A stretch of DNA of 64,000 nt from Ahrensia sp. R2A130 (GTDB lineage: Bacteria; Pseudomonadota; Alphaproteobacteria; Rhizobiales; Rhizobiaceae), in NCBI RefSeq assembly GCF_000179775.1, contig NZ_AEEB01000003.1:496001-560000 (forward strand). The letters are read 5' to 3'. The notes under the pieces are model-generated. The model saw only the letters and a list, made by a program, of their open reading frames with translations, had not been told where the DNA came from and searched no databases. The translations under genes were made by a program, and so were the position numbers. Positions 1 to 64,000 of this stretch are shown here, piece after piece; position 1 is the first letter of the stretch; each line of letters begins with the position of its first letter.

Positions 1-133
1 GAATTGGGGGACCACGCTTGGGTCATATCACTACTCCTCAGCCCGTCATGGGCCGCCTCTTTGTTTGCAGGCGTTTTGACGCCAAGCTTGGGCTTTTGCA
101 AGGCATCTCGACCGTTCGATTGGGCGGCACGGC
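1..133. other. Left-edge non-coding stretch
   Basis: No convincing gene is visible before the first start codon. The reading frames here lack recognisable protein features and there is no clear terminator. It probably holds the promoter of the hydrolase that follows. Confidence 0.4.
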
Positions 134-1000
134 ATGACGGAGCGTATTCGCGACCTCACACTGGTAAGTGCAGGTGGCTGGCCGCTGGGGGCAACACTTT
201 TTCAGGCACCCTCACCTAACAGCGAAAAACCGGCCGTTCTCATATCTTCTGCCGCCGGTGCGCCGCGTGGCTACTACACGAAATTTGCTCAAGCCCTGAT
301 CTATGGCGGCGCACCCGCAGTGTTGACCTATGACTATCGCGGCATGCACGGCTCCAAAGGTGATAGGAGCCGTTGGCCGGAACTGCGGATGTTCCAATGG
401 GGCGAACATGATTTCACCGCAGTTGCCGAATTTCTGAAAGATCACGTGCAAGGCGGTCCAATCGTCGGGCTTGGACACTCCTATGGGGGCCAAGCACCGG
501 GTCTATCGGCTGCGTGGTCACTGTTTGAGCGTTACGGGACCGTTGCAACGCTGAACGGATATTGGCGCGGAACAGACCAGCCGATCCGCGTTTGGCTACA
601 AACTCAAATCGCAGGCAGAGCCTTAGCGAAATTCTGGGGTCATGTGCCCGATAGTTTTCCCGGTGCGGGTGGCATGCCCGGCACGATTATGAAGGATTGG
701 GCGGACTGGATTGCTCGACCGGATTACTTCTTCGATCTGGAAGACGTGCCCGCCACGCGACATTTCCCGAACGTCAAACTGCCGTTAGCGAGCTTCAGAC
801 CAGCCGACGATCCATGGGCCACAAAGCGGGCCGTTGAAACGTTCATGGCGCGCTATACGGCGGCTGATCTGACGCATCATGTCATTGAACCAGGACCATC
901 CGGACCCATAGGACATCTCGGTTTCTTCCGCTCGGTCCATCGGGAAAGCCACTGGCCGACGGTGATCCGATATCTGTTGGAGAACAAACGCCCCGACTAG
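134..1000 (+). CDS. Alpha/beta hydrolase family protein
   Basis: A 288-residue cytoplasmic protein with an alpha/beta-hydrolase fold. The nucleophile elbow is GLGHSYGG, with Ser116 as likely catalytic serine. An early YDYRG stretch (about residues 66-70) matches the loop after strand 4 that is common in these hydrolases, and a C-terminal GHLGFF segment probably supplies the catalytic histidine. There is no signal peptide. The family is too broad to predict a substrate; an esterase or thioesterase is possible. It converges on the DUF2798 remnant and gor. The start has only a weak GGCGG upstream, so a start outside the window cannot be excluded. Confidence 0.75.
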   Translation: MTERIRDLTLVSAGGWPLGATLFQAPSPNSEKPAVLISSAAGAPRGYYTKFAQALIYGGAPAVLTYDYRGMHGSKGDRSRWPELRMFQWGEHDFTAVAEFLKDHVQGGPIVGLGHSYGGQAPGLSAAWSLFERYGTVATLNGYWRGTDQPIRVWLQTQIAGRALAKFWGHVPDSFPGAGGMPGTIMKDWADWIARPDYFFDLEDVPATRHFPNVKLPLASFRPADDPWATKRAVETFMARYTAADLTHHVIEPGPSGPIGHLGFFRSVHRESHWPTVIRYLLENKRPD

Positions 1001-1203
1001 GCAGGTGGCGGCCCAACAGCCAACCACCAGCTTGCGGGCAACAGGCGCGATCAACAGCACGCAGGAAAAAGCGATGGCCTAAGACGTGCCCAAGACGGCA
1101 GCCACGTCATCAGAAAACCGTCCGAAACGCCTAAAACACGTGCGGTAGCAATGCCGGACACGATGAACGACATCACTCCCGAAAGCAGGAGCGCGTGGCT
1201 CCC
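1001..1203 (-). pseudogene. Remnant of a DUF2798 membrane protein
   Basis: On the minus strand one frame reads LLLSGVMSFIVSGIATARV followed by LGVSDGFLMTWLPSWA. A second frame continues AIAFSCVLLIAPVARKLVV. Together they give the usual two-helix DUF2798 pattern, in which the tryptophan of SWxIAF joins the halves. The halves are separated by about 11 extra bases at 1076-1086, which breaks the frame and adds a stop. No good start codon is seen upstream, where the frame runs into the end of gor. I infer a decayed gene; DUF2798 has no known function. Confidence 0.55.
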
Positions 1204-1210
1204 GCGAGCA

Positions 1211-2647
1211 TCAGGCGTTACCGGCAGGTTCCATTATGTTAACAGGGGCAACAGGCGTACCATCCGAGCGGATGCCAGCCTTCACCGTGTAGCTTGGCTC
1301 GTACATCGTCACCAATTCTTCGGCAGCAGATGGATGTAGCGCCATAGTGGCATCCACATCAGCTTTCGTGCAGCCCATTTTCATAGGGATGGCAAGGAGC
1401 TGCGCCATTTCGCCAGCGTCTGGCCCAACTATATGTGCGCCAACCAGCTTGTCGGTTTTCGCGTCGACAATCAGCTTCATCAGCATCCTGGTATCGCGAT
1501 CAGGCAGCACGTATTTCATGGCGCGGAAGTTAGCCTTGAAGACGTTCAACTCGTCATAGGCTTCGCAAGCCTCGAGCTCAGTCATTCCCACGGTGCCGAT
1601 TTCAGGATGCGAAAAGACAGCAGTGGCGATCATTTCATGGTCCGGGCGCTGTGGCGTGTCGCGGTATTCTGTCGACACGAAACACATGGATTCGTGGATC
1701 GCCACCGGCGTCAGCTGAACGCGACCTGTTACATCGCCAACAGCCCAGACGCTCTCACAACTGGTGCGGGAATAATCATCGACCTCAATGTAACCCTTGG
1801 CGTCAGTCGCGATACCGGCATATTCCAGGCCGAGACTGGCCGTTAGCGGCGAGCGACCGAGCGCAAGCATGACGCAGTCGACATCCACCACATCGCCGCT
1901 CTTCAGGTGACAGCGGCGGCGTCCGCCTTCCAACTCTTCGATCTTTGCAAAAACATCATGGGTGCGAATACGAATACCGCGCTTCTCATATTCAGAATGC
2001 AAAAGCGCGCGGACATCATCGTCAAAACCGGACAGGATTTCCTGTCCGCGATAGAGAATTTGGGTGTCCACGCCGAGGCCGTTGAAAATTCCGGCAAATT
2101 CGACAGCGATATAGCCAGCGCCTGCGATCAAAATAGTTTTTGGCAGGTCAGGCAGATCGAACGCTTCGTCTGACGTGATTGCCAACTCATGGCCTTCGAC
2201 AGATTCGTGGCGGTTTGGGGTGCCACCAACCGCGATAAGAATACGCTCCGCAGTGACTTCACGATCTTCCGATTTCAACCAAACACTGTGCGGCCCACGT
2301 AATTCCGCACGAGTGTCGAAGAGTTCGACCTCATTGCCAGAAAGGCCACGTCGATAAAGGCCTTCCAGCCTTGTGATCTCGGCTTCTTTCCGGGAGACGA
2401 GGGTATTCCAGTCAAAGGAAACGTCTCCAACCTTGAAGCCGTAGCCTTCCGCATCTTCAAAATGCTCGTGATAACCGGATGCGTAAACGTAGAGCTTTTT
2501 GGGAACACAGCCGCGCACAACGCAGGTTCCACCGTATCTGCTCTCTTCTGCCAGACCTACCTTTTTGCCCAAAGCAGCGGTGCGGTTTGCAGCGCGAACA
2601 CCACCGGAGCCCCCGCCGATGACGAAGAGATCATAGTCGTAAGCCAA
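1211..2647 (-). CDS. gor: Glutathione-disulfide reductase
   Basis: This 478-residue flavoprotein reduces glutathione disulfide with NADPH in the cytoplasm. The FAD-binding GGGSGG lies at residues 11-16. The redox-active pair is GGTCVVRGCVPKK, Cys42 and Cys47, in the wording typical of glutathione reductases rather than lipoamide dehydrogenases. A second Rossmann motif (GAGYIAVEFA) follows, with an arginine in LYRG as expected for NADPH. The C-terminal HPSAAEE provides the catalytic base (His438/Glu443). Length is usual for the family. DUF2059, rpiA and gph follow on its 5' side, a common Rhizobiales arrangement. Confidence 0.95.
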   Translation of the reverse strand: MAYDYDLFVIGGGSGGVRAANRTAALGKKVGLAEESRYGGTCVVRGCVPKKLYVYASGYHEHFEDAEGYGFKVGDVSFDWNTLVSRKEAEITRLEGLYRRGLSGNEVELFDTRAELRGPHSVWLKSEDREVTAERILIAVGGTPNRHESVEGHELAITSDEAFDLPDLPKTILIAGAGYIAVEFAGIFNGLGVDTQILYRGQEILSGFDDDVRALLHSEYEKRGIRIRTHDVFAKIEELEGGRRRCHLKSGDVVDVDCVMLALGRSPLTASLGLEYAGIATDAKGYIEVDDYSRTSCESVWAVGDVTGRVQLTPVAIHESMCFVSTEYRDTPQRPDHEMIATAVFSHPEIGTVGMTELEACEAYDELNVFKANFRAMKYVLPDRDTRMLMKLIVDAKTDKLVGAHIVGPDAGEMAQLLAIPMKMGCTKADVDATMALHPSAAEELVTMYEPSYTVKAGIRSDGTPVAPVNIMEPAGNA

Positions 2648-2709
2648 AGCGGAATCCTCGAAAGCTGTTACGCGGTCAGCAATAGCCTAACCCTATCAGA
2701 TGTCGAACC

Positions 2710-3213
2710 TCAGTTCGCTGGAGCAGCCAACGCCTTGTTGACGCTCTGCCCCAAATCGCGGGCGATGCCGTTGGCCCAGATGCGCGCGGCTTTATCAAGC
2801 TCGCGCACGAGGATCGGCGTAGAATCGAGATATTTTTCGCCGACGGGTGAGCCGAAGAAATTCGCAATATCGGTAAGTTCAGATTCGGTGAACGTATTGG
2901 CAAAAAGCCGGGCCGCCTCGCCTTCCAGGTCTCCACGACGCGGTGCCAAAGCGATGGCCTGCTCGTCAACCACGGTGCTGATGCGATCAGCCTGATCAGG
3001 GCTATTGGCGGTCAATGTATTTTTCAACCGTGCTGATGCACCGATCAGAATACTATCGAATGTATTGGTTGCCTTCGTTGCCGTGATCGCTTTGCGGGCC
3101 GCGCTCATATGACTTTCGGAAATCTCTTGCGCCGATACGGCAACCAAAGAGGTTGCACCCAAAACGACGCTCAAGACGATGGCAGCGACAGGCCGGAAAA
3201 ACAGTGAAGTCAT
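2710..3213 (-). CDS. DUF2059 domain secreted protein
   Basis: A 167-residue protein with an N-terminal signal peptide: a short basic-polar start, a hydrophobic stretch at about residues 8-25, and a likely cleavage after VSA. The mature part is helical. Its C-terminal half (FTESELTDIANFFGSPVGEKYL) carries the DUF2059 signature, in which a helix-turn-helix-like segment reports on exported proteins of unknown role. It lies 62 bases upstream of gor on the same strand and downstream of rpiA, so it may be co-transcribed with them. No enzymatic residues are apparent. Location is inferred to be periplasmic. Confidence 0.8.
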   Translation of the reverse strand: MTSLFFRPVAAIVLSVVLGATSLVAVSAQEISESHMSAARKAITATKATNTFDSILIGASARLKNTLTANSPDQADRISTVVDEQAIALAPRRGDLEGEAARLFANTFTESELTDIANFFGSPVGEKYLDSTPILVRELDKAARIWANGIARDLGQSVNKALAAPAN

Positions 3214-3306
3214 AATAATCGAGCTCCTTGAAGCACATTGCAGCCGGCAAACCGCCGACCCGTTTAATTTCTCGCCAAAGTTCCGAACCCGAAAGTTCGG
3301 CAGGCC

Positions 3307-4008
3307 CTATTTTCCGCCGCTCGCGGTCACGATCTCTACACCCGTGCCGCTCGCTACGATAGCAATATCAGCAAGCCCGACAAACAACCCGTGTTCCACA
3401 ACGCCGGGAATTACATTCAAAGCAACCGCGAGGCGCTCTGGGTCCACAATACGGCGAAAAGATGCGTCGAGAATGAGATGGCCACCATCAGTGATGTATG
3501 GTGCGTCACCATTGGTACGCACAACAATGTCACCTGAAAGGCCAAGCTGTGAGGCAGCCTTCTCAATCGCATTGCGCGTTGAAGCCAATCCGAACCGGTC
3601 GACTTCAATCGGCACAGGAAATGAGGTGCCCAGCGTCTCTACAATCTTGCTGGTGTCGGCGATCACAATCATGCGATCCGAGGCTGCTGCTACTATCTTT
3701 TCGCGAAGCAATGCACCGCCTGCGCCCTTGATAAGCGCTAGATCAGGATCGATTTCATCTGCGCCATCAATGGTGAGATCGAGATGAGGCGTCTCTTCCA
3801 GCGTTGTCAGCGGCACGCCAAGCTCTTCACAAAGCTCGCGGGTGCGTTCCGATGTAGGAACACCGATGATCGAAAGACCGTCGGCAACTTTTGGCGCAAG
3901 CGCACGCACGAAGGCTTCTGCTGTCGATCCAGTGCCAATTCCAAGCTTCATGCCATCGGAAACATAGTCGAGCGCGGCCTCGCCTGCTCGTTGCTTCATG
4001 GTGGTCAT
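3307..4008 (-). CDS. rpiA: Ribose-5-phosphate isomerase A
   Basis: A 233-residue enzyme interconverting ribose-5-phosphate and ribulose-5-phosphate in the non-oxidative pentose phosphate pathway. Family motifs are all present: [12 protein letters not shown] near the N-terminus (phosphate loop), DGADEIDP (catalytic Asp) and [11 protein letters not shown] (catalytic Lys). The start at 4008 is preceded by GGAGG 11 bases upstream and gives the normal family length. A longer open frame reaching 4188 would overlap the divergent phosphatase and adds unrelated sequence, so I reject it. It is divergent from gph with a spacer of about 140 bases that should contain both promoters. Confidence 0.95.
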
Positions 4009-4147
4009 AATTACATCGGCCTCCAGGCCATTAAACCGGCTTTGACGCGCGGTTAACACGAAGACTGCATTCGCCGCCACCACCATTGCTCTTTGGAAGG
4101 CCACAACGCATGACCAACAACAGGAAAACGCTACAAGACGTGAAATT

Positions 4148-4825
4148 ATGGCCAATCGCCCGCTCATCATCTTCGATCTCGACGGCACACTGGTTGCCAG
4201 TCATCTCGACCTTATCCCTGCACTAAACGCAGCGACGGCTACTTTCGACCTGCCACCGGTTCCCATGGAAGCGGTGGGGCACATCGTCGGTCAGGGCGCT
4301 AAGGCGATGCTGGCGAAGGCGTTCGAGTACCATGACCGGCCCATACCTGATGGAAAGGCAAATTTACTTTTTGAGCGGTTTCTCACGCATTATGAAGCGC
4401 ATATCGCAGACGGAACCGAATTTTATCCCAACTGCATTGCCGCTCTGGAAGGTCTGTCGAACGCAGGATTCACGCTGGCAGTCTGCACCAACAAAGACGA
4501 ACGGCTGGCAAAAAAGCTTCTCAACATTTTGGACGGGGAAGACCGGTTTGCCCTGATCGTCGGCGGTGATACCTATCCAGTGAAGAAGCCGGATCCGAAG
4601 CATCTGACCAATTTGGCCGAAGAACTCGGGTTCACCGCCTCACAATGCATCATGGTCGGCGACAGCATCAATGACATAGCTGCCGCAAAGGCCGCATCCA
4701 TACCGTCCATCGCTGTTACATTCGGCTACAGCGACTGCCCCATCAGTGAATTGGGTGCCAGCATGATGATCGATGACTTCGCCGAGCTTGCAGGCGCGGT
4801 TACGCAGCTTCAGGCGAACGAGTGA
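4148..4825 (+). CDS. gph: HAD hydrolase, phosphoglycolate phosphatase-like
   Basis: A 225-residue haloacid-dehalogenase phosphatase. Motif I is FDLDGTL (Asp10 nucleophile, Asp12 acid/base). Motif II is VCTNKDE, motif III the lysine of KKPDP, and motif IV GDSIND. An alpha-helical cap lies between motifs I and II. This layout matches Gph, which removes phosphate from 2-phosphoglycolate formed by DNA repair or oxygenation reactions. The gor/rpiA/gph neighbourhood supports that, but other small phosphate esters are possible substrates. tRNA-Val follows 46 bases downstream. Confidence 0.85.
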
Positions 4826-4871
4826 ACCGCTTGACGGCTCAACGCACCCGCCCCTATAGGGTTCCACGGAT

Positions 4872-4946
4872 GGGCGATTAGCTCAGCGGGAGAGCACTGC
4901 CTTCACACGGCAGGGGTCACTGGTTCAATCCCAGTATCGCCCACCA
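4872..4946 (+). tRNA. tRNA-Val (anticodon CAC)
   Basis: A complete cloverleaf. Acceptor GGGCGAT pairs with ATCGCCC and CCA is encoded. The anticodon stem CTGCC/GGCAG encloses the loop TTCACAC, giving anticodon CAC for GUG codons. The T-loop TTCAATC is present. Confidence 0.95.
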
Positions 4947-5070
4947 TCCAACCTACATTTGTTACGTTCTGCCCCAGCCGCGAATTTCGTGTGCGTTCAG
5001 GGGTGTTTCTGCCGCTTCCACGCGCTAAAAGTTTCTCAAATCCGGGAAACAACGCGAGAACCGATCCGAC

Positions 5071-6702
5071 ATGTCAAACGAACGCACCACCTCCGCTCAT
5101 GTCGATATGTTTCCACTGGGTGATGATCCAACGCCTTACCGCAAGCTAAGCAGCGACTACGTGTCAGTAGTCGACGTGGACGGCACACCGTTCCTCAAGG
5201 TCGAAGCCGAAGGTATTCGCTTGCTGTCCGAACAAGCGTTTATGGATATCAACCACCTGCTGCGTCCCGCGCATCTTTCGCAGCTTGCGGACATTCTGAA
5301 AGACGACGAGGCCACCCAGAACGACCGTTTCGTCGCTTACGATCTGCTGAAAAACGCCAATATCGCCGCCGGTGGTGTCCTGCCCATGTGTCAGGACACG
5401 GGCACCGCCATCGTTATGGGCAAACGCGGGCGTCAAGTGCTGACCGTTGGCAACGACGAAGAAGCGATCAGCACAGGCATCATGGATGCCTACGACAAAA
5501 AGAACCTGCGCTATTCACAACTCGCGCCCCTTTCGATGTTCGAAGAGAAGAACACCCGCAACAATCTGCCAGGTCAGATCGATATTTATTCAGAAGGTGT
5601 GGACAGCTACAAATTCCAGTTCATCGCCAAGGGCGGCGGGTCTGCAAACAAGACGTTCTTCTACCAAGGCACGCCATCGCTGCTCACCGAGGAGAGGATG
5701 CTGGAATTCTTGCGCGAGAAAATCCTCACGCTCGGCACAGCCGCCTGCCCACCTTACCATCTCGCCATTGTCATCGGCGGCACCTCCGCTGAGCAGTGCA
5801 TCAAGACCGTGAAAATGGCCTCGACCAAATATCTCGACGGGTTGCCGACCGAAGGTTCCGAGCAAGGCCACGCCTTCCGCGACATCGAGATGGAGGAAAA
5901 AGTCCACGAAATGACCCGCCAGATGGGCGTGGGCGCGCAGTTCGGGGGCAAATATTTCTGCCATGACGTCCGCATCGTCCGCCTGCCCCGCCATGGTGCA
6001 TCACTGCCCATCGGGCTTGGTGTGTCCTGCTCGGCAGACAGGCAAGCGTTGGGAAAAATCACCGCAGACGGCATCTTCCTCGAAGAGCTGGAGCATGATC
6101 CAGCGAAATACATGCCAGAAGTGGATGAAGCAGAGTTCTCAGGTGGCATGGTCGATATCGACCTGAACCAGCCCATGGCCGGAATTTTGGCCGAACTGTC
6201 CAAGCACCCCGTCAAAACACGGCTTTCGCTCACAGGCACCATCATCGTGGCGCGCGACCTCGCTCATTCCAAAATTCGTGCGCGACTGGAAGCCGGCGAA
6301 GAGATGCCGGACTACATGAAGAATCACCCCGTCTATTATGCCGGCCCCGCCAAAACGCCAGCCGGAATGCCGTCGGGTTCTTTCGGACCAACCACGGCCG
6401 GACGCATGGATAGCTATGTCGATCAGTTTCAGGCTTTTGGCGGTTCCATGGTTATGTTGGCCAAAGGAAACCGCTCACGGCAGGTACGAGACGCCTGCGC
6501 CCAACATGGTGGCTTTTATCTGGGCTCAATCGGCGGCCCTGCTGCGCGGTTGGCGCAAGACTGCATTAAACATGTAGAAGTTGTGGAATATGAAGAACTT
6601 GGCATGGAAGCCGTTTGGAAAATTGAAGTCGAAAACTTCCCGGCCTTCATCGTCATTGATGACAAAGGCAACGACTTCTTCAAAGAATTAAACCTCGGTT
6701 AG
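5071..6702 (+). CDS. fumA: Fumarate hydratase, class I (iron-sulfur)
   Basis: A 543-residue class I fumarase converting fumarate and L-malate in the citric acid cycle. The three cysteines that hold the 4Fe-4S cluster are visible as MCQDTG (Cys107), ACPPYH (Cys226) and GVSCSAD (Cys320), offset by two from the E. coli FumA ligands. N- and C-terminal fumarase domains are both full length, including [14 protein letters not shown] near the C-terminus. The gene stands alone between tRNA-Val and an L,D-transpeptidase gene. Class I enzymes are oxygen-sensitive; whether a class II enzyme exists elsewhere cannot be seen here. Confidence 0.95.
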
Positions 6703-6870
6703 GCGGTTCTCTCTAGTTTTAGCCAAGTGTTGCGAGGGTGCAGCACGGGCAGGAAATGTCATAAATGACACGCGTAGCCTCTGGCGGTAGCGCACCCTTA
6801 CCGTGTTAACCCTTAAGTTGCACACACGCGCCGCCATGATCTGCCCCGATCGATACTGAGGAGAACACAA

Positions 6871-7515
6871 GTGTTTTTGAAAATGACCGCACTGCGCGCC
6901 ACGCTGACAGGCCTTGCCGTCGCCGTTGCCGCATCCATGATGCCTGCCCCTGCAGCCTACGCTGCTGCCGAGCGTTGGTACGATATTTCCAGCATGTCGT
7001 GGAAAGAGGGCCGCAAGCCCAGCAAACGCCGCTACATGTCCGACAAATCGCCCATCCGCAAACGGATGGTTCGCTTCGACAAGCAATATTCAGCCGGCAC
7101 TATCGTCATCGATACAGACGAACGCCGTCTCTACTTCGTCACCAAACGTGGCCGTGCCATGAAATATGGTGTCGGCGTTGGTCGTGACGGGTTTGAATGG
7201 AACGGCACTCACAAAATTACCCGCAAGGCCAAATGGCCAAGCTGGACGCCTCCACAGGAAATGATCGCGCGCGTAAAACGTGAACAGGGCATCAAACTTA
7301 AAAGTTTTTACAAGGGTGGCCCCAAGAACAAGCGCGTGAACCCAATGGGCGCGCGTGGCCTGTATATCGGCTCCACCATCTACCGCATCCACGGCACCAA
7401 CCAGCCTTGGACCATTGGCAAAGCCATGTCGTCTGGCTGCATTCGCATGGCAAATGATGACGTGTCGGACCTCTACGAGCGCGCCAAGGTCGGTGCCAAG
7501 GTTATCGTTCGCTAG
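6871..7515 (+). CDS. L,D-transpeptidase (YkuD), secreted
   Basis: A 214-residue exported protein with a signal peptide (hydrophobic segment at about residues 9-28, Ala-rich cleavage region). The YkuD catalytic motif is complete: His174 in IHGTN and SSGCIRM with Cys190 as nucleophile. Such enzymes form 3-3 peptidoglycan crosslinks or attach proteins to peptidoglycan in the periplasm. Translation probably begins at GTG, because GAGGAG lies 7 bases upstream; the in-frame ATG at 6883 is poorly spaced. A strong intrinsic terminator follows at 7541. It is apparently monocistronic. Confidence 0.9.
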   Translation: MFLKMTALRATLTGLAVAVAASMMPAPAAYAAAERWYDISSMSWKEGRKPSKRRYMSDKSPIRKRMVRFDKQYSAGTIVIDTDERRLYFVTKRGRAMKYGVGVGRDGFEWNGTHKITRKAKWPSWTPPQEMIARVKREQGIKLKSFYKGGPKNKRVNPMGARGLYIGSTIYRIHGTNQPWTIGKAMSSGCIRMANDDVSDLYERAKVGAKVIVR

Positions 7516-7540
7516 AACAGATCACCGGGACTGAACAACA

Positions 7541-7575
7541 AAAGGCGTCGTCCCACTTGCGGGCGACGCCTTTTT
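7541..7575 (+). terminator. Rho-independent terminator after L,D-transpeptidase
   Basis: AAAGGCGTCG and CGACGCCTTT form a 10-bp stem, extended by CCC/GGG with one bulged T around an ACTTGC loop, and run into TTTTT. It lies 25 bases after the stop and 16 bases before the next gene. Confidence 0.9.
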
Positions 7576-7590
7576 CTTTGAACTGCACTC

Positions 7591-8523
7591 ATGACTATTT
7601 CCGCACCCGTATTTAGCGAACGCGACAACGCCCAAGGCGCGTTGTTCATGACGCTGTCGATGGCAGGCTTCGCCTTTAACGATGCGCTGATGAAGTGGGT
7701 AATGGCAGATATCGGGTTGTTTCAATCCATCGCCTTGCGTGGGCTTTTCGCAGTACCGCTTATGTTACTCTGGTTTCTGCTGCGGGGCGGCTGGCAAACC
7801 AGAACGACGATACCCACCCAGATGAAACACGGTTCGGTATGGCTGCGCGTGATCGGCGAAGTCGGCGGAACCTATTTCTTCCTCACGGCGCTGTCGCAAA
7901 TGCTGTTGGCCAATGTCACAGCCGTGCTTCAGATCTTGCCATTGACGATCACGTTGACCGCAGCTTTCATATTCGGAGAACGGGTTGGATGGCGACGCTA
8001 TGTAGCCATCCTAGTTGGCTTTATCGGCGTGCTGATGATCATCCAGCCGGGCGGAGAAGAATTCTCCAGCGCGTCGATCTATGCCTTGATCTGCACGGCG
8101 TTTCTAACCCTGCGCGATATGGCTACGCGCAAGCTACCATCCGGCGTATCTTCCAGTCTCGTTAGCGTCATGACGGCAATCGCAATCACCATCATGGGAT
8201 TGATAGGTGCGTCTTTCGATCCATGGATCGCAGTGGAAACCACAGTTTGGATCGGCCTGCTTATTGCCGCGATATTGGTATTGATGGGGTACCAGTTTTC
8301 GGTGCTTGCCATGCGTCACGGCGATGTCGGCTTCGTTGCGCCGTTCAGATATTCGATCCTCATCTGGGCGCTAATTCTGGGTTATCTCGCCTTTGGAAAT
8401 GTGCCCAACACGCTCGCGATCATCGGCGCGGTAATCGTTGTCGGATCAGGTCTCTTCACCTTTTACCGCGAGCGCTTGTCGGCAAGAAAAGCTTCAATCT
8501 CAACGGCTTCCTCTTCTGCCTGA
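7591..8523 (+). CDS. DMT superfamily (EamA) transporter
   Basis: A 310-residue integral membrane protein with about ten hydrophobic helices in two repeats of the EamA domain, the layout of drug/metabolite transporters. In the first repeat the segments around FNDALMKWVMADIGLFQSIALRG and the later GERVGWRRYVAILVGFIGV are typical. The substrate is unknown. It follows a terminator, so it should have its own promoter in a very short spacer, or be fed by readthrough. Its last 61 bases overlap the convergent LysR gene, and both C-termini look intact. Confidence 0.85.
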   Translation: MTISAPVFSERDNAQGALFMTLSMAGFAFNDALMKWVMADIGLFQSIALRGLFAVPLMLLWFLLRGGWQTRTTIPTQMKHGSVWLRVIGEVGGTYFFLTALSQMLLANVTAVLQILPLTITLTAAFIFGERVGWRRYVAILVGFIGVLMIIQPGGEEFSSASIYALICTAFLTLRDMATRKLPSGVSSSLVSVMTAIAITIMGLIGASFDPWIAVETTVWIGLLIAAILVLMGYQFSVLAMRHGDVGFVAPFRYSILIWALILGYLAFGNVPNTLAIIGAVIVVGSGLFTFYRERLSARKASISTASSSA

Positions 8524-9410
8524 GCCTTAATCCAAGATCGAAATGCCTTAATTCTGGGCAGTTCGAACGCTTGTTCAGGGGCCACGAAAAAGAAGCCACC
8601 CTCGGGAATGACATAGCTGTCGAACGGCGCCACCAATCGCCCTGACCTGATGTCACGCATAGCCAGCGACAAGCGACCCATCACGATGCCAGCCCCGTCC
8701 ACCGCCGCGTCCAATCCATGGTCGGCGTGGTTGAAGCGCGGCCCTTTTTCTGTATCGACACCAGCAATATTCTCGCGCTCGAGCCATTGCGCCCAGTTCG
8801 CGTGGCCCTTCATGAAGCTCACTGAATCATCATGCAATAACGTGATGGATTGCATCGCTGCTTCATCCAACTTGCCACCGTAACGTTCCAGCAAATCAGG
8901 ACTGATCAAAGGCAGCACAGCCTCATCAAACAGCGGCTCGCTCACGAGATCGTCATAAACACCGCCGCCAAACCGCAGGCCCACATCCACTTCGTCAACG
9001 TTGAAATCCACCAACTTCAGGCTGGCTGCGATGCGCAATTCGATCTCCGGATATTCATCAACGAAGCGATAAACACGAGGCGCGAGCCACTTGGCAGCGA
9101 AGGCGGGGCCGCTGGAGACAACCAAGACATTGGATTGCACCGTGCGGGCAACAGAACGAACCGCGCCCTGCAACCGCTCAAAACCCTCGTGTGTTCCGGG
9201 GTAAAGCCGCTCGCCTGCCGTCGTCAGCGAAACCGCACGGTTGTGGCGTTCGAAAAGCTGCATCTGAAGGTGATCTTCCAACTGCCGTATTTGATAGCTC
9301 AGGGCAGATGGCGTCACGAACAGTTCGCTTGCTGCTTTCTGAAAGCTCATCAGCCGCGCCGCCGCTTCGAAAGCGCGCAAGGAATTGAGCGGGGGCAAAC
9401 GATAGGCCAT
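8463..9410 (-). CDS. LysR-family regulator (GcvA-like)
   Basis: A 315-residue transcription factor. The N-terminal winged helix-turn-helix covers about residues 5-65, starting PPLNSLRAFEAAARLMSFQKAA, a form typical of the GcvA-like branch. A LysR substrate-binding domain follows. A T-N11-A palindrome lies 22 bases upstream of its start at 9433, a likely autoregulatory site shared with the divergent small gene at 9552. Its 3' end overlaps the convergent EamA transporter gene by 61 bases. The target and inducer are unknown. Confidence 0.85.
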   Translation of the reverse strand: MAYRLPPLNSLRAFEAAARLMSFQKAASELFVTPSALSYQIRQLEDHLQMQLFERHNRAVSLTTAGERLYPGTHEGFERLQGAVRSVARTVQSNVLVVSSGPAFAAKWLAPRVYRFVDEYPEIELRIAASLKLVDFNVDEVDVGLRFGGGVYDDLVSEPLFDEAVLPLISPDLLERYGGKLDEAAMQSITLLHDDSVSFMKGHANWAQWLERENIAGVDTEKGPRFNHADHGLDAAVDGAGIVMGRLSLAMRDIRSGRLVAPFDSYVIPEGGFFFVAPEQAFELPRIKAFRSWIKAQAEEEAVEIEAFLADKRSR

Positions 9411-9432
9411 CAGTTATCCAATCCGTTTCAGT

Positions 9433-9445
9433 TCAAATAATTTGA
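9433..9445. promoter_or_regulatory. LysR-type T-N11-A operator candidate
   Basis: TCAAATAATTTGA is a perfect 6-bp inverted repeat around a central A and fits the T-N11-A consensus of LysR binding sites. It lies between the LysR gene and a divergent small gene. Confidence 0.6.
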
Positions 9446-9551
9446 TCTGACGGCGAGTTTTACGAGTTTGTCGGGAAAAAAACCAGCCCCTAGTTTGGCT
9501 TCATCGCAATCGAACAAATCGGCGGCGAACAAGTCGGAAGAGGAAAAGACC

Positions 9552-9707
9552 ATGACCCGCACCACACACCATAACTCTGCGATCACCAACGCCGACATCA
9601 AAAATGGTCTGGTCGCCGCCCGCCGCGAACGTTCGCTGGCCTTTTACGCAATGTTCGGCGGCTTGTTCGACCGCAAGCGCGGTAAAGCTGGCTTGACCGA
9701 GGGTTAA
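9552..9707 (+). CDS. Small conserved-looking protein, unknown function
   Basis: A 51-residue basic protein beginning MTRTTHHNSAITNADIKNG. The start is supported by the purine-rich GGAAGAGGAAAAG just upstream. The core (LVAARRERSLAFYAMFGGLF) looks like one amphipathic helix. There is no signal peptide and no domain I recognise. It is divergent from the LysR gene and shares its control region, so it may be a target of that regulator. A longer frame starting further upstream lacks a ribosome site. Its coding status rests on the ribosome site and codon pattern only. Confidence 0.55.
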   Translation: MTRTTHHNSAITNADIKNGLVAARRERSLAFYAMFGGLFDRKRGKAGLTEG

Positions 9708-9827
9708 ACCCGAAGCGTTTCACTTCAATTTTTCGAGGCTGTGGGCCGCTGTGGCCTCAGTCTTGGATCGAATTCAGCGCCTCATTTAGCTCTGGCAAAG
9801 CAGCGCCCAAGGGCATAGTCACGAGAC

Positions 9828-11102
9828 ATGACATCGCCCGAAGATAACAGCCCGACTGCCCCCAGCTCAGTCGGGCAACACATTCCAAAGCGCCCGTTTT
9901 GGAAGGGTGCAACCACACCGCCGAGCATCGCAACGCTGACCATCATCGCGGGCCTTTCGGTCATGTCGATGAACATCTTCCTGCCGGTCCTGCCTGACAT
10001 AGGGATCGCGTTGAAAACGACGCCGGCCATCGCGCAATATGTGCTGACGATCTTTCTTGCAGCCACTGCGGTCTCGCAGCTTTTCATCGGCCCTCTCGCA
10101 GACCGCTTTGGGCGACGCCCCGTCCTTTTGACGACAGCCGTTATTTTCATAGCCGCTACGTTGCTGTGCATCTTCGCCACATCCATCGAAATGCTGCTGG
10201 TCGGGCGCGTGCTTCAGGCGACAAGCGCAGCTGCGATTTCGCTATCACGAGCCATCATACGTGACCTTTACGACCGCAGTGATGCGGCCAGCATGATTGG
10301 TTATGTGACAATGGCCATGGCTGTCATTCCCATGATCTCACCGACAATCGGCGGTTACACAGGCGAGGCGTTCGGCTGGCGCGGGCCGTTCGTGGTGCTG
10401 TTCTTTGTCGGAATACTGATGTTTGCTCTTATCTGGTTCGATCTGGGCGAAACCCACACTTCTAACCCGCAACCACCGGCACAGCAGATCAAGGAATATG
10501 GCAGCCTGCTGCGCGAACCCATGGTTTGGGGCTATACGCTGTGCTCCACCCTCGCTTCCGGCGCGTATTTCGCCTTTCTGGGCGGCGCGCCTTTCGTGGG
10601 GGTGAAGATTATCGGAATGAGCCCCTCAGTGCTGGGCATGCACTTTGCGCTGGTGGCAATCGGCTACATGGCAGGCAACTTTCTGTCGGGCAGGTATTCC
10701 AAGCGCATAGGTATCGAACCCATGATGATGTGGGGCGGCGTGGTGTGTTGTGTCGGCGTTTTCGCAGCACTTTATTTGATGAGCTTATACACGCCTCACC
10801 CGCTCTATCTGTTTCTGCCGATGGTCTTAGTCGGCATAGGCAACGGCATGACACTGCCCAACGCCAACGCTGGTGCGGTGTCCGTGCGGCCCGAATTGGC
10901 AGGCAGCGCGTCTGGTTTGGCTGGCTTTTTTCAACTTGCAGGCGGTGCTGCACTTGCAGCTCTTTCCGGCTCGCTTATCACCATCGAGAACGCCGCGCAG
11001 CCGCTCTACATCATCATGGCTTTGTCATCGATTGGCGGCACCGCAGTGGCATGGCTGATGTGGCGAAATGCGCGGATGCTGAAACCGCAGGAAGCCGTTT
11101 GA
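9828..11102 (+). CDS. Bcr/CflA-type multidrug efflux MFS transporter
   Basis: A 424-residue inner-membrane transporter with about twelve hydrophobic helices. The MFS signature between helices 2 and 3 is GPLADRFGRRPVLL. The opening helix contains MSMNIFLPVLPDIG, and a conserved LSRAIIRDLYDR segment precedes helix 5; both are typical of the Bcr/CflA drug-resistance subfamily. It probably exports small toxic compounds with proton antiport. The gene lies 31 bases ahead of fdhD on the same strand, so readthrough into the molybdenum-cofactor genes is possible, although no functional link is known. Confidence 0.85.
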   Translation: MTSPEDNSPTAPSSVGQHIPKRPFWKGATTPPSIATLTIIAGLSVMSMNIFLPVLPDIGIALKTTPAIAQYVLTIFLAATAVSQLFIGPLADRFGRRPVLLTTAVIFIAATLLCIFATSIEMLLVGRVLQATSAAAISLSRAIIRDLYDRSDAASMIGYVTMAMAVIPMISPTIGGYTGEAFGWRGPFVVLFFVGILMFALIWFDLGETHTSNPQPPAQQIKEYGSLLREPMVWGYTLCSTLASGAYFAFLGGAPFVGVKIIGMSPSVLGMHFALVAIGYMAGNFLSGRYSKRIGIEPMMMWGGVVCCVGVFAALYLMSLYTPHPLYLFLPMVLVGIGNGMTLPNANAGAVSVRPELAGSASGLAGFFQLAGGAALAALSGSLITIENAAQPLYIIMALSSIGGTAVAWLMWRNARMLKPQEAV

Positions 11103-11133
11103 TGGCTAGACCATTGCGCCCTACAAGCCAGTT

Positions 11134-11961
11134 ATGAGCTATCTCCTCGCCCCGAACCCAAAGGCCAAAGGCCTGTCCACAGCTGTCACCGGTCTTGATC
11201 AGAACGGCAATACGGTCGACCTGCACGTGGTCACTGAACGACCACTGACGCTCTACCTGAACAGCCAGGAAATCGTCACAATGATGACCATCGGTGACCA
11301 TCCGGACCTGTTGGCGCTCGGCTATCTCATCAACCAGAACATGCTGCGCGCGACTGATCCTATCGACACCATAGAATTCGATGATGAACTTGGCGTGGTG
11401 ATCGTGCGAACGCCAGTGGAAACAGACTTCGAGGTAAAATCGAAAAAACGCGTTCGCACATCAGGCTGCGCGCAGGGCACCGTGTTCAGCGATGTGATTG
11501 ACGCTTTCGACGACATTCAACTGGCATCCAATGCTCGCCTTCACACGAGCTGGCTGCCGATACTGACCAAACAGATCAACACCACGCCCAGCCTCTATCT
11601 CGACGCCGGAGCGATCCATGGCTGCGTGCTATGCCGTGAAGATCAGCCGCTCGTTTATGTGGAAGATGTTGGTCGCCACAATGCAGTCGACAAAATCGCG
11701 GGCTGGATGGCGAAGCACAATGAAACGGCGGACGACAAAATCTTCTACACCACCGGCAGGCTGACCTCCGAAATGGTCATCAAAACAGTGATGATGGGCA
11801 TCCCGATTCTGGTTTCGCGCTCCGGCTTCACCGCTTGGGGTGTAGAACTGGCACGGCAATCCGGCCTGACATTGATCGGTCGCGCGCGAGGCGACCGCTT
11901 CACAATTCTAGCTGGCCAAGAACGGGTTATTTTCGACAACAAAGCGGATGACGCATCATGA
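11134..11961 (+). CDS. fdhD: FdhD-like formate dehydrogenase accessory sulfurtransferase
   Basis: A 275-residue protein of the FdhD family, which passes sulfur from a cysteine desulfurase to the molybdenum cofactor of formate dehydrogenase. Family segments include VEDVGRHNAVDKIAGW and YTTGRLTSEMVIK. The usual active loop with two cysteines (CGxCG in E. coli FdhD) is here SGCAQG, with only Cys112. A separate CVLC pair (Cys164, Cys167) sits in the segment before the VEDVGRHN motif. The gene overlaps mobA by 4 bases (ATGA), placing it in the molybdenum-cofactor operon. No formate dehydrogenase gene is in the window. Confidence 0.85.
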   Translation: MSYLLAPNPKAKGLSTAVTGLDQNGNTVDLHVVTERPLTLYLNSQEIVTMMTIGDHPDLLALGYLINQNMLRATDPIDTIEFDDELGVVIVRTPVETDFEVKSKKRVRTSGCAQGTVFSDVIDAFDDIQLASNARLHTSWLPILTKQINTTPSLYLDAGAIHGCVLCREDQPLVYVEDVGRHNAVDKIAGWMAKHNETADDKIFYTTGRLTSEMVIKTVMMGIPILVSRSGFTAWGVELARQSGLTLIGRARGDRFTILAGQERVIFDNKADDAS

Positions 11962-12542
11962 TCGCGGGCATCATTCTGGCTGGTGGCTTGTCGCGCCGCA
12001 TGGGCGGGCAGGAAAAGAGCCTGATGACGTTGGGCGGACGTCCTGCGATCTCGCTGCTCATCGAAAGACTTGCACCACAAGTCAAGCATCTTGCGATCAA
12101 TGCCAACGGCGATCCGGAGAGGTTTGCAGACGAAAAACTGCCAGTGCTTGCCGATACAGTTCAAGGGCATGTCGGGCCATTGGCAGGCGTGCTGACCGGT
12201 ATGGAATGGGCTGCCGAACAAGGTGCCTCCCACGTCATCAGCGGCGCGTCCGACACCCCATTTATTCCGCTTGATCTCGTGGAGCGTCTGTCTGAGAGCG
12301 CGGGCGACGGTATTGCAATGGCGCGTTCAGGTGGGCGCGTTCATCCGGTTTTCGGCCTCTGGCCCGTATCACTGGTCGACGATCTTCGGCATTTCCTCGT
12401 TGCAGAAGACAAACGCAAAATTCTGGAATTCGCAAAACGCTACGAACTTTCCGAAGTCGAGTTCGATATGGATGACGACCCGTTCTTCAACATCAACACC
12501 CCGGAAGACCTGGACATTGCCCGCAAGAGGTTGGGTCTATGA
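11958..12542 (+). CDS. mobA: Molybdenum cofactor guanylyltransferase
   Basis: A 194-residue nucleotidyltransferase that attaches GMP to molybdopterin to make the guanine dinucleotide form of the cofactor. The N-terminal signature is LAGGLSRRMGGQEKSL, where Gly, Arg and Lys bind GTP. The acidic metal site is probably the D of SDTPFI. It overlaps fdhD by ATGA at its start and mobB by ATGA at its end, so translation is likely coupled along the operon. Size is normal for MobA. Confidence 0.92.
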   Translation: MIAGIILAGGLSRRMGGQEKSLMTLGGRPAISLLIERLAPQVKHLAINANGDPERFADEKLPVLADTVQGHVGPLAGVLTGMEWAAEQGASHVISGASDTPFIPLDLVERLSESAGDGIAMARSGGRVHPVFGLWPVSLVDDLRHFLVAEDKRKILEFAKRYELSEVEFDMDDDPFFNINTPEDLDIARKRLGL

Positions 12543-13054
12543 GAAGTGATGCGAAGGCGGTTTTTGGCATCACAGGCTGGAAGAACACGGGCAAAACCAC
12601 ATTGGTTGAGCGTCTCGTCGAACACTTGACTGCATCCGGCCTGAAAGTGAGCACCATCAAACGGGCCCATCACAGTTTCGATATCGACCGCGAAGGCACG
12701 GATTCCTTCCGCCACCGCAAGGCAGGCGCTCAAGAGGTCGCCATCGTCGGCCAACAACGATGGGCGTTGATGCACGAAGGCGGTGGCTCTGAAACCGAAC
12801 TGGAAGACATGCTGGCGCGGCTCGCCCCATGCGATCTGGTGCTTGTTGAGGGCTTCAAAGCCAGCCCCATTTCAAAAATCGAATGTATGGGCGAAACACG
12901 AGCTGATCGACCACCCGTGCATGCTGAGCATCCAAGCGTCGTAGCCTTAGCCAATACGGCAGCGGACAACACTTGCGCCCTGCCCCAGTTTCGGCGCGAC
13001 GACATCACTGCCATTGCGGCTTTCATCTGCGCCCAAACGGGTCTGCGGAGATGA
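12539..13054 (+). CDS. mobB: Molybdopterin-guanine dinucleotide biosynthesis adaptor MobB
   Basis: A 171-residue P-loop protein. The Walker A sequence is GWKNTGKT at residues 13-20, and a Walker B-like DLVLVEGFK follows near residue 100. MobB binds GTP and assists MobA. Start and stop overlap mobA and moeA by 4 bases each. It lacks extra domains and is the usual length. Confidence 0.92.
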   Translation: MRSDAKAVFGITGWKNTGKTTLVERLVEHLTASGLKVSTIKRAHHSFDIDREGTDSFRHRKAGAQEVAIVGQQRWALMHEGGGSETELEDMLARLAPCDLVLVEGFKASPISKIECMGETRADRPPVHAEHPSVVALANTAADNTCALPQFRRDDITAIAAFICAQTGLRR

Positions 13055-14322
13055 CGGTACGGCCGATCAACGACTGCTTCTTCACAGACAAGGAGCGCAT
13101 GACACATGGCGAGGCCATCGCGCTTCTGAAAAGTCGCCTTTCGCCCATCGCGTCACTGGAAGCGATTCCGCTCGAAGAAGCGCTGAACCGCGTAGCCGCT
13201 GCGCCTGTCCCAGCCACTTTTCCAGTGCCGCTGCACACGAACGCCGCTGTGGACGGCTATGCTGTGCGATACGAGGATATTGCGCGGGGTTGGCTCCCCG
13301 TTTTCCAACGCATCGCAGCAGGAAATCTTGCGCCCGACCCACTCGAGCCCACGAGTGCTGCGCGTATTTTCACTGGCGCCGTCATGCCAGCCCATGCTGA
13401 CACCGTAGCCATGCAGGAGGACTGCGAGGTTTACGGTGAGACGGTCAAGCTGCCTCCAAAATTGAAACAAGGCGCAAACTGCCGCCACGCCGGAGAAGAT
13501 CTCCAACAGCACGATCTGGTGGTGCAAACGGGCAAGCGGATCAGCGCTGCGGACTTGGCCGCTCTCACCTCAATTGGCACATCATCGCTGCAAGTCTCCA
13601 ACAAGCTCAAAGTCGGTATCCTTTCTTCTGGAGCCGAATTGCGGGAGCCATCATCTGCCGACACACAATTGCGGTCCGGCGAGGTTTTCGACGTCAATCG
13701 CCCGCTTCTGAAGGCACTACTGAGCGACCTCCCTGTAAAGGTCGTCGACTACGGCATTGTTCAGGACACCGCAGCAGATGTTCATGCGGCTCTGCTGAAA
13801 GCATCTGCAGAATGCGATGTGGTTCTAACAAGCGGTGGTGCCTCACTGGGCGCAGAAGACCACATGCTCGCAGCATTGGATGAACTCGGCCAACGCCATA
13901 TGTGGCAACTCGCGGTCAAACCTGGGCGACCCATGATGTTCGGTCAAATGCCCAAAGCGTCCGGTGGCGATGCCTATTTCTTCGGCCTGCCGGGCAATCC
14001 GGTTGCCGCCATGGTGTGTTTCTTGATGTACGCCCACCCAGCAATCCGCCGCCTTGGTGGCGAAGACTGGTTCGAACCTGCCAGATTTCAGGTGAAGGCC
14101 AATTTCGACATGCAGTCACGCAAACCAGACAGGCGGGAATTCCTGCGCGGTAGCCTCTCTCACAAAGGCGGGATGGCTCACGCTACCAAATACCCGCGCG
14201 ACGGCTCAGGCCTTATTTCCTCACTTCGCGAAAGCGACGGCTTCATCGAACTTTCAGAGGACGGCGCTGCGGTAAAACAGGGTCAACTGATCAGCTTCAT
14301 CCCGTTCACCGCCTTCCGATAA
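13051..14322 (+). CDS. moeA: Molybdopterin molybdenumtransferase
   Basis: A 423-residue MoeA protein that inserts molybdate into adenylylated molybdopterin. Recognisable segments are HTNAAVDGYAVRYED at the N-terminus, RIFTGAVMPAHADTVAMQED, then the MoCF-binding core with LTSGGASLGAEDH and KPGRPMMFGQ, and GLPGNPVAAMV. The start at 13051 is chosen because it overlaps the mobB stop by ATGA; a longer frame from 12973 would run inside mobB. It is the last gene of the fdhD-mobA-mobB-moeA block. Confidence 0.93.
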   Translation: MTVRPINDCFFTDKERMTHGEAIALLKSRLSPIASLEAIPLEEALNRVAAAPVPATFPVPLHTNAAVDGYAVRYEDIARGWLPVFQRIAAGNLAPDPLEPTSAARIFTGAVMPAHADTVAMQEDCEVYGETVKLPPKLKQGANCRHAGEDLQQHDLVVQTGKRISAADLAALTSIGTSSLQVSNKLKVGILSSGAELREPSSADTQLRSGEVFDVNRPLLKALLSDLPVKVVDYGIVQDTAADVHAALLKASAECDVVLTSGGASLGAEDHMLAALDELGQRHMWQLAVKPGRPMMFGQMPKASGGDAYFFGLPGNPVAAMVCFLMYAHPAIRRLGGEDWFEPARFQVKANFDMQSRKPDRREFLRGSLSHKGGMAHATKYPRDGSGLISSLRESDGFIELSEDGAAVKQGQLISFIPFTAFR

Positions 14323-14394
14323 TTCGCTCACCGATTGCGGCGCCGCTCAGGCTTTGTTACCGACCACTAATACAATTTCGCAGTAGGACTTCGC

Positions 14395-15273
14395 ATGGCC
14401 AAGGTTGCTTTCATCGGACTAGGCGTCATGGGCTACCCCATGGCCGCACACCTGAAAAACAAGGGTGGCCACGACGTCACGGTCTTCAACCGCACCGCAG
14501 CCAAAGCCGAAGCGTGGGCGAAAGAACACGGCGGCAGCCATGCCCCAACACCTGCAGCTGCAGCTGATGGCGCCGATTTCGTATTCTGCTGCGTTGGTAA
14601 TGATGATGATCTGCGCTCGGTAACAACCGGCGAAGGCGGAGCCTTTGAGACCGTAAAGTCCGGTGCAATTTTCATTGATAACACCACGGCATCTGCCGAT
14701 GTCGCACGCGAATTGGCAGCGATCGCGGCAGAAAAGGGCTTTGGTTTTCTCGACGCACCGGTGTCCGGCGGGCAGGCAGGTGCCGAAAACGGCGTGTTGA
14801 CGGTCATGGTAGGCGGCGATCAGGCAACCTTCGATACCGCAAAACCGGTCATTGAAAGCTACGCAAAAATGGTCGGCCTCATGGGCGACACCGGCGCGGG
14901 CCAACTGACAAAAATGATGAACCAGATTTGCATCGCCGGCCTGGTTCAAGGTCTGTCGGAAGCGATCCACCTTGGTCAGGCAGCTGGCTTGGACATCAAG
15001 AAGGTCGTGGATGTCATTTCCAAAGGCGCAGCAGGTTCATGGCAGATGGAAAACCGCCACGAAACAATGGACGCGGGCCAGTACGAGCACGGATTTGCCG
15101 TGGACTGGATGCGCAAAGACTTGGCGATCTGCCTCGAAGAAGCCAACACGCAAGGCGTCAGCCTGCCCGTCACGGCATTGGTCGACCAGTTCTATGCCGA
15201 AGTGCAACGCATGGGTGGCAACCGCTGGGACACGAGCGCGCTGCTTGCGCGGCTAAACGCCAGCGGAAAATAA
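14395..15273 (+). CDS. NAD(P)-dependent beta-hydroxyacid dehydrogenase
   Basis: A 292-residue dehydrogenase of the 3-hydroxyisobutyrate/tartronate-semialdehyde/GLYR family. The Rossmann motif is GLGVMGYPMA. An arginine in FNRT after strand 2 suggests NADP preference. The substrate motif DAPVSGGQAGAENG and the catalytic lysine in GQLTKMMNQ are present. Sequence style resembles glyoxylate/succinic semialdehyde reductases as much as MmsB, so the substrate stays open. It converges with the Lrp gene, leaving only 2 bases between their stops. Confidence 0.88.
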   Translation: MAKVAFIGLGVMGYPMAAHLKNKGGHDVTVFNRTAAKAEAWAKEHGGSHAPTPAAAADGADFVFCCVGNDDDLRSVTTGEGGAFETVKSGAIFIDNTTASADVARELAAIAAEKGFGFLDAPVSGGQAGAENGVLTVMVGGDQATFDTAKPVIESYAKMVGLMGDTGAGQLTKMMNQICIAGLVQGLSEAIHLGQAAGLDIKKVVDVISKGAAGSWQMENRHETMDAGQYEHGFAVDWMRKDLAICLEEANTQGVSLPVTALVDQFYAEVQRMGGNRWDTSALLARLNASGK

Positions 15274-15275
15274 CG

Positions 15276-15740
15276 TTATGCTAGAAGGTTTTCCAGCGGC
15301 AACTTCGTCGTGTACTTCATCTGCTCCATGGCAAACGATGACGACACGTCGGTGATATCGATCTTCGAAATCAGGTTCTGATAAAAGCGGTCATAGGCCG
15401 CGATATCAGGCACCACGACGCGCATCAGATAATCGATATCGCCGCTCATTCGGTACAGTTCCACCACTTCGGGAAACTCGGATGTGACCTCTGAAAACCG
15501 CTTCAGCCACTCCGCATTGTGACTGGCCGTTCGTACAGAAACAAAGACCGTGACCTTAGCGTTGACCGACTGTGGGTCCAGCAAAGCCACCCGCGCTGTG
15601 ATGACACCGTCTTCTTCCATCTTTTGAATACGCCGCCAGCACGGCGTGGTGGACAGACCAACACGGCGACCGATTTCGGCCACTGGCATGGTCGCGTCAT
15701 GCTGCAGCAGGTTCAAAATTGCTTTGTCGATCCGGTCCAT
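15276..15740 (-). CDS. Lrp/AsnC-family transcriptional regulator
   Basis: A 154-residue regulator. The N-terminal helix-turn-helix (IGRRVGLSTTPCWRRIQKM) and the C-terminal RAM domain with YRMSGDIDYLMRVVV are both complete. Start 15740 is preferred because GGAG lies about 7 bases upstream; the in-frame ATG at 15752 has GGAG directly touching it. A perfect inverted repeat sits about 20 bases upstream of the start and is a likely autoregulatory site. It may respond to an amino acid and control the convergent dehydrogenase, which is an inference from position only. Confidence 0.88.
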   Translation of the reverse strand: MDRIDKAILNLLQHDATMPVAEIGRRVGLSTTPCWRRIQKMEEDGVITARVALLDPQSVNAKVTVFVSVRTASHNAEWLKRFSEVTSEFPEVVELYRMSGDIDYLMRVVVPDIAAYDRFYQNLISKIDITDVSSSFAMEQMKYTTKLPLENLLA

Positions 15741-15760
15741 GACGCTCTCCATCTCCGCGC

Positions 15761-15779
15761 TGTAGAAAATTATTCTACA
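15761..15779. promoter_or_regulatory. Palindromic operator candidate upstream of Lrp gene
   Basis: TGTAGAAAATTATTCTACA has perfect 7-bp arms (TGTAGAA/TTCTACA) around five A/T bases. Size, AT-rich centre and position 21 bases before the regulator start fit an Lrp/AsnC binding site. Confidence 0.65.
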
Positions 15780-15820
15780 CCGTTTTCCACGCCCCTGGCT
15801 ACGGCATCAGTGAACGCAAA

Positions 15821-16438
15821 TCACAGCATCAAACGCTGAACCTGAGCCTGCAAAACCGGCACCACCTCATTCTGGAACCACGGATTGCGCTTCAACCAAG
15901 CTGTGTTGCGCCAGCTTGGATGGGGAATGGGCAGAACGACACGATGTTCGTTGCTATGCAGGTGTGTCCGCCAATCGCGTGCAGTCTCGGTCATATTCCG
16001 CGCCATCCGCGACCCCAGATGGTATTTTTGGGCGTATTGGCCAATGACGATGATCAGCTCGATCTGCGGCATCGCGGCGAAAACATCATCGTGCCATACG
16101 GCGCGGCATTCACGACGCGGTGGCAAATCGGAACCTTTCGCATCGTAACCGGGGAAACAAAAACCCATGGGCACGATGGCAAGTTTCTCGCGATCATAAA
16201 ACTGATCACAGTCGATACCCATCCATTCCCGCAGCCGGTTTCCAGACGCATCGTCGAAAGGCAAGCCGCTTTTATGCACCCGCAAGCCCGGCGCCTGCCC
16301 CGCAATACAAAGCCGCGCGGAAGACGAAAGCCATGCGACCGGTCTGGGTTCATGGGGAAGTGGCAATTTCGCGGGCCGTTCAATGCAGATGCGACAGGCA
16401 TCAATTCCGGTCTGCAATGCGGAGAGATCCTCAGGCAT
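15821..16438 (-). CDS. Uracil-DNA glycosylase family protein
   Basis: A 205-residue protein of the UDG-like superfamily. It has the active-site loop LCIAGQAPGLRVHKSGLP, similar to the GxAPG of family 4 enzymes, and a C-terminal IPHPSWRN that matches the HPS motif. The central VIVIGQYAQKYH is the usual beta-strand segment. It probably excises or binds damaged bases, but this subgroup is weakly characterised. The start overlaps the GST stop by 8 bases (ATGCCTGA), so it ends a nuclease-GST-glycosylase operon. Cys38 and Cys41 (DACRIC) could be cluster ligands, which is speculative. Confidence 0.8.
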   Translation of the reverse strand: MPEDLSALQTGIDACRICIERPAKLPLPHEPRPVAWLSSSARLCIAGQAPGLRVHKSGLPFDDASGNRLREWMGIDCDQFYDREKLAIVPMGFCFPGYDAKGSDLPPRRECRAVWHDDVFAAMPQIELIIVIGQYAQKYHLGSRMARNMTETARDWRTHLHSNEHRVVLPIPHPSWRNTAWLKRNPWFQNEVVPVLQAQVQRLML

Positions 16439-17045
16439 TAGCCGATGGTCTGGCGCGTAGACGGTCGTGGTAGGCAGACAAGTGTTCGCAGTCATCGGGA
16501 ATGGCAAGGCGGGCCGGTTTCATGAAGTCGAGCCCAACGAGAGCCGTGATGTCAGCCACACTGAACGCACCACCAACTATAAACTCACGATCCGCGAGTT
16601 CCGCATTCAAGAAACGGCAAAAAGCTTCCACTTTTGGGCGGTTTGCATCAGCAAACTCGGCGAGTTGCGGCTTTTCCCATTCAACCATTGCGGGGTGTGA
16701 ATGGCGGAAAACATTGGCGACCTGAAGCAGCAGACCGAACTCGACCCGTCGTTGCCACATCTCGATCTGTGCTTTCTCCAACGCCCCAGTGCCGAACAGA
16801 GCCGGTTCCGGGTGCAGTTCTTCAAAATACCGGCAGATAGCGATTGTTTCTGTGATCGCGGTGCCGTCATCCAATTCCAGAACCGGCAACCGCTGCAGCG
16901 GATTAAGGGTGCTCACCGCATCGCTGCGGTGTTGAAGCGCCCCCATGTCCACGACCTCACGCGGCACGTCGATGCCTTTTTCTGCAAGGTAAATCGAAAC
17001 CCGTCGCGGGTTGGGCGCTCTGCCGCCATCATATAGTTTCATCAT
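16431..17045 (-). CDS. Glutathione S-transferase family protein
   Basis: A 204-residue cytosolic GST. The N-terminal thioredoxin-like domain starts MKLYDGGRAPNPRRV. Its glutathione-binding LPVLELDDGTAITETIAICRYF holds the cis-Pro and the E-T pair. The helical C-terminal domain contains GGAFSVADITALVGLDF, the usual N-capping motif. No catalytic Ser/Tyr/Cys is obvious at the N-terminus, where Pro-Asn-Pro occurs. Its start overlaps the nuclease stop (ATGA) and its end overlaps the glycosylase start. Confidence 0.88.
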   Translation of the reverse strand: MMKLYDGGRAPNPRRVSIYLAEKGIDVPREVVDMGALQHRSDAVSTLNPLQRLPVLELDDGTAITETIAICRYFEELHPEPALFGTGALEKAQIEMWQRRVEFGLLLQVANVFRHSHPAMVEWEKPQLAEFADANRPKVEAFCRFLNAELADREFIVGGAFSVADITALVGLDFMKPARLAIPDDCEHLSAYHDRLRARPSANA

Positions 17046-17662
17046 TCATCCCCCAGAACATCATTGTGTCGAACGCCGCGCATCCAGCGCCGCAAATTTT
17101 CCCATGCACCAATACCGGCTCGTGATTCTATCCTGCGATTGCGCCGCCAGTCTTGCGGGTTTTCGAAGTCGCCAGCCCAAATTCCCACGCCACGATTCTG
17201 AGCGTCCAACGCTTCGGCTTCAAAACGCCCGTAATCAACGGCAAGACCCAAAAGTACCATTTTCCGAGCCACATCGTTTTCGCCAACCGTGCAACGTGCA
17301 AGCCATCTATCATAGTGATCGACCCGTGACGTTACGCAAACCACGCCAGGGCGAATGAGCCTGCGCAAGGCCGTTCTCGCATCGCGTCCGCACGCCCATT
17401 CAGTTCCACCGCGTGTGCAAGTCTGGTCCATTTCAGGCGCGTCGATCCCCTCCAAGCGAAGGCGTTCACCGTCCATTACCAGCGAATCGCCATCGACCGC
17501 GATTGCCCGCCCTTCAAGGCTGCGGACTGACCGCGTCTCCAACCATGCAACTGCGAGAAACATCGCCACCAAAACAGCGCCAGCCAATGCCAATTCCATA
17601 GCTTTTCGGAACCATCTTCTCACGCTTGCACCAGTGCCGGGTTTTTCACAGTTTTCCACCAA
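17042..17662 (-). CDS. Membrane-anchored thermonuclease-like (SNase) protein
   Basis: A 206-residue protein with one N-terminal membrane helix (about residues 24-42) followed by a staphylococcal-nuclease OB-fold. Nuclease features include RLEGIDAPEMDQTC, with the Asp of GIDAPE as calcium ligand, RRLIRPGVVCV, and YDRWLARCTVG with the catalytic arginine. The domain is probably in the periplasm. It is first in a three-gene operon with overlapping coding ends. Substrate preference for DNA or RNA is unknown. Confidence 0.82.
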   Translation of the reverse strand: MVENCEKPGTGASVRRWFRKAMELALAGAVLVAMFLAVAWLETRSVRSLEGRAIAVDGDSLVMDGERLRLEGIDAPEMDQTCTRGGTEWACGRDARTALRRLIRPGVVCVTSRVDHYDRWLARCTVGENDVARKMVLLGLAVDYGRFEAEALDAQNRGVGIWAGDFENPQDWRRNRRIESRAGIGAWENLRRWMRGVRHNDVLGDE

Positions 17663-17756
17663 ATTGTGAACTCGCAGGTGATCGCTCTTAACCCGTAGTT
17701 ATCCATCTTGCAGCAAAATGCAGGGACGAATGAAATTCTGAAAGTTCCGCAACCCG

Positions 17757-19337
17757 ATGCACACGCCCGCATCTCCGCTGCCCTCGGCTCGCGCCGATAA
17801 AACCATCGTGGAAAAGCGCGGCGGTAGCGGCCAGTCAAAATCCGGCCGCGCGGTTAAGGCGGCACGCCAAGGATTAGGCAATCACACCACCATTCGTGAT
17901 GCCCATGCAGCCAGTTTCGATCATGATTTGCTCGTCCGTCACGCACACGTTCAGCAGCAAACATTCGTGATGGTCATCAGCCTGCTGGCCATAGCTACCT
18001 ACACCACGCATTTCGGCGTCGACCTTATGGTTCTGGGCGGGTGGCTCATCGGCAGCACCGCACTTGCAATCTTGAACCAGCTCTACGCCAAAAAATTTCT
18101 GGCGCTCGAAAAGGACAAAACCGACCGGAAGAAATGGTTGCGTATTTTCACAGCTTTCCAGTTTGCCGGTGGCGTTTTGTGGGCGGGCCTGTTCGCTCAT
18201 TTACCGGTGCTGGAAACCAGCGGCGCTTTCTCGATCATGTGTTTCCTTGGCGCGATGGTGGTCACATCACTTTCGTTCATCGCTTCGCGCAATATTTCCT
18301 GGGGCGTCATTGCAGCCGCTGCGCCCTTGCTGACGGTCATCGTCTTACAGCTGATGATGGTCAGCACTGTACCTGCCTTGGGTCTTGCGATGCTGATGAT
18401 CGTATCGCTCGCATTCTATCATTTCGTGGGTCGTTTGATCCGTGATGGCCAACTCGATGCAATAAGCTCGCGCGCCGAACGCGACCAGCTGGTGATGGAG
18501 CTGGAAGCATCACGCGGCATCTCGGAAGAAGCACGCAGGCGCGCCGAAGAAGCCAACCTCGCAAAATCACGTTTTCTCGCCACCATGAGCCACGAATTGC
18601 GCACGCCGCTGAACGCTATTTTGGGTTTTTCGGAGATTATGAGCAACGAAGTCATGGGGCCAATCGACAACGACAATTACAAAGAATACCTCGCCGACAT
18701 TCACCGCTCAGGCGCGCACCTTCTAAAGCTTATCAACGAAATTCTAGACCTGTCGCGCATTGAGGCTGGCCGTTACGAATTGAACGAAGAGCCTGTCAAA
18801 CTGGGTCATGCGGTAGAAGAATCGCAGCAGATGGTGAAGCTGAAGGCGAACCAGAAAAAAGTTCAGCTGGTCATTCAGCTTCAGCCCGACATGCCTGCGG
18901 TATGGGCAGATGCCCGTGCGGTGCGGCAGATCGTTTTGAACCTGCTGTCCAACGCCCTCAAGTTTACACCGTCGGGCGGCACCATCTGGTTGAAATGCGG
19001 TTGGACCTCCGGTGGTGGCCAATACATTACCATTCGCGATACCGGTCCGGGCATTCCTGAAGAGGAAATTCCCATCGTTCTATCGTCGTTCGGCCAAGGT
19101 TCAATCGCGATTAAAAGCGCGGAACAAGGCACCGGTCTCGGTCTGCCTATCGTGCAAGCCTTGATGCAGATGCACGATGGCCGCTTCGATCTGCGCTCAA
19201 AGCTTCGCGCGGGCACCGAAGTAACAGCAACGTTCCCGCGCAGCCGCGTAATGCCGACGGCTCAGGCTGACCAGAACGAAAACGCCAAAGTGCGTGAACG
19301 TCAGAAGGTCGTTCAAGCGCCCGCAATGTCAGCGTAG
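17757..19337 (+). CDS. Membrane sensor histidine kinase (PdhS/PleC-like)
   Basis: A 526-residue kinase. About five or six hydrophobic segments cover residues 60-220, followed by a helical linker and a HisKA domain. The H-box ATMSHELRTPLNAILGFSEI places the phospho-accepting His at 279. The ATPase domain has N-box LLSNALKFTPSGG, G1 DTGPGIP and G2 GTGLGLPIVQ. The H-box context, including MSNEVMGPIDNDNYKEYLADIH, resembles the DivJ/PleC/PdhS group that phosphorylates DivK/PleD. No response regulator lies next to it. There is no sensor domain other than the membrane region. Confidence 0.88.
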   Translation: MHTPASPLPSARADKTIVEKRGGSGQSKSGRAVKAARQGLGNHTTIRDAHAASFDHDLLVRHAHVQQQTFVMVISLLAIATYTTHFGVDLMVLGGWLIGSTALAILNQLYAKKFLALEKDKTDRKKWLRIFTAFQFAGGVLWAGLFAHLPVLETSGAFSIMCFLGAMVVTSLSFIASRNISWGVIAAAAPLLTVIVLQLMMVSTVPALGLAMLMIVSLAFYHFVGRLIRDGQLDAISSRAERDQLVMELEASRGISEEARRRAEEANLAKSRFLATMSHELRTPLNAILGFSEIMSNEVMGPIDNDNYKEYLADIHRSGAHLLKLINEILDLSRIEAGRYELNEEPVKLGHAVEESQQMVKLKANQKKVQLVIQLQPDMPAVWADARAVRQIVLNLLSNALKFTPSGGTIWLKCGWTSGGGQYITIRDTGPGIPEEEIPIVLSSFGQGSIAIKSAEQGTGLGLPIVQALMQMHDGRFDLRSKLRAGTEVTATFPRSRVMPTAQADQNENAKVRERQKVVQAPAMSA

Positions 19338-19344
19338 ATTTGGC

Positions 19345-20373
19345 CTAGCTGTCTGCCGCATCGCGGTTGGACACTGCAGCCTCTTCAAAGGTCGCCATGC
19401 CGGTGTGGCACTGTACAGCAGCCTTAACGATACCGGCAGCAAGTGCAGCACCTGTGCCCTCGCCCAATCGCATATCTAGGTTCAGCAGCGGCTCCTTACC
19501 CATGGCGGCCAACGCGCGCGCATGGGCTGGCTCGGCACTGACATGTGCAAAAATGCAGTGATCGAGCGATGATGGGTCAGCCGCATGCAACACGGCAGCG
19601 GCCGCACCGGCCACATACCCATCAATGATGACAGGCACCCGTTGCGCCCGACCAGCGAGGATTGCGCCAGCCATAGCTGCAATTTCTCGCCCACCTAGGC
19701 GACGCAACACTTCCAGCGGGTCACGCAGACCGTCTTTGTGAAGTTCCAGCGCACGGTCGATAACCTCGGCTTTCAGGTTCACACCGGCATCGTCATGGCC
19801 TGTTCCGGGACCGGCCCAATCTGCGCCAGTCCCACCGAAAAGCGCGCAATAGATCGCAGACGCGATTGTGGTGTTTCCGATGCCCATTTCGCCGATGCAC
19901 AAAAGGTCGGTGCCTCCGGCAATGGCTTCCATGCCGAACGCCATAGTGGCGGCGCACGTGCGCTCATCCATAGCGGCTTCCAGTGAAATATCGCCCGTGG
20001 GCAGGTCGAGCGCGAGGTCGAACACCTTCAGACCCAAATCGTAAGCGGCGCAAATCTGGTTGATCGCCGCGCCGCCATTGGTGAAATTGCCCACCATTTG
20101 CGCGGTCACTTCGCGCGGGAACGGCGAAACGCCCTGATCGGTCACACCGTGATTGCCAGCAAAAATAGCCACCAGCGGACGTGTGATTTGAGGACGCCTG
20201 CCCTGCCATGTCGCAACCCACTCGGCGAGATTTTCAAGCTTGCCCAAGGCACCAGCAGGTTTCGTCAGTTGCGCGTCACGTTCCGCCACCAAACGCGCGG
20301 CATTGGTGTCCGGTCCCGGCAGATCGTTGAGCAGGTTACGAATGTCGTCGAATGGAATTGCAGTATCGGCCAT
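19345..20373 (-). CDS. cobT: Nicotinate-nucleotide--dimethylbenzimidazole phosphoribosyltransferase
   Basis: A 342-residue CobT that makes alpha-ribazole phosphate for the lower ligand of cobalamin. Signature segments are FAGNHGVTDQGVSPFPREVT, GEMGIGNTT, and the catalytic-glutamate region LDMRLGEGTGAAL. The ATG at 20373 gives the usual length; an upstream extension of the frame would cross the divergent cobS promoter region and has no family similarity. It shares a 115-base spacer with cobS. No cobalamin riboswitch core was found in that spacer. Confidence 0.93.
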   Translation of the reverse strand: MADTAIPFDDIRNLLNDLPGPDTNAARLVAERDAQLTKPAGALGKLENLAEWVATWQGRRPQITRPLVAIFAGNHGVTDQGVSPFPREVTAQMVGNFTNGGAAINQICAAYDLGLKVFDLALDLPTGDISLEAAMDERTCAATMAFGMEAIAGGTDLLCIGEMGIGNTTIASAIYCALFGGTGADWAGPGTGHDDAGVNLKAEVIDRALELHKDGLRDPLEVLRRLGGREIAAMAGAILAGRAQRVPVIIDGYVAGAAAAVLHAADPSSLDHCIFAHVSAEPAHARALAAMGKEPLLNLDMRLGEGTGAALAAGIVKAAVQCHTGMATFEEAAVSNRDAADS

Positions 20374-20488
20374 GAGCTCAGGTCTGATTGCGAATGCGGT
20401 TGCCGACCTATATCGCAGCGTGGCACGCAAACAAGCATTCTGCTTGCGGCGTGATGGCAACCCGCAACGACCACCGGAGCGACAGACT

Positions 20489-21313
20489 ATGCAGAGCCTA
20501 CGCAATCTGCCTGCCGATACGTTGGCTTCGCTGCGTTTTCTGTCGCGCCTGCCGGTCCCGTATAGTGAAAACACGCCGCTGCCCGATTTTCAGAAACAGG
20601 CCCACACATTTCCGCTGGCCGGAATCATCATCGCCGCGCCAGCCACCATTCTGGCATCCATCTCGATATGGCTTGGTTTGCAGCCACTTGTGGTTGCGAT
20701 CATAGCAATAGCTACAACAATCATCATCACAGGCGCGCTTCACGAAGACGGTCTTGCCGATGTCGCAGATGGCTTCTGGGGCGGACATACGATTGCCCGC
20801 AAGCTGGAGATCATGCGCGACAGCAGCATCGGCACCTATGGCACATTAGCCTTGATCTTATGCCTGTCTCTAACCGCAGCCCTGATGGCCCAAACATTAT
20901 CCGCCATGTCTTCAACCCAATTCGCCATTTCGCTCATAACATCCGCAAGCCTTTCACGCGCAGCAATGCTGTGGCCTTGGGTTTCGATAGACAATGCTCG
21001 CCCAACAAGCAGCCAGAACAAATCTCAACGGAAAGACGAGGCAGGCCTGTCCGCACGCTTCGGCATGCCGGACCATGGCACTATGCGAGCGACTTTCGTA
21101 ATATCGTTGGCCCCTGCACTCCTTCTCGCAGCAACCTTCGGAATACAGACGACGCTCATAGTGCTGATCGCCGCATCGCTTGGAACGCTCGCTATGACCA
21201 AATTAGCTCACCATCATATCGGCGGGCATACCGGCGACATTCTGGGTGCGACACAGCAGATCGCACATCTGGGCTTTTGGATTGCGCTTGCAGCGACTAC
21301 ACAAGCGCCATGA
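20489..21313 (+). CDS. cobS: Adenosylcobinamide-GDP ribazoletransferase
   Basis: A 274-residue integral membrane cobalamin synthase with about seven hydrophobic helices. The conserved acidic segment HEDGLADVADGFWGG (metal/substrate binding) and KLEIMRDSSIGTYG are present. It joins adenosylcobinamide-GDP with alpha-ribazole phosphate from CobT. GGAG lies 9 bases before ATG 20489. The C-terminal HHIGGHTGDILGATQQ motif is complete. Its stop overlaps the DUF1289 start by ATGA. Confidence 0.93.
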   Translation: MQSLRNLPADTLASLRFLSRLPVPYSENTPLPDFQKQAHTFPLAGIIIAAPATILASISIWLGLQPLVVAIIAIATTIIITGALHEDGLADVADGFWGGHTIARKLEIMRDSSIGTYGTLALILCLSLTAALMAQTLSAMSSTQFAISLITSASLSRAAMLWPWVSIDNARPTSSQNKSQRKDEAGLSARFGMPDHGTMRATFVISLAPALLLAATFGIQTTLIVLIAASLGTLAMTKLAHHHIGGHTGDILGATQQIAHLGFWIALAATTQAP

Positions 21314-21570
21314 GCACAATATCCTCCCCATGCATCCTCGTATGCTCCATCGACCAGAAAACCGGCAATTGCTTCGGATGTGGACGCACCGGAACAGAGA
21401 TCACCAGTTGGATCGACATTCCAGAAGCTGAACGCCAGCGTTTGATGGCTGACGAGCTGCCTGACCGCATTGCAAAGCTGGAACGAAAGCCCCGCCGAGT
21501 TACAAAGCGCAACCTCCAGCGGCAGCGCACCCGTGACGTCATAGATCTATCATCGTCAGAAACCGGCTGA
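21310..21570 (+). CDS. DUF1289 zinc-ribbon-like protein
   Basis: An 86-residue protein. The DUF1289 core is SPCILVCSIDQKTGNCFGCG followed by RTGTEITSWIDIPEAER, with four cysteines (C-x3-C-x8-C-x2-C) suited to bind a metal. A basic C-terminal tail (RKPRRVTKRNLQRQRTR) could contact nucleic acid, which is a guess. Translation is coupled to cobS through an ATGA overlap. Function is unknown. A 300-residue alternative frame that covers both this gene and part of cobS is out of phase with cobS and spurious. Confidence 0.82.
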   Translation: MSTISSPCILVCSIDQKTGNCFGCGRTGTEITSWIDIPEAERQRLMADELPDRIAKLERKPRRVTKRNLQRQRTRDVIDLSSSETG

Positions 21571-21574
21571 ACCG

Positions 21575-22279
21575 ATGCCCCGCATCTTCTGGATATTGAT
21601 CGGACTGACGGGGCTGCTTCTCGTAGCGCTCATCGCCACCGGCGATACCGGCACGACCATGGGCATGGAGACTGAAAAGTTTGCAATCGCGGGCGCTGGC
21701 ATTTTATGGGCCATATTTGTTGGCTTCGGAATGTTCGGCAACGGTGTGCGGCTGGGTGATTCTGTAAAACAGTTGGCGCTCTGGGCCCTCATCATCGCGG
21801 TGTTGATGGGTGGCTACGTGCTGCGTTTCGACCTTCAGGACTTGGGCTCGCGCCTGACGGCTGGCCTGATTCCCGGCAGCCCGATCTCACGCAGCACAAC
21901 GGAAGGCGGAACAGAGGTCACTCTCATCCGCTCAGACAATGGCCATTTCGAAGCCGTGGCAGGCGTGAACGATGCATCCGTGCGCTTTCTTGTCGACACC
22001 GGTGCAACGGCAATTGTTCTGGCTGCAACAGACGCGGAAGCGGCGGGAATCGATGTTGATAATCTGGCTTTCACGGTTCTGACCCAAACCGCCAACGGAA
22101 CGGGTCGCTCCGCAATGGCGACAATCGACAGTCTCTACCTAGGGGGGATCGAACGCAGCAACCTGCGCGTCATGGTCGCCCAGCCTGGGCGTCTCGGCAC
22201 CAGCCTGCTCGGCCAGCAATTCATGGAATCACTATCGTCCTACGAAAAACGCGGCGATCGCCTGACATTAAGAGACTAG
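21575..22279 (+). CDS. Retropepsin-like aspartic protease (TIGR02281 type), membrane
   Basis: A 234-residue protein with three hydrophobic segments in the first 85 residues, followed by a soluble domain. The active-site motif FLVDTGATAIVL puts the catalytic Asp at 141. A second family segment (LTQTANGTG) and the C-terminal SLLGQQFMESLSSYEKRGDRLTL match the clan AA family that acts as a dimer. The catalytic domain is likely periplasmic. It starts 4 bases after DUF1289, probably in one transcript with cobS. Confidence 0.87.
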   Translation: MPRIFWILIGLTGLLLVALIATGDTGTTMGMETEKFAIAGAGILWAIFVGFGMFGNGVRLGDSVKQLALWALIIAVLMGGYVLRFDLQDLGSRLTAGLIPGSPISRSTTEGGTEVTLIRSDNGHFEAVAGVNDASVRFLVDTGATAIVLAATDAEAAGIDVDNLAFTVLTQTANGTGRSAMATIDSLYLGGIERSNLRVMVAQPGRLGTSLLGQQFMESLSSYEKRGDRLTLRD

Positions 22280-22329
22280 CCTTTACCCGCTTGCACAATG
22301 CGCCGACCCGCGATAAACGCATCCGCGAA

Positions 22330-22405
22330 GCCCCTATAGCTCAGCTGGTAGAGCAACTGATTTGTAATCAGTAGGTCACGCGTTCGAATCGTGTTGGGGG
22401 CACCA
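22330..22405 (+). tRNA. tRNA-Thr (anticodon TGT)
   Basis: Acceptor GCCCCTA pairs with TGGGGGC (one G-T) and CCA is encoded. The anticodon stem ACTGA/TCAGT holds the loop TTTGTAA, giving TGT for ACA codons. The T-stem ACGCG/CGTGT and loop TTCGAAT are intact. Confidence 0.95.
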
Positions 22406-22590
22406 ATTTTCCGTAAATTACTGCTCAGAATTGCCTCCTGCGACACATTTGCGCGGGTTTAAGCTCGGTTGGCGTTTCCTTTTACGAAATCGCTGCCTAG
22501 AACGAAGTGGGAGCCAGAAATTAATACGAAGGAATGAGGCGCTGCGTTGCAACGTGGTCTCAGATCCTTGCTTGAAAACGGGAAAACCGC

Positions 22591-24159
22591 ATGACGATTA
22601 TCGGCGCACCTAAAGAAATAGTCAAAGACGAGAGCCGCGTGGCGATGACGCCACAGTCTGCGGTAGACCTGCAGAAGCTAGGCTTCGATTGTATGATCCA
22701 AAGCGGGGCAGGCAAAGCCGCACGTTTTTCAGACAAAGACTACCGAGATGCCGGTGTGACGGTCGCCAAGACCGCAGCCGAGCTTTGGGAAAAAGCAGAC
22801 GTAGTGGCGAAAGTTCGCCCGCCTCAGCCAGCTGAAGCCAAGAAGATGCGGAAAGACCAGACGGTCATTTCCTTCGTCTATCCAAGCGACAACAAGACAT
22901 TGATGGCAAATGCGGCGAAGGCCGGTTCCACAATGATCGCCATGGACATGGTGCCCCGCATATCCCGCGCGCAGAAAATGGATGCCCTGTCGTCCATGGC
23001 GAATATCGCAGGTTATCGCGCTGTTATCGAAGCGGGCAATAATTTCGGACGCTTCTTCACCGGTCAGGTGACGGCCGCCGGCAAGGTGCCACCAGCGAAA
23101 GTGTTGGTCATTGGCGCAGGCGTTGCTGGCCTTGCGGCCATCGGTACGGCGCAATCCTTGGGTGCAATCGTGCGCGCCTTCGACGTGCGACCGGAAGTTG
23201 CCGAGCAGATTGAGAGCATGGGCGCAGAATTCCTACTGCTCGATTTTGAAGAATCAGGTTCCGGCGACGGTGGCTATGCGGCCCCCTCCTCTCCTGAATT
23301 CCGCGAAAAGCAGCTCGAACTCTTTGCCGAGCAAGCCAAAGACGTCGACATCGTCATCACCACGGCGCTGATTCCTGGCCGTGATGCTCCGATCTTGTGG
23401 ACAGCAGACATGGTCGCCGCAATGAAGCCCGGCTCGGTCATTGTTGATCTTGCAGCAGAACGCGGCGGCAACTGCGAATTGACCGTCAAGGACGAGAAGA
23501 TCGAGACCAAAAACGGCGTCACCGTCGTTGGTTACACCGACTTCCCGAGCCGCATGGCAACGCAATCTTCCAACCTTTACGCCACCAACATCCGCCACAT
23601 GATGACGGACCTGACCCCGGAAAAAGACGGTGTCATCGTTCACAATATGGAAGACGATGTGATCCGTGGCGCTACGGTTGCCCACGCGAAAAAGGTGACC
23701 TTCCCACCGCCGCCACCCAAGATTGCAGCGATAGCTGCCGCTCCGAAAAAAGAAAAAGTGCCGGAGCTAACGCCTGAGCAGAAGCGCGCTGCAGAAACTG
23801 CCGCGTTCAAGGCAGAAACGAAAAATCAGGTCACACTCATCGCGGTTGGCGCGGCCTTACTGCTCGCGGTCGGCCTAGTGGCCCCGGCCAGTTTCATGCA
23901 GCACTTCATCGTATTCGTGTTGTCGGTGTTCATCGGCTTTCAGGTTATTTGGAACGTGTCGCATTCGCTTCACACGCCGCTTATGGCCGTTACGAACGCT
24001 ATCTCGTCGATCATCATTCTGGGCGCGGTCATGCAGATCGGGTCCGGCTCTTGGCTGGTGATTGTGCTGTCGGCACTGGCAGTCTTCATGGCGGGCATCA
24101 ACATTTTCGGCGGGTTCCTCGTCACACGGCGCATGCTTGCCATGTTCCAGAAGTCTTAA
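22591..24159 (+). CDS. pntA: NAD(P) transhydrogenase subunit alpha
   Basis: A 522-residue single-chain alpha subunit of the proton-translocating transhydrogenase. The N-terminal NAD-binding domain I contains [17 protein letters not shown], the Rossmann segment [18 protein letters not shown], and the mobile-loop region. A proline/lysine-rich linker follows near residue 375, then about four membrane helices from residue 415 onward. With PntB it uses the proton gradient to make NADPH from NADH. The stop is 13 bases before pntB. Many alphaproteobacteria split this subunit in two; here it is fused, as in E. coli. Confidence 0.94.
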
Positions 24160-24172
24160 GGGGGAACGGTCG

Positions 24173-25606
24173 ATGGATTACGGTTTCACAACCGCGGCCT
24201 ACGTCGTCGCAGCCATTCTTTTCATTCTCTCACTGGGCGGTCTGTCCGGTCAGGAAAGCGCAAAACGCGCCGTCTGGTACGGCATTGTCGGCATGGCGCT
24301 CGCCGTCACTGCCACGCTTATTGGCCCTGGTTCGGGCCTATGGTTGCTGTCGATCATTCTGATCGGCCTTGGCGGCATCATCGGTTACCAATTGGCATCG
24401 AAGGTCGAAATGACCCAAATGCCGGAACTCGTGGCCGGTATGCACGCACTTGTCGGTCTTGCCGCCGTTTTCGTGGGCCTGAACGCCCATATCGAAATGG
24501 TGCGCGTTGCAGAACTCGACCCCAACGCGGTTCTTCAGCTCGAAGGCTTCGCCGCCTTGCTGGCCAAGAAAAGCGCGGTCGAGCTGACCATTCTTAAGGT
24601 CGAAGTGTTCCTCGGTGTCTTCATCGGCGCGATCACCTTCACCGGTTCGGTCATCGCCTATGGCAAACTGTCCGGTCGCGTCACAAGCGCGGCTGAAAAA
24701 CTGCCCGGCGGCCACATGCTCAACGCTACTGCCGCTGCGATCTCAGTTCTTTCCCTGTTCTGGTATCTCAACACCGGCGGCTTTCTGCCGCTCGCAATCA
24801 TGACGCTGGCCGCGCTGTTCATCGGCTACCATCTCATCATGGGCATCGGCGGTGCGGATATGCCGGTCGTCGTGTCTATGTTGAACTCCTATTCGGGTTG
24901 GGCAGCAGCAGCTATCGGCTTCTCCCTCGGCAATGATCTGCTCATCGTTGTGGGCGCGCTTGTCGGTTCGTCCGGCGCAATCCTCAGCTACATCATGTGC
25001 AAGGCGATGAACCGCTCGTTCGTCTCGGTCATCCTCGGCGGCTTCGGCGGAACATCCGGCCCGCAGATGGAAGTCGAAGGCGACATGATCGCCACCGATG
25101 CCGACACGGTCGCCGCAGCTTTGGATGAAGCCGATAGCGTCGTCATCGTTCCCGGTTACGGCATGGCGGTGGCCCAGGCGCAGGGAGCAATTTCAGAGCT
25201 TACCCAACGCCTCCGCGCCAAAGGTAAGAACGTCCGTTTCGCGATCCATCCCGTAGCAGGCCGCCTGCCCGGCCACATGAACGTGCTGCTGGCAGAAGCC
25301 AAAGTGCCATACGACATCGTGCTGGAAATGGATGAGATCAATGATGATCTGCCGGACACGGATGTGGTGATGGTTGTCGGGTCCAACGATATTGTGAACC
25401 CGGCGGCGCAGGACGATCCGAACTCACCCATCGCCGGTATGCCGGTTCTGGAAGTTTGGAAATCGAAGCAGGTTTTCGTTTCAAAACGTGGCGCAGGTAC
25501 CGGTTATTCCGGCGTCGAAAATCCGCTGTTCTTCAAGGACAACACGCGGATGCTCTACGGAGACGCGAAGGACTCCGTGAACGCACTGCTGCAGAAAATA
25601 TCGTAG
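24173..25606 (+). CDS. pntB: NAD(P) transhydrogenase subunit beta
   Basis: A 477-residue membrane protein with about nine N-terminal helices (proton channel) and a C-terminal NADP(H)-binding domain III. Diagnostic segments are [48 protein letters not shown] and [17 protein letters not shown]. The chosen ATG is preceded by AAGGGGGAA; a longer frame inside pntA is not supported. Together with nadK, which follows, it forms an NADPH-supply cluster. Confidence 0.95.
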
Positions 25607-25701
25607 CTTAACTCTAGTAGCTTGGGGTCGCGAACGGTGCTGGTCTTTCCAGCGCAGTTCGTGGCAGGCTCTGCGTCCCTCAGCCAGTTCACACCGGTGC
25701 C

Positions 25702-26469
25702 ATGGCAAACCAAAGCCTAGCCTTCCTCGCCAACTCAAATGAGACTGCCCAACAGGCCTTGGCGGAACTGACGGACCATTATGGCCAAACCTCGCCTGCC
25801 GAAGCAGATGTCATCGTTGCCCTTGGTGGCGACGGTTTCATGCTGCAAACGCAGCTGCAGTGGATGGAAGCGGGTAAACCGATCTACGGCATGAACAAGG
25901 GAACAGTCGGGTTTCTGATGAATGAATACGCGGTCGATGACCTGCCCGCCCGTATCGCAAAAGCCCACCGCGCCCGCATTCATCCGCTGCAAATGGTTGT
26001 CACCGACGCCGATGGCGTCGAACATCGCTCCATGGCGTTCAACGAAGTCTCACTCTTCCGCCAATCCGCACAGGCTGCCAAACTCCGCATTGAGATCGAC
26101 GGGCGCGAGCGCATGGAGGCGCTGGTGTGCGACGGTTTGATGGTGGCAACGCCGCAAGGTTCGACAGCTTACAACCTGTCAGCCCACGGCCCGATTCTGC
26201 CGTTGAAAGCGCCGCTATTGGCGCTCACACCGGTCAGCGCATTCCGCCCTCGCAACTGGCGCGGTGCGTTGCTGCCCAACCATTCGAAGGTTCGGATAAC
26301 CGTGCTGGAAACCGAAAAACGCCCGGTAAATGCTGTAGCCGACAACACGGAAATTAAGTCAGCAATCGAAGTTCACGTTCACGAAGACCGCGAGATGACC
26401 GGCGTACTGATGTTCGACCCGGACCACTCGTGGGAAGAGCGAATCCTCGACGAGCAGTTTCGCTACTAG
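25702..26469 (+). CDS. nadK: NAD kinase
   Basis: A 255-residue enzyme phosphorylating NAD to NADP. The GGDGF motif (VIVALGGDGFMLQT) is the rhizobial variant of the usual GGDGT. The Asn-Glu of FNEVSLFRQS and the glycine-rich ATPQGSTAYNLSAHGPI complete the signature. It lies 95 bases downstream of pntB on the same strand, which makes sense for NADPH supply. Its stop codon is shared tail to tail with DUF2336 in CTAG. Confidence 0.93.
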   Translation: MANQSLAFLANSNETAQQALAELTDHYGQTSPAEADVIVALGGDGFMLQTQLQWMEAGKPIYGMNKGTVGFLMNEYAVDDLPARIAKAHRARIHPLQMVVTDADGVEHRSMAFNEVSLFRQSAQAAKLRIEIDGRERMEALVCDGLMVATPQGSTAYNLSAHGPILPLKAPLLALTPVSAFRPRNWRGALLPNHSKVRITVLETEKRPVNAVADNTEIKSAIEVHVHEDREMTGVLMFDPDHSWEERILDEQFRY

Positions 26470-27563
26470 GCTGCAGCCAGAAGGAGCTGGTCCGGGCGGC
26501 GCGACTGGTTGCGATGCAGTTCAGATGCGATGCGACCCAGCAGGCCCACAAGAGCACCGTCAACAAGTTCTTCACCCTCAACAGCAGCCAACAGCGCTTC
26601 GACCATGTCCATCGGGTCGTCACAAAGCGTCCAGTTGCTCAGAGCAGCTTCGAACAATGGTAGAGACGCTACGGGCAGATTAGCCTTCTTGCACAACGCG
26701 CGGAAGGCACTGCGACGGCTGTCGTCCATGATAGATTGAACGCGGCTAAGGTTGGTCAATGTTGCAGTGGCAAACATCGTCTCGAAAAGTGCCGCGTTGC
26801 CCACACAAATGCTGCGGACCAACAGTGACGGCGTAATGACATTCTGCTCACTAAGATGCGCTGCATAGATCGAAAGGTCAGCCACATCGCACTGCGTAGC
26901 GATCTCGACAGTAGCTTTGTCGAGTGCATCAGAAGCGACAGCAGCAATACGCGTCGCGTTGCCGATTGTAAGTTTCGCCATATCGGCAGCAGCTGCAGCA
27001 GCAAGACGGTGGCGGGAGATTGCGGAAATCTGCGGCTGGTCCAAAAGCGCGTTGCGAATGGCACCATCATCAGCAAAGCGCTGTGCGACCTCATCCAGCA
27101 GGCCGGAACCCAATATGATCGTTCTGTTGTGCAGCAGCGCTTCCACAGCATCAGCGCAACCGTCTTTGGCGATGGCACGCACCACCTGCCCGTCAAGCAG
27201 CGAGCGGCCTGCGATCAGGGTTGCGATAGCGGATGAACCGCTCGTAGCGGCGTTGGTAAGTTCAGCAGATGTAAGGCGTGTGCTGCGGGCGAAGATCGGT
27301 TCGGCAACTGTGAAAATGTCATTCATCAACGACCAGATAAGCGCGCGTGGCGCACGGTCGCTTGTCGCAAGACCTGCAGAAAGCGCTCTACGCACAACAA
27401 TATCGGGATCATCAAGAAAGAGAGTGAAAACCTGCTCGGTCGCTTCGATATCCTGATCGGCAACCTGATCGGTGCGGTAAGCGGCAGTAAGATCGGCAAT
27501 GCCCTCAGCACGCACGGAAGACGGTTGGGCAACAGCCCACGCCATAAAACGTTCCACAAACAC
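26466..27563 (-). CDS. DUF2336 domain protein
   Basis: A 365-residue, almost wholly alpha-helical cytoplasmic protein typical of the alphaproteobacterial DUF2336 family. It has HEAT-like repeats such as LFLDDPDIVVRRALSAGLA, and no catalytic motif or membrane segment. The family's function is not established, though repeats of this kind usually mediate protein contacts. The gene is monocistronic and convergent with nadK, with both stop codons in one CTAG at 26466-26469. Confidence 0.85.
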   Translation of the reverse strand: MFVERFMAWAVAQPSSVRAEGIADLTAAYRTDQVADQDIEATEQVFTLFLDDPDIVVRRALSAGLATSDRAPRALIWSLMNDIFTVAEPIFARSTRLTSAELTNAATSGSSAIATLIAGRSLLDGQVVRAIAKDGCADAVEALLHNRTIILGSGLLDEVAQRFADDGAIRNALLDQPQISAISRHRLAAAAAADMAKLTIGNATRIAAVASDALDKATVEIATQCDVADLSIYAAHLSEQNVITPSLLVRSICVGNAALFETMFATATLTNLSRVQSIMDDSRRSAFRALCKKANLPVASLPLFEAALSNWTLCDDPMDMVEALLAAVEGEELVDGALVGLLGRIASELHRNQSRRPDQLLLAAA

Positions 27564-27717
27564 AACACTACTCCAACACTACAAAACGCAATACACGGGC
27601 GTCCAAAACACGTCGCCCTGCAATGGAAGCTAAAGCGAAAGCGTTAAACGATCGTTCACCACGTTTATTGAATTCGTGCTAACCATGTCGCTGACGCAAA
27701 ATCCGAGGTGAATTCGT

Positions 27718-28179
27718 ATGCCGGGCCTGTATTTCGACGAGTTTTCAGTGGGTCAGATTTTTGAGCACGAATTGCGCCGCACCATCACAGAGGCCGACAA
27801 TATGTCGTTTTCGCTGATGACGATGAATCCGCAACCGCTGCATATCGACCGTCACTTTGCCAAAGACACCGAATGGGGCGAGCCGCTTGTAAACTCACTG
27901 CTCACGCTGGGCCTCGTGATCGGTCTTTCGGTGCAGGACACGACACTCGGCACCACAATCGGCAATCTGGGCATGACCGACACACGCTTTCCAGCCCCCG
28001 TCTTGCAGGGTGACACCGTCTCCGCACGCACGACAGTCACCTCCTTGCGCGCCTCTAAAAGCAAGCCGGACAGAGGCGTGGTCGAATTCAAACATGAAGG
28101 TTTCAATCAACGTGGCGAGTTGGTGTGTGAATGCGTCCGCCAAGCCATGATGTTGAAGCGGCCGGAGGCAAACACATGA
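27718..28179 (+). CDS. MaoC-like (R)-hydratase family protein
   Basis: A 153-residue single hot-dog-fold protein. The MaoC motif appears as FSLMTMNPQPLHIDRHFAKD, with the Asp/His of the hydratase site. GLVIGLSV and the C-terminal VEFKHEGFNQRGELVCEC are typical. It probably hydrates an enoyl-CoA. The start of the CitE-like gene overlaps its stop by ATGA, so the two likely act on the same acyl-CoA, for example mesaconyl- or methylmalyl-type intermediates. The exact substrate is an inference. AGGTG lies 8 bases before the start. Confidence 0.85.
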   Translation: MPGLYFDEFSVGQIFEHELRRTITEADNMSFSLMTMNPQPLHIDRHFAKDTEWGEPLVNSLLTLGLVIGLSVQDTTLGTTIGNLGMTDTRFPAPVLQGDTVSARTTVTSLRASKSKPDRGVVEFKHEGFNQRGELVCECVRQAMMLKRPEANT

Positions 28180-29045
28180 TCAAGAGCGCACTCTTCGTTC
28201 CCGGTGATAGCGAGCGAAAGCTCGAAAAAGCAGGCTCAAGTGGCGCGGACGCCTTGTTCATCGATCTGGAAGATTCGGTCGCAGTTTCCGCCAAACAAAA
28301 GGCCCGCGAAACCAGCGCGACCTACTTGCAGAACGCTACCGAAAAAGCGCCTGAACTTTGGGTCCGCATCAACGCATTCGACACCGGTTGGGTCGAGGCA
28401 GATCTAGCAGCCATCATGCCCGGGAAGCCAAAAGGTGTGGTACTGCCAAAATGCGAACATGCCAGCGATGTGGAAAAGCTATCAGCGATGCTGAGAACCC
28501 ATGAAGCGCAGGTGGGCCAGACTGATGGTGCAACGAAAATCATCGCCATTATCACAGAAACGGCTCGCGGCCTGTTGAATGTCGGTAGCTATGCTGATGC
28601 CGATCTACCGCGACTGGCCGGCGTCACGTGGGGCGCAGAAGATCTTTCCGCAGATATTGGAGCATTGCGCAAACGTGATGAGCGAGGGCGTTATACGGAC
28701 GTTTTCCGCCATGCCCGGACCGTGACATTGCTGGTGGCGAATGCCTGTAACGTTCAAGCGTTGGACACGGTTTTTCCCGATTTTTCAGATGCCGAGGGTT
28801 TCGCAGACGAATGCAGCGAAGCGCGTATGGATGGATTTACCGGGAAGATGGCCATTCATCCGGCCCAAGTCGCGCCCATCAACACCACCATGTCCCCCAC
28901 TGAAGATGAGATCACCACCGCGCGCGACATTGTCGATGCCTTCAACGCAGAACCGGATGCAGGCGTTTTATCGGTCAACGGCAAGATGGTGGATCGCCCT
29001 CACCTGCGACTAGCGCAACGCACTTTGGCCCTCGCTGGTCACTAA
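28176..29045 (+). CDS. CitE-like HpcH/HpaI family CoA-ester lyase or thioesterase
   Basis: A 289-residue TIM-barrel protein of the citrate-lyase-beta/malyl-CoA-lyase family. It begins MIKSALFVPGDSERKLEKA, then FIDLEDSVA (metal-binding Glu/Asp region), RINAFDTGW, GVVLPKCEHASDV, and WGAEDLSADIGA with the second metal ligand pair. The start is fixed by GGAGG and the ATGA overlap with the MaoC gene. Such proteins cleave or hydrolyse malyl-CoA or citramalyl-CoA. I cannot tell lyase from thioesterase by eye. A bidirectional terminator follows. Confidence 0.87.
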   Translation: MIKSALFVPGDSERKLEKAGSSGADALFIDLEDSVAVSAKQKARETSATYLQNATEKAPELWVRINAFDTGWVEADLAAIMPGKPKGVVLPKCEHASDVEKLSAMLRTHEAQVGQTDGATKIIAIITETARGLLNVGSYADADLPRLAGVTWGAEDLSADIGALRKRDERGRYTDVFRHARTVTLLVANACNVQALDTVFPDFSDAEGFADECSEARMDGFTGKMAIHPAQVAPINTTMSPTEDEITTARDIVDAFNAEPDAGVLSVNGKMVDRPHLRLAQRTLALAGH

Positions 29046-29082
29046 AAAACAAAAAGCCCCGGTTCTTTCGAACCGAGGCTTT
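29044..29082 (-). terminator. Bidirectional terminator between CitE-like gene and cold-shock gene
   Basis: AAAGCC and CGGTTC pair with GAACCG and GGCTTT around TTTC, with one internal mismatch. On the minus strand the stem is followed by TTTTTGTTTTTT, so it best serves the cold-shock gene, but it can also stop the plus-strand operon. Confidence 0.85.
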
Positions 29083-29123
29083 AAAATCATCTGGAGAAAA
29101 AATCTCCAGAAACTACCAAAAAT

Positions 29124-29333
29124 TTAGGCAGCTTCGATTTTGCTGACGGCTGGCTTGCCGGAGCGTGGGTCCATGTCGGTTTCGAAGGAAACCTTCTGGC
29201 CTTCGGACAGACCGGTAAGGCCGTTACGCTCAAGAGCGGTAGCGTGGACGAACACGTCCTTGCCGCCGTCATCTGGCTGGATGAAGCCGAAGCCTTTGGT
29301 GTCATTGTAGAATTTTACGGTACCTGAAGTCAT
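29124..29333 (-). CDS. CspA-family cold-shock protein
   Basis: A 69-residue single cold-shock domain. RNP1 is KGFGFIQP and RNP2 is VFVHATAL, the RNA/ssDNA-binding aromatic motifs. The start at 29333 gives the canonical [18 protein letters not shown] opening. An in-frame upstream extension to 29417 is not typical of the family and is more likely part of a 5' leader, as is common in cold-shock genes. An acidic-to-neutral C-terminus ending KIEAA is normal. It acts as an RNA chaperone. Confidence 0.93.
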
Positions 29334-29521
29334 GATATTCACTTTCGAGTCTTGCAATGGAGGCATCGAAATGATGCCGGTGGTCGAGATTGAAGAGATA
29401 TTCCGTTGCGAGACCATCGTAGATGGTGGGAGGCAGCAGGTATTCGTCTAATTTCGATGAGCATCAAGTAGGCCCGAATTGCGACATTAACAAGACATCT
29501 TCTTCACAACAGCGCCAAGTG

Positions 29522-30121
29522 TCAGCCGGGCCGTTCCATTTCGAACAAACCGCCATCGCCAAAATAATCGCGATACCCTGCCCGCATGATTGGGTCCGCC
29601 TTGGCGATGTCGAAACGACCGCCTTCTGTCACAAACGCATCATCAATGAAGGTGCCGGTCACCTGACCAACCAGAATCGTATAGCTTGATGGTTCCCCGG
29701 AAAGCGTTTGGGGCGTCAGCGTTTCAACAAGCTTGCACTCCATCGCAGCCGCTGCCCCCTGCACTCGCGGGCAAGCAACTGTGGCTCCGGCGGCTTTGGT
29801 CAATCCAGCATGGTCGAACTCATCTTCGCCATATGGCAGCGAAGCGGACGATGCATTCATCGCATCCTTCATGGCACGGCCCACAAAATTGAAGGTGAAC
29901 TCGCCGGTATCAATCGCGTTGCGCGCGCTGTCTTTCATCCCACCAGAAGCGAACATCACCATTTCGGGTGCGTCACCTACGCCGTTGAAGAAGGAATAGG
30001 GTGCGAGATTGGCAGCACCATCCTTGGTCAATGTGGAAATCCAGCCGATAGGACGTGGCGCAACGATGGCCTTGAACGGGTTGAACGGCAATGAATGCCC
30101 CTCTTCTGCAGTGTAGAACAT
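29522..30121 (-). CDS. Flavin reductase-like domain protein
   Basis: A 199-residue FMN-binding split-barrel protein. Segments IVAPRPIGWISTLTKDGAANLAPYSFFN and ARNAIDTGEFTFNFV match the flavin-reductase-like family. Such proteins reduce FMN with NAD(P)H or bind FMN to serve a partner monooxygenase. It lies 5 bases downstream of the nitroreductase, so the two flavoproteins are likely co-transcribed. The electron acceptor is unknown. Confidence 0.85.
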   Translation of the reverse strand: MFYTAEEGHSLPFNPFKAIVAPRPIGWISTLTKDGAANLAPYSFFNGVGDAPEMVMFASGGMKDSARNAIDTGEFTFNFVGRAMKDAMNASSASLPYGEDEFDHAGLTKAAGATVACPRVQGAAAAMECKLVETLTPQTLSGEPSSYTILVGQVTGTFIDDAFVTEGGRFDIAKADPIMRAGYRDYFGDGGLFEMERPG

Positions 30122-30126
30122 GCAGC

Positions 30127-30693
30127 TTAAGCCTCCCGAACCGTCAAAATATCATCGAGATTCGGGCGGTCCCGCTCCTGCTTGGCGACATCTGAGGAAC
30201 CGATGTGAACAATAGCGGCGATCTGCTCACCATTGTTAAGGCCCAATTTTGCTGAAGCACGAGTGTCGTAGACATACCAAGCGGTCAGCCACTGGGCTTC
30301 GAATCCATGGGCATTGGCCGCGTGCAGCATGTTCATACAGGCAGCACCCGCACTCAGATGCTGCTCCCACAGCGGAATTTTTGGATGATTCGTGGCTGTG
30401 CTGATAATGGCAACGACGGTGGGCGCGTGAAGCAGCTTCTCGATGCCTTTGCGCAGCTTCTCGACATCCGGCAGATCGGAGCTGTCCAGCATCGTTTGAA
30501 GTTCACCGTGCACCCGTTGCCGGAATGCTGGCGTCCACACCTCGAACCGCCATGGCGCGAGCTTTCCATGGTCAGGCACACGTGCAGCGATCGTCATCAT
30601 ATCTCGCAATTGCGCCTCATCTGGACCAGGTTCTGCCAAGGTCATCGATAGGCTGGAGCGGCGGTTGCGAAGGTGTTCAAGCTGGTCGTTCAT
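30127..30693 (-). CDS. Nitroreductase family protein (YdjA-like)
   Basis: A 188-residue FMN-dependent reductase of the small single-domain type. RRSSLSMTLAEPGPD corresponds to the FMN-phosphate-binding start. Also present are APWRFEVW, the short AAARVPDHGKLAPWR-like segment typical of YdjA, and the C-terminal LGLNNGEQIAAIVHIGS. The physiological substrate is unknown. It is first of a two-gene unit with the flavin reductase and divergent from a secreted protein. Confidence 0.87.
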   Translation of the reverse strand: MNDQLEHLRNRRSSLSMTLAEPGPDEAQLRDMMTIAARVPDHGKLAPWRFEVWTPAFRQRVHGELQTMLDSSDLPDVEKLRKGIEKLLHAPTVVAIISTATNHPKIPLWEQHLSAGAACMNMLHAANAHGFEAQWLTAWYVYDTRASAKLGLNNGEQIAAIVHIGSSDVAKQERDRPNLDDILTVREA

Positions 30694-30782
30694 GGCGTTG
30701 TCGCCTCATGTTCGTTCAAGCGTTCCATGTAGCGAAGCGAACTTGCCTTGAAAATGGGCTGATTTTCGAGGACACCAGAACC

Positions 30783-31649
30783 ATGTTGAGACACTTCCTC
30801 ATTTTCGTTGCACTTTGCTTCGTGCCCTCCTTGGCGAGCGGCGAAACAATCTATGCCGAAGGCGCCGTCGATCTTACAAATGGGCGCCCGATTTACCGCT
30901 TGGTTTTGTCCGGAAAATTGGTGACCGACGGGCCGGTTCTCAAAGATGGAATGGTCTGGCGTGTTTATCGCGACAGGCGAGGCGGAGATGGTGAGGCGCT
31001 TCCTCTCATCGCAACAGCGACCGGCGGCACAGGCACTTTCGACCTGAATGCAGGCACCTACTTTATTCACGCAGCGTTTGGCCGGGCCGGAGCCGGTAAG
31101 CGCGTGGTCCTGTCAGGTGAGAGCAGCACGGAAGAATTGGTTTTGGAGGCTGGCGGTCTACAGCTGGCAGCAAGTGCGGCGGGCAAACCGATTCCATCAG
31201 AAAAATTGCGGTTTTCGATTTACGAGCGCGAGGCGGATGAAAGCGGTGAGCGCCAGCTCATCGCGCTCAACGTTGCAGGAGACAAGATCATCCGGCTGAA
31301 GGCGGGCACCTACCACGTGCTGTCACGCTACGGCACCATCAACGCCACCGTCCGTGCCGACCTTCAGGTGAAGGCAGGCGAATTGACCAAGGCCGAACTC
31401 CAACACCGCGGTTCGCCCATATCGTTACGTGCGGTGTCGGAAGCCGGTGGCGTAGCGGTGGCGAACACGGCGTGGACCGTGTTCACCGCAGATGGCGAGC
31501 AGGTGTTCGCCAGTTCATCAATCGCGCCGTCATTGGTGCTGGCGGAAGGCGAGTACGAAGCCGCCGTCCGCTATGGTGCAGAAGAATTCCGGCAGCCCTT
31601 CACCGTGGGAACCGGTGAAGAAAAGCGGATCGAAATTCTACTGAACTAG
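30783..31649 (+). CDS. Secreted hypothetical protein with repeated beta-rich units
   Basis: A 288-residue protein with a clear signal peptide ([20 protein letters not shown]). The mature part contains two or three similar units marked by [46 protein letters not shown] and [21 protein letters not shown], each a GxY strand followed by an aromatic-basic strand. This looks like repeated Ig-like or carboxypeptidase-regulatory-like beta-sandwiches. I do not recognise a named family. A longer frame starting at 30525 would overlap the nitroreductase. It shares a CTAG stop overlap with thrS. Confidence 0.75.
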
Positions 31650-33637
31650 GCTTTGGCGGCGAGCTTCGCAGCCTTGGCTTCCATCTTCCGGCGGATATCC
31701 GGCGCAATCGCCTCATCCGAAAGGCTCGCAACCGCCTCATCCAGCGTCATGCTGGTCTGGTGTTTGGAGCCGAGACGACGAACGGAAACGGTCCGCTCCT
31801 CCGCCTCGCGACCACCGACAGCGATGATGACGGGCACCTTCGCTAACGAATGCTCGCGCACTTTGTAGTTGATCTTCTCGTTGCGGAAGTCCGTTTCGAC
31901 CCGAAGTCCAGCTTCGCGCAATTCCTCCGCGACTATTTCACCATAGGGGTCAGCCTCGCTGGTGATGGTCGCAACGACCACCTGCAGCGGCGAAATCCAC
32001 AGCGGGAAATGACCGGCAAAATGTTCGATCAGGATACCGATGAACCGCTCCATGGACCCGCAGATCGCGCGGTGAACCATGACCGGTTCCTGCTTCTGCG
32101 AATCCTTGTCGATGTAGAACGCGCCGAACCGCTCCGGTAGCGCGAAATCGACCTGCGTCGTTCCACACTGCCAATCGCGGCCAATGGCATCGCGCAGCAC
32201 ATACTCGAATTTCGGTCCGTAAAACGCGCCCTCACCCGGGTTCAGCTCGGTCTTGATGCGCCCGTCACTATCAGCAGCGATCTTCTCCAGCACCTTGCCC
32301 ATAATCTCTTCCGAGCGGTCCCAGCCTTCTTCCGAACCGACCCGTTTTTCAGGACGTGTCGAAAGCTTCACCACGATGTCGCCAAAGCCGAAGTCACTAT
32401 AGGTGGACAGGATCAGATCGTTGATCCGCAGGCACTCTTCTTCAAGCTGCTCCGGTGTGCAGAACACGTGGGCATCATCCTGCGTAAAGCCGCGAACCCG
32501 CATAAGCCCGTGCAGGGCACCGGACGGTTCATAGCGGTGTACATTCCCAAATTCCGCCATTTTTACAGGAAGTTCGCGGTAAGATCTCAACCCGTTTTTG
32601 AAGATTTGCACATGGCCGGGGCAGTTCATTGGCTTGATGGCGAACTGGCGCTCGTCTTCCGTTACCGTCGTGAACATGTTCTCGCGGTACCAGCCCCAGT
32701 GGCCTGATGTTTCCCACAAGGCTTTGTCGAGAATCTGCGGTGCATTCACCTCGTCATAGCCGTGCTCTTCGATACGGCGGCGCATGTAGGACACGAGGTG
32801 CTGAAAGACCTTCCAGCCTTTCGCGTGCCAGAACACAACGCCCGGCCCCTCTTCCTGAAAATGGAACAGGTCCATCTCGCGACCAAGCTTCCGGTGGTCA
32901 CGCTTCTGCGCTTCTTCCAGCATGTGCAGATATTGCTTCAACTGCTTCTCGTCAGCCCAAGCCGTGCCGTAGATGCGGCTCAACATCTGGTTGTCGCTGT
33001 CACCACGCCAATAGGCACCCGCGACGCTCATAAGTTTGAAAGCGTTGCCGATTTTGCCCGTCGAAGGCCCGTGCGGCCCAAGGCAAAGGTCCATCCACTC
33101 GCCTTGCTTGTAGATGTTCAGGTTGTCGCCTTCAGGAATCGCATCGATCAATTCGGCCTTATAGGTCTCGCCGATCTTCTCGAAATGCGCCTTGGCCTGA
33201 TCGCGCGTCCACACTTCGTGGGTGAACGGATCATTGCGCTGAATGATCTCGCGCATCTTCTTTTCGATGCGTTCGAGATCTTCAGGTGTGAACGGCGTCT
33301 CGCGGTCGAAGTCGTAATAGAAGCCGTTTTCGATCACCGGCCCGATGGTCACTTTTGTGTCCGGCCAGATGTCCTGCACGGCCTCCGCCAGCACATGCGC
33401 GCAATCGTGGCGAATGAGTTCCAGCGCACGGTCGTCATCACGCAGGACGAGTTCGAGATCGCCAGACGCGGCCAAAGGTGCCGACAGGTCTGTCAGCTTA
33501 CCGTCGAGCATGTAGGCCATGCTCTTTTTGGAAAGGGATTTGGAAATGCCTTCGGCTACATCGCGGCCGGTCGTGCCGGGGTCGTAGTGACGGACATTGC
33601 CGTCAGGAAAGCGGATTTCTAGGGATTCATTCGACAT
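31646..33637 (-). CDS. thrS: Threonine--tRNA ligase
   Basis: A 663-residue class II synthetase. The TGS domain (about residues 1-62), the SAD editing domain with [17 protein letters not shown], and the catalytic core with [10 protein letters not shown] (zinc Cys), [21 protein letters not shown] and [13 protein letters not shown] are all visible. The anticodon-binding domain closes the protein. Length is normal. It charges tRNA-Thr, one of whose genes is at 22330. No T-box leader was seen, as expected for this phylum. Confidence 0.97.
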
Positions 33638-33738
33638 GGTTCTGCTCCGGTCATCCAGTCCCGCATACAGTCGCGGGTGGTCGTTGGTGCCTTTGCCATG
33701 GCCGCATGAGGGTTAACAACCTCTAAAGGCCCGTTTTC

Positions 33739-34011
33739 TTACGGAACGGGGTCATGTCCGTGGCTGCCCTTCAGGCTTCGCCAAGGGTTACAGCGGCCAA
33801 CACGGCGCAGCGTCATAAGACCACCGCGAAGAAGGCCGTATCGGGCGATGGCCTCATAGCCATATTCAGAACAAGTGGGCACGTAGCGGCAATTGCCGCC
33901 GATGAAGCTTGAAAACGTTAGTTGGTAGAATCGGATCAGCCCGACGCCCAGAAGCCGCGCGGGTGTCTTAGGCCAAGGGCCTGAGTAATTGCGGTTGTAG
34001 CCTTTAGGCAA
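33739..34011 (-). CDS. yidD: Membrane protein insertion efficiency factor YidD
   Basis: A 90-residue protein with the YidD core FYQLTFSSFIGGNCRYVPTC, SEYGYEAIARYGLLRGG and CNPW. Three conserved cysteines and an amphipathic N-terminal helix are present. It assists YidC-dependent insertion at the inner membrane. Its start lies 8 bases inside the 3' end of the IscU-like gene, indicating coupled translation. Confidence 0.93.
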   Translation of the reverse strand: MPKGYNRNYSGPWPKTPARLLGVGLIRFYQLTFSSFIGGNCRYVPTCSEYGYEAIARYGLLRGGLMTLRRVGRCNPWRSLKGSHGHDPVP

Positions 34012-34450
34012 CCGAACGCTCTTGCGACACGGCTTGCTTCATCGCGTCCACCGCAGCGTCGAACACCAACAACGTGGAAGCGTGACGGGCACGGTATTCG
34101 CGCACAGGTTCAAGGAATTTCAGCTCGTCGAACGGCGCTTCCGGCGGCTCACCGCCGTCTTTCAACATCGCGTGCATACGAGCCTTCAATGCTTCCAGCT
34201 CAACCAGCGAACGCCCGACAGCGTCTTTTGCAAAAATCGCGGCAGACGCCTGCCCCAGCGCGCAGGCTTTCACATCCTGCGCGTATTCAGCGATGCGACC
34301 ATCTTCAACGGAGAGATCAACGGTTACCGTGGAGCCGCACAATTTCGAGTGCGCCTTCGCTGTCCCATCCGGCGCATCCAGCCTCCCGATGGAGCCTATA
34401 TTGCCCGCATATTCCAGAATTTTGGCGTTATAAACAGAATCGATGCTCAT
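34004..34450 (-). CDS. IscU/NifU-like iron-sulfur scaffold protein, variant
   Basis: A 148-residue protein of the NifU N-terminal fold. The first two cluster cysteines are seen in SKLCGSTV and KACALGQASAAI. The third, normally in a KCATL-type motif, is replaced: the equivalent stretch reads ARHASTLLVFDA with no cysteine. This may alter cluster binding or make it a delivery or regulatory homologue. Start 34450 is preferred over an in-frame ATG at 34465, although ribosome sites are weak for both. It overlaps yidD and is divergent from folE. Confidence 0.82.
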   Translation of the reverse strand: MSIDSVYNAKILEYAGNIGSIGRLDAPDGTAKAHSKLCGSTVTVDLSVEDGRIAEYAQDVKACALGQASAAIFAKDAVGRSLVELEALKARMHAMLKDGGEPPEAPFDELKFLEPVREYRARHASTLLVFDAAVDAMKQAVSQERSVA

Positions 34451-34638
34451 GGCATATATATCCATTGCGACAGTGGGCTTCGCGGGCAGCGCTTGGCAAA
34501 GGCCTGCTCTACCCTATATTAGGACCAGCGGAGCCGAAAACAAACAGATCGTTTGTCACACGCTCGCAGCATGTCGTCACCGTTTCGACCAAATGCCCCG
34601 GCTTCACATAAAGGGCAGCCTTGAATTGGAAAACAATC

Positions 34639-35274
34639 ATGGACCAGATCGTCGATACTGACGCCATCCTGCGGGAAGGCGACGAGACATCCACACTACC
34701 AGCAAAGCCCACACGCGCCGAAGCCGAAGCTGCGGTAAAAACACTGCTGCGCTGGAGCGGCGACGATATCACCCGCGAAGGCCTGCAAGACACCCCTGCC
34801 CGCGTCGCTAAATCCTACAGCGAATTGTTCAGCGGTTATGGCGAAGACCCAACGGAAGCCTTGGGCCGTACCTTCGAAGAAGTGTCCGGCTATGATGATA
34901 TGGTCGTCATCCGCGACATTCATTTTCATTCCCACTGCGAACACCACATGGTGCCGATCATTGGCAAGGCCCATGTCGGCTACCTGCCCGATGGTAAGGT
35001 CGTCGGCCTTTCGAAGATCGCCCGTGTAGTCGATATTTTCGCCCGTCGTTTGCAGACGCAGGAAGCCCTGACATCGCAAATCGCCCACACCATTCAAGAT
35101 GTGTTGGAACCGCGCGGCGTTGCTGTGATGATCGAGGCGCAGCACATGTGCATGGTCATGCGCGGCATCAAGAAAGACGGCTCGACCACGCTGACCACCA
35201 CATTCACCGGTGCCTATCGCGATGATCCGCAGGAGCAGATTCGTTACATGACACTGCTGCGCCAAGCTGCCTGA
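34639..35274 (+). CDS. folE: GTP cyclohydrolase I
   Basis: A 211-residue enzyme turning GTP into dihydroneopterin triphosphate, the first step of folate synthesis. Zinc ligands are Cys100 and His103 in [10 protein letters not shown] and Cys171 in [31 protein letters not shown] is the conserved core helix. The start at the ATG gives MDQIVDTD; an in-frame TTG 18 bases earlier is possible. The iscU-like/folE/hisI arrangement is common in Rhizobiales. Confidence 0.95.
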
Positions 35275-35281
35275 ATCCAAT

Positions 35282-35704
35282 ATGGACAAGCACACCCACG
35301 AAGAAGGCATCATCCTCGCGCCGAAATTCGACGCCGCAGGTCTGGTAACAACCGTCGTCAGCGATGCTGACAGCGGCGAAATTCTGATGCTCGCTTATAT
35401 GAACGCCGAGGCGTTGGCGCTGACGATTTCCACCCGCGAAGCCCATTTCTGGAGCCGGTCGCGAGCCGAGCTTTGGCACAAAGGTGCCACATCGGGAAAC
35501 GTGCTGGTCGTGGAAGACATTCGCGTCGATTGCGACCAGGACGCGATCTGGGTGATCGCGAGGCCACAGGGCCACGGCGCTGCCTGCCACACGGGCCGCC
35601 GCTCATGCTTTTATCGCAGCGTCACTGGCACCGGACCGGATACAGAATTGAAGATCGTCGGCGATGCGCCGCTCTTCGATCCGAAAGCAGTTTACGGCAA
35701 GTAA
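35282..35704 (+). CDS. hisI: Phosphoribosyl-AMP cyclohydrolase
   Basis: A 140-residue stand-alone HisI that opens the purine ring in the third step of histidine synthesis. Signature segments are MLAYMNAEAL, the metal site VDCDQDAIW and the cysteines of HGAACHTGRRSCFY. No HisE domain is fused. It starts 7 bases after folE and is probably co-transcribed with it. The other his genes are not in the window. Confidence 0.95.
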   Translation: MDKHTHEEGIILAPKFDAAGLVTTVVSDADSGEILMLAYMNAEALALTISTREAHFWSRSRAELWHKGATSGNVLVVEDIRVDCDQDAIWVIARPQGHGAACHTGRRSCFYRSVTGTGPDTELKIVGDAPLFDPKAVYGK

Positions 35705-35709
35705 GCACC

Positions 35710-36471
35710 CTATCGCAGCCGGTCCCGCCACAGCGGATCAAACAATGCGAAGCCCAACCAGCCCAACACGAAGCCGCCCACATGAGCTTGCCACGCGATG
35801 CTATCTTCACCAGCGATGGGCAAGACGCCCGACCCGATCAGCCAGTTAAGCGCGAACCAGACGCCGATGAAGATCATGATGTTGCGATTGGTCAGCGACG
35901 CGACAAGCCCCATTGCAGGCGCGGTTGCCCGCTGCTCCGGTCGCAGCGCCATGCGCCCATCACCGAATGCAAAACGCATCGCAGCACCCATGCAAGCCGA
36001 TACCGCGCCCGATGCGCCAACAAGCGGAACGAGTTCGCCCATCGCCGATAAATAATGAGCGAACGCTCCAGCAGCACTTCCAACGGCGAAGAATATCATG
36101 AAGCGAACTGCCCCGAACCGCATGGCAACCACGCCACCAAACGCTGCCATCCAAACGAGATTGATCAACAAATGCGTCCAGTCGCCATGCAAAAAAGCGT
36201 GACTGACCGGTGTCCAGAAGCGCGCCCAAGGATAGGACAACGCCTGCGCAGGAGCGTCATAAAAGCCCGGAACAAAGGCGAAGCGCTCAAGAACTTCATA
36301 ATCTGCAGCGGTGCTCAAAATCTCGCTGCGGAGTGTGTGAACAGCAATCATTATCCCGCCCAACAGCATGATGATACCGGGGAGGTTGAAAGCTGGTGGC
36401 GTCTTAGGCTTTTCGGCTTCCAAGGGCTCTGGCCCTGAAGCTTCCGGCTCTGGTCTCTGTAACTCGTTCAT
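35710..36471 (-). CDS. Rhomboid family intramembrane serine protease
   Basis: A 253-residue membrane protein with about six or seven helices after a proline- and glutamate-rich cytosolic tail. The catalytic serine lies in GASGAVSACMG, and the partner histidine in WQAHVGGFVLGWLGFALF. The WTHLLINLVWMAAFGG segment matches the HxxxN helix. It cleaves membrane proteins inside the bilayer; targets are unknown. The ATG at 36471 is chosen over an in-frame TTG at 36483. It faces hisI tail to tail with a 5-base gap. Confidence 0.88.
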   Translation of the reverse strand: MNELQRPEPEASGPEPLEAEKPKTPPAFNLPGIIMLLGGIMIAVHTLRSEILSTAADYEVLERFAFVPGFYDAPAQALSYPWARFWTPVSHAFLHGDWTHLLINLVWMAAFGGVVAMRFGAVRFMIFFAVGSAAGAFAHYLSAMGELVPLVGASGAVSACMGAAMRFAFGDGRMALRPEQRATAPAMGLVASLTNRNIMIFIGVWFALNWLIGSGVLPIAGEDSIAWQAHVGGFVLGWLGFALFDPLWRDRLR

Positions 36472-36500
36472 ATTCAAACCCAAACACCCAGAATCAGGCC

Positions 36501-36532
36501 AAAAAAAAGCCCGGTGCGCGAAGCACCGGGCT
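36501..36532 (-). terminator. Strong intrinsic terminator on the minus strand
   Basis: AGCCCGGTGC and GCACCGGGCT form a perfect 10-bp stem around a 5-base loop. On the minus strand it is followed by eight T. No minus-strand protein gene lies upstream of it, so it probably ends the small RNA called next. Confidence 0.92.
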
Positions 36533-36662
36533 GTTGTCTGCCCACTTCCCCGTCCCCCGACAAGGTCGTTTATCAGACTGTAGTTTTGCTGCGCCCCAAA
36601 GCTTATTGGGGCTTAAAACCTGCCGGCACAAAGGATCGTAGTGCCGCCGTGGAATTCCCCAC
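36501..36662 (-). ncRNA. Candidate structured small RNA, about 155-162 nt
   Basis: The minus strand here has five consecutive hairpins and no protein-coding frame. They are GTGGG/TTCCAC around GAAT (36649-36662), GGCAC/GTGCC (36625-36645), GCCCCAA/TTGGGGC (36593-36612), TTGTC/GACAA with a 20-base G-rich loop (36534-36563), and the terminator (36508-36532) with eight T. A possible promoter upstream on this strand is TTGCGC, 17 bases, CATTAA. I do not recognise an Rfam family; 6S, SRP, RNase P and tmRNA signatures were not seen. The 5' end is estimated, not known. Confidence 0.6.
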
Positions 36663-36857
36663 CTTAATGACAGGTAAACATGATCTGCGCAATCGAAGCA
36701 GTTCGTTAAGGTTAACAAGTTGTTTCGCTTTGGAAAAGCGGCTTCCACCCTGCCCCGGCGGCACTCTGGCATGGCATCTGCAACGCAGTCGGCGAACAGC
36801 AGCAGGATTGTTCCGAACCGTATCAGTTCGGCACAGGCCGCAAAGGGACCGAGCCAA
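36533..36857. other. Gene-free stretch between rhomboid and PAS genes
   Basis: There is no credible protein gene. The lower part is the candidate minus-strand RNA. The upper part (about 36663-36857) should hold the promoter of that RNA and of the plus-strand PAS gene. GTTAAGGTTAAC near 36707-36718 is a short palindrome-like element. Confidence 0.6.
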
Positions 36858-37631
36858 ATGCGCCACGAAAAGACAAAAGAGATGCTCTCCTATTGGATGG
36901 ATCTCTTCCAGAAAACCGGAAGCGGTGCCGTGCCGACACGCCCGTTTGCCTGGCCGGACCGCAGCGACGTGCTTCCCCACGACTGCCCTCACCTGTTGGC
37001 GGACATGTTTGTGCTGGAGCGTATTGGTTCACGCAATCACTACCGCCTCGCCGGTACGCACCTGTGCAACATCTATGGACGCGAGTTGAAGAGCGAGCCA
37101 TTCTCCTGGCCTTACGACGGTGTCGACGAGCGCACCGTGGACAACTGGACTAACAACATTGGCGGTGACGGCCATCTGGTTTTGATGAGCAGCACCGGTC
37201 TCGATGTCGCCGGCAATGCAGTCGCAATGGAAACACTGTTGATGCCGTTGTTCCTCAACGGAGCACAGGGCAAACGCACACTTGGCATAACCACAACCAT
37301 TGGTGAACCACGTTGGGACAGATCTGCGGCCATCACCTCGGCCCGCCTTGAAAGCGTCCGCATGCTTCGCCCGTGGGAAGAGCAGAGCACGCCAACACTC
37401 GGCACAGCAGATGTTCCGTGGGATACAAACGATCACCGCATCTTGCAGAGCGAGCCCGGCAATCTTCATCCATTCCCAAGCGAGCGACGCCGTGGCAGCC
37501 GCCATATCGAAGAAGCACCGTCAATCCTGCCAACAAACGAACCGTTCGAAACGTCAAACGACAGCGCCTCGGATAATGGTCGTCGTCGGGTTGGTGCTTT
37601 CACCGTGATCGAAGGCGGCCGCCAAGACTAG
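36858..37631 (+). CDS. PAS-domain protein (PAS_5 type)
   Basis: A 257-residue protein whose first 150 residues fit the PAS_5 family of alphaproteobacteria: MLSYWMDLFQKTGSGAVPTR, then LADMFVLERIGSRNHYRLAGTHLCNIYGRELKSEPF. The remainder is polar and low in hydrophobic residues, probably disordered, and ends GAFTVIEGGRQD. There is no kinase, cyclase or DNA-binding domain, so it is a stand-alone sensory or adaptor protein. The start has AAGGGA 11 bases upstream. It precedes the PilZ gene on the same strand. Confidence 0.82.
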   Translation: MRHEKTKEMLSYWMDLFQKTGSGAVPTRPFAWPDRSDVLPHDCPHLLADMFVLERIGSRNHYRLAGTHLCNIYGRELKSEPFSWPYDGVDERTVDNWTNNIGGDGHLVLMSSTGLDVAGNAVAMETLLMPLFLNGAQGKRTLGITTTIGEPRWDRSAAITSARLESVRMLRPWEEQSTPTLGTADVPWDTNDHRILQSEPGNLHPFPSERRRGSRHIEEAPSILPTNEPFETSNDSASDNGRRRVGAFTVIEGGRQD

Positions 37632-37682
37632 CTTCGAACACGGGCAAACGGCCAGCTTTCGTTAACCACGTTCAGCCATTAT

Positions 37683-37712
37683 GTGCGCACACGTTTAGCT
37701 TTCAGTGCGCAC
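37683..37712. promoter_or_regulatory. Two GTGCGCAC palindromes upstream of PilZ gene
   Basis: GTGCGCAC occurs at 37683-37690 and again at 37705-37712, exactly 22 bases apart, about two helical turns, immediately before the PilZ ATG at 37716. The spacing suggests a paired operator or a structured leader. No regulator is known to me for it. Confidence 0.5.
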
Positions 37713-37715
37713 AAA

Positions 37716-38345
37716 ATGAGCCAGTTGCCCGAAATTATCCCGGAACCATCCGCAGACGAGCCGTATCTCGATGATCTTGAAGATGATCGCGCCGTCGAGC
37801 GCTTTCGTCTGGAGCTCTCCGGTCGTTGTCTTTTGCCCAACGGGCTGGAATTGCCGTGCCAGACGACTGACATCCAGCACAACGCTGTCAGCATCACCGC
37901 ACTCGACTCCGCAGAACTCGGCCAAACGATCATCGTCTACCTTGATGAACTCGGGCGACTTTCCGGCGAGGTGACGCGAATTTTCGAAGGCGGCTTTGTG
38001 CTCGCGTTGGAACTGACCGAGCGTAAACGCGATAAGCTGGCCGAGCATATCGAGAGCTATGCCGATAGAGACCTTATCGATCAGGTCCTGAGCGATGGCC
38101 CATCAACTCCCAACATCAACGAACGCAATGAGCGCTTGGTCCTTACCGATGGCCGCTCATATCCCGTGCAGATCAAGGATCTTTCGCTGTCAGGTGCCAG
38201 CATGACCTGCGAGGTTATTCCTGCCCTGTCGGCACAGGTGGAAGTTGCAGGCCTGTCAGGCCGCGTTGTTCAACATTATCCCGGTGGCCTGCGTGTCGAA
38301 TTCGACCGTGCCCATCCAGCACCATCGCTGTCGGAACTTATCTAG
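37716..38345 (+). CDS. Tandem PilZ-domain protein
   Basis: A 209-residue soluble protein with two PilZ-like beta barrels. The C-terminal one has ERNERLVLTDG followed by DLSLSGA (residues 155-161), the DxSxxG motif that binds cyclic di-GMP. The N-terminal one (ERFRLELSGRCLLPNG, then DIQHNAVSI) keeps the fold but has lost the serine and glycine, so it may not bind the nucleotide. It likely responds to cyclic di-GMP in motility, cell-surface or cell-cycle control. Start 37716 is chosen over the in-frame GTG at 37683, which lies in a palindrome. Confidence 0.85.
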   Translation: MSQLPEIIPEPSADEPYLDDLEDDRAVERFRLELSGRCLLPNGLELPCQTTDIQHNAVSITALDSAELGQTIIVYLDELGRLSGEVTRIFEGGFVLALELTERKRDKLAEHIESYADRDLIDQVLSDGPSTPNINERNERLVLTDGRSYPVQIKDLSLSGASMTCEVIPALSAQVEVAGLSGRVVQHYPGGLRVEFDRAHPAPSLSELI

Positions 38346-38535
38346 CCGCCAGAAAACAGACATGACGTAACTGTCATTTCCTTGGCAGTTGCCCACTGCC
38401 CATTTCCAATGGTTAACTTTCCCTAGAATTCGGCGGGAAAGTTAGATGCAAATTCGTCTCAAAAGCTGCGACCAAACTGCACCGCGCAGCAAGTCGACAA
38501 TGGCATGGTCTCCTCGTGGACGGGAGACTAAAACC

Positions 38536-39138
38536 ATGATGACGACAATGAAACGACTTGGAACAACGCTGGGCGCGTTGGTCTTGCTGGGGGCAACAGC
38601 AACGACCAGTTTTGCAGCAACAGCGCATATGAATATGGGTGGGAATACATCCCAACCAATCGGGCATGCTTACTTCTGCCAGCAACTACCGCAGGAATGT
38701 GCGGTTCGCACCAAAAACGCGGAGCCCATGCGGCTGACGAAAAAGCGCTGGCGTGAGCTGACGGAAATCAACGCCTACGCAAATGCTGCCGTATCACCTG
38801 TAACAGATCAAGACTTTTACGGTGTCGAAGAGCACTGGACCTACCCAAAATCCTATGGCGACTGCGAGGATTACGTCCTGCTGAAACGCTATATGTTGAT
38901 GCAAAAGGGTTGGCCTGCATCGTCATTGCTCATCACAGTTGTGAAACAGGCAAACGGCGAAGGCCATGCAGTGCTGACGGTTCGCACAGATCGCGGCGAC
39001 TTCGCGCTTGATAATCTGCGCGGCAAAGTCTCGCTTTGGAGCAAAACGCCTTACCAGTACCTGAAACGCCAATCGCGTTTTCATTCCGGCCGCTGGACAT
39101 CGATCAAAGATCGTCGTTCGCAAGTCGCGGGCTACTAG
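38536..39138 (+). CDS. Bacterial transglutaminase-like cysteine peptidase (BTLCP)
   Basis: A 200-residue exported protein with a signal peptide (residues 1-29) and a papain-like BTLCP domain. The catalytic triad is Cys110 in YGDCEDYV, His144 in GEGHAVLT and Asp159 in FALDNL. Two further cysteines lie at 48 and 55. Members of this family include LapG, which cleaves surface adhesins, but most have unknown targets. GGGAG lies about 10 bases upstream of the ATG. A structured tail follows the stop. Confidence 0.88.
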   Translation: MMTTMKRLGTTLGALVLLGATATTSFAATAHMNMGGNTSQPIGHAYFCQQLPQECAVRTKNAEPMRLTKKRWRELTEINAYANAAVSPVTDQDFYGVEEHWTYPKSYGDCEDYVLLKRYMLMQKGWPASSLLITVVKQANGEGHAVLTVRTDRGDFALDNLRGKVSLWSKTPYQYLKRQSRFHSGRWTSIKDRRSQVAGY

Positions 39139-39181
39139 AAATTTTCGGGTAACTTCGGTTGCCTGAACACAAGATTGATCC

Positions 39182-39253
39182 GGTCGCACCCACTTCCCCG
39201 TCCCCACAGCGACCCGGTCAAGGGCCGGCATGTCATGCCCGACGTGTCGGCCC
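39182..39253 (+). other. Two hairpins in the 3' region of the BTLCP gene
   Basis: First, GGTCGC (39182-39187) pairs with GCGACC (39209-39214) around a 21-base loop containing CCCACTTCCCCGTCCCC. Second, 39222-39234 pairs with 39241-39253 in a 13-bp stem with two G-T pairs and a 6-base loop, followed by ACTTATTTTAG. The second may be a weak terminator for the BTLCP transcript. The first could equally act on the minus strand, downstream of the carbonic-anhydrase-like gene. Confidence 0.6.
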
Positions 39254-39279
39254 ACTTATTTTAGAGGTAGTCGAAAGCG

Positions 39280-39822
39280 CTAATCGAGCCGCTTCAGGCC
39301 TTTGCGGAAACGCGCGGAATTGGCGACATAGCTGGCCGCTGCCATCTTAAGCGCAGCCTTCTGGCCATCGTTCAATTCGCGAACAACCTTACCCGGTGCA
39401 CCAATCACCATGGAGCCTGCTGGAATTTCCTTGCCTTCCGGCACCAACGCACCGGCACCAATCAGGCACCCCTCGCCGATGACAGCACCATTCATGATGG
39501 TCGCGCCCATACCGACAAGACAGCCCTCACCTATGGTGCAGCCGTGCAAAATGGCCTTGTGGCCAATCGTACAATCAGCCCCCACCGTGAGCGGAAAACC
39601 CATATCGGTGTGCAGCATGCACAATTCCTGGATGTTGGAATTTTTGCCGATGTGCAGTCGCTCATTGTCGCCGCGCAGTACAGCACCAAACCAGACGCTC
39701 GCATCCTCTTCCAGCACGACATCGCCCATCACCTGTGCGTCGGGCGCGATCCAGCAACGGTCGTTTGCGGTATCGGAACCGGCCAGATCGGGCCGTTTTC
39801 CGTCCAACTCATAGATCGCCAT
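39280..39822 (-). CDS. Gamma-carbonic-anhydrase-like hexapeptide protein
   Basis: A 180-residue left-handed beta-helix protein built from hexapeptide repeats such as [20 protein letters not shown]. Metal-ligand histidines occur in [18 protein letters not shown]. The family includes carbonic anhydrase homologues (YrdA/PaaY-like) whose activity is often unproven. Its ATG overlaps the DUF3126 stop by ATGA, so both are translated together. Confidence 0.88.
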
Positions 39823-40253
39823 CAGGCGTCGTCCTCATCATCAGCGTCGAAATCGCCTTCAAGGTCGATATCGAGGATTGCCATGTTGAAGATTTGCATG
39901 CCGTCGCCCGCATCATCATCGTCGTACAAAACACCGAGGAACTCCTCGCCTTTGTAGATTTCAGCGCTGTCGGATTTGTTGGGACGGCGACGCACTTCGA
40001 CGGCTTGCGAATTGAAGATTTCCTTCACCGAAGCGTTCAGCTCGTCGAACGGCTGGTCGGGAATTTCCTTGGAGAAATTGTATGACAACTCGCCTTCGTC
40101 CTCATCGCGGTCAATGCGAGCGAAAAAGTTTTGATCCTTGGCAACAAGCGCAACATTATCCTCTTCAGGGTGCTGCAGAACCGCGATGGAATCGCTGGAA
40201 AACAGCGTGCTCAAATAGTCGGTCAGTTTGTCGATTTCGTCCTGTTTCAGCAT
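39822..40253 (-). CDS. DUF3126 family protein with an inserted acidic segment
   Basis: A 143-residue protein. Its N-terminus ([17 protein letters not shown]) and C-terminus ([17 protein letters not shown], then MAILDIDLE) match the two halves of the normally 70-80-residue DUF3126 family. About 60 extra residues separate them, beginning with [20 protein letters not shown] and rich in Asp/Glu. The insert resembles a second degenerate copy of the same beta pattern. Function is unknown. The gene lies between cysE and the gamma-carbonic-anhydrase-like gene. Confidence 0.78.
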
Positions 40254-40280
40254 AAAATGCCCTTTTGCGGCGCGTGTTAG

Positions 40281-41108
40281 TTATTGCTGAACGGTCTCTG
40301 CCAGAATCTGATCCATGGTGCGAGAGGGTTGCGCGCATCCGGCCACGCCAACGACACGGGCTGGCACACCGGCAACAGTTGTCTTTGGCGGAACAGCTTT
40401 AACCACCAACGCACCGGACGCGATGCGCGAGCAATGACCGATTTCGATGTTACCAAGCACCTTGGCGCCGGCCCCAATCAAAACACCGTCCTGAACTTTG
40501 GGATGGCGATCGCCTGATTCCTTGCCGGTACCGCCCAGCGTTACGCCCTGCATGATCGACACATCATTGCCGACAACTGCAGTGGCGCCGACAACCAACC
40601 CGGTAGCGTGGTCGATGAACACACCGCGACCAAAACGGGCTTCGGGGTTGATGTCGGTCTGGAAAACCTCGCTGCTGCGGCTTTGCAGATAAAGCGCAAA
40701 GTCGCGTCGCCCCTGCTTGAACGCCCAATGCGCCAGCCGGTGCGTTTGTAGGGCGTGGAAACCCTTGAAATAGAGAATAGGCTCGATGAAGCGCGTGCAG
40801 GCAGGATCGCGATCATAGACGGCAGCGATATCCACGCGCATCGTGGCCGACCATTCAGGGTCGGCACGGATCATCTCTTCAAAGGTCGCGCGAATGGTAT
40901 CGGCGCATAAATCGGCATGTTCGAGACGGTGCGCAATGCGCGTGATCACCGCCTGCTCGAGCGTTTTCTGGCTCAAGATTGAGCGAAACAAGAAGCCTCC
41001 CAAAGCGGGATCATTGTCCAACGCAGCCTGCGCTTCTTCACGCACAGCGCCCCAAACGGGATCGAGGTGGACTACTGGATCGTCTTTAATCGTATCGGAA
41101 GCAGACAT
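40281..41108 (-). CDS. cysE: Serine O-acetyltransferase
   Basis: A 275-residue enzyme acetylating serine from acetyl-CoA in cysteine synthesis. The N-terminal helical domain is followed by a hexapeptide beta-helix with FIDHATGLVVGATAVVGND, GGTGKESGDRHPKVQDGVLIGAGAKVLG and PARVVG. The catalytic His/Asp lie in the FIDHATG region. An in-frame extension to 41180 overlaps the divergent enoyl-CoA hydratase promoter and is not conserved. Length is normal. Confidence 0.95.
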   Translation of the reverse strand: MSASDTIKDDPVVHLDPVWGAVREEAQAALDNDPALGGFLFRSILSQKTLEQAVITRIAHRLEHADLCADTIRATFEEMIRADPEWSATMRVDIAAVYDRDPACTRFIEPILYFKGFHALQTHRLAHWAFKQGRRDFALYLQSRSSEVFQTDINPEARFGRGVFIDHATGLVVGATAVVGNDVSIMQGVTLGGTGKESGDRHPKVQDGVLIGAGAKVLGNIEIGHCSRIASGALVVKAVPPKTTVAGVPARVVGVAGCAQPSRTMDQILAETVQQ

Positions 41109-41200
41109 TTTAGCGCCTTGGGCTTGCTTGCAGCGGAACTGAACATAGGGCAATGGCGAGCCAGATTGAAGGGCCATCAACCGATAGTGAGAACATCATA

Positions 41201-41992
41201 ATGCACAATATCGGACAAAGTATTGATCACACCGCCGTTCACATTGCCTGTTCAGATCATATCGGCCGGATAACTATCGCCAATGAGCAACGCCGCAATG
41301 CACTAAATCAGGCCGGCTGGCGCGCCATTAGCAAAGCGGTCGATACGCTGATTGAACAAGGCGCACGGGTAATCGTCTTGGTTGGCCAGGGTGCACATTT
41401 TTGCGCAGGCGCAGACATAAGCGAGTTCGACACCGTGCGTGCCGATGCAGCTTCCGCGCGGATATATGAAGACGACAACGTCGTCGCCTTTCAAGCGCTG
41501 GCAAACGCCACTGTTCCCACAATCGCGGAAATTCGTGGCTGCTGTTTCGGCGGCGGGTTGGGCTTGGCAGCAGCATGCGATCTTCGTTTGGCGGCTGAAG
41601 ACGCAACCTTTGCAGTGCCAGCAGCTAAACTCGGCCTCGCCTATCCGGCAGAGGCCATGGACATGCTGGCAAACGCCGTCGGCTTACAAATGCTGCGGAA
41701 AATGTTGTTCGCAGCGACGGTAGAAGATGCAGCTACAATGAAGGCAAGCGGCTTCCTTCTTACCACGACGGGCAGCGAAAAACTGGCTTCCGAAATCACC
41801 CAGCTTGCAACAAAAATCGCGCAAGGCGCACCGCTAAGCCATGCCGCCAACAAGCTGTCACTCTTCGCGAACACCGCAGAGCAACTTTCCAAAGCTCAAG
41901 CTGCGGGCGACGCGACGTTTGAAAGCGCGGACTATGCGGAAGGGCGCGCAGCTTTCGCAGCCCGCCGCAAAGCGGAATTTCGTGGCAACTAA
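41201..41992 (+). CDS. Enoyl-CoA hydratase/isomerase family protein
   Basis: A 263-residue crotonase-fold protein. The oxyanion-hole segments are GAHFCAGADISEFD and GCCFGGGLGLAAACDLRLA, and AKLGLAYPAEAMDMLANAVG follows. Where hydratases carry two catalytic glutamates, this protein has changes, so it may be a decarboxylase or isomerase. The ATG at 41201 has a weak GAGAA ribosome site; the ATG at 41153 has a badly placed one. Its stop overlaps the convergent hydrolase in CTAA. Confidence 0.82.
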   Translation: MHNIGQSIDHTAVHIACSDHIGRITIANEQRRNALNQAGWRAISKAVDTLIEQGARVIVLVGQGAHFCAGADISEFDTVRADAASARIYEDDNVVAFQALANATVPTIAEIRGCCFGGGLGLAAACDLRLAAEDATFAVPAAKLGLAYPAEAMDMLANAVGLQMLRKMLFAATVEDAATMKASGFLLTTTGSEKLASEITQLATKIAQGAPLSHAANKLSLFANTAEQLSKAQAAGDATFESADYAEGRAAFAARRKAEFRGN

Positions 41993-42879
41993 AGCGCGTC
42001 GAGAAATTCCCGAACGGCTTCGCCAAAGACGTCGTTCCGGTCACCCGCCACCATGTGACCGGCATCGGAGACGTCCACGAAACGTGCCTGCTTCACCCTA
42101 TTCAGAAACGCCTGCGCAGCTTCCGGTGTTACTAAATCGGAACGGCCACCACGGATCAGCAGAACCGGCATATCCAGCGTATCAGCCGCGCGATTAAACG
42201 CTTCTGCCGTGTTGTTTTCTCCGGTGATAATCGCGTTCGGTCCACGCACGAAATTCGGATCCCAGTGCCACACGAAACGCCCGTCTTCGCGCTGCCGCAG
42301 ATTTTTAGCCAAGCCGCGCACACTGCCTTTTGCAGAGCGGTTCGGCAGATAGGCCGCCACCGTTTCGGCCGCATCCTCTACCGATGCAAAACCGGCTTCC
42401 AATCCATCGCTCATGAACGACAAAATTCGGTCAATGCCGGAAGCGGCCATATCAGGCACGATGTCCACGAGCACCAGCGCATCAAAGCCTGCTGACCTGC
42501 CAGTCTCCACGCGCATCTTGTGCGCCAACATCGAAGACAAACCGCCCATGGATGCGCCCACCACAATTGGCCTGCCGTAGCGCGCTGTGATCTGTTCCAG
42601 CACGGCATTCACATCTTCAGCAAAATGGTCGAACCGGTAGCGTCCGCTGGGGACATGATCGCTTTCACCGTGACCACGGGCATCCAGCGTAATCGCCGTT
42701 CTGCCGGACGCTGCAAACTCCTGCGCCGTTCCTTTCCAGGCGTGGCGGGTCTGTCCGCCGCCATGGAGAAACAACACGATGTCGTTGCCTTCTTCGTGGT
42801 CGTGTCCAGCAATATCGCCGCGCAGAATGTTGCCCTCCGCACCTTCAAATTCGATCGCTAACATATTGCAATCCGACAT
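41989..42879 (-). CDS. Alpha/beta hydrolase (epoxide hydrolase/esterase-like)
   Basis: A 296-residue alpha/beta hydrolase. The oxyanion HGGGQTRHAW, nucleophile VGASMGGLSS (Ser) and histidine DAGHMVAGDRND are clear. It begins immediately after the stop of a second hydrolase (TAGATG), so the two form a coupled pair. An in-frame ATG at 42864 is an alternative start. The pair may come from an old duplication or act in one pathway. Substrate unknown. Confidence 0.83.
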   Translation of the reverse strand: MSDCNMLAIEFEGAEGNILRGDIAGHDHEEGNDIVLFLHGGGQTRHAWKGTAQEFAASGRTAITLDARGHGESDHVPSGRYRFDHFAEDVNAVLEQITARYGRPIVVGASMGGLSSMLAHKMRVETGRSAGFDALVLVDIVPDMAASGIDRILSFMSDGLEAGFASVEDAAETVAAYLPNRSAKGSVRGLAKNLRQREDGRFVWHWDPNFVRGPNAIITGENNTAEAFNRAADTLDMPVLLIRGGRSDLVTPEAAQAFLNRVKQARFVDVSDAGHMVAGDRNDVFGEAVREFLDAL

Positions 42880-43671
42880 CTAGGAGTGCGCCTCAAAGAA
42901 CGCGACAACCCGCTTCTTGTAGCTTAGATCGCCCACAGCCTTCATGTGGTCCTTTCCTTCAATCACAAAGGCCTCACCGCTGGGAATTTGGTCCGCCAGC
43001 ACCGTGGCGCTTCCACCAATTCCGTCTTCATCACCAACAGCGACAAGAACCGGCACAGTAAGACCCGCTACAATTTCCGGCGTAAGTTGTTGGGCGGAAG
43101 GACGAATGCAAGCAGCCAGCGCCAAACGATCAGCACCGACCCGATCTGCAAAGATACGAAAGCCCTTCGCCGCCGGATTGTCCGAAGCATCGGGATCATC
43201 GGCCTCAAGCGCCTCGGCAATCTCTGCGTACCCGCCACGCCCGCCGTAAATGTGCTCACCCATTCCGCCGAACACGACGGCAGGAAAACGCTGCGGTGCC
43301 TGATGCGCCAGCCAGCATGAAATACGTGCACCCATGGAATAGCCCATGAGATAACACCGCTCGACGCCGAGGTAATCCAGCAGTGCCAGCGCGTCAGCTG
43401 CAAAAATATCCGGCCCGTAGTCCGCCGGGTCATAGAACTTCTGGCTTGCCCCATGGCCACGGTTGTCCAGCGCGATGACGCGATAACCCGCCTGCCGCAA
43501 AGTCTGCGACCAGCTGGTGCCGATCCAGTTCACCTGCGCGGTGGAGGCGAAGCCATGTACCAGCAATACAGTGCCGCGCTCTGCGCCGACCGAAGCAAGA
43601 TCGAAATAAGCGATGCTGGCCCGTTCGCCGGAAAATATCTGCTGCTCTTCACTCGTTGCGCTATTCACCAC
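42880..43671 (-). CDS. Alpha/beta hydrolase, second of a pair
   Basis: A 263-residue alpha/beta hydrolase with LLVHGFASTAQVNWIGTSW, ALDNRGHGAS, and the nucleophile GYSMGARI. The histidine is in EGKDHMKAVGD. I place the start at a GTG at 43671 because AAGGAG lies 8 bases upstream. A longer frame begins at another GTG near 43782 but gives 37 atypical residues and reaches the divergent gene. It is directly followed by the other hydrolase. Confidence 0.8.
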   Translation of the reverse strand: MVNSATSEEQQIFSGERASIAYFDLASVGAERGTVLLVHGFASTAQVNWIGTSWSQTLRQAGYRVIALDNRGHGASQKFYDPADYGPDIFAADALALLDYLGVERCYLMGYSMGARISCWLAHQAPQRFPAVVFGGMGEHIYGGRGGYAEIAEALEADDPDASDNPAAKGFRIFADRVGADRLALAACIRPSAQQLTPEIVAGLTVPVLVAVGDEDGIGGSATVLADQIPSGEAFVIEGKDHMKAVGDLSYKKRVVAFFEAHS

Positions 43672-43783
43672 GACAAATTCTCCTTGCGCCGCACGATGGT
43701 GCGGCAAGTGCTTTGCAAACTGTTCGCTCTGCACTACACGAACATGAACGGCATCCACCACCCATCTACGACTGGCGAGCACT

Positions 43784-44029
43784 ATGGCGAAGGCGATTGT
43801 CCCTCATTTTCACAACGACGGTGGCGTACCGACGATCAAAATCGGCGTGCGCGAGTTCATGTGCATCGGCGCAACAGCGCCCTATGATCACCCACACGTT
43901 TATCTCGACATGGGCGATGATGATGAAAAAGTCTGCCCCTATTGCTCCACCCTGTTCCGCTTCGACGCCAGCCTCGCGGCAAACGAGTCCGATCCGGCCA
44001 ATTGCCTGATGGACGCTGAAACAGCCTGA
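43784..44029 (+). CDS. Zinc-finger (zf-CHCC, NDUFS6-like) protein
   Basis: An 81-residue protein whose Cys/His spacing (EFMCIG, HPHVYLDMG, KVCPYCSTLF) matches the zf-CHCC domain of the NDUFS6-type accessory subunit of respiratory complex I. In alphaproteobacteria this protein binds zinc and assists complex I; that role here is inferred from the domain. The next gene starts 1 base after its stop. Confidence 0.88.
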   Translation: MAKAIVPHFHNDGGVPTIKIGVREFMCIGATAPYDHPHVYLDMGDDDEKVCPYCSTLFRFDASLAANESDPANCLMDAETA

Positions 44030-44030
44030 C

Positions 44031-45296
44031 ATGGCAGCCGCGCCTGATATGGGCACGACAAATGACAAGCGCACGTTGGTTGTCGCCGGTGGCGGCATTG
44101 CCGGCCTTACAGCTGCGCTTGCCCTATGCCGCGAAGGTTTTCGCATCATCGTCCTGGAACGCGCACCATCGCGGCGCAGCGAAGGCGCGGGCATACAGCT
44201 TACACCAAACGCTTTTCGGGTTCTCGATGGTCTCGGACTGGGTAAAATGCTGCGCGGTGCAGCCTCCTTTCCCGAGCATATCGCCCTGCACAACGCTTCT
44301 TCCGGCGCGGAGTTGAACCGCTTTGAACTTGGCAAAACAATCCGCAAACGCCACGGCGCGCCTTACGCAGTCATACACCGTGCTGACCTTGCAGCGCTAC
44401 TTGCCGGTCAATGCGCCAGCTTGGAAGACATCGAAATTCGTTACGACGAACAGGTGCTGGATGCCGCCGTCCATGCCAATGGCGTGACGGTCCTTTCCCA
44501 ATCCGGCACGACAGCCCGCGAGATCAATGCCACCGGCCTGATCGTTGCAGACGGCGTTTGGTCATCATTGGCAGACATCATTCCTGATCGCGCCAAGCCG
44601 GAGTTTTCCGGCCAGATCGCGTGGCGCGCCACCGCGCTCAATGAAGGTACTATTCCAAATGGCATTGAGGCGAACAACACGCATCTTTGGATGGCTCCCA
44701 ACTCGCATTTGGTGACATATGGCATGCGCATGGGCCGGGAGATCAATCTGGTTGCCGTGACCCAATGGGCGGACAAGGCCGAACCAAAGCGTGGCCAGAT
44801 GATTCCTCTGACAGATCGAGCCGCGTTCAATCAACACTTCGCCAATTGGAATGCGCCTGTCGCGGAGTATCTCACCTCAGACAAACTCAACTGGACCGGA
44901 TGGCCGCTTTTCGCTGCAGAAAAACCGAGGGCCCTGTCCCACGGTCCCGTGGTGCTGATAGGCGATGCCGCCCACGCCATGCTGCCCTTTGCAGCGCAGG
45001 GCGGAGCGCAGGCCATCGAAGACGCCGCCGTTCTGGCAAAGTGTTGCGGCGCAAAAACCGGTGATCTCGCCGGAGCGTTTGCACAATATGGGCAAGAGCG
45101 AATGGAGCGCGTGTCGAAAGTCATGGCGACGGCCCGCAAGAACCGTCGCATTTATCACCTACCACAGCCGCTAAGCTTTGCGCGTAATTTCGTGCTGCGC
45201 CACACGCCACAGGAGCGTTTGCAAAAGCGTGTCGACTGGATTTATCGCTGGAAATTGGAGGGCGAAAGTTCTTCCAAAGAGTGCATCAGCGAATAG
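44031..45296 (+). CDS. FAD-dependent monooxygenase (salicylate hydroxylase/UbiH-like)
   Basis: A 421-residue group A flavin monooxygenase. FAD-binding motifs are VVAGGGIAGLTAALALC, the DG-type segment VIHRADLAALLAGQ, VADGVWSSLAD, and GDAAHAMLPFAAQGGAQAIEDA (GD motif). There is no membrane anchor. It probably hydroxylates an aromatic ring using NAD(P)H and O2; substrate not predictable. Its last 55 bases overlap the convergent DUF2459 gene. Confidence 0.85.
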   Translation: MAAAPDMGTTNDKRTLVVAGGGIAGLTAALALCREGFRIIVLERAPSRRSEGAGIQLTPNAFRVLDGLGLGKMLRGAASFPEHIALHNASSGAELNRFELGKTIRKRHGAPYAVIHRADLAALLAGQCASLEDIEIRYDEQVLDAAVHANGVTVLSQSGTTAREINATGLIVADGVWSSLADIIPDRAKPEFSGQIAWRATALNEGTIPNGIEANNTHLWMAPNSHLVTYGMRMGREINLVAVTQWADKAEPKRGQMIPLTDRAAFNQHFANWNAPVAEYLTSDKLNWTGWPLFAAEKPRALSHGPVVLIGDAAHAMLPFAAQGGAQAIEDAAVLAKCCGAKTGDLAGAFAQYGQERMERVSKVMATARKNRRIYHLPQPLSFARNFVLRHTPQERLQKRVDWIYRWKLEGESSSKECISE

Positions 45297-45958
45297 GTCG
45301 TGGGCGTCCAACGCCCCACAGGAACACCAGCATCGTGCAACACATCAGCGACCCACTGGTTACACGGATTGATGATATTGAAATGGCCTTTAGCGGCAAA
45401 GAACGCATCGAACGGGCCGATGGAAAGACCGGAAAGCGGCAGTGCGACGGATGATGGCGCGGTAGTAAAACTGTTTTTGATCGACGCCAGCAAACTATCG
45501 TAAGCCTCTACGCTCAACGAAAGCGTAGCAACATCATCGGCATCGGGGTTGAGATACCCCATCGCCACCACGCGCATCACCGCATCATCACCTGTAACAG
45601 CGCGAATGACGGCCGCAGGACGGATGTCGGAATACTGCCCAGCCGTCGTGTAGAACGCCTTCGAACCCCAACCAAAAGCTACGTATTGCAGGTTGGGGTC
45701 ATCCAGCGGCAGATCGGTGTTTTCCAGCTCTGGAAATTTCGCCAGAAGCGCACTGTCGTATGGGACCGCTATGTCCACATGCAGAAGCGTCTGGATCAAT
45801 AGGACTTCACGCTCACCGCCAGACTGCAGAGGCGCGCTGGTGATATGCCGCGGAACACCCGCCGTCAGCCATGCCGCAGCTAGATAGAAGATAACGATAA
45901 AAACGAGAACTGCGGCAACTCGTAGGAGCCACCGCAGCGCAATTCTTAAAATTCTCAC
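45242..45958 (-). CDS. DUF2459 (TIGR02117-like) protein
   Basis: A 238-residue protein with an N-terminal membrane helix (about residues 12-33). The DUF2459 marks are LLHVDIAVP, AFGWGSKAFYTTAGQYSDI and INPCNQWVADVLHDAGVPVG. The conserved Asp, Trp-Gly and Cys-Asn suggest a papain-like or NlpC-like catalytic arrangement, though no activity is established. It is anchored with the domain probably outside. It overlaps the FAD monooxygenase by 55 bases at the 3' ends. Confidence 0.8.
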   Translation of the reverse strand: MRILRIALRWLLRVAAVLVFIVIFYLAAAWLTAGVPRHITSAPLQSGGEREVLLIQTLLHVDIAVPYDSALLAKFPELENTDLPLDDPNLQYVAFGWGSKAFYTTAGQYSDIRPAAVIRAVTGDDAVMRVVAMGYLNPDADDVATLSLSVEAYDSLLASIKNSFTTAPSSVALPLSGLSIGPFDAFFAAKGHFNIINPCNQWVADVLHDAGVPVGRWTPTTYSLMHSLEELSPSNFQR

Positions 45959-45992
45959 GTCACATATTCCCGCCCATTAAAGGCGTAGATGA

Positions 45993-47354
45993 CTAGTGCA
46001 GGATCTGGCTGAGGAACTCTCTGGTGCGTTCGTGCTGCGGGTTGTCGAAGAACTCGGCAGGCTCGTTCTGCTCAACAATCTGACCGGCATCCATAAAGAT
46101 CACGCGGTTGGCCACCTGACGGGCAAAGCCCATCTCGTGCGTCACGCAGATCATGGTCATGCCTTCTTCGGCGAGACCCACCATTGTTTCCAGAACTTCC
46201 TTGATCATCTCAGGATCAAGCGCCGATGTGGGCTCGTCGAACAACATGATGCGCGGGTTCATGCAAAGCGATCGGGCAATCGCCACACGCTGCTGCTGAC
46301 CACCGGAAAGCTGGCCCGGAAATTTGTTGGCTTGCTCTGGGATTTTCACGCGCTCAAGAAAGTGCATCGCGATGTCTTCAGCTTCTTTCTGGGGCATCTT
46401 GCGAACCCAGATCGGCGCCAATGTGCAGTTCTCCAGGATCGTCAGATGTGGGAACAGGTTGAAGTGCTGAAACACCATTCCGACTTCGCGACGAACCTCG
46501 TCGATCTTTTTCAGATCAGACGTGAGCTCGATACCATCAACGATGATCTGGCCCTTCTGATGCTCTTCCAACCGGTTGATGCAACGGATCATCGTGGATT
46601 TACCGGAACCTGATGGACCTGCAACAACGATACGCTCGCCCTGCATAACCTTCAGGTTGATGTCTTTGAGCACGTGAAAGTCGCCGTACCACTTGTTCAT
46701 CTGGTTGATTTCGATGGCAACATCGGTGTCCGAAACGGACATGCTTGTACCGGCATCAGCGGAAGCCGCTTGCGCGGGAACGGGTGGGATGGATGCAATT
46801 CCGGCGGGCTTTGTAGCTGCAGAAGTATCTGCGGACCGTGCGACCGATGGAACGGTACCAATTGATGCCTTGGTGGTCTGTTTCGGCTTAGCCTTCGTTG
46901 TAGCAGCCGATGACTTGGCAAGCTTCGTACCGTTTACCTTAGCCTTTGCGGCCGCTGGAGCCTTCGTAGCCACTGGCGCCTTAGCTTTCGCAGCTGCAGC
47001 TTTTTTAGCCGCAGCCGGTTTCTTGGCTGCAGCAGCTTTCTTGGATGCTGATTTGGCAGTGGCGCCTGCTGTCGCATTCGGCGCATCCTTCGCCATGCGT
47101 TTGCACTGCTTGATCCACTCATCACGCTCGATACGGCCTGAAAAGTTCAGGAACTGATTGACGTAATCGACCTCGGCTTTTTTCCAGCCGGCGATCTGGT
47201 GATACGTCCAAACGCCCATTTTGTTCAGCTTCGTTTCCAGAACGCCGCCCACGCCTTTGATGGCCTTCAGGTCATCAGGAGTGCTTGGCTTCGAGATCGC
47301 CTCTGGTGCGTTGCCGGTGGTGGCAGCCGCTGGCTTTTTGGGTGTGCGAGCCAT
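45993..47354 (-). CDS. aapP: Amino-acid ABC transporter ATPase fused to an N-terminal HhH domain
   Basis: A 453-residue protein, about 200 longer than normal AapP/GlnQ ATPases. Residues 26-90 form a helix-hairpin-helix-type domain ([19 protein letters not shown], then [13 protein letters not shown]) like the one at the C-terminus of rhizobial NuoE. Residues 91-200 are an Ala/Lys/Pro-rich, histone H1-like linker. The ATPase follows: Walker [10 protein letters not shown] (246-254), signature LSGGQ (349-353), Walker B LFDEPTS (371-377), switch His 406. AGGAG 8 bases before the long start, overlapping the aapM stop, supports the full-length form; an internal ATG at 46742 has no clear site. Confidence 0.9.
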
Positions 47355-47364
47355 TGTGGCGCTC

Positions 47365-48663
47365 CTAATTACGGTGACCGGTGTCGAGCTTGCGCTCGAA
47401 ATACATGGAGTAGCGAGACATCAGGAAGCAGAAGATGAAGAACACCAACCCGACGAATATGGGCAGCTCCCAGATGATACCGTTCCACTCGGCAGACGAG
47501 CGGATAGGCTGCATGATCCCAATGGGATCAAGAATGCCGATGATGGACACGAGTACCGTGTCTTTAAACAGACCGATGAAGGTGTTCACGATCCCTGGGA
47601 TCGAAATCTTCAAAGCCTGCGGCAAGATGATGAGGCGCGTGGCCTGCCAGTAGTTCAGCCCCAAAGCGTCAGCCGCTTCATACTGCCCTTTCGGCAAAGC
47701 GGCCAAACCGCCACGAATGACCTCAGCCATGTAAGCAGAAGCAAACAGCGTCACCATGATGATGACCCGCAGCACGATGTCAAAATTGGTGCCCGGCGGC
47801 AGGAAGTAGTTGAGCAGCGTGGATGCCACAAACAACAGCGTGATGAGCGGTACGCCACGTATGAATTCGATGAAGCCGACGCAGATCATCTTGAGTGTCG
47901 GCATGTCAGAACCACGACCCAATGCGAGAAGAATACCGATGGGAAGCGATGCGACGATGCCTGTTACACCGATGATAAAGGTAATCTGAAAGCCGCCCAG
48001 CTTGCTCGATTCCACAGGTTCGAGGCCTACGTTCACGGCACTGCTCAATGCACTAACGATTGGATCGTGCAGGAACAGCATCCAAAGTATTCCAACAGCA
48101 ACGGCTGCGAGAAGCCCAACAACGGGATTGACGGATTTTGCGACGGCTTTGAAAGCGACGAATGCAAGAGCAATCATAGCGATGATCATCAGCGGGCCCC
48201 AAATGGTGCCACCCCAGATCAGCCAGTAGGCCAATAGCGGAAACACTGCTGAGAACCAGAGCATTTTGCGCGGAAGATTGTCGTGAAGCACAGGTGCGAA
48301 TGCTACCAACATCAGCACGAATGCCAGGATTGGCCGCCAGAAGAGTTCCGGCGGATAGAAGCCGAATATCAACTGGTTGAACCGCGATGTTACAACGGCG
48401 AAACATGCGCCACTGTCGATTTCGCGGCACTCATTCAACGACCCCGCAACAAATACAGAATCGAAAACAAGCCAAGGCAGCAATTTCCAAAGCCCGATCG
48501 CAATCAAACCACCAACAATGATGGAAAGAATGGTGTCGCGTGGGGTCGAGAAGAAATTTGCTCTTGCCCAAGCGGCAGGGCCTCTGGTGTTCACAGGTGC
48601 CGGAAGCGCCGGCAGTTCATGGGTGGCGACGTAGCGCACCGTTTCAGCGTGGGTATCGGACAT
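47365..48663 (-). CDS. aapM: General amino-acid ABC transporter permease AapM
   Basis: A 432-residue inner-membrane permease with about ten helices. The EAA-type loop [27 protein letters not shown] contacts the ATPase. The long N-terminal region with extra helices before the BPD_transp_1 domain is typical of AapM. With AapQ it forms the translocation channel for a broad range of amino acids. It starts 3 bases after aapQ. Confidence 0.93.
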
Positions 48664-48666
48664 AGA

Positions 48667-49869
48667 TCAGCGCTCCCTCAACGATACCGAATTATTGTAA
48701 ATGTTCATCGCACCCGAAATGAGCAGTGAGATGATAAGATAGAACCCCATGACCAGCAGGAGACATTCCATCTCCCTGCCCGTCTGGTTCAGCGTGATGC
48801 CGCCCAGCGTGCCCGTCACATCCATATAGCCAACGGCGATGGCGAGAGACGAGTTCTTGGTCAGGTTGAGGTATTGCGAGATCAACGGTGGAATGATGAT
48901 GCGCAAAGCCTGCGGAAGAATGACGAGGTTCATCGTGCGACTCGGCGGCAGACCTAGCGAATAGGCCGCTTCGGACTGGCCATTAGATATCGCCTGAATA
49001 CCAGCGCGGACATTTTCTGCGATAAAAGCTGCCGTATAGAACGAAAGCGCCAGCCACAGAGCCATGAAGCTGCTGCGAATGTAGAGGCCGCCCTGAAAGT
49101 TGAAACCCTGCAATTCCGGCAGCTCAAGACCGATGGGCATGCCCAGCAGGAAGAACATGACGAACACGGGGAGGATGAGAATAGCCATCGTGATCCGGAA
49201 CACGGGAAGGATGTCACCCGTGCGCGCCTGCCTTGCGGCGGCCCAGCGGCGGAAGATGAAAGCCCCGATGATCGAGGCAATGAAAATGATGCCCAGAATA
49301 ATCGAACCGTCGTTGAAGACGGGTGCAGGAACGTAGAAACCACGGTTGGTGGGAACGAAGCCTCCGCCCAACATGACAGGAGCCTGTCGCGGTGATGGCA
49401 ATGCTGAGGAAAACACCGTGGATGCAAGCAGGATCCACAGCAGGACCGGAACGTTGCGCATCGCTTCGATGAAGACCGTCATCAATTTAGCGACGAGCCA
49501 ATTTTTGGAGAGGCGAGCGACGCCTACCGCAACGCCAATGATGGTTGCCAGAATACAGCCGAGAAAAGCCACCACGAGAGTATTAAGAATGCCGACAATC
49601 GCGGCTTTCCAATGCGGCGAGACCGACGAATATTCGATCAACTTCTGGTTGATGTCATAGGAGGCAGGTTGCCAAAGAAAATCGAAGCCGAAGGTTTTTC
49701 CGAGGTCTTCGAAGTTCTGAATCACATTCGTGACCAGCCACGATACCATCAACATGAACACCGCGATCGTGATGATCTGCAGTGTGATGGACCGGTATCG
49801 CTGATCGTAAAAGAGTTGCGAAAGGCGGAAGGGTTCCGCTGGCCCGTCTAGTTCGGCTGCAACGCTCAT
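48667..49869 (-). CDS. aapQ: General amino-acid ABC transporter permease AapQ
   Basis: A 400-residue permease. The EAA motif region is AAYSLGLPPSRTMNLVILPQALRIIIPP, and a large periplasmic loop (about residues 95-240) separates early and late helices, as usual for AapQ. It lies between the aapJ terminator and aapM and is the first gene of the membrane-component part of the operon. Confidence 0.93.
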   Translation of the reverse strand: MSVAAELDGPAEPFRLSQLFYDQRYRSITLQIITIAVFMLMVSWLVTNVIQNFEDLGKTFGFDFLWQPASYDINQKLIEYSSVSPHWKAAIVGILNTLVVAFLGCILATIIGVAVGVARLSKNWLVAKLMTVFIEAMRNVPVLLWILLASTVFSSALPSPRQAPVMLGGGFVPTNRGFYVPAPVFNDGSIILGIIFIASIIGAFIFRRWAAARQARTGDILPVFRITMAILILPVFVMFFLLGMPIGLELPELQGFNFQGGLYIRSSFMALWLALSFYTAAFIAENVRAGIQAISNGQSEAAYSLGLPPSRTMNLVILPQALRIIIPPLISQYLNLTKNSSLAIAVGYMDVTGTLGGITLNQTGREMECLLLVMGFYLIISLLISGAMNIYNNSVSLRER

Positions 49870-49990
49870 GCCGCCCCCTCGTACTCAGCGTTTCGGGCCC
49901 AAAGACACACCAAAACAACTGTTGAATTGCCCTGAAGCGCGGCGCGCGTCGAAAGCGAAATAAATGAAATTGCCGCGTGTTTCGCGAGCT

Positions 49991-50030
49991 TTAAGAAGAA
50001 AGGGCGGTGATCCGTTTGGATCACCGCCCT
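49991..50030 (-). terminator. Hairpin between aapJ and aapQ (attenuating terminator)
   Basis: AGGGCGGTGATCC and GGATCACCGCCCT form a perfect 13-bp stem around GTTT, followed on the minus strand by TTTCTTCTT. It lies just after the aapJ stop, where partial termination would give more binding protein than permease. Confidence 0.88.
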
Positions 50031-50042
50031 CAATTTCAATCC

Positions 50043-51071
50043 TTAGCGGATTGGTGCGGCGTACATCAGGCCGCCATCTGTGTAGAGTGCGTTCAGGCCG
50101 CGCTCGATGCCGACAGCGGTGTCGGTTCCGAGGTACTTGGCGAAGATTTCGCCATAGTTGCCGCCAGCCTTAATGGCGTTGAGCGCCCAGTCATTGTCCA
50201 AACCGAGCATCGCGCCGAAGCCATCTTCGGTAGCGCCAAGAAGACGCTGGATGTCTGGATCGGTGGAGCTTGCTTTCATTTCGTCAGCATTTGCGGCTGT
50301 CACGCCTTTTTCTTCAGCAGTGATAAGCGCAAGCAGGGTCCATTTCAGGATGTCTGCCCACTGATCGTCGCCCTGACGGACGAGTGGACCGAGTGGCTCT
50401 TTGGAAATGATTTCCGGCAGGATCATGTGATCGTTCGGAGCTTCGAAAGCGGAACGAGTAGCAGAAAGACCGGAAGCATCCGTGGTGTAAGCGTCGCAAG
50501 CGTTGGCGAGGTATTTTTCCTGCGCTTCAGCGTTGGTTTCGATTGGCACGGGCTCATAAGTCATGTTGTTGGCGCGGAAGTAGTCGGCCAGGTTGAGCTC
50601 GGTGGTCGTACCGGTCTGAACGCAGATCGTTGCGCCGGACAGGTTGAGTGCGGATGTCACACCCAGCGACTTGCGGACCATGAAGCCCTGACCGTCATAG
50701 TAGTTGACCGGACCGAAAGTGAACTTCAGGTCGACATCACGCGAGAACGTCTCGGTGGTGTTACGGGCCAACACGTCAACTTCGCCGGAAGCCAGCGCTG
50801 TGAAGCGTGTTTTACCGGTGGTTGGCGTGAATTTGACGGCATTGGAGTCGCCAGCGAAAATTGCAGCAGCCATGGCGCGGCACAGTGCCGGATCAAAACC
50901 CTGCCAGTTGCCAGCGTCATCGGTGAAAGCAAAGCCTGGGAAGCCGGTGGAGACACCACACTGCAAGAAGCCTTTGGCTTTAACGTCGTCGAGAGTGGCA
51001 GCCGAAGCGACGGTGCCGGTCATTGCGATAGCGGCAGCGCCGAGCGCAAGCGAAAGAAGTTTGGTTTTCAT
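50043..51071 (-). CDS. aapJ: General amino-acid ABC transporter binding protein AapJ
   Basis: A 342-residue periplasmic solute-binding protein with a signal peptide (MKTKLLSLALGAAAIAMTG, cleavage near ASA). The mature start TLDDVKAKGFLQCGVSTGFPGFAF and the family motif GEVDVLARNTTETFSRD match AapJ/BztA. It delivers L-amino acids to AapQMP. The start at 51071 has AGGAAAGG 11 bases upstream; the open frame continues to 51224 without coding character. Confidence 0.94.
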   Translation of the reverse strand: MKTKLLSLALGAAAIAMTGTVASAATLDDVKAKGFLQCGVSTGFPGFAFTDDAGNWQGFDPALCRAMAAAIFAGDSNAVKFTPTTGKTRFTALASGEVDVLARNTTETFSRDVDLKFTFGPVNYYDGQGFMVRKSLGVTSALNLSGATICVQTGTTTELNLADYFRANNMTYEPVPIETNAEAQEKYLANACDAYTTDASGLSATRSAFEAPNDHMILPEIISKEPLGPLVRQGDDQWADILKWTLLALITAEEKGVTAANADEMKASSTDPDIQRLLGATEDGFGAMLGLDNDWALNAIKAGGNYGEIFAKYLGTDTAVGIERGLNALYTDGGLMYAAPIR

Positions 51072-51467
51072 GGGGTAGCAGCCTTTCCTGTTTCCCTGTT
51101 CGAATAGTTCGTATCGAAGGAACGTCCGCGGAAAAGCAGCTGTCGAAATAGACATAGGGGCACACGCGACTAGCGCAGTCTGCCCTGTTATCTCTCCCGA
51201 AGTGCCCGTACTGCTCTGCATCAACCTGCCTCTCCTTGTATCCGGAAAGTGCTAGTCTGATACGCAACACATGAGAACGCGGTGTCCTCTGACAGCGGGA
51301 ATACAAGACATATTTCTGACACGGTCAAGGGTTGACCGAACGCAAATACGGACCAATTGACCTTATTTTTTTGATATTTCGCAAAATTTATCAGAAAAAC
51401 GCGTCCGATATCCCGAATTGACCGGAACGTAAGAGGAATGAGCCAGCCAGTCCGCAATGATCCCGAC
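51072..51467. other. Gene-free control region upstream of aapJ
   Basis: There is no gene in these 396 bases. They are AT-richer near 51350-51410. TTGACC occurs on the plus strand at 51332, 51357 and 51418, and GGTCAAGGGTTGACC at 51323-51337 is a perfect inverted repeat. A long leader (about 220 bases) for aapJ is likely. Confidence 0.6.
51300..51328 (-). promoter_or_regulatory. Putative aapJ promoter
   Basis: On the minus strand TTGACC is followed after 17 bases by TGTATT, a fair sigma-70 promoter. The -35 box is one arm of the GGTCAA/TTGACC inverted repeat, so a bound regulator would block it. Confidence 0.45.
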
Positions 51468-52313
51468 TCAAACCGGGCGCCTGCGATTAGGCAGCCATCC
51501 GTTTTCGATCCGAAACATGCAATCGCGACGGGCCAAATGGCGAGCGCCCCAAAGTGTCAGCCCTGCCCCGAACACGAGCCCGGCCACAACATCGGTCATA
51601 TAGTGAGCCTGAACCACGACACGGCTGACGCCCCCAACAAACGCCACCGATAGCCAAAGTTTGGCGTAGCGCGGAACCAGAAGCGTGAGCACCATAGCGG
51701 CCGCACCGATGGTTGCCGAATGCCCCGATGGAAAGCTGGCGAAGCGCGCAAGGAATGACATCGGTTCAAACGCCAACAGCCCCATATCATCCATGAAGCG
51801 CGGGCGGGCACGACCGATCATGTTCTTGATGATCCAAGCCAGCGAACTGGAAATACCAATGGCGAAAAATGCGAAGTTGATGTCGGCGTAAAGCACGATG
51901 CGTTTCATCATGTCATCGCGGACCATCTGCCGCCAATGGCTCACAGAAATTGTTAGCCCGCAGACGAGAAGCGCCGCCAGCATCCAACCGGCCAGACCTA
52001 TATAAGTGACGATCTGCGCCGCGTGATAAAGTTCGCTGCCACTTTCCGCGAGCAATTCTGCCCATTCAGCAGTCGGACGGTCCAAGACTAGGAAGGTCAG
52101 CAAAAGCGCACCTCCAAACGTAGCAAGTGCAAGCAGGAGATGGAGCCGATTGATCCGCTTAATCGACAAGGCAGGCCGGGCGGGCCGAAACGCCCGACGC
52201 ACGGCAACAAAGAGCGAAGCCGCGCTTCGCCGCACAAGCCCTGCGTCGTCCTGCGCATCTCGGTCCATCACGACTGATGCATCTTGTCCCATCCCCTCGC
52301 TCATGCTGGCCAT
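51468..52313 (-). CDS. PAP2-family membrane phosphatase
   Basis: An integral membrane phosphatase of about 281 residues with six helices. The three-part acid phosphatase signature is complete: KNMIGRARPRF (K-x6-RP), FPSGHS, and SRVVVQAHYMTD (SR-x5-H-x3-D). It removes phosphate from lipids such as undecaprenyl pyrophosphate or phosphatidic acid. Several in-frame ATGs (52313, 52304, 52292) are possible starts; none has a decisive ribosome site. It lies divergent from the photolyase-like gene. Confidence 0.88.
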   Translation of the reverse strand: MASMSEGMGQDASVVMDRDAQDDAGLVRRSAASLFVAVRRAFRPARPALSIKRINRLHLLLALATFGGALLLTFLVLDRPTAEWAELLAESGSELYHAAQIVTYIGLAGWMLAALLVCGLTISVSHWRQMVRDDMMKRIVLYADINFAFFAIGISSSLAWIIKNMIGRARPRFMDDMGLLAFEPMSFLARFASFPSGHSATIGAAAMVLTLLVPRYAKLWLSVAFVGGVSRVVVQAHYMTDVVAGLVFGAGLTLWGARHLARRDCMFRIENGWLPNRRRPV

Positions 52314-52409
52314 ATCTTGCAAACAGCCGCACCATGCAAGCCCACACATCCCCTCGCCAAAAGCAGTTTTATCGCGAGGGCCACCCGTCCAGTTTCAAGT
52401 TGTCCGCAC

Positions 52410-53636
52410 ATGAACAAAAACAATTTCTTCCCCGCCACCCGCCAAAACGCCCTGAAGCAAGCGGAAAACTTTGCCCCCGAAATGGGCAGCAACTATTCGA
52501 GCAACCGCAATATCGACCGTGGTCTGGAAGGTGACAGTACAGTTTCCAAGCTCTCACCTTACATCCGCCGAAGGCTGATGACAGAACAGGAACTCGCCCT
52601 GCTGGCGCTGGAAACCCACGGCGCAAAAGCTTCGGGTAAATTTGTGCAGGAAATTGTCTGGCGCACCTATTGGAAGGGCTGGCTCGAACACCGCCCGACG
52701 GTTTGGAACGACTATTTGCAAGATGTTGCCGATGAGCGCGACCGCCTCAGCTCTAATACCGGTATCCACCACGCCTATCAGCAGGCCATCGAAGGCCGCA
52801 CCGGCATCGAGTGCTTTGACGTTTGGGCGCAAGAGCTGGTGGAAACCAACTATCTCCACAACCACGCGCGCATGTCGTTTGCCAGTATCTGGGTGCACAC
52901 GCTTCGCCTGCCCTGGTCGTTGGGCGCAGAATTCTTCTTCCATCATCTGCTCGACGGCGACGCAGCCTCCAATACACTTTCATGGCGCTGGGTGGCGGGC
53001 GCTCACACCGCAGGCAAAACCTACCTTGCAGACCCAGCGATTATAAACCGGTGCAGCAACGGACGCTTCTCACCCAAACGGGGCGAACTCGCCACCGAAG
53101 CGGAAGAGATTGCAGACGTCGATCTTCCTGACCGCGAGTCTCTTCGACAAGGCGGCACTTTGCGAAACGGTATGAAAACCGCACTGCTCCTCACCGACGA
53201 CGATTGTCATGTCGAAGACCTGATAGGCGACCAAACGTTCGAATCCATCACGACCTTCGCAACCTCAAACCTGCGAACAGCAGATGGTGCCGCGGAAGCT
53301 GTCGTCAATTTCGAACGAGAAGCACTGGCAGATCAGACGGATCGCTTGCAGAAATTGAGCCACCCGCCCGCAACGACCTTGAAAAACGCAACCGCCCTCA
53401 CCGACTGGTGCGCCGAAAATGACATCCAACAACTGGCCGTCGCAATTGTGCCGCAAGGCCCAACGCTAGACGCGCTCAAACCGGCATTTGCGAAATTGAA
53501 GGAGAGAAATATCGCGGTGATCGAATTGCAGCGCGACTGGGATGCTTTGATATGGCCCCACGCAACCGCAGGGTTTTTCAAAGTCAAAAAACAGATGCCG
53601 CGCTTCATGCAGCAACTGACATCCGGCCATTTCTAG
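52410..53636 (+). CDS. Photolyase/cryptochrome FAD-domain protein, unusual domain order
   Basis: A 408-residue protein that begins directly with photolyase FAD-binding sequence: LSPYIRRRLMTEQELALLAL, KFVQEIVWRTYWKGWLE, RMSFASIWVHTLRLPWSLGAEFF, NTLSWRWVAG. The usual N-terminal alpha/beta antenna domain is missing. Instead the C-terminal 160 residues have alternating strands and helices, ending AVIELQRDWDALIWPHATAGFFKVKKQMPRFM, which resembles the end of an antenna domain. The FAD part is intact, including the conserved Trp residues. Function may be DNA repair or blue-light sensing. Confidence 0.83.
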   Translation: MNKNNFFPATRQNALKQAENFAPEMGSNYSSNRNIDRGLEGDSTVSKLSPYIRRRLMTEQELALLALETHGAKASGKFVQEIVWRTYWKGWLEHRPTVWNDYLQDVADERDRLSSNTGIHHAYQQAIEGRTGIECFDVWAQELVETNYLHNHARMSFASIWVHTLRLPWSLGAEFFFHHLLDGDAASNTLSWRWVAGAHTAGKTYLADPAIINRCSNGRFSPKRGELATEAEEIADVDLPDRESLRQGGTLRNGMKTALLLTDDDCHVEDLIGDQTFESITTFATSNLRTADGAAEAVVNFEREALADQTDRLQKLSHPPATTLKNATALTDWCAENDIQQLAVAIVPQGPTLDALKPAFAKLKERNIAVIELQRDWDALIWPHATAGFFKVKKQMPRFMQQLTSGHF

Positions 53637-53648
53637 AGAAATTACGCA

Positions 53649-53724
53649 TGGCAGGGGCACCAGGACTCGAACCCGGGACCTACGGTTTTGGAGACCGTCG
53701 CTCTACCAACTGAGCTATACCCCT
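53649..53724 (-). tRNA. tRNA-Trp (anticodon CCA)
   Basis: On the minus strand acceptor AGGGGTA pairs with TGCCCCT and CCA is encoded. The anticodon stem ACGGT/ACCGT holds the loop CTCCAAA, giving CCA for UGG. The T-loop TTCGAGT is intact. Confidence 0.95.
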
Positions 53725-53761
53725 ATGCGCCGCGTACCGCTAACGACAAGCTGCCCTGCGA

Positions 53762-54742
53762 TCAAGAGGTTCCTTGCGGTTTTTCCGCTTCAACCGGTTT
53801 TTCGGCCTCAGCGATCTGCGCGCTCTTACGAATTGCTCGCTGGACGGCCAGACGCTTTGCCAGCGCAAAATTGAATTCCGCACCGAACAGCATCAGCACA
53901 CTCATGCAATACAGATAGACGATGGCCACCATCATACCGGCAAGACCCGCGTAGAGCGCGGTGTAATTGGCGATGTTCTGCAGGTAGATGCCGAACAGAT
54001 AGGAGCCAAGCAGAATCGCACCAATCGTCAGCAAGATGCCCCAGATGATGCTGCGCCGCCGGTAACGCGTATCCGGCAGGTATCGATGGAAAGCGAACAG
54101 GATCAGCCCAAGCAGCACGATGGCGATGGAGTATTTTCCAGCAGTGACCAACAGGCCGAACTCTTCGAGAAAATCGAACTTCGAAACCGCAAAATCCCAC
54201 ACGATGGGTGTGGCGACCAAAATGAAGGCCGAAAGGATGAACCCTACCGCCCCCACAACCACGAAGAACGCCCCCTGAAGTCGCCGCCACAAAAACGACC
54301 GCGTTTCCTTCACCTTATAGGCGCGGTTCAAGCCATCACGAGCGTTCTCCACGCCGTTGCTCGCCAATATCAGCGCGATAACCGTTCCGAAAGAGAAGAA
54401 CTCCCCCGCCGGTTGATCCAGCAGCGTCTCCACCGTGCGCGTAATCGGCGCTGCCGCATCACCGGGCCAGTGGCCCAACACAAGATCGACCACGCCCTCC
54501 GCCAGCTCGGGGTTTCCGTAGAACCGCACCAGCGAAGCCACCAACATGAGAAACGGAAACAGCGACAAAAGCAGCGAAAGCGCCACGTTGGAGGCAATCG
54601 CAAGCCCGCCGTCATCCACCAACTTAACGATGGATTCCCACCCCGACCGCAACACCGTATAGGTCAGCGTTCGCTTGCGGTCGGCTACCGCGACGTTTTC
54701 TTCCGACCCTTTGGTTTTTTCGCGTGCGTGTGTGTCGCGCAT
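53762..54742 (-). CDS. YihY/BrkB family inner-membrane protein
   Basis: A 326-residue protein with six long hydrophobic helices after a basic N-terminus. Family segments are DDGGLAIASNVALSLLLSLFPFLML, NGVENARDGLNRAYKVKE and LYAGLAGMMVAIVYLYCMSVLMLFGAEFN. The C-terminus ends in an EAEKPVEAEKP repeat. Function is unsettled; older names as ribonuclease BN are incorrect for this family. Start 54742 has GGGAG about 10 bases upstream and lies inside the preceding small gene, giving a 58-base overlap. Confidence 0.88.
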   Translation of the reverse strand: MRDTHAREKTKGSEENVAVADRKRTLTYTVLRSGWESIVKLVDDGGLAIASNVALSLLLSLFPFLMLVASLVRFYGNPELAEGVVDLVLGHWPGDAAAPITRTVETLLDQPAGEFFSFGTVIALILASNGVENARDGLNRAYKVKETRSFLWRRLQGAFFVVVGAVGFILSAFILVATPIVWDFAVSKFDFLEEFGLLVTAGKYSIAIVLLGLILFAFHRYLPDTRYRRRSIIWGILLTIGAILLGSYLFGIYLQNIANYTALYAGLAGMMVAIVYLYCMSVLMLFGAEFNFALAKRLAVQRAIRKSAQIAEAEKPVEAEKPQGTS

Positions 54743-54993
54743 TTGCGATTGGCTCCCGTGCCGGGTGCATTCTCGAACCGGCAATACCGCGTCGACGGAG
54801 TACCGCAACGCTTTTTCAATTGTCTGAAGCCGACACAGCGTCCACTTGCAATATGTCTATAGCCCGGACCGCCCTTGCACCCGCAACCCCTGCATCGTTC
54901 CGAAGATGTGTTGCAGGTGCTGTGCGCTATCGCCGGAGGCGGACTGAGTGTGGCGAACACAACACCAGCTATAATGAGCATGAAGTAAGGCAT
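54685..54993 (-). CDS. Small Cys-rich secreted protein
   Basis: A 102-residue protein with a signal peptide (MPYFMLIIAGVVFATLSPPP, cleavage near AIA). The mature part has seven cysteines, in the pattern CNTSSERCRGCGCKGGPGYR then CVGF, RCG, YCRF and CATH. Its tail is highly basic (THAKKPKGRKKTSR). Paired disulfides are likely in the periplasm. No ribosome site precedes either possible ATG (54993 or 54981), so the start is uncertain. The last 58 bases overlap YihY in another frame. Confidence 0.6.
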   Translation of the reverse strand: MPYFMLIIAGVVFATLSPPPAIAHSTCNTSSERCRGCGCKGGPGYRHIASGRCVGFRQLKKRCGTPSTRYCRFENAPGTGANRKCATHTHAKKPKGRKKTSR

Positions 54994-55033
54994 TGGAGAG
55001 TTTTGCTGCGTTTGATCGCACGAAGCAACGAAC

Positions 55034-55107
55034 TGGAGCGGGTAACGAGAATCGAACTCGTAACTTAAGCTTGGGAAGCTCGCGTGATACCTTTTCACCA
55101 TACCCGC
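55034..55107 (-). tRNA. tRNA-Gly (anticodon CCC)
   Basis: On the minus strand acceptor GCGGGTA pairs with TACCCGC and CCA is encoded. The anticodon loop TTCCCAA gives CCC for GGG codons. The top of the anticodon stem has one G-T and one C-A pair; the T-arm ACGAG-TTCGATT-CTCGT is perfect. Confidence 0.9.
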
Positions 55108-55261
55108 GCTTGGCTTTTCCTATGCTGTCGCAACCTCTTGCGTGTCAACGCCACAGCATATGGTTGGCAAGTCGCGGCCTATTTCCCAATATCATTCGTT
55201 ATCGCCCCATTCTCACGTTGACAGTGAAAATGCCCTTCGCCATAACCGCTCTCGCTGGCTT

Positions 55262-55346
55262 GGAGGAGTGTCCGAGTGGTTAAAGGAGACGGACTGTAAA
55301 TCCGTTCGCTTAGCGTACGCTGGTTCGAATCCAGCCTCCTCCACCA
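55262..55346 (+). tRNA. tRNA-Tyr (anticodon GTA)
   Basis: A class II tRNA of 85 nt with a long variable arm. Acceptor GGAGGAG pairs with CTCCTCC and CCA is encoded. The anticodon stem ACGGA/TCCGT holds CTGTAAA, giving GTA. Confidence 0.95.
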
Positions 55347-55426
55347 GCCAGCGCTTTTGCCTAGCCTTAAAATGCATGTGCACTGCCGCTTGGCAGGGTG
55401 CATCCGGCACGATAGGTTCGCATTAT

Positions 55427-55500
55427 GCGGGTGTAGCTCAATGGTAGAGCAGCAGCCTTCCAAGCTGAATACGAGGGTTCGATTCCCTTCACCCGCTCCA
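55427..55500 (+). tRNA. tRNA-Gly (anticodon TCC)
   Basis: Acceptor GCGGGTG pairs with CACCCGC and CCA is encoded. The anticodon loop CTTCCAA gives TCC for GGA/GGG. The T-arm GAGGG-TTCGATT-CCCTT is intact. Confidence 0.95.
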
Positions 55501-55630
55501 ATCTATCCGCTTTTGATGCCTCGGTTCTGAACGGCTTTGGAACGAACCCTCGATTCTTTGAGGGCACGCTTCGCGTGCGGGGTTCGATTTCCTGCCTCGC
55601 ACTCTATTAATCTTCCCACATCCCTCCCCT

Positions 55631-55766
55631 GTCATCCCGGACGCGCGCAGCGCGAGCCGGGACCCAGCAAAGACTCCGCGCACAGCGCGTCCATATGAAG
55701 ACGCGGAAGCGCGATCTTCTGCTTGTTTTCTGGGTCCAGGCTCGGCCTTCGGCCGTCCTGGATGAC
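55631..55766. repeat. Dispersed palindromic element 1
   Basis: A 136-bp element that begins GTCATCC and ends GGATGAC, with GC-rich inner palindromes (ACGCGCGCAGCGCG, GGACC/GGGTCC-type pairs, CGGCCTTCGGCCG). The layout matches dispersed intergenic repeats seen in many Rhizobiales. No coding content. Confidence 0.7.
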
Positions 55767-55863
55767 AACAGGAGGATGAGGTGAGCATGCTGCCACATCC
55801 TACCGTGCCATGCCCGCCCCTACTCCGTTGACGACCACCCCCCGGTTTTCATCCCCACTCCAC

Positions 55864-56002
55864 TGTCATCCCCGCGAAGGCGGGGACCACTCATCAACAA
55901 GTTCCACCGGTTATGCTGGAAGTGCGATGCTCCCCCAATCGCACCAAACCATCGCCACATCACTAAGCAGCAAAGTGGGTCCCCGCCTTCGCGGGGATGA
56001 CA
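55864..56002. repeat. Dispersed palindromic element 2 with long arms
   Basis: The arms at 55864-55890 and 55975-56002 are inverted copies, matching except for one extra base. Each contains CCCCGCGAAGGCGGGG or its complement, itself a hairpin. About 84 bases lie between. This fits a transposon-like or RNA-hairpin intergenic repeat next to the immunity gene's 3' end. Confidence 0.75.
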
Positions 56003-56196
56003 ATCGAGTGTGCGGGCCTCATCGTGTGAAACGAATTTCCGCTTTAGCATTTTAGTCGGACAGCCGGTCGAGTTCTGCGACTAATTTTTGCGAAACCTAA
56101 GCTATTGAATTCGTTCAGTGCCATTTGCCGTTGCAAAAAGGATGGTTTTTGCGACGAGGATGATTGGTCAGGCAGCTTGTATGGAACTGCGAAACC

Positions 56197-56826
56197 TTAC
56201 TCCGCAGGGTACATAGCCAAGTTTTTCTCTTGAAACAGTCCGCGTTTCTCCATTTCTGACTTCATCAAATCCGAGATGAAAACCTGCTCGTACGAATTGC
56301 GAACAGAATCCCTCCACAGATGTACATCGGACGGGAACTTCATACTCAACTTGAGTGGTGGTGCCTTCTTATATTTTTCCAGAGGTAATAGGGCCAAGTT
56401 AAGCCAAAAATCCCCGCTTTCGGGTGCGTGGGAAGGTCTATGAATTATTTCCGGATTGGACGTATCCGGATCAATGGTCGGAACGCACTGTCGAACTCTG
56501 AGAAGAAAGCGTTCTGCTACGACGTTTTCCAGCTTTTTGTCGTAGACAGGAACGGGTGAAAACTCATGGATGCCAGGTTCCAGCTCTTCGATGAGATCGC
56601 GGAATTCTTGACTACAGTTCCATAGCGGATGCGCCAAAAGTGCAGGCATGTCTGACGCGGACTTTCCACCGAGATACAAGTGGTTCGGTGCATCGCCTGC
56701 AATCACGTCCTCCAGTGTACTAATGAAACGTCCGCTCCGGGCTCTGGCTTCATCGCTTCCGTACCAATGGCTTTTGTCGGTGCCCAATGCGAAAACTGTT
56801 GGGCCGTGGACAATCAACCAAACCAT
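56197..56826 (-). CDS. Imm11-like (DUF1629) immunity protein
   Basis: A 209-residue cytosolic protein. The stretch LWNCSQEFRDLIEELEPGIHEFSPVPVYDKK is the hallmark of the Imm11/DUF1629 immunity family, which neutralises toxins of polymorphic toxin systems. MVWLIVHG at the start is preceded by GGAGAG with good spacing. A longer open frame runs back to 57687 across rlmB but lacks protein character. Base composition is visibly richer in A and T than the neighbours. No toxin gene is nearby, so it is an orphan. Confidence 0.7.
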   Translation of the reverse strand: MVWLIVHGPTVFALGTDKSHWYGSDEARARSGRFISTLEDVIAGDAPNHLYLGGKSASDMPALLAHPLWNCSQEFRDLIEELEPGIHEFSPVPVYDKKLENVVAERFLLRVRQCVPTIDPDTSNPEIIHRPSHAPESGDFWLNLALLPLEKYKKAPPLKLSMKFPSDVHLWRDSVRNSYEQVFISDLMKSEMEKRGLFQEKNLAMYPAE

Positions 56827-57447
56827 CGCAACTCTCCGCTCTTCGGGCCTTGTCGACGACTTCGTCGATGAAAACCGCCTTCTGCGATCATTCTTTAGAT
56901 TATTAAGAGAGTGCGGGCGAACGCATCTATCTAATTCAGATAAAGCATCTGATCTTAAAGTCGCATAATCCGATATACGGAACATTGCTGTAGCGACATT
57001 CAGCCCTGTCAAAAAACTTCTCCCCGCCCGTCCCCACCATGTCATCATCGCCCCACCTCTCACAGGGAACCGGCGGTGCGCACCGTTGGCTTGTCGTGCG
57101 GGGTCGGTTCTTCCGGAGCGGCTGGAATTTACGGCCAGGCGTTTCGGAGCCCCGCGCTCTCTTCCCGGGTCACGTATCGTGCGTGGCTGCCTGTTGGGGT
57201 GCAGGTGCGGCCCGCAAGGGCCGTAAATGTAGTGGTGTGTGAGGGCAAAGGCGATTTTCGCGGCGCCCGCAGCAGAACCGGGTGGGGCGTGACGGGTGAC
57301 CGTTCGCCGAAAATACCGGCATAGGTCGTCTCTCACGCCCCACCGGTTCCCGCTTCTTCTTCCCCCACAGTTTTTCGCTGACGGGTATTTTCGCTTGGCC
57401 GCACGGAAATGCAGGACGCAAGGCATTTCATGTGCCATACGGCGGCC
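56827..57447. other. Gene-free, palindrome-rich stretch before rlmB
   Basis: Only the promoter of the immunity gene and that of rlmB are expected. Three inverted-repeat pairs are visible: ATTTACGGCC/GGCCGTAAAT (57127 and 57219), a 16-bp pair with one bulge (57276-57292 and 57333-57348), and CGAAAATACC/GGTATTTTCG (57308 and 57384). No RNase P or tmRNA signature is present. Function unresolved. Confidence 0.6.
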
Positions 57448-58293
57448 ATGAAAAATATAAGAAAACATGATGGTCCCCCCACCAACAAAAAGGGCGGCAA
57501 ACCCAGAGGCCAACGAGGCGGTTCGAACCGTGGTGGTCCAAAAGGCGGCGAAATCGTCGAAAACGTCTGGCTCTACGGCGTGCACACCGTCGATGCAGCG
57601 CTTCGCAACCCCAAGCGCAAAGTGCGCCAGCTTCTCGCCACTGATAGTGGCATGGAGCGGCTGGACCACAACGCGCTGGCGCAGCACCCCGACCTAGATA
57701 TCCGCATCGGTAAAACAGCCGATCTAGACCGCATGGTCACCGCGGATTCCGTGCATCAAGGCCTGCTGCTCGATTGCGAACCACTGCTGCGCGAGGAACC
57801 GAAAGATCTTTACGACTTCGCCGACGACCAGATCATTCTGGTGCTCGATCAGGTCACAGACCCGCATAATGTAGGCGCGATCTTGCGATCCGCGGTCGCC
57901 ATGGGCGTGAAGACCGTGTTGGTCACATCGCGTCACCAATCATCGGAAACCGGAGTGTTGGCAAAATCGGCATCTGGCGCGGTGGATATGGTGGACATGC
58001 TGGCGATACGGAACCTGTCCAAATCGCTGGATGAACTGCGCGAGCATCGTTTCGCGGTTATCGGCTTGGACAGCGAAGGTCCGCTTGAAGTGCAGGAAAC
58101 CCTCGACGATCTTAAACCGTCGAAGGTGGCACTTGTGTTGGGTGCCGAAGGCAAAGGCCTGCGCGAACAAACCCGCGAAGCCTGCACAGCACTTGCACGG
58201 TTGGACATGCCCGGCCCCATCAAGAGCTTGAACGTTTCCAATGCAGCTGCACTGTCCCTCTATCTGGTCAGGGCGGCGATCAAGAAAGCCTAA
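57448..58293 (+). CDS. rlmB: 23S rRNA 2'-O-methyltransferase RlmB-like (SpoU/TrmH family)
   Basis: A 281-residue SPOUT methyltransferase with a basic, Gly-rich N-terminus (residues 1-35) and a substrate-binding domain containing VYGVHTV-like VWLYGVHTVDAAL. The SPOUT motifs are DQVTDPHNVGAILRSA, LVLGAEGKGLR and the knot segment DMPGPIKSLNVSNAAALSLY. It methylates the 2'-O of a guanosine in 23S rRNA using SAM. The start is placed at MKNIRKHDG; in-frame ATGs exist 18 and 39 bases earlier. It overlaps the next convergent gene in CTAA. Confidence 0.88.
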   Translation: MKNIRKHDGPPTNKKGGKPRGQRGGSNRGGPKGGEIVENVWLYGVHTVDAALRNPKRKVRQLLATDSGMERLDHNALAQHPDLDIRIGKTADLDRMVTADSVHQGLLLDCEPLLREEPKDLYDFADDQIILVLDQVTDPHNVGAILRSAVAMGVKTVLVTSRHQSSETGVLAKSASGAVDMVDMLAIRNLSKSLDELREHRFAVIGLDSEGPLEVQETLDDLKPSKVALVLGAEGKGLREQTREACTALARLDMPGPIKSLNVSNAAALSLYLVRAAIKKA

Positions 58294-58766
58294 TAGCTGC
58301 CCAAGTAAAGAACGTGCGGGTTGCACGGCTTACGCTTCAACGAACGCAATTCAGATCGCTGACGCGCCAGCCGCTTCATGGCCGGTGAGACGTACATATA
58401 TTTCGAGCCCGTGCGACGGTTCGCAATTTCATCCTCGTAGGTCAGCCTTGCTGTACCATCCACGGCATCAAGCTGCTCCAGCGGATCGCGACCCGGGAAG
58501 AAATCACGCTTTGCGGAAAGGCGGGTTACGGGCAGCACGCTCAATCGCAACGACCATTGCAGCTCCTGCAATTCTTCGATGGCTGCCACCTGTTCAGGGT
58601 CGGTCATCAAGCCCAAAGCGTAGCGGTCTTCAGGCTCGCTCGGTTCGAATTTGGCGTTAGGAAAACAGTGCGCGTCGGATGCAAAAGCGGGTGTCGCGCC
58701 GCCCAGCAACGCAGTCGTAAGGGCTACGCCCATCGCGCGTGCGAATTTCGATTTCATGTCGGTCAT
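58290..58766 (-). CDS. Secreted hypothetical protein
   Basis: A 158-residue protein with a signal peptide (MTDMKSKFARAMGVALTTAL, cleavage near AFA). The mature part has two cysteines (DAHCFPNAKF and KPCNPHVLY, near its two ends) that could form a disulfide, and a helical centre. I recognise no family. GAGG 5 bases before the start supports 58766. It shares a stop overlap with rlmB. Confidence 0.7.
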   Translation of the reverse strand: MTDMKSKFARAMGVALTTALLGGATPAFASDAHCFPNAKFEPSEPEDRYALGLMTDPEQVAAIEELQELQWSLRLSVLPVTRLSAKRDFFPGRDPLEQLDAVDGTARLTYEDEIANRRTGSKYMYVSPAMKRLARQRSELRSLKRKPCNPHVLYLGSY

Positions 58767-59097
58767 GACAACCTCACAGACCAGAGTGCGGCAACATGGG
58801 GTTCCATGCTGCACAGGTTCTGGTGGCACTGCCCCCGGGTCTGAAATGGCGTGTTAGACTGGTGTCTAGCATCGCACATTTACGCGGTCCCAGCCTCACG
58901 CGCATAAAACGCCGTCGACTGGGTCAAACCCGTGTAAAGACTGTACGATCCAGCGGTGGGCTCTTATCCGGCCCCGACACCTGCATCCGCTTCACGAGCC
59001 AGTACCACCGGCTCAAGATCACGTTGCGCGGGCTTTTGTGGTTAAGCAACGGTTAAGGCAAACAGTTTGCAAAAAGGGTTAATTTCCACATTCGACT
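58767..59097. other. Gene-free stretch between dusA and a secreted protein gene
   Basis: No gene is evident. TTAA-N7-TTAA at 59042-59056 fits the CtrA consensus. Other sequence shows no strong hairpin or terminator. It presumably holds the promoter of the minus-strand secreted protein. Confidence 0.5.
59042..59056. promoter_or_regulatory. CtrA-box-like TTAA-N7-TTAA
   Basis: TTAAGCAACGGTTAA matches the full CtrA half-site spacing of alphaproteobacteria. It lies far (about 276 bases) from the nearest downstream start on the minus strand, so its use is uncertain. Confidence 0.35.
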
Positions 59098-60147
59098 TCA
59101 AGCTGCAGACGCCTGCTGGCGCATTACGGAAAACGCATCGGCAATCACCTCAGGCCCAGCATCACGGGGCACTGCGCCGACCGAAAGCACGTTGCGATAG
59201 CGCCGCGCCCCGGGGCGGCCGGAAAACAGGCCCAGCATATGGCGGGTCACATGGTGCAGCCTGCCACCAGCGGCGATATGGGCGGCAGCATGCTCCATCA
59301 TTGCCTCGCATAGAGCGGTGTCATCGATAGAATCGGCATCATCGCCGTAGAACAATTTGTCCACAGCGCGCAGCTGGTCGCTATCATGGTAGGCAGCACG
59401 CCCCAACATGACACCATCAAGCCCCTGCCCCTCATGCTGCGCTTGCTCGAGAGTAGCCAAACCACCGTTTAGGCCAATGAAGCGATCTGAATACGACCTC
59501 TTCAGCTCCCGCACGATCTCGTAATCCAAAGGAGGAATATCGCGATTTTCTTTCGGGCTAAGGCCTTTCAGCCAAGCCTTACGCGCATGAACCCAAAGCC
59601 CGTCGGCGCCGGCAGCAAAAACATCTGCAGCCAGTTTGAACAAAGCGTCTCGCGGTTCCTGATCATCCACACCGATGCGGCATTTCACGGTAACGGGACT
59701 ATCCACCACCGATTTCATGGCTTCCACACACCGCGCCACCAATTCCGGTTCGCGCATCAAACAGGCGCCGAATGTGCCGGATTGCACGCGATCGGATGGG
59801 CAACCAACATTGAGGTTCACCTCGTCATAGCCCCAGTCCTGCGCCAGTTTCGCAGCAAAGATCAGCTTCTCAGGCTCGGACCCACCCAGTTGCAACGCCA
59901 ACGGATGCTCATCAGCATGAAACCGCAGATGCCGTTCGATATCGCCGTGGATCAAAGCATCGGCCACAACCATCTCTGTGTAGAGCAAGGCATGGCGGGT
60001 GAGTTGACGGTGAAAGTAGCGGCAGTGCCGATCCGTCCAATCCATCATCGGTGCGACGGCGAAACGCGGCAAAGCATTGCTTGGCGTGTTCACGTCATAG
60101 CTCAGTACCGGTGCGGCGCGATTGATGGATTTGTGCTCGGTGGTCAT
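59098..60147 (-). CDS. dusA: tRNA-dihydrouridine synthase A
   Basis: A 349-residue flavoenzyme reducing uridines 20/20a of tRNA. It has the TIM-barrel start APMMDWTDRHCRYFHRQL, the catalytic cysteine segment NVGCPSDRVQSGTFGACLM, KCRIGVDDQ, HARKAWLKGLSPKENR and GLNGG. The ATG at 60147 gives the normal length; the open frame continues upstream over the divergent DUF3422 start without family similarity. Confidence 0.94.
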   Translation of the reverse strand: MTTEHKSINRAAPVLSYDVNTPSNALPRFAVAPMMDWTDRHCRYFHRQLTRHALLYTEMVVADALIHGDIERHLRFHADEHPLALQLGGSEPEKLIFAAKLAQDWGYDEVNLNVGCPSDRVQSGTFGACLMREPELVARCVEAMKSVVDSPVTVKCRIGVDDQEPRDALFKLAADVFAAGADGLWVHARKAWLKGLSPKENRDIPPLDYEIVRELKRSYSDRFIGLNGGLATLEQAQHEGQGLDGVMLGRAAYHDSDQLRAVDKLFYGDDADSIDDTALCEAMMEHAAAHIAAGGRLHHVTRHMLGLFSGRPGARRYRNVLSVGAVPRDAGPEVIADAFSVMRQQASAA

Positions 60148-60285
60148 GGCCGTGGTATTAGCGAGCGATCTCCTAATGTGGAAGTACCGCATCCATTGCG
60201 CTTCCCAATCGTCGCTACCCGCCCTATGGAGAAAGGGTGACCTGAGGGGGCCGCCGACTTTGATAGAACGAAAGACCCTCAAGGC

Positions 60286-61572
60286 ATGACCCCTGCCCCC
60301 ATTCAAACCCTACCGCTTTCCGCTTCGTGGCAATTTCACGATGACCGCTCCACATTGGTGCTGGAACCGCATGCCCGACCGGCCATGCCGGTCTCGAACG
60401 ACGATCAGGTCGTGCATCTGTGCTTTCAGGCCGGAACGGATGAACTGGCGAAGATCCTCGCAGTATTTGAAATTCCCAGCGAAGCGGTTCGCGAACGTCA
60501 TTGGGCGGTTATACGTCAGGGCGTCGCCGTAAAAGTTGAGCAGCACTCCGAATTCGTCTCGATCATGCTTCGGCGCTCCGCAGATGATGCAGAGGGCAAG
60601 CTCGGTGAGTTCCTGCGGGATCTCACAACCATCGAGCATGTAAAAACGATCTGCCTAACGCGGGTTCTGCTGCATTCGCCGAAATCGACAGGCTTCAAGG
60701 AGCTAACATTCGGCAGCCGCATCATGGGCGGGCATATTTGCACCGATCTGGAAGTGCGCTCCACGCTATTTCCCGATGAGCACGGCTTCATCACGTTTGT
60801 GGTAAAAGCACCGGCAGCGCCTAGCGAACAGCTGGGCCGTCGCATACAGCGGCTGCTGGAAGTCGAAACATACCGCAACATGTGCCTGCTTGGCCTGCCC
60901 TTGGCCCGCCGCACCGGCGAGAAACTGCGCCGCTTCGAAATGGAGTTGGGCACCATCATGTCCGCCATGAATTCGGAGGCGAAAGAGCTGGATGATGAAG
61001 CTCATTTCGAGCGGCTTTCGACACTGATGCAGGAAGCCCACGCGGAAACCGCAGGCTGCCGTTACCGTTTCGCAGCAAGCCTTGCCTATAACGAAATCGT
61101 CCAACAACGACTGGACTCGTTGGAAGAGGAAAAACTGGGCGAGCTGCAAACCGTTACCGGCTTCGTGCGCTCGCGGCTCAATCCAGGCGTGTCCACTATC
61201 CAGAGTGTTGTGCGTCGCCAGCAGGTTTTGATCGATGATCTCAACCAGGCGCTTTCCCTTTTGCGAACACGCATCGACCTGTCACTCAACCGCGACAACC
61301 AGTTCTTGCTGAAAAGCATGGATGCCCGCCACCGCCAGCAGGTCGTCATCGCGCAAACCGTGGAAGGTCTGTCCGCAGTTGCGATTAGCTACTATCTTGT
61401 GGGCCTTGTGTCCTACATGGCGGCATCGCTCACCGGCGTGCTACCGGATTGGCTATCTCCTGCCATCATTATCGGCATTTCCGTGCCCGTCATCTTCCTC
61501 GGCGTTTACACATTCCTGCACACCATGCGGAAGCGGTGGGAAAGCGACCTGCTGAAGAAATCGTCGCCCTAA
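60286..61572 (+). CDS. DUF3422 membrane-anchored protein
   Basis: A 428-residue protein. It starts with LEPHARPAMP, the HARP mark of DUF3422, then a soluble domain with KVEQHSEFVSIMLR and LLEVETYRNMCLLGLPLARR, a long coiled region, and two C-terminal membrane helices (about residues 368-388 and 396-415). The overall plan of a large cytoplasmic helical domain plus two tail helices is like CorA-type proteins, but no GMN motif is present. Function unknown. It is divergent from dusA. Confidence 0.87.
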   Translation: MTPAPIQTLPLSASWQFHDDRSTLVLEPHARPAMPVSNDDQVVHLCFQAGTDELAKILAVFEIPSEAVRERHWAVIRQGVAVKVEQHSEFVSIMLRRSADDAEGKLGEFLRDLTTIEHVKTICLTRVLLHSPKSTGFKELTFGSRIMGGHICTDLEVRSTLFPDEHGFITFVVKAPAAPSEQLGRRIQRLLEVETYRNMCLLGLPLARRTGEKLRRFEMELGTIMSAMNSEAKELDDEAHFERLSTLMQEAHAETAGCRYRFAASLAYNEIVQQRLDSLEEEKLGELQTVTGFVRSRLNPGVSTIQSVVRRQQVLIDDLNQALSLLRTRIDLSLNRDNQFLLKSMDARHRQQVVIAQTVEGLSAVAISYYLVGLVSYMAASLTGVLPDWLSPAIIIGISVPVIFLGVYTFLHTMRKRWESDLLKKSSP

Positions 61573-61581
61573 CAAACAAGA

Positions 61582-61601
61582 GCGGGCGATGGCTCGCCCG
61601 C
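61582..61601. terminator. Hairpin between convergent genes
   Basis: GCGGGCGA and TCGCCCGC form an 8-bp stem around TGGC. On the minus strand it is followed by TCTTGTTTGTT. It may end one or both convergent transcripts. Confidence 0.45.
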
Positions 61602-61628
61602 CCTCATTTGGGAAAAAACTGTGTTTGT

Positions 61629-62180
61629 CTAGATGGCGCGGCGGTGATCGAACCAGGCAACGATCAGACCGAAAACCATGTGCCCCCAAAGCGCGACCCA
61701 TGTGATGCCACCCCAGCCGAGGAACGGCGGATTACCGGCCACCAGATGCGCCATGATGTAGAGCGCGAAGACGAAGAGCGCAGCGCCGTAAACAGCACCC
61801 TTCACCCACCATGGTGTCCGTAAAATCGCATCCGCGATGGGCTTGAACACCAGCATGTAACCAAGCGGATAGAGCAGCAAGCCGGTGAGAAGATGCATGG
61901 CGTGGCCGATACCGAGGCCGGAAATCGTCTTGCCGGGCAGGCCCAAAATGACGGCAAGCGACTGATTGGCTAGCGCCACTGGTGCAAGCTTGGCACCTAA
62001 GAATGGAGAAGCAACGCTCTTCAACATGGGTGAGATCGTCTGGCCGAACAGGTCGAAACCGAGCGTCGCGAAGGCACCTGCGATAGTAGCGGTAGCGATA
62101 AGACTAACATCGATCTTCGGCAGTGCGAAGCGGTTGGCAAGGCTCGTGTCAGCCTGATTGTTGTCCATGATCATGGTCAT
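61629..62180 (-). CDS. Four-helix membrane protein, unknown function
   Basis: A 183-residue protein with about four hydrophobic helices. GLGIGHAMHLLTGLLLYPLGYMLVF and GWGGITWVALWGHMVFGLIVAWF stand out, with histidines inside helices that might bind metal or haem. AGGA about 8 bases upstream supports the start at 62180. It follows the DM13 gene by 87 bases and is probably in its transcript. Confidence 0.75.
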   Translation of the reverse strand: MTMIMDNNQADTSLANRFALPKIDVSLIATATIAGAFATLGFDLFGQTISPMLKSVASPFLGAKLAPVALANQSLAVILGLPGKTISGLGIGHAMHLLTGLLLYPLGYMLVFKPIADAILRTPWWVKGAVYGAALFVFALYIMAHLVAGNPPFLGWGGITWVALWGHMVFGLIVAWFDHRRAI

Positions 62181-62267
62181 CGTGGTATCCTGAGGGTCTC
62201 GGATGGGTGGCCGCAAGGCGTGGTGGCCGGGAGGAACCACCACACCTAGCAAGACTTGAAGGGGTGG

Positions 62268-62684
62268 CTATTTGAGTTTTGCGGAGCCGAGCGGCACGGC
62301 AAACTTGGCGCACCACACTGTGATCGCATCATATGCGCTGACCATGATGCCCTTGGGCAGCTCATAGACCTGACGGCCGTTGAGCTTTTTCAGATCGGAA
62401 AACTCTGTCGCTTTGTCGAACTTTCCGTCCTTCGTGAAACCCAATGTCGGGTTGGGTGCACCATCGAGAGAGAAATTCTCTCCGAGAACCACAAAGACCT
62501 TGTCGCCATCACGTTCGATGGTCACCGAGCCGGTCGTGACGTGTTTGCTCTCGCCGTAGAATGAGCCGGTGGCGATCTCTTCTGCCGCCATGACCTTGGC
62601 AACGTTGGTGGTGGCCAGCATCAGGCCAAGGGCAAGAGCAGCGGAAGCACCGGGGGCGATGGCACGAAGGGTGGTGAAAGACAT
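62268..62684 (-). CDS. Secreted DM13-domain protein
   Basis: A 138-residue exported protein (signal peptide about residues 1-33, ending VMAAE). The mature part fits the DM13 domain: TGSFYGESKHVTTGSVTIERDG, then SLDGAPNPTLGF, LKKLNGRQVYELP and YDAITVWCAKFAVPLGSAKL. DM13 domains are thought to have a redox or cytochrome-like role, from the conserved Cys near the C-terminus. It is divergent from the TetR gene and followed by a membrane protein. Confidence 0.85.
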   Translation of the reverse strand: MSFTTLRAIAPGASAALALGLMLATTNVAKVMAAEEIATGSFYGESKHVTTGSVTIERDGDKVFVVLGENFSLDGAPNPTLGFTKDGKFDKATEFSDLKKLNGRQVYELPKGIMVSAYDAITVWCAKFAVPLGSAKLK

Positions 62685-62799
62685 TGTAGTTGATCCTCAT
62701 TGGGGCGGCTATCTGTGGTGCCGCTGTTTCGATGAAGCCAACATGAGCGTTAGGAACCGAATGGTCTAGTAACACCTCATCACAGAACAGTGGGTTGTG

Positions 62800-62821
62800 T
62801 ACTAATTGGTTTATAATAGTA
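62800..62821 (+). promoter_or_regulatory. Promoter/operator candidate of the TetR gene
   Basis: TATAAT at 62812-62817 is a perfect -10 box; no good -35 lies 16-18 bases before it. TACTA (62800-62804) and TAGTA (62817-62821) form an inverted repeat that overlaps it, as expected for autorepression. Confidence 0.4.
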
Positions 62822-62850
62822 TGGCGCACGAAAGCTGAAGGAGAAAACCC

Positions 62851-63369
62851 ATGGCCCGCCCCAGAGAATTCGACATGGATGAGGCCGTCTCAGCCGCAAT
62901 GAATGCGTTTTGGGAAAAGGGTTATGAGGGCACCAGCCTGCACGATCTGCTGGATGCGATGGAGATCACGCGCGGCAGCCTTTACAAAGCCTTCGGTTCC
63001 AAAAAGGAACTCTTCCTGCGCGCGCTGAACGCCTATGACGAAATCTATGTCTCACCCGGCGAAGCACGCCTGAAGAGTGAAGACGTGCCGGGCAAAGAGC
63101 GTATCTCCGCAGTGTTCCAGGGCGCTCGCGCGACGCTTGAAAAAGGCGAAAACCGTGGCTGCCTGTTGTGCAACACCGCAGCGGGTGCGCCGATCAACGA
63201 CAAGGATATTGCCGCCCGCGTGGACGATCAGATCGAACGTCTCCGCAGCGGCTTTCGAAAAGCGCTGGAAGATGACGGCGCTAAAAGCAACGCCGCCAAG
63301 TGGGAAGCAGACCGCCTCACCCGTGAATATGTCGGACTTCGCGTGCTGTCTCGCGGCAAAGCTATCTAG
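62851..63369 (+). CDS. TetR/AcrR-family regulator
   Basis: A 172-residue repressor. The N-terminal helix-turn-helix (TSLHDLLDAMEITRGSLYKAF) is clear, followed by a helical ligand domain with two cysteines in GCLLCNTAAG, which might sense electrophiles or oxidants. It is divergent from the DM13 gene and likely controls it, an inference from position. GAAGGAG lies 9 bases before the ATG. Confidence 0.87.
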   Translation: MARPREFDMDEAVSAAMNAFWEKGYEGTSLHDLLDAMEITRGSLYKAFGSKKELFLRALNAYDEIYVSPGEARLKSEDVPGKERISAVFQGARATLEKGENRGCLLCNTAAGAPINDKDIAARVDDQIERLRSGFRKALEDDGAKSNAAKWEADRLTREYVGLRVLSRGKAI

Positions 63370-63380
63370 GCTGCAATCGC

Positions 63381-64000
63381 TTAAGCGTAAGTCTGAACCG
63401 GCGTTCCGGCGAGCGCTGCGATGTTCACCAAGCCACGCACAGTGATCGACGGCGTCACGATATGAGCGCGGTTGCCCATGCCCATCAATATCGGGCCGAC
63501 TTCGATACCGCCGGTGACGGATTTCAGCGAGTTCTTAACACCGCCGGCAGTCTCGGCATTGGAGAACACGAACGCATTCGCCTTGCCTTCCATACGGCTG
63601 TTGGGAAGCAGACGCGCGCGAATTTCAGGGTCGAGCGCGGCATCCACCGGCATTTCGCCTTCATAGATGAAGTCGTGGCCGGCCTTATCGAGGATGTCCA
63701 AGGCACCACGCATACGAATGGCGCTCTCAGTGTTCAGCGTCCCAAATTGCGAGTTGGAGCAAAGCGAGATTTTGGGTTCGATACCAAAACGGCGAATATG
63801 GCGCGCGGTAGCGACCACGGTATCAGCAATCTGCTGCGAGGTCGGCTCGCTGTTCACGTGGGTATCGGCCACGAAGAGCGGACCAGAATCGAGAATAAGC
63901 AACGACAACGCACCAACAGGCGAAAGCTCATCCGTCTTGAGCATCTGTTCGACATAGGACAGGTGCCACGGGAAATTACCAAAGGTGCCGCAAATCATCG
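63381..64000 (-). CDS. maeB: NADP-dependent malic enzyme, C-terminal phosphotransacetylase-like part (truncated by window)
   Basis: Only the last 206 residues are in the window; the frame runs off the right edge. The sequence fits the phosphate acetyltransferase-like C-terminal domain of large MaeB proteins: EPTSQQIADTVVATARHIRRFG, SLCSNSQFGT and the C-terminal GGVKNSLKSVTGGIEVGPILMGMGNRAHI. That domain regulates malate decarboxylation with acetyl-CoA. A stand-alone Pta cannot be fully excluded without the missing part. Confidence 0.82.
   Translation of the reverse strand, partial: MICGTFGNFPWHLSYVEQMLKTDELSPVGALSLLILDSGPLFVADTHVNSEPTSQQIADTVVATARHIRRFGIEPKISLCSNSQFGTLNTESAIRMRGALDILDKAGHDFIYEGEMPVDAALDPEIRARLLPNSRMEGKANAFVFSNAETAGGVKNSLKSVTGGIEVGPILMGMGNRAHIVTPSITVRGLVNIAALAGTPVQTYA

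Follow-up and report, generated by a model that had tools for sequence, protein, structure and literature searches.

An apparently mobile helix-hairpin-helix-type module fused to the amino-acid importer ATPase AapP in Ahrensia and relatives: a possible tether to the nucleoid

Does the ATPase of an amino-acid importer begin with a domain of the helix-hairpin-helix (HhH) kind, and if so what would such a domain do there? The question is raised by a gene in a window of 64,000 nucleotides (the whole stretch of DNA analysed here) from Ahrensia sp. R2A130, in which a preliminary description had seen one open frame joining an HhH-like domain, an Ala/Lys linker and a complete AapP-type ATPase. As read from the sequence, the gene encodes a single protein that carries a mobile HhH-type module, on a long flexible basic arm, ahead of the AapP ATPase.

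One reading frame in an aapJQMP-like operon

The fused AapP gene (45993..47354, minus strand) is a single ORF of 453 codons from ATG, without internal stop, so that the joined frame stands as first described; the 14 distinct fusions discussed below, the window one counted, bear out this reading. Four parts follow one another on the minus strand. A K/A/P-rich lead, evident in the translation (residues 1-21, 47292..47354), has a median identity of 35% among the fusions (55 of 91 pairs with at least 15 shared columns). The HhH-type module (residues 22-90, 47085..47291) is identified by its own HMM (E 2e-36) and by the PhaH, NuoE, L21 and S2 tail models, and an AlphaFold2 model of residues 16-95 has a pLDDT of 84.3; the domain is present as proposed, but with about 69 residues by HMM rather than 65. 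The basic Ala/Lys linker (residues 91-204, 46743..47084) has the length of about 110 residues given previously and, cut as 110 aa, holds 20 K/R and 2 D/E (net +18; 36% A, 17% K); in relatives it is of low identity and variable length. It is H1-like in being basic, Ala/Lys-rich and of low complexity, and the Pfam families listed for the window protein at E up to 1 include no histone-like model.

The AapP-type ATPase and its stop codon occupy residues 205-453 (45993..46742). ABC_tran matches residues 229-377 (E 1.5e-38, 132.9 bits against a Pfam gathering score of 25). Residues 1-200 gave a match of the NuoE-tail type, and residues 214-450 matched models of polar amino-acid or GlnQ-type ATPases, the best being PRK09493 (GlnQ, 323.1 bits); this lies below the NCBIfam equivalog cut-off of 379 bits, which makes the window ATPase a relative and not GlnQ proper. 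Ordinary AapP/GlnQ ATPases share the complete ATPase and the place in the operon, but most of the family orthologues sampled (below) have no module.

Upstream on the same strand lie the permease genes aapM (47365..48663, BPD_transp_1 5.8e-21) and aapQ (48667..49869, BPD_transp_1 1.4e-13) and the binding-protein gene aapJ (50043..51224, counted from the first possible start, TTG; SBP_bac_3 1.6e-17). The three genes upstream of the ATPase, for two permeases and one binding protein of family 3, make the operon aapJQMP-like; the names aapJ, aapQ, aapM and aapP are presumed from this resemblance. The good ribosome site ascribed to the long start is also found: AGGAG (47362..47366, minus strand) shares bases with the aapM stop TAG (47365-47367), and its computed Shine-Dalgarno energy is -6.5 kcal/mol, compared with -3.0 at the internal ATG (residue 205). 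Elsewhere in the window, four tRNA genes lie within 1.9 kb (53652-55497), one pair on the minus strand (53652-53724 and 55037-55107) and one on the plus strand (55262-55343 and 55427-55497).

The fusion in relatives

Fused AapP was counted in two samples. In the genus sample, AapP was matched at E 1e-110 in 11 of 15 genomes and was fused in eight of these (G000, G001, G003, G005, G006, G010, G012 and G013); the module would seem dispensable, because the other three (G002, G007 and G011) lack it. The family sample was an even draw of 131 genomes, with a match at 1e-138 in 118, of which six are fused (G000, G003, G018, G072, G077 and G147). The module was not found in the remaining 112 of the 118: of all 118 orthologues, 46 were inspected, 42 by eye and four (G016, G036, G079 and G136, none with the module) by HMM, whilst the other 72 were classed as unfused by frame length alone, their open frames (up to 359 aa) being shorter than the shortest fused frame (G018, 389 aa). 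Named MAG records supplied two more fusions (L043 and L054), which brings the distinct fusions to 14, the window's own among them. Unfused AapP frames in relatives, judged by eye, run to about 250-290 residues, in keeping with the normal length of about 250 assumed at the outset. Two AapP genes, L124 (G091) and L150 (G042), have a basic Ala/Lys-rich N-terminal extension without the module, as if the arm can stand alone.

The least attractive explanation of the long frame is that a normal AapP, starting at residue 205, has been joined to the frame ahead of it through a wrong start or a frameshift. An ATG does stand at residue 205, unfused AapP also has a Met near there, and in G010 the internal site is slightly better than that of the long start (-4.2 vs -3.3). 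Against this, other genomes supply 13 distinct fusions besides that of the window, so that chance and a frameshift or sequencing error between the two parts are excluded. In 11 of the 14 fusions the long start follows the end of the aapM stop by 4-13 nt (the exceptions being G018 with 51 nt, L054 with 40 nt and G077, where the script found none). An internal ATG is present in 11 fusions, and in 10 of these the computed ribosome site is stronger at the long start. In the remaining three (G147, L043 and L054) a non-start codon replaces Met at the would-be short start, although L043 has another ATG 11 codons ahead of that place, and a product from residue 205 only is contradicted in these 3/14. 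An artefact of this kind is very improbable, and it is refuted by the comparison across the 14 fusions. The MAG fusion L054 shows a frame break right at the start region of its fused AapP relative to its close relative L043.

Among the 14 fusions, median pairwise identity is 61% for the module (range 48-93), 31% for the linker and 91% for the ATPase. The fused domain is under purifying selection, with a median dN/dS of 0.17 across the 28 of 91 pairs that gave a usable dS; the ATPase has a median of 0.03 (52 of 91 pairs), and the sequence of the linker is hardly kept. Taken together, the start-site and selection data across the fusions indicate that the frame is translated and kept. The linker varies in length from 39 to 177 residues and in net charge from +2 to +31; its H1-like character holds for AapP, where it is positive in 14/14 fusions, but some linkers on the module's other hosts are neutral or acidic. 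As linkers elsewhere can thus differ in charge, the domain and not the linker is taken to be the constant element.

Affinities of the module and a possible nucleoid tether

The resemblance of the HhH segment to the tail of rhizobial NuoE, noted from the letters alone, proves to be true homology: residues 1-200 match the NuoE model PRK12373 in its tail at 1.8e-27, followed by the L21 and S2 models PRK12278 (2.5e-18) and PRK12311 (1.2e-14). They also match the phasin PhaH (NF045508, 5.4e-15) at model positions 159-233 of 234; as the PhaH cut-off of 250 bits applies to a whole protein with a phasin N-terminus, the 56.2 bits of the window protein represent a tail match only. The profile match of the window domain was 8.6e-34, against an alignment (A1) that includes this domain as a row.

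By sequence, the module is homologous to the C-terminal HhH domain of PhaH, although PhaH is a PHB-granule protein with the module at its C-terminus, whereas the window protein is an importer ATPase with the module at its N-terminus and a long basic linker. In the open-access literature, a reported role was found for no relative other than PhaH of Caulobacter. According to the available part of a 2025 review (PMC13052382), PhaH attaches to PHB granules through its N-terminus and binds DNA non-specifically through its HhH domain, spacing the granules along the nucleoid, whilst PhaF and PhaM use histone-like domains, which hold granules on DNA. The earlier suggestion that the ATPase may bind DNA or a protein gains weight from the homology to PhaH, on what that part of the review reports; from it we infer the binding itself.

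It is the union of a PhaH-type module with an H1-like basic arm in AapP that makes a nucleoid tether our preferred reading: the module may tie the AapP importer to the nucleoid, its likeliest ligand being DNA. We judge the case for and against this reading evenly poised. The module would bind DNA non-specifically, as PhaH does, aided by the linker, and AapP, docked under AapQM at the membrane, would tie the importer to the nucleoid; such a tether would bias the place or clustering of the importer, and neither ATP hydrolysis nor transport as such would have to be altered.

The linker has parallels of its own in the DNA-binding proteins PhaF, PhaM and AlgP, whose histone-like stretches it resembles, presumably also in Ala/Lys/Pro content beyond the AAKP motifs of PhaF. 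Those motifs are described in the accessible part of PMC8686332. The three proteins are not reported with this HhH module in the part of PMC13052382 that was available, and the basic stretch of the window protein differs in linking two folded domains. The accessible text of PMC8686332 also gives a COG3743 'H3TH' match in a Halomonas PhaC2. In the available text of PMC4777378, an HhH domain fused to DNaseI brings more salt tolerance, ascribed to tighter DNA binding; those domains are of the ComEA type and not the module discussed here.

Residues 1-200 contain no Pfam family at gathering score. At E up to 1, 57 of the 69 alignment members match HHH_5, the best at 6.9e-08, and L105, with three modules, passes HHH_5 as a whole protein (40.9 vs 27). 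Several points speak against a tether. The window domain lies below every Pfam HhH gathering score (IMS_HHH 15.9 of 24.4 bits, HHH 13.6 of 24). Ala is usual at one position of the HhH consensus, but module copies mostly have Glu there, and HhH relatives, the NusA repeats for example, are known also as protein binders. Among the AapP fusions, the linker charge of +2 in G003 and the domain charge of -1 in G072 likewise count against it, as does the absence of the module from three of the 11 same-genus AapP proteins.

A module with many hosts

The window genome alone has seven copies in six proteins: AapP, NuoE (whose copy is 58% identical to the AapP module), a Dpp/Opp-type ATPase, a two-copy membrane protein, S2 and L21. 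At a threshold of E 1e-10, 88 of 101 family genomes contain the module; at 1e-8, 20 of 192 genomes of the class do. A scan of named genomes, from which the best 80 of 282 relatives gave 79 loci, was pooled with loci from fetched genomes to yield 202 ORFs (184 distinct by sequence), with hosts assigned by BLAST to reference hosts and membrane anchoring by hydropathy. These comprise NuoE (68), other membrane-anchored proteins (32), unassigned ORFs (15), AapP (14), Dpp/Opp ATPases (13), phasins (13), L21 (11), S2 (6), LivG (6), L22 (2), LivF (2, both from a single gene), cytochrome c1 (1) and S1 (1), counts that are not frequencies because part of the loci were chosen. On membrane hosts the module is expected on the cytoplasmic side, from known topology.

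A complete listing of 10 chosen genomes (60 places, hosts by BLAST or eye) has the module on NuoE in 10/10, S2 in 10/10, L21 in 9/10, AapP in 8/10 (these were selected for it), the two-copy membrane protein in 6/10, Dpp/Opp in 4/10 and a PntA-like protein in 2/10. In G024 it also sits on another membrane protein and on a protein that could be assigned to no host class, in G077 on a cytochrome c1, and in G072 on an RND pump and on a hydrolase-like ORF (L266). With the module at the C-terminus, the unusual hosts include this cytochrome c1 (L171:821-2185, plus strand; Pfam 3.7e-92), PntA-like proteins of the alanine dehydrogenase/transhydrogenase type in G018 (L259:371-1927) and G072 (L263:443-1993), both on the minus strand, the AcrB-type RND transporter of G072 (L264:2-3880, plus), ribosomal S1 in G320 (L191:315-2354, minus) and L22 in a Verrucomicrobiales MAG (L086:1395-2132, plus). 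Pfam or NCBIfam models confirmed Cytochrom_C1, S1, L22, Dpp/Opp, AlaDh_PNT (the PntA-like hosts), ACR_tran, an ABC ATPase called LivF-like from its sequence, and a LivG-type host, the last at 321 bits, below its 362-bit cut-off. Further afield, a large iron-sulphur protein (Fer4, CCG) in Acidimicrobiales ends in three modules (L105:1482-5336, plus), and an 800-aa ORF in Granulosicoccaceae (L109:6854-9253, plus), for which no Pfam match was found at E 1e-4, bears a divergent copy towards its end, on a contig that also has an L21 with two modules.

Parts of this range have been noticed piecemeal, in the NCBIfam models of NuoE, L21, S2 and L22, in a paper on protein-O and in PhaH; searches of the open-access literature found neither the AapP fusion nor the host range as a whole described. 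In NuoE with its C-terminal extension (PRK12373), which belongs to complex I, the module stands at the opposite end from that in AapP. Protein-O of the Dinoroseobacter RC-LH1 complex (8yy9_O, profile match 4.6e-31) and the 41 kDa subunit of complex I (9wqv_a, 2.4e-31) have the same module at the C-terminus, but as subunits of complexes other than an importer. In the available text of PMC12079452 the protein-O module is untraced in the map, its C-terminal domain is compared with NuoE tails and the functions are called "obscure"; no paper on 9wqv was found. The models PRK12278 (L21), PRK12311 (S2) and PRK12279 (L22), each named 'unknown domain fusion protein', also have the module C-terminally, on ribosomal hosts whose copies are acidic, unlike that of AapP.

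The charge of the module varies with its host. The median net charge is +3 to +4 where the host is an ABC ATPase and 0 for NuoE, but -2 for phasins and -4 to -5 for ribosomal proteins, with only 86 of 197 copies positive, which counts against the tether. As charge follows the host, simple DNA binding everywhere is doubtful, and docking, between copies or to a shared protein, is an alternative. The module would on this alternative be a protein-docking domain whose copies bind each other or a shared partner, clustering ribosomes, respiratory complexes, importers and anchors, perhaps by pairing of the basic copies of ABC ATPases with the acidic copies of ribosomal proteins and phasins. Besides the charges, a polar face kept in five host classes (179 of the 197 copies; W59 100% in each, R53 94-100%, Q62 90-100%, R56 85-100% and Q32 76-100%) favours docking, being conserved beyond what plain backbone DNA binding seems to need. 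So does the number of copies in the five family-sample genomes known to have the fusion (7, 7, 5, 7 and 8), compared with a median of 2 (range 0-7, five or more in 10) in the other 96, in part of which the fusion was checked; kinship is uncorrected in this comparison. However, PhaH is reported to bind DNA (PMC13052382, in the part available), the charge classes partly follow descent on the module tree, and the partner is so far hypothetical, so that we regard docking as rather doubtful. It is improbable that the module binds RNA or the ribosome, bringing translation near membrane complexes; the copies on ribosomal proteins are themselves net acidic, and the one function reported for a relative, in the same part of that review, is DNA binding.

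A broader proposal, which we hold tentatively, is that the module may serve Alphaproteobacteria, together with some few other groups, as a general docking tag, placing its hosts on one scaffold, be it the nucleoid or each other. Flexible arms would attach it to ribosomes and PHB granules, to complexes I and III and transhydrogenase, to the photosynthetic core, to an RND pump and to the ATPases of importers for amino acids and peptides, AapP being one client among these. Of the tie proposed in the preliminary description between amino-acid import and another process, a link peculiar to import is disfavoured, because AapP is one instance of a module that many proteins of the inner membrane, the ribosome and granules carry as well. 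Ties between membrane, ribosomes and nucleoid are usually ascribed to transient transertion; if the docking-tag proposal is true, there would be a built-in physical link of membrane, ribosomes and chromosome, independent of nascent chains. A dedicated tether module hopping among ribosomal, respiratory and importer proteins would be a genetic handle on these ties, and would offer a candidate function for the unknown-domain fusions of NuoE, L21, S2 and L22 and for the module of RC-LH1 protein-O.

History of the fusion and copying within genomes

In a tree built from the DNA of 56 ATPase regions, 14 of them fused, the fused and plain states need seven changes, at least four of them forced by well-supported branches; since the root is arbitrary, either an old fusion with repeated loss or several gains may account for this. 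A tree of 137 modules is weak, with 69 columns; on it the AapP modules need three changes, one of them forced, which allows a single origin.

Such patchy presence could suggest that the module is a mere passenger, which spreads by intragenomic copying and is tolerated at protein ends, with no role in AapP, and both the copying described below and the one odd host, the hydrolase-like ORF L266, would suit this. However, dN/dS is well below 1, residues are strongly kept over wide divergence, and the hosts are non-random, being mostly membrane, ribosomal and granule proteins; a passenger is for these reasons a long shot.

The module has been copied from one host to another within genomes. In the window genome the S2 and L21 modules are sisters (100/99) on the module tree, and the cytochrome c1 module of G077 groups (100/86) with the NuoE module of the same genome and two NuoE modules of others. 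At the DNA level, identity in G077 is 85.7% over 203 nt between the S2 and L21 modules and 80% over 201 nt between those of cytochrome c1 and NuoE; the AapP and NuoE modules are 77% identical over 211 nt in G018 and 72.9% over 155 nt in the window genome, and in G072 the matches are short stretches only.
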